From a virus, in the IMG/VR virus record IMGVR_UViG_3300030329_004239, positions 1-22,860 of that record: 22,860 nt of DNA. One strand, written 5' to 3'. A program made the translations under genes and the position numbers. The notes below the pieces were generated by a model, which worked only from the letters and a program-made list of their open reading frames with translations, made no database searches and had not been told where the DNA came from. Each line of letters opens with the position of its first letter. Positions within the stretch are counted from its first letter, which is position 1. Below are positions 1 through 22,860 of the stretch, in pieces.

Positions 1-96
1 CAAGAAGAGGTTAATTGTCGAGGGGCTTGTATAACTTGCCTCAAATGTTACAGAATACAAGACAGAACACAACAAATAGTGGAGGTTATAAAATGA
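1..96 (+). CDS. C-terminal end of a gene cut by the window edge, Cys-cluster protein
   Basis: Frame 1 is open from the first base to a TGA at 94-96 and shares ATGA with the next gene, the same coupling used by its downstream neighbours. The 31 visible residues contain NCRGACITCLKC, a C-x3-C-x2-C-x2-C cluster that could bind zinc or iron-sulphur. They are followed by a polar tail. The start and most of the protein lie outside the window, so no function is assigned. The overlap pattern and the cysteine cluster are the only support. Confidence 0.5.
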   Translation, partial: QEEVNCRGACITCLKCYRIQDRTQQIVEVIK

Positions 97-275
97 ATAA
101 TAAAGAACTTGCAGAAGATTTAGAGAGTGTTTTATATGATTTAACCAATGGAGAAATATATGAAGCGATGAAATATTTAGGAGATATAATTACACATTTA
201 AAGAGGAGTGAAGATGTAAGGGTAGAGGTAGCATACAAGACAGCAGTTAATAAACTAAAAAGGAGCATAAAATGA
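93..275 (+). CDS. Small hypothetical phage protein (60 aa)
   Basis: The frame is open from base 15, but the ATG at 93 is the better start. It has GGAGG at 81-85 with a 7-nt spacer and overlaps the stop of the upstream partial gene as ATGA. The product is charged and predicted helical (MNNKELAEDLESVLYDL at the N-terminus), with basic residues at the C-terminus. It has no membrane segment or recognised domain. It ends in ATGA overlap with the next gene, so it belongs to the same translationally coupled early operon. Function unknown. Confidence 0.75.
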   Translation: MNNKELAEDLESVLYDLTNGEIYEAMKYLGDIITHLKRSEDVRVEVAYKTAVNKLKRSIK

Positions 276-538
276 AAACTAATGACATAAAAAAAGGAAT
301 GCAAATCAAAACATCTCAACTAGGAGTACTAGTGAGTGGGGTAATGATGGATAACGCGAAGGGAAATACGCGACTAATCAAGACACACGGCTCAGAGGTG
401 GGAATGTTTGATGAAATGGGTAGTGTATATGCAACAGATATACAATATGTTAGAAATGACGAAGGTAATTGGGAGAAGGTAGAGCATACTAGCAAACAAA
501 CAGAGTCACAAATTAAACGAAATCTATGGGGGTTCTAA
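272..538 (+). CDS. Conserved hypothetical phage protein (88 aa)
   Basis: The start overlaps the previous stop as ATGA and has AAGGAG upstream. The protein begins MKTNDIKKGMQIKT and contains KGNTRLI and GSEVGMFDEMGSVYATDI, followed by a basic tail ending WGF. This pattern of short beta strands resembles small proteins I have seen in other tailed phages with no assigned role. The visible pattern suggests a small beta-barrel-like fold, but that is inference. It abuts the next gene, with TAA directly followed by ATG. Confidence 0.75.
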   Translation: MKTNDIKKGMQIKTSQLGVLVSGVMMDNAKGNTRLIKTHGSEVGMFDEMGSVYATDIQYVRNDEGNWEKVEHTSKQTESQIKRNLWGF

Positions 539-784
539 ATGGATAGATATCTAAGAGAGATTACAGAAGAGTATCAAGAAGAAATCGACCAATTAGCCGA
601 ACAACTAAACCAATATAGGCAAATAGAAGATGATATATTGATGTATCAAGAAGAAATTGACCGATTAAACGAAAAACTGCACCGATATAAGACGGCAGTA
701 GGGATACTTATGGAGTACTGGGATAGTCTTCCAGACGAAGAAAAACCAAAGATAGATAAACGATTAAAGGAGATAGGATTATGA
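539..784 (+). CDS. Small coiled-coil protein (81 aa)
   Basis: The ATG follows the previous stop with no gap, and GGGGG lies a few bases upstream. Residues about 5-50 have heptad-like spacing of Ile, Leu and Tyr in a Glu/Gln-rich background, with the phrase YQEEIDxL repeated twice (near residues 12 and 36). This suggests a dimeric coiled coil. The C-terminal part is a second charged helix. It ends ATGA-overlapped with the next gene. Function unknown. Confidence 0.7.
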   Translation: MDRYLREITEEYQEEIDQLAEQLNQYRQIEDDILMYQEEIDRLNEKLHRYKTAVGILMEYWDSLPDEEKPKIDKRLKEIGL

Positions 785-1059
785 GTCATATAAATAAAGA
801 TGGATTGGTAACAAAGCAATACAGAGACTATGGGAGTTTTATCCCTATGCCTGTGTACTACTGGGAACATTCTAAAGACGGAAAGAAGAACTACGATTTA
901 GAAGAGATGGCGAATGTATTAGAACAGAGAATATGTGAGTGTTTAGGTATTAATGTATTCATAACAATATCAGAAAATGTATCCGATGAAACTATACTTG
1001 CTGATAAAGTTAGTAGGTTAAAAGAAATGGGATATAAAATAACTAAGGAGGGTAAATGA
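781..1059 (+). CDS. Hypothetical protein (92 aa)
   Basis: It starts in an ATGA overlap with the coiled-coil gene and has AGGAGATAGGA just upstream. An aromatic N-terminal part (YRDYGSFIPMPVYYWE) is followed by a helical region with two cysteines in RICECLG. I recognise no domain. The stop at 1057-1059 overlaps the next start, keeping the operon continuous. Confidence 0.7.
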   Translation: MSHINKDGLVTKQYRDYGSFIPMPVYYWEHSKDGKKNYDLEEMANVLEQRICECLGINVFITISENVSDETILADKVSRLKEMGYKITKEGK

Positions 1060-1226
1060 GTTATCATACAACGAACATAAACAAGATAATAGACATTCTT
1101 GACGGAGTTGAAGGACTTTGTCAAGATGACTTTCTTAAATATAAGAAAACCTTACTGAAGTGTAAGGAAACATTAACTAACAACACACCAACTAGAGGTG
1201 TGAGAAACTGGAGGTCATTCAAATGA
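1056..1226 (+). CDS. Very small hypothetical protein (56 aa)
   Basis: This frame is short but well supported. ATG at 1056 overlaps the previous stop as ATGA, a strong AAGGAGGG precedes it, and its own stop at 1224-1226 overlaps the next ATG as ATGA. Without it there would be an unexplained 160-nt hole in a fully packed operon. The product is helical with two cysteines and a Thr/Asn-rich linker before a basic, tryptophan-containing tail (RGVRNWRSFK). Function unknown. Confidence 0.7.
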   Translation: MSYHTTNINKIIDILDGVEGLCQDDFLKYKKTLLKCKETLTNNTPTRGVRNWRSFK

Positions 1227-1573
1227 ATATTAAAGAAAATGAGTGGGCAGAAATAAAAATAACAGCAAATCATATTAAAGACGGAATGAAGAACGATTGT
1301 AATAATTGTCCTATTGCTTTGGCTATAAGAGAAGAGATGTGTGGTAGAAATCTCCTCGCTAATGTGAAGGAGGCAGAGGACATCACTCTAATCACTAAAA
1401 TGGATATGAAGGGTGTGTGGGCAGTGGTTGATGTTCACGAAGACGACAAAGACGAGATTGATAGGTTTATTCACGACTTTGACGGAGGGTGGCTCGACCA
1501 CCATAGTGTAGACATAAGAGATAGAGAGTTTACAATCAGATGTCAATTAAACGAAAACCAAATAGGAGAATAA
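1223..1573 (+). CDS. Hypothetical protein with CxxCPIA motif (116 aa)
   Basis: It starts in an ATGA overlap with GGAGG upstream. Residues 26-34 read CNNCPIALA, with a third cysteine at 40. Similar C-x2-CP-(I/V)-A-x-A sequences occur in small phage proteins of unknown function. The C-terminal half is acidic, with DVHEDDKDEIDRFIHDFD, then ends in basic beta-like segments. The spaced cysteines could bind zinc with a partner, but a fourth ligand is not obvious. Confidence 0.75.
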   Translation: MNIKENEWAEIKITANHIKDGMKNDCNNCPIALAIREEMCGRNLLANVKEAEDITLITKMDMKGVWAVVDVHEDDKDEIDRFIHDFDGGWLDHHSVDIRDREFTIRCQLNENQIGE

Positions 1574-1574
1574 T

Positions 1575-1904
1575 ATGAAGAGAACAGAGTTAGCATACAT
1601 AGGACTAGAGTTAGAAACTGCTATATGGAATGTAGATATAGAGAATAATGCAATGGAAGATATACTGGACACTGGTATAGATTGTTATCCAGAAGATGTA
1701 TATAAAATTATATACGAAGGATATAATTGCGATGAAGATAAATTGAAAATGTTATTAGATGAACCAGACAACTCAAAGAATATGTGGTATCCACTTGATT
1801 GTCTAAGGGATTTATCCTATGACGATTGGATAGAATATAAACAAGAAAGGAAAGAAGATGAAAGGAGAAGAGATGCACTTAGACACAACAATGCTACAAA
1901 CTAA
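1575..1904 (+). CDS. Acidic hypothetical protein (109 aa)
   Basis: It starts one base after the previous stop, with AGGAGAATA upstream. The product is strongly acidic up to about residue 90 (LDEPDNSKNMWYPLDC), and the tail is charged and Arg-rich. A small acidic early protein could mimic DNA or bind a host protein, but nothing in the sequence proves this. The 3' end overlaps the next gene in another frame by about 30 nt. Confidence 0.7.
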   Translation: MKRTELAYIGLELETAIWNVDIENNAMEDILDTGIDCYPEDVYKIIYEGYNCDEDKLKMLLDEPDNSKNMWYPLDCLRDLSYDDWIEYKQERKEDERRRDALRHNNATN

Positions 1905-2124
1905 TACTGCAATAAATCTTGTAGGATACATTAAGAGATTAATGAGAAATGTTACGAGAATGAAAAATGGTCAGAATATGACTGAGACAACATATCTAGA
2001 GATAAAAAGAGAATATGAGGAGATTACAGAAATGCATAACAAAGCATTAAAGCGAAGGTCTACTCATTATGTTTATGGATATACTAACAAAAGTAAAGGA
2101 GAAGAGTATGGAAAAAGTAACTAA
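1873..2124 (+). CDS. Small helical basic protein (83 aa)
   Basis: The frame also has an ATG at 1858, but the AAAGGAG-like site at about 1860-1866 places the start at 1873. The protein is helical and basic (YIKRLMRNVTRMKNGQ near the N-terminus) and ends in a polar tail. It overlaps the 3' ends of both neighbours in different frames, which is usual for this compact region. No domain recognised. Confidence 0.6.
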   Translation: MHLDTTMLQTNTAINLVGYIKRLMRNVTRMKNGQNMTETTYLEIKREYEEITEMHNKALKRRSTHYVYGYTNKSKGEEYGKSN

Positions 2125-2269
2125 AGCAGAGTGCTTAGAAGCAATAGAATATTTGTTCGTTGAGGGATTTCTTGAAGAGATGACCTCAGATAAAAAACAT
2201 TATACAACAATATTGCTAAAAAAGGTAGCAAATGACTATAAACTAAATCTAGTATGGGGGAAAGAATAA
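2108..2269 (+). CDS. Very small helical protein (53 aa)
   Basis: An upstream in-frame ATG at 2069 would lengthen the overlap with the previous gene and lacks a ribosome site. ATG at 2108 follows AAAGGAG with good spacing. The peptide begins MEKVTKAECLEAIEYLF and is amphipathic. It ends TAATG, coupling it to the next gene. Function unknown. Confidence 0.65.
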   Translation: MEKVTKAECLEAIEYLFVEGFLEEMTSDKKHYTTILLKKVANDYKLNLVWGKE

Positions 2270-2778
2270 TGGGAATGGATGTACACGGAGAAAATCCGAA
2301 AATAAATAAAAGCCTAGACCAATATCCTACATTTACAAAATACAAGGATATGGACTTTAAAGAAAAATGGGAAATTCTGGACGGAGATAATGAACTGCGT
2401 GAGAAATTCTGGAAAGAACAAGAACAATTCGAAGAAGATAATGTAGGTGTGTACTTTAGAAACAACTGCTGGTGGTGGCGACCATTATGGGACTATTGTT
2501 ATCATAACTCAAGCGTAATAACTGAAGAGGATTGGGAACAAGGGCATCATAATAGTGGACACCTTATAGACGAGGATAAAGCAATCGCTCTAGGAACACG
2601 GCTATACATATTACTAGAGGGTGGGCTTGTTAAACAATATCAACTTAAATATACGGAAGAACAGATGTTAGCTGAAGAGAAAGGCGACAAGTGGGCAACA
2701 TCATATCCATTCAATGAGAGCAATGTAAGAAGATTTGCTGACTTTTGTCTGGAGAGTGGTGGATTTAGAATATCATAA
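2269..2778 (+). CDS. Conserved phage/bacterial protein, MGMDVxGxNP...WWWRPLWDY family (169 aa)
   Basis: The chosen start makes a TAATG overlap and has GGGGGAAAG upstream; it also begins with the family signature MGMDVHGENP. FRNNCWWWRPLWDYC and a C-terminal NVRRFADFCLESGGF segment complete the pattern of a small family I recognise from phages and bacteria, still without an assigned function. Compared with typical members there is an extra charged helical stretch of about 40 residues between the N-terminal motif and the WWWRP segment (about residues 15-57). Identity with the family is from memory. Confidence 0.75.
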   Translation: MGMDVHGENPKINKSLDQYPTFTKYKDMDFKEKWEILDGDNELREKFWKEQEQFEEDNVGVYFRNNCWWWRPLWDYCYHNSSVITEEDWEQGHHNSGHLIDEDKAIALGTRLYILLEGGLVKQYQLKYTEEQMLAEEKGDKWATSYPFNESNVRRFADFCLESGGFRIS

Positions 2779-2802
2779 TAAAACAAAAAAAGGAGAACGA
2801 CA

Positions 2803-3162
2803 ATGAGAGACATAACTGAGACACTAAAAAGTATGATTAGCGAGTTTGAACAACTAGTTAGAGATAACACTAAGTTAAACGAAGATATCCAAGCTCTTGA
2901 AAAAGAGAAAAGAGATGGATATAAAAAATTTAACACAGATACTCACGTATTAGTAGAGAGAGATACTCTTGAAAATATAGCAGATGAGTTATCAAGTGCT
3001 AAACACGAAGCTCAATATGCTGAAGATGAAGCAAGTAGTGCATATAGCTATGCAGATAATGCTTGTTCAAATGCTACGAATGCTCTTGATGGTATTAGAG
3101 ATGCTATTAAAAGTGTGGATGAGTTACTTACAACAGAAGAGGAAACTACTGAGGTTGCGTAA
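2803..3162 (+). CDS. Ala/Ser/Asp-rich coiled-coil protein (119 aa)
   Basis: A strong AAAAGGAGAA site precedes the ATG. Residues 5-40 form a charged coiled coil. Residues 48-58 (HVLVERDTLEN) are followed by a run where Ala, Ser, Tyr and Asp recur every 3-4 positions (SSAYSYADNACSNATNAL), as in an all-alpha bundle with small packing residues. The C-terminus is an acidic Thr/Glu tail. Similar Ala/Ser/Asp-rich helical proteins occur in other tailed phages. This is the last gene before the 100-nt gap and structured leader. Confidence 0.7.
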   Translation: MRDITETLKSMISEFEQLVRDNTKLNEDIQALEKEKRDGYKKFNTDTHVLVERDTLENIADELSSAKHEAQYAEDEASSAYSYADNACSNATNALDGIRDAIKSVDELLTTEEETTEVA

Positions 3163-3174
3163 GTAAACAATAAC

Positions 3175-3246
3175 ATAGAGAGTCAGTGACTGGTCACGCA
3201 CAAGGGAATATGTCACATAAAACAGGTAGAGCTGATGGCTCTCTAT
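3175..3246 (+). promoter_or_regulatory. Structured 5' leader, 72 nt, closed by an 8-bp stem
   Basis: ATAGAGAG at 3175-3182 is the exact reverse complement of CTCTCTAT at 3239-3246. Inside are GTGAC-TG-GTCAC (3186-3197), a second GTCAC copy (3212-3216) that could pair with the same GTGAC, and AGAGC-TGATG-GCTCT (3228-3242). The last hairpin uses bases of the outer stem, so the two pairings exclude each other. The element lies just before the AAAAGGAG site of the 43-aa gene. A switchable leader or attenuator is inferred from pairing alone. Confidence 0.4.
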
Positions 3247-3263
3247 AAAAAAAAGGAGAAAAT

Positions 3264-3395
3264 ATGACAGATGCAATGTATCAACTCCTCTATATGATAG
3301 AGAGTGTAGTAGGAGTGATTTATCAAGTAATATTACTAATTCTAATAAATAAATTCATAAAGGAGTATAAGAATGGTAAACATAGTGAAGGTTAA
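3264..3395 (+). CDS. Small single-pass membrane protein (43 aa)
   Basis: ATG at 3264 has a very strong AAAAGGAGAAAAT site. The peptide is acidic at its N-terminus, then has about 20 hydrophobic residues (VVGVIYQVILLILINKFI) and a short basic tail, typical of an N-out, C-in single membrane helix. The end overlaps the AbrB-like gene by 23 nt. Size and topology would fit a holin-like or regulatory membrane peptide, but its position among early genes makes lysis less likely. Function unknown. Confidence 0.65.
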   Translation: MTDAMYQLLYMIESVVGVIYQVILLILINKFIKEYKNGKHSEG

Positions 3396-3549
3396 TATAG
3401 ATAGCAAAGGTAGAATCCAGATACCACGCAGTTTTTTAATAGCGAATGGATTAAAACACGGAGATGTACTAACAATAAAACCAATGGTCAACAAGAAAAA
3501 CTCTGTTGCCTTAATATGGGAGAAAAAATATGAAGAAACTAACAAATAA
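3373..3549 (+). CDS. AbrB/SpoVT (MazE-type) DNA-binding protein (58 aa)
   Basis: Below 60 codons but the best-recognised gene of this region. VKVNIDSKGRIQIPRSFL, then NGLKHGDVLTIKP, is the swapped-hairpin beta fold of AbrB, MazE and SpoVT N-domains: [D-SKGRI-IP] followed by [G-K-GD-L]. Such proteins bind DNA as dimers and act as transition-state regulators or antitoxins. The start at 3373 follows AAAGGAGTATAAGA, inside the 3' end of the membrane peptide. No adjacent MazF-like toxin is visible, so a phage transcription regulator is the simpler reading. Targets are unknown; the palindrome at 6160-6175 is a candidate but unproven. Confidence 0.75.
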   Translation: MVNIVKVNIDSKGRIQIPRSFLIANGLKHGDVLTIKPMVNKKNSVALIWEKKYEETNK

Positions 3550-3712
3550 AGAGATAACAAATCACTTATTAGCACACCAATCACAGATAGCGAGGATTAA
3601 TGAGATGATTTCAATATTCATATCATATATAAATATGAAGAAAGATGATAAAAAACTCAAAAAATATATAGAAAAACAAGTAAATCTTGCTAATGAAGAT
3701 AAAAACAAGTAA
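3530..3712 (+). CDS. Small helical basic protein (60 aa)
   Basis: It overlaps the AbrB-like gene by 20 nt and has GGGAGAAAAAAT upstream of the ATG. The protein is mostly helical, with a hydrophobic stretch INEMISIFISYINM in the middle flanked by Lys-rich ends. The central stretch is too polar to be called a membrane helix with confidence. It may be a short helix-hairpin protein partnered with the regulator upstream. Function unknown. Confidence 0.6.
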   Translation: MKKLTNKEITNHLLAHQSQIARINEMISIFISYINMKKDDKKLKKYIEKQVNLANEDKNK

Positions 3713-3742
3713 ATTAACAATACAAATGCAAGGAGAATATGT

Positions 3743-4168
3743 GTGAAAAACAACACTACAATACGTGTAAATGATAAAACCATAGAATATTACACTAATA
3801 ATTTTAAAAACAACCACGCAGGTGCTAGGATTGCTGTAGAGGGCTATCCATATCTACGTGAAGAGGCTATAAAATTGCTCAAAGAACAATTCAGTCCAGA
3901 CGAGGTTATGATATTGTTATCTTCAACTCCATCTAACCTAAGAATTTCTGATATGATATCCCGAAGAAAGTGGGAAGCAGAAATAGCCGATTTTTGCGAG
4001 GAAAGAGGTCATCTAGAGGATTTACCTACAATTATAAAAAAAGTGCGAGTATTGAGTCCTATTGAGCGTTTTGTGATGCGAGAACTGCTTGATGGGTGTC
4101 TTAATAATCCTAAACTCCCAGATTCGTTTGGAGAATTTGTAGATTACCTAAACAATAGCCCTTTATAA
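3743..4168 (+). CDS. Conserved helical phage protein, GTG start (141 aa)
   Basis: The start is GTG at 3743, with AAGGAG at 3730-3735 and a 7-nt spacer. The overlapping ATG at 3739 is in another frame and runs into an early stop. The N-terminal part NNHAGARIAVEGYPYLR followed by a helix and FSPDEVMILLSS resembles a family of small phage proteins with unknown role, recalled from memory. The rest is helical and mixed-charge. It is followed directly by another GTG-started gene. Confidence 0.65.
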   Translation: MKNNTTIRVNDKTIEYYTNNFKNNHAGARIAVEGYPYLREEAIKLLKEQFSPDEVMILLSSTPSNLRISDMISRRKWEAEIADFCEERGHLEDLPTIIKKVRVLSPIERFVMRELLDGCLNNPKLPDSFGEFVDYLNNSPL

Positions 4169-4294
4169 GTGAAATATATCACTCACGAACTTATGCACGT
4201 CTGGATTGCATCAGATGGCAAAAGGTTCTTTAATAAAAAGGAAGCACAAAAGCATCAAGATAAATTAAATAGGTGGGGGAAGATATGGAAATAG
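4169..4294 (+). CDS. Very small protein with SDGKRFFNKKEA motif, GTG start (41 aa)
   Basis: GTG at 4169 directly follows the previous TAA. The peptide reads KYITHELMHVWIASDGKRFF then NKKEAQKHQDKL. The phrase 'D-G-(K/T)-x-F-x-(T/N)-x-x-E-A' is common in tiny phage proteins whose roles are unknown. No clear ribosome site is present, so translation would depend on coupling to the upstream gene. It overlaps the oxygenase start by 10 nt. Support is moderate. Confidence 0.5.
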   Translation: MKYITHELMHVWIASDGKRFFNKKEAQKHQDKLNRWGKIWK

Positions 4295-5139
4295 ATGGTA
4301 AATGGGAACCAAATTTTATAGAGGTGTTCAAAGGGGTAATTCCAGATGAATTATGTGATTTTCTTATCAATTTCTTTGAAGATAACGACAAACTACAACA
4401 TCCAGGAGTTGTGGGTCAGTCGGAAAAAAATGCTAATATAAAAATGTCAACAGATATGGGTCTTCATAATTATATGGAGAACAAAGAACTCACTAATTTT
4501 CTATCAAGTTTGTCTGAAGTTTTATTTAACTGCCTATATGATTATATAGATATGTATTCTGGATTTAAAGACCCTTACTCTTATAAAGAATCTGTAAAGA
4601 AAGATTCTAGAATGAAAATATTTCAAGAATTAAGTAAAGATTTACATATATTAGATTTTAATGCAAAGAGATATGGAACAGAAAAAAACTATTATAGGTG
4701 GCATTATGACCAAGGTCACTGGTCTATACGCTCTATGACAAGGTGGTTAGGAGCAGTTTGCTATTTTAATTCTGTTGAAGAGGGTGGAGAAACTGGTTTT
4801 CTATATCAAAATATAAAAATAAAGCCAGAAAAAGGAAATATAGTCCTTTTTCCACCATTTTATACACACGTACACTGCTCTTTTGAACCCATATCTAATG
4901 AAAAATATGTCTTATCAACTTGGTTCCAGCAAGATTATCATAGTTTAGCATCTGAATCTATAGAAAAAGAGGTAGACCTTATAAAGAGAGTTGTTTTATA
5001 TGCCGTAAATAAAGGATATGATGTTGATAAGTACTTAGAACAATATATAAGCCAGTTTAAGGATGCAGGGGAAAATCGTAATTTATCAGAAAACAAAAAA
5101 TGGCTAAAAAGTTTAGAAAAATTAAGAGAAGATGGCTAA
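4285..5139 (+). CDS. 2-oxoglutarate/Fe(II)-dependent dioxygenase, prolyl-4-hydroxylase-like (284 aa)
   Basis: The ATG at 4285 follows GGTGGGGGA. The double-stranded beta-helix signature is visible: H140-x-D142 in WHYDQGH, GGETGF at 167-172, distal His about 197 in THVHCSF, and Lys207 ten residues later in the position that binds the 2-oxoglutarate carboxylate. VKPEKGN-like spacing (IKPEKGNIVLFPPF) matches prolyl 4-hydroxylase folds. The N-terminal 120 residues are helical and the C-terminal 60 residues are a charged helical tail. Such enzymes hydroxylate a protein side chain, nucleic acid or small molecule; the substrate cannot be read from sequence. Marine phages often carry them. It overlaps the zinc-ribbon gene by 8 nt, which hints at joint action. 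Confidence 0.88.
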   Translation: MEIDGKWEPNFIEVFKGVIPDELCDFLINFFEDNDKLQHPGVVGQSEKNANIKMSTDMGLHNYMENKELTNFLSSLSEVLFNCLYDYIDMYSGFKDPYSYKESVKKDSRMKIFQELSKDLHILDFNAKRYGTEKNYYRWHYDQGHWSIRSMTRWLGAVCYFNSVEEGGETGFLYQNIKIKPEKGNIVLFPPFYTHVHCSFEPISNEKYVLSTWFQQDYHSLASESIEKEVDLIKRVVLYAVNKGYDVDKYLEQYISQFKDAGENRNLSENKKWLKSLEKLREDG

Positions 5140-5368
5140 TAGTAAAAGAGATATGTCTAAACATATGATATTTAATGGTCGTAAAGATTTAAAGTGCGAG
5201 TGTTGTGGCGTAACTAAATGGAATGGCTTTACGTATATATGGATTACCCAAATAACGGAGCAAAGAGTAAAGGTATGTCAATCTTGTGCTTTAAGAGAAG
5301 CGTTTGGAAACAAACATAAACAAAATAAACGATATCTCCAATGGAGAGAAAGGATAGAAAATGAATAA
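5132..5368 (+). CDS. Small zinc-ribbon protein (78 aa)
   Basis: It starts 8 nt inside the oxygenase gene. KCECCGV (Cys22, 24, 25) and VCQSC (Cys49, Cys52) form a likely four-cysteine zinc site with a beta hairpin between. The first half resembles the zinc knuckle of HNH enzymes, but the His-Asn catalytic core is missing. The C-terminus is basic (NKHKQNKRYLQWRER), suggesting nucleic-acid binding. Possible roles include adaptor for the oxygenase or DNA-binding factor. Neither is proven. Confidence 0.7.
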   Translation: MANSKRDMSKHMIFNGRKDLKCECCGVTKWNGFTYIWITQITEQRVKVCQSCALREAFGNKHKQNKRYLQWRERIENE

Positions 5369-5594
5369 ACAAAAAGATAACTCTGGTGCATTATTTGTAA
5401 ATGATAGAAAAGAGAAGGACTCTCAACCAGACTATACTGGAAAATGTATGGTAAATGGTAGAATGATGCAAATTTCTTCTTGGAAGAATACCAGTGCAAA
5501 CGGAAATGCATATTTAGGTCTCTCATTTAGTGAGCCTTATGATGCTAATAAAGATAACAATAAACCGAAGGATGAAATTCCTTTTCCAGAATAA
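5361..5594 (+). CDS. Small DNA-metabolism protein with SSB-like acidic tip (77 aa)
   Basis: ATG at 5361 overlaps the upstream gene by 8 nt. The start NSGALFVNDRKEKDSQPDYTG followed by a hydrophobic WKNTSANGNAYLGLSFS strand resembles a small phage/plasmid family (DUF736-like) recalled from memory. It ends KDEIPFPE, close to the DDDIPF tip by which bacterial SSB recruits partner proteins. Together with the next gene, an annealing protein, this suggests a single-stranded DNA-binding accessory role. The full OB fold is not demonstrable by eye. Confidence 0.65.
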   Translation: MNKQKDNSGALFVNDRKEKDSQPDYTGKCMVNGRMMQISSWKNTSANGNAYLGLSFSEPYDANKDNNKPKDEIPFPE

Positions 5595-5603
5595 GGGGGT
5601 TAG

Positions 5604-6104
5604 ATGTCAAAAGAAACAAAAGTAAAAGTGGATAATATGGAGATTTGGAAACAAGTCTGTAATACTAATCCAGAGAACACTAAGCACGTAAATGCTCGTG
5701 GTGGATTTACGGCTATAGGTGCTCAGACACAAGTTAAACAAGCAACACAAGTCTTTGGTCCCATAGGTATAGGTTGGGGGATTGAAGAAGAACGCATAAC
5801 AGTACCATCAGAAGGATACTTTGTCTATCAAGCATTACTTTGGTATAGGTGGAACGATAAACCTTATAGATTCGCTATAAATAGTTCTATTGTATACAAG
5901 CAACAAGATAGACACGATGATGATGCAGTTAAGAAAGTTGCTACAGATGCCCTTACTAAGGGTTTAAGTAGACTTGGATTTAATTCAGATGTATTTGAAG
6001 GTCTGTTTGATGACAATAAATATGTTGCTGAAATGAATGCTAAGTTTGGTAATAAGAAGAAAGACACTACAAAGCCTAAAAAAGCTACAAATGATTTCTT
6101 ATAA
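5604..6104 (+). CDS. Rad52/Sak-like single-strand annealing protein (166 aa)
   Basis: GGGGGTTAG precedes the ATG. The order of segments matches phage annealing proteins of the Rad52/Sak group: an N-terminal helix (NMEIWKQVCNTNPENTKHV), GGFTAIGAQTQVKQATQVFG, GIGWGIEEE, beta strands through YRWNDKPYRFAINSS, then KKVATDALTKGLSRLGF (110-126) and DVFEGLFDDNKYV. The C-terminal 18 residues are Lys-rich and end NDFL. These proteins bind single strands, anneal them and support phage recombination and end repair. The SSB-like neighbour upstream and the nucleases downstream fit. The subfamily label is uncertain. Confidence 0.75.
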   Translation: MSKETKVKVDNMEIWKQVCNTNPENTKHVNARGGFTAIGAQTQVKQATQVFGPIGIGWGIEEERITVPSEGYFVYQALLWYRWNDKPYRFAINSSIVYKQQDRHDDDAVKKVATDALTKGLSRLGFNSDVFEGLFDDNKYVAEMNAKFGNKKKDTTKPKKATNDFL

Positions 6105-6108
6105 AATT

Positions 6109-6151
6109 GCTCAAGAGTAGTGTCTTGGTGTATAAAGCAAGAGTGGAGAGC
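6109..6151 (+). promoter_or_regulatory. Mutually exclusive hairpins (attenuator-like)
   Basis: TCTTG at 6123-6127 can pair with CAAGA at 6112-6116 (6-nt loop) or with the second CAAGA at 6138-6142 (10-nt loop). GCTC at 6109-6112 and GAGC at 6148-6151 can close the region. The two CAAGAGT copies form an imperfect direct repeat. No U-run follows, so it is not a simple intrinsic terminator. A function is inferred only from the pairing. Confidence 0.3.
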
Positions 6152-6159
6152 TGCATTAG

Positions 6160-6175
6160 TATTATACTTATAATA
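6160..6175. promoter_or_regulatory. 16-bp AT palindrome containing a TATAAT box
   Basis: TATTATA-CT-TATAATA is an inverted repeat with 7-bp arms. It contains TATAAT at 6169-6174 on the plus strand and the same hexamer in mirror on the minus strand. No good -35 is present at 16-18 nt spacing, so it may be an operator for a dimeric regulator such as the AbrB-like protein, or an activator-dependent promoter. In AT-rich DNA such a palindrome could also arise by chance. Confidence 0.3.
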
Positions 6176-6337
6176 TGTTTAACTACATATTTAATACTGA
6201 CTAAAGAATAATCAACGCTGAATACAGTAGGGGATTATTTGGGGTGACCACAGCCGAGGTGTTTGGTTTTTATGCCGTGACACGGTGTTTCCTTATGACC
6301 AGTTCCATCTCTTTTGACACTCTTGCTTTTAACTTGT

Positions 6338-6397
6338 AGTGAGAGGTGGTAGCTAACTACTGTCTTAAATAGGGGAACAAGAACCTAGCCTCTCGCT
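6338..6397 (+). promoter_or_regulatory. 60-nt three-way-junction leader before the replication gene
   Basis: AGTGAGAGG (6338-6346) pairs with CCTCTCGCT (6389-6397) through nine pairs including one G-U. Inside are GGTAG-CTAA-CTACT (6348-6361) and TAGG-(10 nt)-CCTA (6370-6387). The helix ends seven bases before the AAAGGGGG ribosome site at 6404-6410 and the ATG at 6414. Hammerhead core bases, purine-riboswitch loops and tRNA T-loop features are absent, so it matches no class I recognise. An RNA regulating initiator translation is inferred. Confidence 0.4.
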
Positions 6398-6413
6398 TAC
6401 AGAAAGGGGGAAT

Positions 6414-7220
6414 ATGGAAATAAAATCAAGTTACTATGCAATTATACCAGCTATAGTTAGATACAACGAGAACATACCACCTAATGCTAAATTATTATAT
6501 GGAGAGATTACTGCTCTTTGTAATAAGAAGGGGTATTGCTACGCATCTAACAAATACTTTGCTAAGTTGTATAGTGTATCAAACAACACAGTATCTAATT
6601 GGGTATCTTCATTAGTATCAGAAGGCTTTATTAGAATCTTTGTTAATCAAGAAGACGGGAATCAACGTAAAATATGGTTAAGCTCTAAAGAGTTCCCAGT
6701 AGAGGGTCTACAAGAAAATTTGGATACCTCTCCAAAAAAACCTGTACAAAATAATACAAAGAATAATACAATTAATATTACACTAATACACACTATGTGG
6801 AATGATAAATTTAAAGGAACAAATGTTCCAACTATAATATCTATAAATGGTAATAGAAAAACTCACCTTATGAAAAGATTTAAAGAGAATAAATGGACTG
6901 TAGAGGATTGGGGTACATACTTAAATAAAATAAAGAAATCTAAATTCCTTATGGGAGAAGAAACAAGCTGGTCTGTAACATTTGATTGGGTTATAAATCC
7001 AACTAATATGACTAAGATTTTAGAAGGTAATTATGAAAAAGAAAATAAACAACCAACAAAGCCTAAACTACATTTCTCTGAATTTAAATTAGATGCTACT
7101 GGAAATGCTAGAATGGGATATTGTACTAAATGCAACACATCTGACTTTTATGACCAATTTAAAATAGCAGGCGAAGATAGTAGATGTTGCAATGCTGACT
7201 TAACACCAAATAGGAGATAA
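6414..7220 (+). CDS. Phage replication protein, O-like winged-helix initiator (268 aa)
   Basis: AAAGGGGG precedes the ATG. Residues 1-90 form a helix-turn-helix domain of the HTH_36/DnaD-like kind: YYAIIPAIVRYN, then PNAKLLYGEITAL, ASNKYFAKLY and SNNTVSNWVSSLVSEGFI. A Asn/Thr-rich linker (100-122) leads to a second domain with WSVTFDWVINPTNMTKILEGNY (186-207), a phrase typical of C-terminal domains of phage replication proteins that recruit helicase. A zinc knuckle follows, CTKC at 237-240 and CC at 258-259. This fits an origin-binding initiator. No helicase or polymerase lies in the window. Confidence 0.75.
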   Translation: MEIKSSYYAIIPAIVRYNENIPPNAKLLYGEITALCNKKGYCYASNKYFAKLYSVSNNTVSNWVSSLVSEGFIRIFVNQEDGNQRKIWLSSKEFPVEGLQENLDTSPKKPVQNNTKNNTINITLIHTMWNDKFKGTNVPTIISINGNRKTHLMKRFKENKWTVEDWGTYLNKIKKSKFLMGEETSWSVTFDWVINPTNMTKILEGNYEKENKQPTKPKLHFSEFKLDATGNARMGYCTKCNTSDFYDQFKIAGEDSRCCNADLTPNRR

Positions 7221-7222
7221 TA

Positions 7223-7615
7223 ATGAAAGATGCCGAAAAGCAAATACTAGATAAGATTAATTTAGAATGTAGATTATCATTGAAGGCTGACGAATATGAA
7301 TATAATAGATTTGATGCAGAGGATGAAAGATATATAGTAGAAATAAAAGATAGGCATAAGTTTTACAAAGACACTATGATAGAATTTGATAAGTATAGTT
7401 ATAATCTCGTATATTCACAAGTAGCTAATAAAGATTTTATATATGCCGTTAGGATGGAGTCTAATATATATATATTTAACTTGACAAAGAAAGATTGCTC
7501 TTATAATTGGGAGTGGAGAGATATGCCTAGACAAACAGAATTTGGGAATACTGAGAAGATTAAAAAATTAGTAGGCTTTTTAGATATAGAAAATAGTGTA
7601 AGGATTATAGGATGA
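7223..7615 (+). CDS. PD-(D/E)xK-like nuclease (130 aa)
   Basis: It starts two bases after the replication gene. Acidic residues D31/D34 precede a strand ending E40-I-K42 (YIVEIKDR), the E-x-K core of this superfamily, followed by TMIEFDKYSYNLVYSQ, a helix that in related phage proteins lines the active site, and a strand DFIYAVRM. The size is minimal for the fold. Phage proteins of this shape are seen as recombination or junction nucleases. It overlaps the RuvC-like gene as ATGA, so the two are made together. Assignment is by motif only. Confidence 0.55.
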   Translation: MKDAEKQILDKINLECRLSLKADEYEYNRFDAEDERYIVEIKDRHKFYKDTMIEFDKYSYNLVYSQVANKDFIYAVRMESNIYIFNLTKKDCSYNWEWRDMPRQTEFGNTEKIKKLVGFLDIENSVRIIG

Positions 7616-8169
7616 TTTATATAGGTGTAGACCCAGGGAAGAGTGGTGGCATCGCATTTATTGACGATGATAATAACCTTCAGTGCTTTAGGTTTCCAAA
7701 AGATTTAAGCACACTTATAACGGATATTAAAATAATTAGGAAAATTGATAAATGTGTCGCTAAATTGGAATTAGTACATAGTTTTCCGAATCAAGGAGTG
7801 AAAAGTACTTTTAGTTTCGGAGAAAATTATGGGATTTGGCAAGGCATATTATCTTCTTTAGATATAAAATATACTAAAGTAACGCCTAAAAAATGGATGT
7901 CTCATTATGGAGTGCTGCCTAAAGTTAAAAAAGATAGAAAGAATAAACTTAAAGAGATAGCACAGAAAGCATATCCAGATACAAGAATAACACTATATGT
8001 TGCTGATGCAATATTAATAGCCAAATACACAAAGGAGAAATATGAAGAGAGTAAAAATACCAGTAGAAGCAGTACACGAAATAAAAAAACTACAATATCA
8101 AATAGAACAAATAATGCTAGACCTAGAAACAAAATGTCAAAGGCTAAAAGTTCTAGAAGAAGAAAATAA
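7612..8169 (+). CDS. RuvC-like Holliday junction resolvase with unusual basic tail (185 aa)
   Basis: The RNase-H-fold signature is clear: YIGVDPGKSGGIAF with D7, E53 in AKLELVHSF, SFGENYGIWQGIL, VTPKKW, and YVADAILIAKY with D132. The fourth acidic residue usually found four positions earlier is not evident (Thr/Leu there). This enzyme class cuts four-way DNA junctions during replication and packaging. The natural domain ends near residue 142. The frame then runs on for about 41 residues that are Ser/Arg/Lys/Asn-rich (15 basic, 2 acidic), overlapping the next gene by 128 nt. Start at 7612 is an ATGA overlap. Confidence 0.8.
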   Translation: MIYIGVDPGKSGGIAFIDDDNNLQCFRFPKDLSTLITDIKIIRKIDKCVAKLELVHSFPNQGVKSTFSFGENYGIWQGILSSLDIKYTKVTPKKWMSHYGVLPKVKKDRKNKLKEIAQKAYPDTRITLYVADAILIAKYTKEKYEESKNTSRSSTRNKKTTISNRTNNARPRNKMSKAKSSRRRK

Positions 8170-8251
8170 AGAGTTAAAGTGTGATATTGAAAGTGTTATG
8201 TTAAATGGAATGTCTAGAAGGATTGCTGAAAAATATGACCACTGCAACTAA
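8042..8251 (+). CDS. Small coiled-coil protein inside the resolvase 3' end (69 aa)
   Basis: ATG at 8042 follows a strong AAAGGAG AAAT inside the resolvase gene. The product has Leu/Ile heptads and high Glu/Lys content (IKKLQYQIEQIMLDLE, then LEEENKELKCDIE), a convincing coiled coil. Its frame is +1 relative to the resolvase, over 128 nt. Which of the two proteins owns the overlap in the ancestral sense is unclear, but the heptads and ribosome site support this one. Function unknown. Confidence 0.6.
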   Translation: MKRVKIPVEAVHEIKKLQYQIEQIMLDLETKCQRLKVLEEENKELKCDIESVMLNGMSRRIAEKYDHCN

Positions 8252-8295
8252 CGCATCTATTCCAGAATGGACAAGTAGTTCTTCAGATTTGACGG

Positions 8296-8324
8296 GGGAC
8301 ACAAAAATTGAATTTTGGTATAAT
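8296..8324 (+). promoter_or_regulatory. Candidate sigma70-type promoter with extended -10
   Basis: GGGACA at 8296-8301 (4 of 6 to TTGACA), a 17-nt spacer, and TATAAT at 8319-8324 preceded by TGG, giving a TGnTATAAT extended -10. It lies in the only gap on this part of the arm, about 25 bases upstream of the next gene's ribosome site. Activity is not shown. Confidence 0.4.
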
Positions 8325-8352
8325 TACATTATCTTAACGAAACGAGGAAAAA

Positions 8353-8544
8353 ATGTTAGTAAACGAAGAAATATCTCAACTGAGAATAATGATTACTAAA
8401 CAAAATCAAAAAATAGAGCAGTTAAAGAAGATTAAAAATATAGCTATGATTGCTCTTGAGGCTATAGAAGAAACTGGACAAGATAATATTGCAGGATTGG
8501 CTATGTCAGAAATTGACACTATCCAAAAGTTTCCTAACGATTAA
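8353..8544 (+). CDS. Small helical protein (63 aa), last plus-strand gene
   Basis: CGAGGAAAAA precedes the ATG, and a candidate promoter lies just upstream. The first 30 residues form a charged coiled coil (ISQLRIMITKQNQKIEQLKK). The rest holds a helix rich in Ala, Met and Ile (IAMIALEAIEETG) and an acidic end. Its last 11 bases overlap the convergent metallopeptidase gene. Function unknown. Confidence 0.6.
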   Translation: MLVNEEISQLRIMITKQNQKIEQLKKIKNIAMIALEAIEETGQDNIAGLAMSEIDTIQKFPND

Positions 8545-8836
8545 CTAGGTCTAGTTTACCAGCCAAATACTCTCCCAAACCTAACTGGTTCAGCGAGTTA
8601 GCCAGAATCTGTGTCTTTCTTTCATCAAGGTCCACATCAATAGAAGAATCAATTGCGTGTAATATTTCGTGCAATAGAGCTTCTCCTAATTTAGATTTAG
8701 AACAATCTTTTTCAAGTTCAATAACCTGGAGGGAGTTATTAACTCTCCCCCAGATTTTGATATTATCAGATGTATGAAGGTCTTCTACCAGCTTAATTTG
8801 ATAGGTATGACCACAAATATCGACAAGTGCATCCAT
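8534..8836 (-). CDS. HExxH zinc metallopeptidase-like protein (100 aa)
   Basis: LLHEILHAID at 54-63 is the HExxH zinc site (His56, Glu57, His60), and LDERKTQILANSLNQLG downstream gives a candidate third ligand at Glu72, as in compact ImmA/IrrE- and SprT-like phage metallopeptidases. The N-terminal half is a beta sheet (KIWGRVNNSLQVIELE). It is the final gene of the late operon, starting in a TAATG overlap. Possible roles include cleaving a host regulator or virion protein, but the substrate is unknown. Confidence 0.75.
   Translation of the reverse strand: MDALVDICGHTYQIKLVEDLHTSDNIKIWGRVNNSLQVIELEKDCSKSKLGEALLHEILHAIDSSIDVDLDERKTQILANSLNQLGLGEYLAGKLDLVNR
8543..8556. repeat. Inverted repeat at the convergent gene junction
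   Basis: AACTAG-GT-CTAGTT is a perfect 6-bp inverted repeat starting on the stop codon of the plus-strand gene and lying inside the end of the convergent gene. Neither strand shows a U-run after it, so it is at best a weak terminator or a protein site. Confidence 0.25.
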
Positions 8837-8982
8837 TATTTCTTAAACTTATCAAAAATAGGTTTAAGTATCATATCGAAAATAACATCGTCTTTTTGAG
8901 ATGGACTAAGTTTTACAACTTTCTCTACTACATACATACCTAGTAGAATCCATTCCCAGTTGCTTGTTATGAATGACATCAT
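8836..8982 (-). CDS. Small protein with hydrophobic N-terminus (48 aa)
   Basis: ATGATG at 8982/8979 has AAGGAGAG six bases upstream; the first ATG is chosen. The product has SNWEWILLGMYVVEKVVKL, a short possibly membrane-associated helix, then SPSQKDDVIFDMIL and a basic end. This pattern recurs in phages next to lysis genes, from memory. It shares TAATG with the metallopeptidase. Function unknown. Confidence 0.65.
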   Translation of the reverse strand: MMSFITSNWEWILLGMYVVEKVVKLSPSQKDDVIFDMILKPIFDKFKK

Positions 8983-9167
8983 TTGAATCTCTCCTTGAGT
9001 TTATTTAGTTTACCTTTTGACTTTTTCAAAATAGCAATATCCTTTTCAATGTCTTCTATATATTGACCATATTTATTTATATTTTTTTGGATTTGCTTTA
9101 TCTGAACATCAAAACCTGTAGATTTTATTAAGATGTTTCCTAATATTTTTAAAATAGAGTTCTTCAT
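8979..9167 (-). CDS. Small coiled-coil protein (62 aa)
   Basis: It starts at the ATG at 9167 and its stop overlaps the next gene's ATGATG. It has a short N-terminal hydrophobic helix (ILKILGNILI) followed by a Lys/Ile/Glu-rich coiled coil (IQKNINKYGQYIEDIEKDI). This layout resembles small phage spanin or membrane-tethered proteins, but no lipobox or signal peptide is present. Its ribosome site is weak. Function unknown. Confidence 0.6.
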   Translation of the reverse strand: MKNSILKILGNILIKSTGFDVQIKQIQKNINKYGQYIEDIEKDIAILKKSKGKLNKLKERFK

Positions 9168-9189
9168 TTTGCAAGTTACAAACGTTCCA

Positions 9190-9300
9190 TTATACTATAA
9201 AAGGATTAAATAGTTCCATTAATCTATATAATGTAAACGCTAATGATAGTGCCAGAATAGGCACAACAATGTCGATGAATTTATTTATTCGTTTCCCCAT
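9190..9300 (-). CDS. Tiny membrane peptide (36 aa)
   Basis: ATG at 9300 lies inside the end of the upstream membrane gene (16-nt overlap) and fills an otherwise empty gap. The peptide has a basic N-terminus (MGKRINKF), then about 18 hydrophobic residues (DIVVPILALSLAFTLYRL) and a short tail, the shape of a single membrane helix. The ribosome site AAGAG is very close to the start, so translation is probably coupled. Support is moderate. Confidence 0.5.
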   Translation of the reverse strand: MGKRINKFIDIVVPILALSLAFTLYRLMELFNPFIV

Positions 9301-9470
9301 TCTCTTATTTTAAGATATAAAGTGACAAGCCCAATAATAATTCCTATCACTAAAGATACGAAACTTAATATTGGATTTAATACGCCTAAATAATGTATAA
9401 TTCCCGAACCCATACTTGTTGTTATTCCTATTTCTGGATATGCTGATAATGTATTTAATGTATCTCTCAT
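9285..9470 (-). CDS. Small membrane protein, holin candidate (61 aa)
   Basis: TAGGAA precedes the ATG, three bases after the upstream stop. Residues 20-54 contain GIIHYLGVLNPILSFVSLVIG then IIIGLVTLYLKIREW: one or two hydrophobic helices with a basic-aromatic end. Small proteins of this kind in phage late operons are often holins or holin-like. The lysozyme-like gene lies in the same operon about 2 kb upstream. Holin activity cannot be shown from sequence. Confidence 0.6.
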   Translation of the reverse strand: MRDTLNTLSAYPEIGITTSMGSGIIHYLGVLNPILSFVSLVIGIIIGLVTLYLKIREWGNE

Positions 9471-9473
9471 TTC

Positions 9474-9836
9474 CTATTTCTCTTTACAGTCATCCCATCT
9501 CTTCAAGTCAAGCATTTGTAATGGCTTTTCAATAAGATGGTCTTTTAGCTTATCGTTTTGGATTGACACTTTATTTCCACCCTTAACATAAGGTTTTCCT
9601 TTTGCACAACCCACTTCATAGACAAATAATATTGTCTTCCACATACCTACTCTTACAACTCTAGCAGGTCTTTCATCAAATATAATAACATCATCAGTAT
9701 TTAAGTCGTTACCAGCAAAAACTTTAATAGCTTCTATAGCTGATTCCATACTCTTTCTGCCAATTAAAAACAAGAATGCAGTTATGATTATCCAACCATA
9801 CTGTCCTAAAAGTGCCTCTATACTTTCCTTTTCCAT
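9474..9836 (-). CDS. Single-helix membrane protein with MscS-like beta domain (120 aa)
   Basis: Residues 11-25 (YGWIIITAFLFLIGR) form one membrane helix. The rest reads FAGNDLNTDDVIIFDERPARV, MWKTILFVYEVG, then GGNKVSIQNDKLKDHLIEKP. This order matches the cytoplasmic beta domain of MscS-family mechanosensitive channels: [GD-V] strand, [T-x-hydrophobic] strand, then [PN-x-L-x-x-x-I-x-N]. The usual three membrane helices and C-terminal alpha-beta part are missing. It could be a membrane-tethered remnant, a host-channel mimic, or an unrelated small fold. Neighbours are holin-like. Confidence 0.6.
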   Translation of the reverse strand: MEKESIEALLGQYGWIIITAFLFLIGRKSMESAIEAIKVFAGNDLNTDDVIIFDERPARVVRVGMWKTILFVYEVGCAKGKPYVKGGNKVSIQNDKLKDHLIEKPLQMLDLKRWDDCKEK

Positions 9837-9842
9837 TTACAC

Positions 9843-9950
9843 TCATCTCGTAAAAATTAACATTAGCAACATTATTACCTTGTCAAGTAGCCATAATAAT
9901 ATAAGAACAGAAAGTTTGTTTTCAATAATTTTTCTATCATTTGTTTCCAT
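9843..9950 (-). CDS. Tiny membrane peptide (35 aa)
   Basis: ATG at 9950 overlaps the end of the phosphoesterase gene by 14 nt, and its TGA at 9843-9845 lies just before the next gene's start. After a charged start (METNDRKIIENK) it has about 18 hydrophobic residues (LSVLILLWLLDKVIMLLM), a clear membrane segment. It fills what would be an empty 100-nt gap. The ribosome site is weak and coupling is likely. Confidence 0.5.
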   Translation of the reverse strand: METNDRKIIENKLSVLILLWLLDKVIMLLMLIFTR

Positions 9951-10719
9951 CTATCAGTTCGCCCCATACCGTGGTTCTACCTTTTATTATTTCAACTACC
10001 TCAACTTTAAAATCTCCATTATGAAAAAAATCTACAATTGCAAAAGCGTGATTCCAATTATGAAGATTTCCTTTTAACCACTTGTTTTTTTGAGAGGTCA
10101 TATCTTTTAAACATCCCATACTCCAGGCACTTTGAGTTCCACCTAATCCTGTTTCTGTGAATCTTTGTAGGTCGTGAGTATGGCCATACATAATATTCTC
10201 TTTAAAAGATGCTAAGTGTTTTTTAGCGTGGTGTATAGGAACATAGTTTCCGTGTGTAAAATTAAGTTTTCCTATCTTTAACTTGTCATCAGATATATAT
10301 TCCCAATATTCATATCCTCTTTTTTTTATATTTAAAGCATTTTCAGTTTTATACTGAGGGAGATATGGATGCTTGTCAACAAAATTATCTAACCATAATT
10401 CGTGATTACCTTGTATAAAATACCTCTTCTTACATTTAATTTTATCAAGGGACTTATCTATTATATCCATACCATCATTTACAGATTTAACCTCTTTGTC
10501 CAACATAGGAATTAAAACCTCTAATGGTGGTTTCTCCTTATTCTTCCAATAATGATTACTAAAGAGTTCCCACTCTCCAGTATCACCTAAATCTATATAA
10601 GTGTCTGGCTTTACAAGTTCTATAGCTTTACAAACAACATTTATTGCAGCATAATCTGCTATTGGAAAATGCTTATCTGGTGTAACTATAGCTCTTTGTT
10701 TAAGCCATTTAGGGTTCAT
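9937..10719 (-). CDS. Calcineurin-like metallophosphoesterase (260 aa)
   Basis: All five sequence blocks of the family are present: D15-x-H17 (PDKHF), G45-D46 (DLGDTGEW), N105-H106 (QGNHELW), H156 (NFTHGN) and GHTH with H180 and H182. These bind two metals and hydrolyse phosphoester bonds. Phage members are often annotated as phosphatases or DNA nucleases of the SbcD/Mre11-like superfamily, but the substrate here is unknown. It sits in the late operon between DUF2589-type genes and small membrane genes, which is not a typical DNA-repair position. The length is normal for a single domain. Confidence 0.88.
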   Translation of the reverse strand: MNPKWLKQRAIVTPDKHFPIADYAAINVVCKAIELVKPDTYIDLGDTGEWELFSNHYWKNKEKPPLEVLIPMLDKEVKSVNDGMDIIDKSLDKIKCKKRYFIQGNHELWLDNFVDKHPYLPQYKTENALNIKKRGYEYWEYISDDKLKIGKLNFTHGNYVPIHHAKKHLASFKENIMYGHTHDLQRFTETGLGGTQSAWSMGCLKDMTSQKNKWLKGNLHNWNHAFAIVDFFHNGDFKVEVVEIIKGRTTVWGELIDGNK

Positions 10720-10737
10720 CCCATAACTATCCTCCTA

Positions 10738-11190
10738 TCAAGGTATTTGTTTAATTAAATTATTGTTTAATCTAACAAGTCCTTCTGGTGGGTCAGTACT
10801 TTTAAAGGTAATTTCTAAATCAGCATAATTATTACGACAAGGTAAAATAGAAGCTCCCAAGTCTGCTCCTATTGCACCTGCATCTTCTTTTTTAAAGATA
10901 CCACCACCTAATCTAGACTTCCTTTTACCAAAATTATTCAACTTAACCTTTAGTTTCATTTTGACTTCAGACATCTGAATGGAGTTCTGAGGAGCTAATG
11001 TTTGTAATGGTACATTAACGTCTTCTCCATTAATAACCCATTTCATTTCTTTAGGAGTACCATCTTCATTTCTAAACTTACTTAAAGATTCTATATGTTG
11101 ATTCTCGGCTAAAGCATTAGCTTGAACTACTGCATCAGAAAGACTTTTAGTTAAGTGGTCTAAAAAATTACCTTTTTTGAATTTACCCAT
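10738..11190 (-). CDS. Divergent DUF2589-type paralogue (150 aa)
   Basis: It overlaps the upstream DUF2589 gene by 8 nt. It shares with it the same layout: an N-terminal Ala/Gln-rich helix (SDAVVQANALAENQ), V-x-VPL in EDVNVPLQTLAP, a strand pair EVKMKLKVKL, and an end with Asp/Pro-PEGL (STDPPEGLVRLNNNLIK). Residues 90-115 form a Gly-rich loop. The two look like products of an old duplication. The function of the family is unknown; in this operon a virion or membrane-associated role is possible. Confidence 0.65.
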   Translation of the reverse strand: MGKFKKGNFLDHLTKSLSDAVVQANALAENQHIESLSKFRNEDGTPKEMKWVINGEDVNVPLQTLAPQNSIQMSEVKMKLKVKLNNFGKRKSRLGGGIFKKEDAGAIGADLGASILPCRNNYADLEITFKSTDPPEGLVRLNNNLIKQIP

Positions 11191-11719
11191 TAGACGGTGT
11201 ACTGTCTTTTTGTTTGCCTATTGAATTGTTAAGCATATCTAACACTTTCATTAATCCTTCTGGTTTTTCTTGTTTACCTTTAACGGATATTGAGTATTTA
11301 GCAGATGAATCTGAACTTCTACTATTCTCACTATGATGCGATACTTTACCTTCAAACTTAGCACTCCAACAACCCCAACCTACTGATGCACTTGCAGTCG
11401 CACTAGAATCTGTTGATGATTTACTTGCCGATTGTGCTGATACTTCCATCTCAAATTCAACATCAATAGTATCTACGCATAGGCTAGGTATATTAATGAT
11501 TGATAATAATGGAACATCTAATGCAACACTTTCAGAACCATCTTCATATTTAAACGCAACCGACTTAGTATTCCCATCTTTATCCATACCCACTTCTTGT
11601 ATGAATGAAGCAGTTGTTGCTGCTAAAGATTTTTGACCATCAGATGCTGCTATGAGTGGTGCTGCTATTAAAGTTTCTATTGGTAAGCCAGTGAATTGAC
11701 TTGCTATTGAATCTGCCAT
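11183..11719 (-). CDS. DUF2589-type protein (178 aa)
   Basis: The start MADSIASQFTGLPIETLIAAP and helix DGQKSLAATTASFIQEVG, then DVPLLSIINIPSL, IDVEFEMEV, a Ser/Ala-rich stretch (about 95-145) and KPEGLMKVLDMLNNSI match the DUF2589 pattern I know from bacteria. The Ser-rich centre ends with SSRSSDSSAKYSISV-like spacing, a feature of the family. No function is established. It is flanked by a lysozyme-like gene and a shorter paralogue. Its ribosome site overlaps the end of the lysozyme-like gene. Confidence 0.75.
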   Translation of the reverse strand: MADSIASQFTGLPIETLIAAPLIAASDGQKSLAATTASFIQEVGMDKDGNTKSVAFKYEDGSESVALDVPLLSIINIPSLCVDTIDVEFEMEVSAQSASKSSTDSSATASASVGWGCWSAKFEGKVSHHSENSRSSDSSAKYSISVKGKQEKPEGLMKVLDMLNNSIGKQKDSTPSNG

Positions 11720-12178
11720 TTACTTCTCCTTTGGTTTGTTATTAGATAAAAAATGTTCAACAGTTCCTTTTCCAAGCCTTGTATTATATACTCTCTTCCA
11801 ATATTTTGCTTGTTCCTCAATTTTATCTTTATTGGGAATAGGTAATCTGTCTCTTCTATATTTTATTCTACAAAAAGCTACTTGTAATGCCACATTTGAC
11901 ATTAAAGACATCTCTGGATTGTCATCATTATACCCTAAATAGTATATTTTTTGCTTCAATCCATCTCTGTAAGATACATAATTTTCCATAATATCTTTCA
12001 TAGTATTTGGTTCACACTGAAAAAACCCTAAAGCAGGACCATCTCCCATTTGCTTTAAGTGATTATACTTAGTTTCAGCCATACCAGTTCTATATACAAG
12101 AGCAGATGCATCATCTGAATGCATATTCAAGTATTTCAATGTCCAATCTATTATAATCTTTATATCGTTTTTTACCAT
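11720..12178 (-). CDS. Lysozyme-like transglycosylase / endolysin candidate (152 aa)
   Basis: GGAGGATAG precedes the ATG. Residues 28-38 (VYRTGMAETKY) place E35 as the likely catalytic acid, and DGPALGFFQCEPNT (46-59) matches the GxxQ-x-P-x-T segment of phage lysozyme-fold proteins. The C-terminal part has AKYWKRVYNTRLGKGTVEHF, typical of the same family. It would cut peptidoglycan either for lysis or from the tail tip. The membrane genes downstream in the operon favour lysis; the structural genes upstream leave a virion role open. No signal peptide is seen. Confidence 0.7.
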   Translation of the reverse strand: MVKNDIKIIIDWTLKYLNMHSDDASALVYRTGMAETKYNHLKQMGDGPALGFFQCEPNTMKDIMENYVSYRDGLKQKIYYLGYNDDNPEMSLMSNVALQVAFCRIKYRRDRLPIPNKDKIEEQAKYWKRVYNTRLGKGTVEHFLSNNKPKEK

Positions 12179-12180
12179 AT

Positions 12181-13452
12181 CTATCCTCCATCTCCATCTG
12201 TTCCAGTTGGTAAACTTGTTGTAAACTTGATTTTATGAGTTTCTCCAAAAGGCATATATGAAATATTTGCTTGTACATTCCTATTTCTACCTGCTGCAGA
12301 GGTTCCATCTGAATCTTGGCTTCCAAGCTGGTCATTATCTTGATATCCAGTACCAGTTATTCTTTCTTGTCCCCATTGATTTACCTGTATATCCGTTTCA
12401 TCATTCCATAATTTTAATTGTACTTTAATACAATATGGGGAATGAAGGTCTAAATCAAAGCTACTAGTTGAAGTATTATCTGTCCAGTCAAACCTATGGT
12501 ACCCCTCTATTAGAACTTTAGCAACTGGAGGTCTTAATGTTTTATCTATATCTGATGGGGATGAAGAATTTTCTCCATAATTATCTGCAGTAGGGTCGTT
12601 TCCAAAATCTTTAAAAACATCATCATTATTATTTGGTTCAGAAAACCCAATTCTCTTAAATCCATTACCTTCGTTAGGACTTAATCCTGTATTGTTTGCC
12701 GAATTTCCATCTGTTTCTCTGTTAAAAGCAAGGTCTGGGAAACCACTCATAACATCTCCATTGCTTGAGAGGTTATCTCCTACAATTGAAGTTAATCCAT
12801 TAGGGTGTGGGGTGCCAGTAGGCTGTTTATATGGAGAGCCTAAACCATTATGTACTCCAAATTGTGCTGCTATAGATTCCCAATTCCATTTATGAGCAAG
12901 TCCAGTTACAGATGTATCTTGTGTACTCCCATCTCCAGCATATCCAAGTTCAGCTCCATTGCTAGGATTTCCAAGTTTACTTATAATAACTCCAGTTTTA
13001 CCATCTACAGTTTCAACCCTATGATTTAAAAGGGTTCCTGTATCTGGATTAATTAAAGCTACTGGATAGGCTCTTACAAAACTTTGGCAATAAGGGTGGT
13101 CTGGATAAGCTCTTTTTTCTCCTTCATATGTTCCTCCACCTAAAAACTCATTAGGATGAACCCAGGTTGGAGTTCTATGTTGGTGCCAATGTGCTGCACC
13201 TACAACCCAGAATAAAAAACAATGATAATCTCCTATGGCCTGGTCTTCTGCATCACCTATTGGTAACTGGTTCACAGTTGAGGTGTAGTCCCAATTTGTA
13301 GGTTGAGACCTTTGGTCGTGCTTTAAATCGTCTGGTTGTGCAGTACCACTTGACCCCTGTTTTCTAACATTAATAGTTAAAAAACCAGATACGAGTCTGT
13401 CTGTTGGCATTTCTCCATACCAAGTTACATTTGCAAAATTTGTTGCTCCCAT
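12181..13452 (-). CDS. Hypothetical structural protein, probable tail component (423 aa)
   Basis: AGGAG precedes the ATG by 8 nt. The protein is rich in Gly, Asn, Asp and Thr, with aromatic segments (GDYHCFLFWVVGAAHWHQH near 73-91) and long low-complexity polar stretches (about 225-310). The beta-rich N-terminus (VTWYGEMPTDRLVSGFLTINV) and end suggest a secreted or virion surface protein. Its place directly downstream of the fibre gene supports a tail-associated role, such as a fibre tip or chaperone. No family is recognised. Confidence 0.55.
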   Translation of the reverse strand: MGATNFANVTWYGEMPTDRLVSGFLTINVRKQGSSGTAQPDDLKHDQRSQPTNWDYTSTVNQLPIGDAEDQAIGDYHCFLFWVVGAAHWHQHRTPTWVHPNEFLGGGTYEGEKRAYPDHPYCQSFVRAYPVALINPDTGTLLNHRVETVDGKTGVIISKLGNPSNGAELGYAGDGSTQDTSVTGLAHKWNWESIAAQFGVHNGLGSPYKQPTGTPHPNGLTSIVGDNLSSNGDVMSGFPDLAFNRETDGNSANNTGLSPNEGNGFKRIGFSEPNNNDDVFKDFGNDPTADNYGENSSSPSDIDKTLRPPVAKVLIEGYHRFDWTDNTSTSSFDLDLHSPYCIKVQLKLWNDETDIQVNQWGQERITGTGYQDNDQLGSQDSDGTSAAGRNRNVQANISYMPFGETHKIKFTTSLPTGTDGDGG

Positions 13453-13471
13453 CTATAAAACTCCTATTTAA

Positions 13472-16400
13472 TTAATCTATTAATACAACAGCATCACTAC
13501 ATATAACTGAGTAGTTCTGTCTAAAATCTTCTATTCCAGAGGTGATGTGATTTCCGTTTGAGCCTGGTTTAACATTTAACTTATATCCATAAGCATCTCC
13601 CCAATGGCTACTATCTGCATCACCTATACTAATACGATTTCTGAAAAGATGTTGGTCAGCAGATGTTGCACCTGCATTATATTGTATATTGTGGGTTGTC
13701 CCCATAATAGTTTTGCCACTATCAACAAATGCTATACCATCATTGTAATTATCAAATGTAATCCAATTATCACAAAATACTCCTCCGAATGTAGAATTGG
13801 TATGTAAGTGAACTTCATCTGCATCTAACATAATTTTCCCAGAACCAGAATTTCTAGCTTTTATATCTAACTGATATGAAGTGGAACTATATATTGATGT
13901 TTGGTCATCTCTGAAGAATATATGTTCAGCATCTTGCATAAATATATCATCATAAAATTGAAAATGACCTTCTACAAAACCAGTTAAAGGAGTACTTCTC
14001 CAGCGAAATACACCATCTGATGTTGAACCTCTAAAAGTATTTATTACAGATGTATCATCTCCATCTACTCCATAGAATAAATTATTACAATTAATAGTTG
14101 CATCATTATCAGCTTCAACTAAGAATGAATTATCACTTTCTATGGTTATACTAGAATCAGTACCTGTTATATGCTGATTATCATCAACCCAAGTTATTTT
14201 CTTACCAGTAGCCATATCAATATCTCCTTCGATATCTAAACTACCAGATATATCTACCTCTGGAGCATCTATATCAACAAGCACCCCAACATCCAAATCT
14301 AACAAAGCTGTTGTAACTTGAAAGGAAGTTATAGCTGTTAACTCAGTTAAAGGTGAAGACCATACTGTATTAGTATCTGCATTTACAACCAAAGTGTCAT
14401 TTGAGTCTATTATCATTCCACTGTTAGTGCCTTTTATATAAGGTTGAGATAAATCTGTCCCCCAGTATATAATAGAGCCAGTACCAGCTCCAGATTGCAT
14501 ATAAATGTCTCCCTCTAAATCTATGTCTCCAGATATAGCAACTTCTACGCTTGCTATATCAACAAGTGTAGGTGCTCCTATTGTAAGTGTTTGAGTATCT
14601 ATAAGTGTTTCAGAATCTGAATATATATTAAGAGTATCTTCTGCATCAAGATTTAACACACTGCCATTTCCTTCTATATATTGATTTGTTCCAACCCAAC
14701 ATAATTTTTTAGTAGAGTCAAATAACATTTCATCTCTAATGTTTGATTTAGATTTAATATCTATTCTACCATCAGTTCCACTGCCAGATTTAGCTCCAGC
14801 TTGTATCCATATATCTCCACCATTATTATCTCCATTTAAAGCATCTTGAGATTTTATAGTTAATTTAGAGCCAACTCCATCTGTATCTCTAGTTCTAAAA
14901 GAAATAGAACTATCAGAATCAATATCAAATCTCAAATTTGAATTAAATCTTAAAGTTCCATCTAAAGAATTAGATAAATATTCCCCATTTCCAAATGTTA
15001 TATCATTCCCCCCTACGTGAAGGTCTCCAGTCATTGTTGTTCCACCTACAATATCTAAAGCTCTTGTTGGAGTAGATTGATTAATTCCTATTCTATCATT
15101 TGCTGTATCAAAAACTAAGGAATCCGTCTCAAATTTTAAAGCTCCTACTGTTGCATCTTTTAAATTTATACTTGTAGTATTTGGAAAGGACCAAGTAGAG
15201 GAATTGGATGTAACAGAATCATCAGCTGCATCTCCTATTATTAAATCTTCATCTAATGCAACATTCCCTGTAACATCTAGTGTTCCTTCTATATTTGTAT
15301 TTCCATTATCCGTATCAACAGTAAATTTATCTGCTCCAAGTGAAGTTTCTATAGTGAACATTTTATTGTCAGCTGTAATATTTAAACCATTATTAATTAT
15401 AGTAGCTCCATCAATAGTTGTTGAACTATTTAAATCAGTATGTCCATCTGCTATTAAAGTTCCTCTCATATGAGTATTACCAGTAGCACTAGCCACAGTA
15501 AATTTAGGTGTTCCATTATCTAGCTCTATAGTAAATGTTTTATCGTCTGCATTGATAGTAACATTATCGTGAAGCGTTGCAGCATTGACAACATTTAAAG
15601 TTCCTTGTATATCAGTATTCCCATTGTCTGTATCTACTGTAAATTTATCAACATCAGAATTTGTTTGTATTTTGAACATCTTATTATCAGCATTGATAGT
15701 AAAATTATCTTGGAATGTTGCTGCTAAATCAACATTAAGAGTTGAGTTTAATTCTGTGTGTCCATCAATAGTCATTGTGCCTGCAGCAGTTGTATTCCCT
15801 GTAGCAGAGGCAACTGTAAATTTATTTGTATTAATTTTTAAATAGCCAGCAATATCTGTATTTGAATCAACGTTTAAAGTAGAATCTATGTCAGTTGCTC
15901 CAGTTATATTTAAAGCATCATTTATTCTCATTCCACTGCTTGCTGTTGTGCTTAAAATAGTAACATTACTATCTGTTTCTATTGTAGTAACAGCAGCATC
16001 TGCTGGGCCCTTTATATCCCAACCTTTTCTTGATGTATTTGTTTTAAAATATCCAGTAGCCGAACCATCTTCCTCAACAAGCAATCCTGCTTCACTACCA
16101 CTTCCAGCAGCTCCTCCAACATTAACAGATATTGTTGCATTTGTGACATCTAAAGTTGTTTCATTCTCGTGAGTTGTATCACCTACAACATAAAATGCTC
16201 CAGTAACCCTTACGTTTCCGTCTAATAAAATAGCGTCAGCAGAACCTGTTAAACTAGAATCTGAACCTATATGGACTTGAGTATTTGCATTTATCTTTAA
16301 GTAATCTCCTCCATCAATTACTATCTCAGAATCATTTCCTTTTATATAATTCGTGTCTGCATCATTCCAAAATATTTTATTATTTCCATTTAATTTTAAA

Positions 16401-18088
16401 GTGTCTTCAATCGTAACATCAGATTCTAAATTTATAGGTTCTCCTGCAGTATTACCAATGGCACAACTAGTATGATTTAAAAGCATAACGCCTAATTGTA
16501 AGTTTCCAAATTGAACACCCAAAGCGTCTGTTGTAAGGTCTTGGTTTAAAAATACGCTTGAACCAGATTCTACAGCTAAACTCCCTTCAATTAAAAAGTC
16601 TTGTCCATTAATAACATTCAAATTAGGTAATGCATCTATAGCAGTTTCTATAACTGTTTCAACATCAGAACTTATCTCTGTAATAGCTTTAAGTGCAATT
16701 TCTGAGCCTACTTTTGTTATGAAACTTGTTCCACCTACCCTATAGTCATTTCCACTAACATCCAAAGGTCCATTAACAGTTAAAGGACTAGCTGATGGCC
16801 CTATGTTTTGAATTAAAGTTTGGTCGGTTATTGATACTAAAGCCTTTAATGTAGCACTTTCTCCATAAATAGGAACTTTTCCTGCAACTGTAGATTCATA
16901 TGAAGAACCTACAAGTTTTACTAAATCTGAAGTTGTAATACCACTATCGTGTAATTGATTTAATTCTAATGTAGTTGATTCTATTCCATCTAAAGTATTT
17001 AATTCAGTAGCTGTGGCTGTAATTTCTGCATCTAATATTATAGCACTTGCATTCAAAGTGTCAACAGTTAGATTTGACAACTCAGTTATAGAGCCGTCAT
17101 TGAATCTTATGTTACCATCAGAAGAAAGTATAGAAAGTCCATTATTAAAAGATAAATTAGCATAACTAGTAGAAGAATCTGATTCTGTTAACCTAATACC
17201 GTTATCGCCAATCATATCCAATCTACCTGTTGTTGGATTAGAAAGTGTAAAATTATTTACAAAAGAAAAACTTGAGTCTCCCAATATTAAGGTTTGAACA
17301 TCCAATGTATTTGGAATTGTGATTTTTTGGTCAGCATCTATTTCTATAGCTGTTTCACTATCTAGATTTTGTATTAGATTGGTTTTCAATCCAGCTGTAG
17401 CAGTTATATATCCAGTAAAAGTTGATGTTGTATTAGCAGTAAAGGTTCCCGTAATTGTTGTGTCTCCAGATGATAATGTTCCAGAAGTATTAATATTACC
17501 ACTTATAATATTTATACTTTCCATTTCCTGGCTATTAAAATCTATAGAACCTGCAGCTTGAAAAGCTCCTATCTTAGGAACAGTTAAAGTATCTACAGAA
17601 AAAGTCAAATCAGAGTCATCTGTTATAGTTTGGTCGGAATCAACAAGAACTATACGACCTGGAGTTAACGATGTATCTTTTAATCCAGCTGTAGTTGTTA
17701 TAAGGCCAGAAGCAGTAATATCAGCTACGGACATTGTTTGTCCCGTATTAATAACTCCACTCTGGATATTAACATTATCCATTTGGACATTATTGAAATT
17801 TTGTGCAGCACTCCAAGTTAATCCACTGCTAATAGTTACACCACTAATATCTCCACTATCTATATTTATTCTAGTTAAAGCATAATTTCCAGCATCTAAT
17901 GCTCCTGCTAACTCATTGATAGTAACTTTTGTCATTGCGATAGCTGCACTAGGACTTACTGGTGCTATACTATCTACCTTTAATACATAAGTTTCACCTA
18001 AAGATAAATTTCCATTATCATAAGTTAATCCTTTTGGGTCGTGTAAATCGCCTCCTGTTAATTCGCTATGTGATACGTATGTTGGCAT
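13472..18088 (-). CDS. Very long repetitive tail fibre protein (1538 aa)
   Basis: The whole protein is a run of short beta strands rich in Thr, Asp, Gly and Asn, as in beta-solenoid fibres. Visible repeat types are the phage-fibre phrase ITATATELNTLDGI (356-369), a K-[IL]-x-W-x5-[YH]-I-x-G module in four copies (about 571, 1127, 1204 and 1296), and KFTV-[AD]-[ST]-x-[TN]-GNT in four copies (756, 815, 862, 921). The last set forms an alternating pair repeated with a 106-residue period. A C-terminal block (1380-1538) lacks repeats and could be the receptor-binding tip; no peptidase-S74 chaperone signature is seen. It would attach the phage to its host. Confidence 0.8.
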   Translation of the reverse strand: MPTYVSHSELTGGDLHDPKGLTYDNGNLSLGETYVLKVDSIAPVSPSAAIAMTKVTINELAGALDAGNYALTRINIDSGDISGVTISSGLTWSAAQNFNNVQMDNVNIQSGVINTGQTMSVADITASGLITTTAGLKDTSLTPGRIVLVDSDQTITDDSDLTFSVDTLTVPKIGAFQAAGSIDFNSQEMESINIISGNINTSGTLSSGDTTITGTFTANTTSTFTGYITATAGLKTNLIQNLDSETAIEIDADQKITIPNTLDVQTLILGDSSFSFVNNFTLSNPTTGRLDMIGDNGIRLTESDSSTSYANLSFNNGLSILSSDGNIRFNDGSITELSNLTVDTLNASAIILDAEITATATELNTLDGIESTTLELNQLHDSGITTSDLVKLVGSSYESTVAGKVPIYGESATLKALVSITDQTLIQNIGPSASPLTVNGPLDVSGNDYRVGGTSFITKVGSEIALKAITEISSDVETVIETAIDALPNLNVINGQDFLIEGSLAVESGSSVFLNQDLTTDALGVQFGNLQLGVMLLNHTSCAIGNTAGEPINLESDVTIEDTLKLNGNNKIFWNDADTNYIKGNDSEIVIDGGDYLKINANTQVHIGSDSSLTGSADAILLDGNVRVTGAFYVVGDTTHENETTLDVTNATISVNVGGAAGSGSEAGLLVEEDGSATGYFKTNTSRKGWDIKGPADAAVTTIETDSNVTILSTTASSGMRINDALNITGATDIDSTLNVDSNTDIAGYLKINTNKFTVASATGNTTAAGTMTIDGHTELNSTLNVDLAATFQDNFTINADNKMFKIQTNSDVDKFTVDTDNGNTDIQGTLNVVNAATLHDNVTINADDKTFTIELDNGTPKFTVASATGNTHMRGTLIADGHTDLNSSTTIDGATIINNGLNITADNKMFTIETSLGADKFTVDTDNGNTNIEGTLDVTGNVALDEDLIIGDAADDSVTSNSSTWSFPNTTSINLKDATVGALKFETDSLVFDTANDRIGINQSTPTRALDIVGGTTMTGDLHVGGNDITFGNGEYLSNSLDGTLRFNSNLRFDIDSDSSISFRTRDTDGVGSKLTIKSQDALNGDNNGGDIWIQAGAKSGSGTDGRIDIKSKSNIRDEMLFDSTKKLCWVGTNQYIEGNGSVLNLDAEDTLNIYSDSETLIDTQTLTIGAPTLVDIASVEVAISGDIDLEGDIYMQSGAGTGSIIYWGTDLSQPYIKGTNSGMIIDSNDTLVVNADTNTVWSSPLTELTAITSFQVTTALLDLDVGVLVDIDAPEVDISGSLDIEGDIDMATGKKITWVDDNQHITGTDSSITIESDNSFLVEADNDATINCNNLFYGVDGDDTSVINTFRGSTSDGVFRWRSTPLTGFVEGHFQFYDDIFMQDAEHIFFRDDQTSIYSSTSYQLDIKARNSGSGKIMLDADEVHLHTNSTFGGVFCDNWITFDNYNDGIAFVDSGKTIMGTTHNIQYNAGATSADQHLFRNRISIGDADSSHWGDAYGYKLNVKPGSNGNHITSGIEDFRQNYSVICSDAVVLID
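14099..16378 (-). repeat. Dispersed W-x5-YI-x-G beta modules in the fibre gene (four copies)
   Basis: The modules start near residues 571, 1127, 1204 and 1296: KIFWNDADTNYIKG, KLCWVGTNQYIEG, IIYWGTDLSQPYIKG and KITWVDDNQHITG. Each is followed by S-x-[IL]-x-I/L-D and an alternating hydrophobic strand. The last two are 92 residues apart and share EGDI before the module. Confidence 0.55.
15188..15823 (-). repeat. Tandem 106-residue repeat in the fibre gene (two units)
   Basis: Residues 756-861 and about 862-967 begin KFTVASATGNT, and 59 residues later each has KFTVDTDNGNT. The second unit fades after about 90 residues. The DNA copies have diverged, so the duplication is old. Confidence 0.6.
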
Positions 18089-18089
18089 A

Positions 18090-18602
18090 TTATAAGAATG
18101 CTACCACCTCTCTATTATAACTGTCTCTAACTATATTTCCTTGAGTATCACCTACTCTAGTAAAGGTTCCATTTGATGTAAATAAACATTTAATAGTACT
18201 TCCTAATTCAGATTTTATTATTAACTGGCTCATAACTATAGTATCTGCTCCTCTTAAATATATACAATCATTCTTGTCAAGTTTCATAGGAAAGATGTTT
18301 TCTCCAGAATTTGTTTTATAACCCAAAACACAGTCATTATCTCCTACATTTTCAATGAAACCTAACATCAAAATCAATCCTTTATCTATTACGTTATATA
18401 CCTCATTAGGATTAAGATAAAACTCTGGATTATATGTATTTGGATTTAATTGGAACTCTGTATTATTAGGGTAAAAAACCCCATTAATTCCTAATTCTCC
18501 ATCAATAGAATCATCAGTGCTCCATTCCTTAATCCCATTTTCATTTATATTTGCTTCTTGTGCAGATATGTTTAATGAAAAATTTATTAATTTATAAATC
18601 AT
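18090..18602 (-). CDS. Structural protein, paralogue of the upstream CBM protein core (170 aa)
   Basis: It starts in a TAATG overlap. The N-terminus (LNISAQEANINENGIKEW) and C-terminal beta sandwich (GFIENVGDNDCVLGYKTN, then CIYLRGADTI) line up with the start and end of the upstream 291-aa protein (SISVNPQEGLKDENLNLHW; FFYVKNNSSGADNILISF). The alignment is by eye and modest. No known domain. Position just before the fibre gene suggests a connector or adaptor for the tail fibre. Confidence 0.55.
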   Translation of the reverse strand: MIYKLINFSLNISAQEANINENGIKEWSTDDSIDGELGINGVFYPNNTEFQLNPNTYNPEFYLNPNEVYNVIDKGLILMLGFIENVGDNDCVLGYKTNSGENIFPMKLDKNDCIYLRGADTIVMSQLIIKSELGSTIKCLFTSNGTFTRVGDTQGNIVRDSYNREVVAFL

Positions 18603-19477
18603 TACTCTGCTTTAGCTGATAAATATTCAGAACTTATATCATTTGCACTTGCTTTTATGTGTAGATTATCAGCTCCTAATGCATTCATCCTACAAGCAAA
18701 TGCTTCTCCTGGAGGAACTTTTATCAAATAAGTAGCAGCAGATTCCGATTTGTCAAAAGATATTAATATATTATCTGCTCCAGAAGAATTGTTCTTTACA
18801 TAAAAAAACTCTACAATTGGAACCTCCTTAACAGAAACATCGTCTATTGTAAATGTTGTTGTAGCTGCATCATCTGATGATGGTCTAAATATAGTTAAAT
18901 CTCCAGTGTTATTAATAGTTGTAATGTCAGCATAATATTCTTGTTCAACTGCGTCAATTGTTCCATCGCTTGGAGACCCATCAACTGCTTTAACTAGAAC
19001 ACTAGCTCCACCTAATCCAAATTTAACTTTTGGTGTAGTTGCTCCTGCTGTTTGTTTTAACTTAGCAGTTACTCTATACTTTTTTGATGCTTCAATAGCT
19101 GTAAATTTTTCAGATGCTAAGATAGTTCCTTCATCATTATTATTATCTCCATTGGTCACAATTTTTAATGCTTCAGAAACAATAGTAACACTAGATGCGT
19201 TTGATGAAGTCCAATCTCCAGAACTACTAAAGTCTCTATTATTAGAAGATGTTATTCTTTCATCTCCTAAGCCAGGATATGTTCCTGTTGTGTTTAATAC
19301 AACATATGATTTATACCAAGAATCTGGCTGTATTGAATTTATATCTATTGCATTGCTCCCTCCTAATGCAATCTTAATATCACTATCTTGAATCCAGTGT
19401 AAATTTAGGTTTTCATCTTTTAATCCTTCTTGTGGATTAACAGATATACTGTATACTACTCTTCTATCGTCTGCCAT
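18602..19477 (-). CDS. Virion protein with inserted carbohydrate-binding-like domain (291 aa)
   Basis: Start and stop are both in TAATG overlaps. Residues about 79-219 form a jelly-roll pattern close to CBM4/9-type modules: NNRDFSSSGDWT at the start, SEALKIV, KKYRVTAKLKQ, and the closing FTIDDVSVKEV typical of phage CBM-like domains. The flanks (1-78 and 220-291) form a second domain also found in the downstream 170-aa protein. The module may bind host surface glycans or decorate the fibre base. Sugar binding is inferred from the fold pattern only. Confidence 0.65.
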   Translation of the reverse strand: MADDRRVVYSISVNPQEGLKDENLNLHWIQDSDIKIALGGSNAIDINSIQPDSWYKSYVVLNTTGTYPGLGDERITSSNNRDFSSSGDWTSSNASSVTIVSEALKIVTNGDNNNDEGTILASEKFTAIEASKKYRVTAKLKQTAGATTPKVKFGLGGASVLVKAVDGSPSDGTIDAVEQEYYADITTINNTGDLTIFRPSSDDAATTTFTIDDVSVKEVPIVEFFYVKNNSSGADNILISFDKSESAATYLIKVPPGEAFACRMNALGADNLHIKASANDISSEYLSAKAE

Positions 19478-22400
19478 TATTTTTTCAATCCTCTATTTTT
19501 ATCATCTGAAGGCTTGATAAAACTCCAAGTTGAGCCATATTCTTTTAATTTAGAATTAAATACTTCGTGACTCTTGTCATATAAAGCCCATCTTCTTTCT
19601 TCTTTATTTAACCTTCTATGTATATTATTCTTTTTAGCCCATTCTTTATAAATTTTACCTCTTCCCATTTTAAGCCATTCCTTGCTATACATATGCTCTC
19701 TTACGAAAGTCTCTGCAAATTCGAAACGCTCATCTTCTTTAATCATATGGTCAAAAAAGAACCTAAATGGATGTAAGTTTTTCTTTTCAAAATACTTTAT
19801 AGTTTCAATTGGATTTGGGAAATACTCAAGAATTTCTGGTTTTTGTATGAATTTATAAAATTCATCAGAACTCCCATTTAAAAGAACATCATTTATAGCT
19901 TTAGAAACATCGTGCTTTTCTGTTTTTGTTCTATTCCATTGCTCGTAACCATCAGTCATTAATAAATTATCTGAATGAGCTTGTCTTGACCAAGTTCCAA
20001 AAGCAGTAATCGCCCAATTATGTGGAATAACATTATATGGAACTTTTTCTTTAGTATTAGTCATATATGGATTAAGAGCTGTAAAAGAATGGTCTGCAAA
20101 CTTCATAGCTTTTTTCGGATAAGAATCCCAATCTTGGACAATTTTATTACCCCAGTAATCCCTGTTCATAAATATCTCTCCAAAAAGTCTTCCCGTAGCG
20201 TCTATCTTTGACCCAGCTGTATGCAATGGGTCTGTATACCATCTAACAGCATCCCTTAGATATCTATAGAGTGGGTTTATATAATATAATTCCTTACCAC
20301 TTTTTAATTTTCGTCCAGAATATATATCCATTTTATATCCTCTAGGATTATTAATAACATTCCAATACCTTCTATTTGGGTTATTTATAAGATGAGTATC
20401 TAAATCTTGTTCCCATAAGTTTTTTGTTTGTAATACTTGAGAAATTATTTCATTAAATGCAACTAGTTGTATCCCACCTTTAGCAACGTGTTTAACACTT
20501 TCCCTTGCTACAAAATCATATTCCAATTTAGTCATTCCTCTCCATTGTAAAAAACGTGGAAGTGGTTGAACTCTTCTTCCTCCAATATCAACATATCCTC
20601 CTCTTGCAAATTTACCAGTAGTGCCCATAGTATAACCCTTGCCTTTATTAAGACCTAAAGCTGAGGTAGCATCTTTTGCTATCAGGCCAACTCCAGATGG
20701 TAATGCTGTCATAGTTCTCAATATACCTATAGACCAATTTCTAGCAAATAAGCCAAGGCTCATTATCCAACCTTGATTAGATGTAAAAGATAATCTTGAT
20801 AGAGTACCAAGCTGATTATTGGTATATTCTGCTGCCACTCTTCCATATTTAAGCAATGTCTTTTCTGGAATACTTTTTAACTGCTTCCCTTTCTTATTAA
20901 GAAAACCAGCATCAATAGCCTGTCTCTTAACTTGCTCTGCAAATAGCCAATCACTTGAGTTACCAACTATTCTTTCCCACATAAATTCGTCCATACCTTC
21001 TTTCAACTTATTAACATACGCACTTATATACTCTCTCCCTTGTTTAGAAATACCTTTAGGGATATTAGTATCTGGGACTAATTCTGGAAAATATTTGTCA
21101 AAATTCTTTTTATAACCGTTAGAAACCATACTATTATAACCTTCACTTGAGCCACTAAGAGCTTTAAATCTTTTATAGCTACTATAATCATTAAAATCTA
21201 AAAATCCAAATTCACTTTTAAATCCACTGCTTAAAGCTCCATCTTTATCTTTAAAGCCTTTAAATACAATCTTACCAGCCTTTCCAAATCTAGGAACAAG
21301 CCACCCACTTGATTCATCTAATACATCTGAGAATATATTCCAGCCGTGTATCATCGGATTATGCATAACAATTCTTTTTACATTATTCTTGAAAGTAAAA
21401 TAATTACGGAAAAATGCTCCTCCACCTTCGAAGAAATGCTTCGCATTTTTTTGAACTACAGACTCAAGAGTTTTATATATATCTGGGTGAACATAAATTT
21501 TATCATTTCCTTTTCTATATATTATATTCCCAGCATCATCAGTAAAACCAGCAAATCTAGCAAAACCTGGCATATCTAATTCCCTATATTGTAATTCACC
21601 TCCCTTATAATCCTTTCTTCCAGTAATCTTTCTAGGCTTAGAACTTATAAGAGGATTACCATTAGAATCAAATCCACCTCTTAAATATGTAGTAAAATTT
21701 TTGTTGGCAATAGCTCTTTCTAATACAGTTGCATAGTCCTGTATATGATGAATCATATTATAATTTACCGTATAGCCATCCTTTTCTAATTCTGCTAAAG
21801 TTTCGTATATTCTTTTCATAGCGAATGAAGGCTTGCTACTAAGACTATTTTGACCTATTTCGCCTAATTTATTTTTAATATCTGGGGGCAAGTCATCTAA
21901 TCCTTCAACCATATGCCTTACATAATTTTCTATGTAAACAGATTCTTTAAATATCCCTTCGTCCACACCTTTTTGGAACATTTCATTTAAAGAATTACGA
22001 TACCACTCCATAATTCCCTGTTCATTGCTTGAAAAACCTAGTTTATCAGCCTTTTTCTTGTCTATCCTTATAGTACCATCCTTTTCCACTTTAAATAGGT
22101 TTTTTGTTGTTTCCATATCGTTCAACATATGAAACATTCTTTCTTCTGTGATATTATTCTTTTTAGCAAACTCTAAAATTTCAAAAGTACTTCTTTCTGT
22201 TGCAGCTGTAAGTGGTGCAGCAGTTTTTCTACCTTCTAAATTCCTGGCTGCTTTATCTGTTTGCACTTCAAAATCAAAGACATCCATAATTGGTTTAGTC
22301 ATTCTTTCTCTAAATGTTTTAGGTTTAGTATTTATCAATAGATAATCTGGAACTGTCTTTGAAGTTTCCCCACCCTTAATAGCTTTATCAAGTTGAGAAT

Positions 22401-22860
22401 TTAATATTCGAATATCCTTATGTGTTAATGGAGACTTTTTCTTTCCATCAATATAGCTTTTTACAAATTTAACAGCCTTTTCTATGCCTTGAGATAATCC
22501 TGGTATTATAGCAGATTGTATTACTGGACCATCTTCATTGCTAAATTTCTTCAAGTTCTTATCTAGTTTGTTCGCATCTTTTCTCTCATCTATTAACTTT
22601 TTCTTTTCGTTTTTTGGAGTTTTTTTATTGTTAATCTTTTCTTTATTATCATCTAAAAAGTCTTTAACTTTGCTTCTTCCAGAATTTTTAGCAGCATTTT
22701 CTTTTGAGAGTCTTTCCATCTCAATATTAATTTTTTCTTTAAGATAGTCTATTTTAGCATCTCTTCTATTTAAATGTATATTTTTCTCTCGCTTTGTTAA
22801 ATTGGGATTATTTTCAAAGAATTTATCTGTTGCCTTGTTTATTTTATCTATTCTTTCATA
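19477..22860 (-). CDS. Giant virion-associated protein, 5' end outside the window (>1127 aa)
   Basis: The frame is open from the window edge at 22860. The first in-frame ATG (22719) has no ribosome site, so the true start lies beyond. The N-terminal 100 residues are highly charged and Lys-rich. The rest is mostly helical. Around visible residues 485-515 is FTFKNNVKRIVMHNPMIHGWN, near 705 GLFARNWSIGILRTM, near 860-906 YYINPLYRYLRDAVRW and NRDYWGNKI. This order resembles the C-terminal region of large polyvalent phage proteins (LPD38-like) ejected or packed in the virion. That link is from memory and uncertain. It leads the operon before the tail genes. Confidence 0.6.
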   Translation of the reverse strand, partial: YERIDKINKATDKFFENNPNLTKREKNIHLNRRDAKIDYLKEKINIEMERLSKENAAKNSGRSKVKDFLDDNKEKINNKKTPKNEKKKLIDERKDANKLDKNLKKFSNEDGPVIQSAIIPGLSQGIEKAVKFVKSYIDGKKKSPLTHKDIRILNSQLDKAIKGGETSKTVPDYLLINTKPKTFRERMTKPIMDVFDFEVQTDKAARNLEGRKTAAPLTAATERSTFEILEFAKKNNITEERMFHMLNDMETTKNLFKVEKDGTIRIDKKKADKLGFSSNEQGIMEWYRNSLNEMFQKGVDEGIFKESVYIENYVRHMVEGLDDLPPDIKNKLGEIGQNSLSSKPSFAMKRIYETLAELEKDGYTVNYNMIHHIQDYATVLERAIANKNFTTYLRGGFDSNGNPLISSKPRKITGRKDYKGGELQYRELDMPGFARFAGFTDDAGNIIYRKGNDKIYVHPDIYKTLESVVQKNAKHFFEGGGAFFRNYFTFKNNVKRIVMHNPMIHGWNIFSDVLDESSGWLVPRFGKAGKIVFKGFKDKDGALSSGFKSEFGFLDFNDYSSYKRFKALSGSSEGYNSMVSNGYKKNFDKYFPELVPDTNIPKGISKQGREYISAYVNKLKEGMDEFMWERIVGNSSDWLFAEQVKRQAIDAGFLNKKGKQLKSIPEKTLLKYGRVAAEYTNNQLGTLSRLSFTSNQGWIMSLGLFARNWSIGILRTMTALPSGVGLIAKDATSALGLNKGKGYTMGTTGKFARGGYVDIGGRRVQPLPRFLQWRGMTKLEYDFVARESVKHVAKGGIQLVAFNEIISQVLQTKNLWEQDLDTHLINNPNRRYWNVINNPRGYKMDIYSGRKLKSGKELYYINPLYRYLRDAVRWYTDPLHTAGSKIDATGRLFGEIFMNRDYWGNKIVQDWDSYPKKAMKFADHSFTALNPYMTNTKEKVPYNVIPHNWAITAFGTWSRQAHSDNLLMTDGYEQWNRTKTEKHDVSKAINDVLLNGSSDEFYKFIQKPEILEYFPNPIETIKYFEKKNLHPFRFFFDHMIKEDERFEFAETFVREHMYSKEWLKMGRGKIYKEWAKKNNIHRRLNKEERRWALYDKSHEVFNSKLKEYGSTWSFIKPSDDKNRGLKK

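Follow-up and report, generated by a model that had tools for sequence, protein, structure and literature searches.

Background

In tailed phages the genes for host lysis (holin, endolysin, spanin or disruptin) form tight late clusters in which the endolysin lies alongside small transmembrane (TM) proteins. Phage-derived cassettes of holin, endolysin and spanin also constitute the Type 10 secretion systems, which release Tc toxins and exoproteins (PMC10847048). The DUF2589 domain (PF11655 in Pfam) is barely named in the literature that we searched. To our knowledge no function has been assigned to it. Here we describe a pair of DUF2589 genes from a phage, for which the setting in phage lysis cassettes is what is new.

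The whole stretch of DNA that was analysed (hereafter the window) spans the 22,860 bases of an IMG/VR virus record and has a GC content of 32.8%. On its plus strand are replication genes coding for a DnaD/O-like initiator, a Holliday junction resolvase and a 2OG-Fe(II) oxygenase; the late genes, one of which codes for a 1538-aa structural or fibre-like protein, are on the minus strand. The window is therefore a fragment of a phage genome.

Results and discussion

A pair of overlapping DUF2589 genes

The first-pass annotation had described two overlapping DUF2589-type paralogues in a late operon, with VPL and PEGL motifs in common, and this description holds throughout. Gene A (11183..11719, minus strand; 178 aa) and gene B (10738..11190, minus strand; 150 aa) overlap by 8 nt within the late minus-strand operon, and both products contain the VPL motif (LDVPLLSI in A, VNVPLQTL in B) and the PEGL motif (KPEGL and PPEGL respectively). 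Profile searches, repeated in six frames, matched both proteins to PF11655 over nearly its whole length and above the curated Pfam cut-off of 23 bits, A with 109.4 bits (E=3e-31; profile positions 1-154) and B with 36.6 bits (E=7e-9; positions 2-154), the latter being the match of the 150-aa protein on which the assignment had been made to depend. Both genes are under purifying selection, differences being 2-3 times as frequent at the third codon position as at the first or second. A is acidic (pI 4.7) and contains a region of Ser/Ala-rich amphipathic hairpins, and B is basic (pI 9.35).

No PHROG family matched A or B, and the sole DUF2589 match in INPHARED was MT839761, an unannotated 4-kb GenBank record (MT839761.1, 'Bacteriophage sp. 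clone scaffold_11738'; our locus L046). Over the DUF2589 gene this record matches a Segatella copri contig at 99% identity, and it is probably bacterial DNA, not phage; on account of that identity we rejected it as a DUF2589 phage. The earlier statement that the family is known mainly from bacteria is in line with these searches. Separately, four short ORFs of 97-115 aa (G023, G064, G137 and G157) match the DUF2589 profile only from position 1 to positions 41-51, suggesting that the N-terminal helix of the domain may also occur as a separate unit.

The pair is older than the phages that carry it

The direct similarity of A and B is not significant on its own (BLASTP E=0.03 over 18 aa), and profiles built from the phage proteins only gave a probability of 2.6% in a profile comparison. 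Once bacterial relatives are added, the homology of the A-type and the B-type profile is clear (97.8%, E=8e-13). In a tree of 76 DUF2589 domains, in which several branches are long and the fine placement is unsure, phage B falls in a 19-row clade with bacterial B-type domains from ten loci (support 99/98), and phage A clusters with the A-type partners from nine of those same ten loci (100/94). Since phage B thus joins the bacterial B-type and phage A their A-type partners, the pair is older than the phages, and the tree rules out a recent duplication of one gene within them. The two are paralogues, as had been proposed, but the split between them is ancient. By these comparisons the phage carries a matched two-gene set that is also present in bacteria.

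Scans of viral sequences, with peptide patterns that favour close relatives of A and B, recovered A at 43 loci and B at 39; the two co-occur wherever the viral contig continues, nearly always overlapping. Across this phage family the mean pI is 4.9 for A and 9.1 for B (range 5.9-9.6, mostly basic), so that an acidic A and a basic B would fit a complex of the two.

Plasmid and genome searches found DUF2589 genes, often in pairs or triples, in Bacteroidota, Vibrio, Burkholderia, Streptomyces and a deltaproteobacterium. Those of Bacteroidota, Vibrio, the deltaproteobacterium and Streptomyces plasmids resemble the phage proteins in matching the full-length profile and in their VPL and PEG motifs, and several bacterial lineages have A-type and B-type operon partners as the phages do. 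Unlike the phage copies, which are shorter and lie within lysis cassettes, the bacterial ones have additional genes in their operons, either for a 91-94 aa protein or for the proteins that we call c1 and c2, none of which is seen beside the phage pair. The 91-94 aa family (c8) accompanies bacterial A/B-type pairs in three lineages (L221, L088, L089, L090) and has no match in Pfam or NCBIfam.

The phage pair lies among lysis genes

Gene A is directly abutted by a gene for a 152-aa protein (11720..12178, minus strand), which by its motifs is lysozyme- or transglycosylase-like. It matches phrog_3108 (1.6e-30), a PHROG of unknown function, and its family conserves a lysozyme-like pattern consisting of A-E-S/T (the Glu in G-M-A-E-S/T), GPAxGFFQxEPxT and YWKRVYNT. 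A lysozyme fold was not confirmed when solved structures were searched with a profile of the family. The lysozyme-like label given to this neighbour in the first-pass annotation is thus supported by the motifs and the gene context of the family, while a solved relative was not found. In other phages the 152-aa gene is followed, without A/B, by genes for 50-80 aa TM proteins and a metallophosphoesterase; the window has the same kinds of genes with A/B in between.

Downstream of B on the minus strand come a 260-aa metallophosphoesterase (9937..10719; phrog_221, 1.5e-23), a 120-aa protein with one N-terminal TM segment (9474..9836; hydropathy 1.83) and a 61-aa protein that its topology, with a strong TM segment (9285..9470; hydropathy 2.56), marks as holin-like. 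The last of these has a sub-threshold match to Phage_holin_2_1 (E=0.045), and TM proteins of 50-80 aa that are similar to it follow the 152-aa gene in other phages. Beyond it lie a 62-aa coiled-coil protein (8979..9167) that is weakly XhlA-like, with sub-threshold XhlA and YwqH-like matches, and a 48-aa TM protein (8836..8982) of a family, here termed TM50, that recurs in these cassettes. A metallophosphoesterase of the phrog_221 type recurs beside the lysis-type genes of these marine phages (window 9937-10719; L154-L204), including the 152-aa family and BhlA-like genes, and some of these enzymes have a zinc-ribbon N-terminus. At the end of the late operon is a 100-aa protein (8534-8836) with a zinc-metallopeptidase-like motif, HEILHAID.

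The same kind of neighborhood recurs across the phage family. An endolysin or small holin-like gene is directly adjacent to A/B in 22 of the 25 non-redundant phage loci, against a mean of 4.1 and a maximum of 10 in 500 draws of random anchors within the same contigs, which may be incomplete; the pair is by this count encoded inside holin/endolysin gene clusters. For endolysins alone the count is 7 loci (null mean 1.0, maximum 4). The terms holin-like, BhlA-like and XhlA-like are assigned from size and topology only, and a Pfam search of the holin-like neighbors returned no holin match. Lysins of five types are seen at or close to A/B. They are the 152-aa family, an M15 peptidase (phrog_465 endolysin, 3e-37), a lysozyme-like family of 180 aa, an SLT-like protein and, with a metallophosphoesterase in between, a T4-type lysozyme (PF00959). 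Directly upstream of A in related phages the commonest gene codes for a 102-aa BhlA-like protein with a TM segment and a coiled coil, and the others code for the M15 endolysin, the 180-aa lysozyme-like or the SLT-like protein. In 31 loci a 73-aa XhlA-like gene directly adjoins the 102-aa BhlA-like gene, and in 7 other loci A-B lies exactly between the two; the loci without A-B are natural empty sites. In 34 of 42 loci the start of A lies no more than 25 nt from the upstream gene, so that it has no space for a promoter of its own; promoter- and terminator-like sites in the A/B region are near chance. This position among lysis genes suggests a role in cell lysis.

Exchange between divergent phages

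Between two large contigs, of 48.9 and 54.5 kb, the A proteins are 80% and the B proteins 76% identical, whereas TerL, portal and MCP reach only 25%, 26% and 23% and the metallophosphoesterases 54%. Of 67 loci of the 152-aa family just 1 contains A/B, and of 78 M15 loci 5 do; since most of these loci are without the pair, lysis proceeds without it. By the five lysin types, the empty loci and the contrast of 80% and 76% with 23-26% identity, A/B is a mobile module, accessory to the lysis cassette, that is exchanged between distantly related ocean phages while staying with lysis-type genes.

Topology and predicted structure

Despite this location, the two proteins do not resemble the classical components of tailed-phage cassettes: they gave no match to the known families of holins, spanins or disruptins and have neither a TM segment nor an evident signal peptide, which argues that both are made in the cytoplasm. 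The maximal hydropathy over 19 residues is 0.57 in B and 1.74 in A (at the VPLL strand region), short of a holin TM segment, and the window proteins have neither a lipobox nor the N-terminal TM segment with a periplasmic domain that a spanin would have. AlphaFold models are of low confidence (mean pLDDT 63.7 for B and 53 for A), and with these models a Foldseek search of the PDB returned nothing below E=0.4; a sequence search of the PDB with A and B also gave no match. A viral structure library yielded a single match, an unnamed viral protein of 148 aa that shares 75% identity with B, and structure was accordingly set aside as a guide to function. Individual strands of the Ser/Ala-rich region of A are amphipathic by their beta moments (p 0.004-0.013), and a region-wide test over the hairpins, where the AlphaFold model is unreliable, was passed by only 7 of 38 homologues. 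These strands were assessed with a beta pore-forming protein in mind, in which amphipathic hairpins build an oligomeric barrel in the membrane. We also considered, through a lipobox scan, that A/B might replace spanins. No convincing lipoprotein spanin came to light in two large contigs, but the control set was just as poor, phages that carry A/B not differing in this from those that lack it, and the scan bears little on the idea.

Bacterial operons and wall hydrolases

Many Bacteroidales operons have the order DUF2589, c1, DUF2589, zinc ribbon, muramidase (PF11860), some of them with a LytTR regulator, and no obvious signal peptide was seen at the start of these muramidases. The deltaproteobacterial DUF2589 plasmid also has a muramidase, the Vibrio plasmids have an SLT transglycosylase (one with a Mor-type regulator), and of the flavobacterial loci one is near a CHAP protein and another near an M15 peptidase (within about 2.2 kb). 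Among 27 sampled DUF2589-bearing Bacteroidota genomes, however, only these two, out of 31 muramidase, M15 or CHAP matches, are close (~2.5 kb), an enrichment over a rough expectation of <0.1 and yet a minority pattern, so that a general link between bacterial DUF2589 and wall hydrolases is ruled out. Most sampled loci outside Bacteroidales are not near cell-wall hydrolases. The expectation that bacterial copies would lie near phage-like genes is accordingly borne out for some, beside endolysin-type muramidase, M15, CHAP, SLT or Mor-type genes, but not for most of those outside Bacteroidales.

These operons recall the Type 10 secretion systems in that some are near wall hydrolases without an obvious signal peptide and some near large secreted-type proteins; they differ in that the association is sporadic and confined to single loci and that no holin was identified in the operons. 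Several other arrangements were seen in passing. L124, L131, L225, L229 and other Bacteroidota loci have an operon of DUF2589, c1 (~230 aa) and c2 (~190 aa), the latter two families having no Pfam match over the cut-off, and in several loci a protein resembling S8 subtilases (tested against Pfam in L131) follows. A single locus, L136:186-6818, has DUF2589-c1-c2 followed directly by a 1398-aa SpvB/TcdB-like protein (Tc toxin B-type), and Vibrio plasmid loci lie near genes annotated as toxin-like, again as single observations. That c1 might be a hidden B-type was ruled out by profile comparison (2.3%).

Archaeoglobus is without a bacterial-type wall. Archaeoglobus fulgidus is also reported to have DUF2589 genes, AF0414-AF0417 (PMC3949148). 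Given this occurrence and the restriction of the hydrolase link to a bacterial minority, DUF2589 in general is not a wall-lysis family.

A possible accessory role in lysis and its alternatives

The reading that we favor, tentatively and at a little less than an even chance, is that A and B form a two-subunit accessory lysis factor that constitutes a mobile lysis-cassette module in certain marine phages. The acidic A and the basic B would associate in one complex that is produced late, in the cytoplasm, alongside the endolysin; after the inner membrane has been opened by the holin, this complex could get to the envelope and there help to complete or speed lysis, perhaps acting on the membrane through the amphipathic Ser/Ala-rich beta-hairpins of A. 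The first-pass annotation had suggested a place in the virion or at the membrane, and as virion proteins A and B might be decoration or tail components, as their late operon, the fibre genes beside them in the window and the portal or terminase genes that adjoin them in other phages would allow. We do not favor this, as the context points to lysis instead: the pair is far more conserved than capsid, portal and terminase and is exchanged independently of them, is absent from most phages with related lysis genes, has no structural match in PHROG, and recurs in bacterial operons in which we noticed no genes for capsid proteins. A virion role is hence very unlikely.

An unlikely but more serious competitor is that the pair is late cargo, serving host manipulation, superinfection exclusion or counter-defence, with the cassette as an insertion hot spot and no part in lysis. 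The rarity of A/B among phages with the same lysis genes, its swapping between divergent phages and the existence of related pairs in bacteria would all agree with cargo. Against it, neither a promoter nor a terminator of its own is above chance, and A is packed against its upstream gene; moreover, A/B keeps to lysis-type genes even where the wider gene order differs. The soluble nature of the proteins and their coupling, with no evident export signal, to endolysin or holin-like genes could also befit a cytoplasmic regulator of lysis (an anti-holin, an endolysin inhibitor or a timing factor), and some bacterial copies do adjoin LytTR or other regulators; yet the pair accompanies endolysins of unrelated folds, which makes the binding of one enzyme unlikely, and we regard this as rather improbable. 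Returning to the accessory lysis factor, a bolder version of it, which we would call improbable, is that A/B pairs represent a new class of envelope-disrupting two-subunit lysis factors of bacterial origin, serving marine phages that took them up as an alternative or supplement to spanins and bacteria, with their own endolysins, in programmed lysis or the release of large proteins.

Conclusion

The presence of a mobile, conserved two-gene module in lysis cassettes provides the first concrete and testable hypothesis, namely lysis, for DUF2589, and the phage pair copies an ancient two-subunit arrangement that bacteria have as well. Should A/B act on the envelope, it would represent a lysis protein of a new type; should it be cargo, lysis cassettes would serve as a hot spot for a bacterial system whose role has yet to be assigned.
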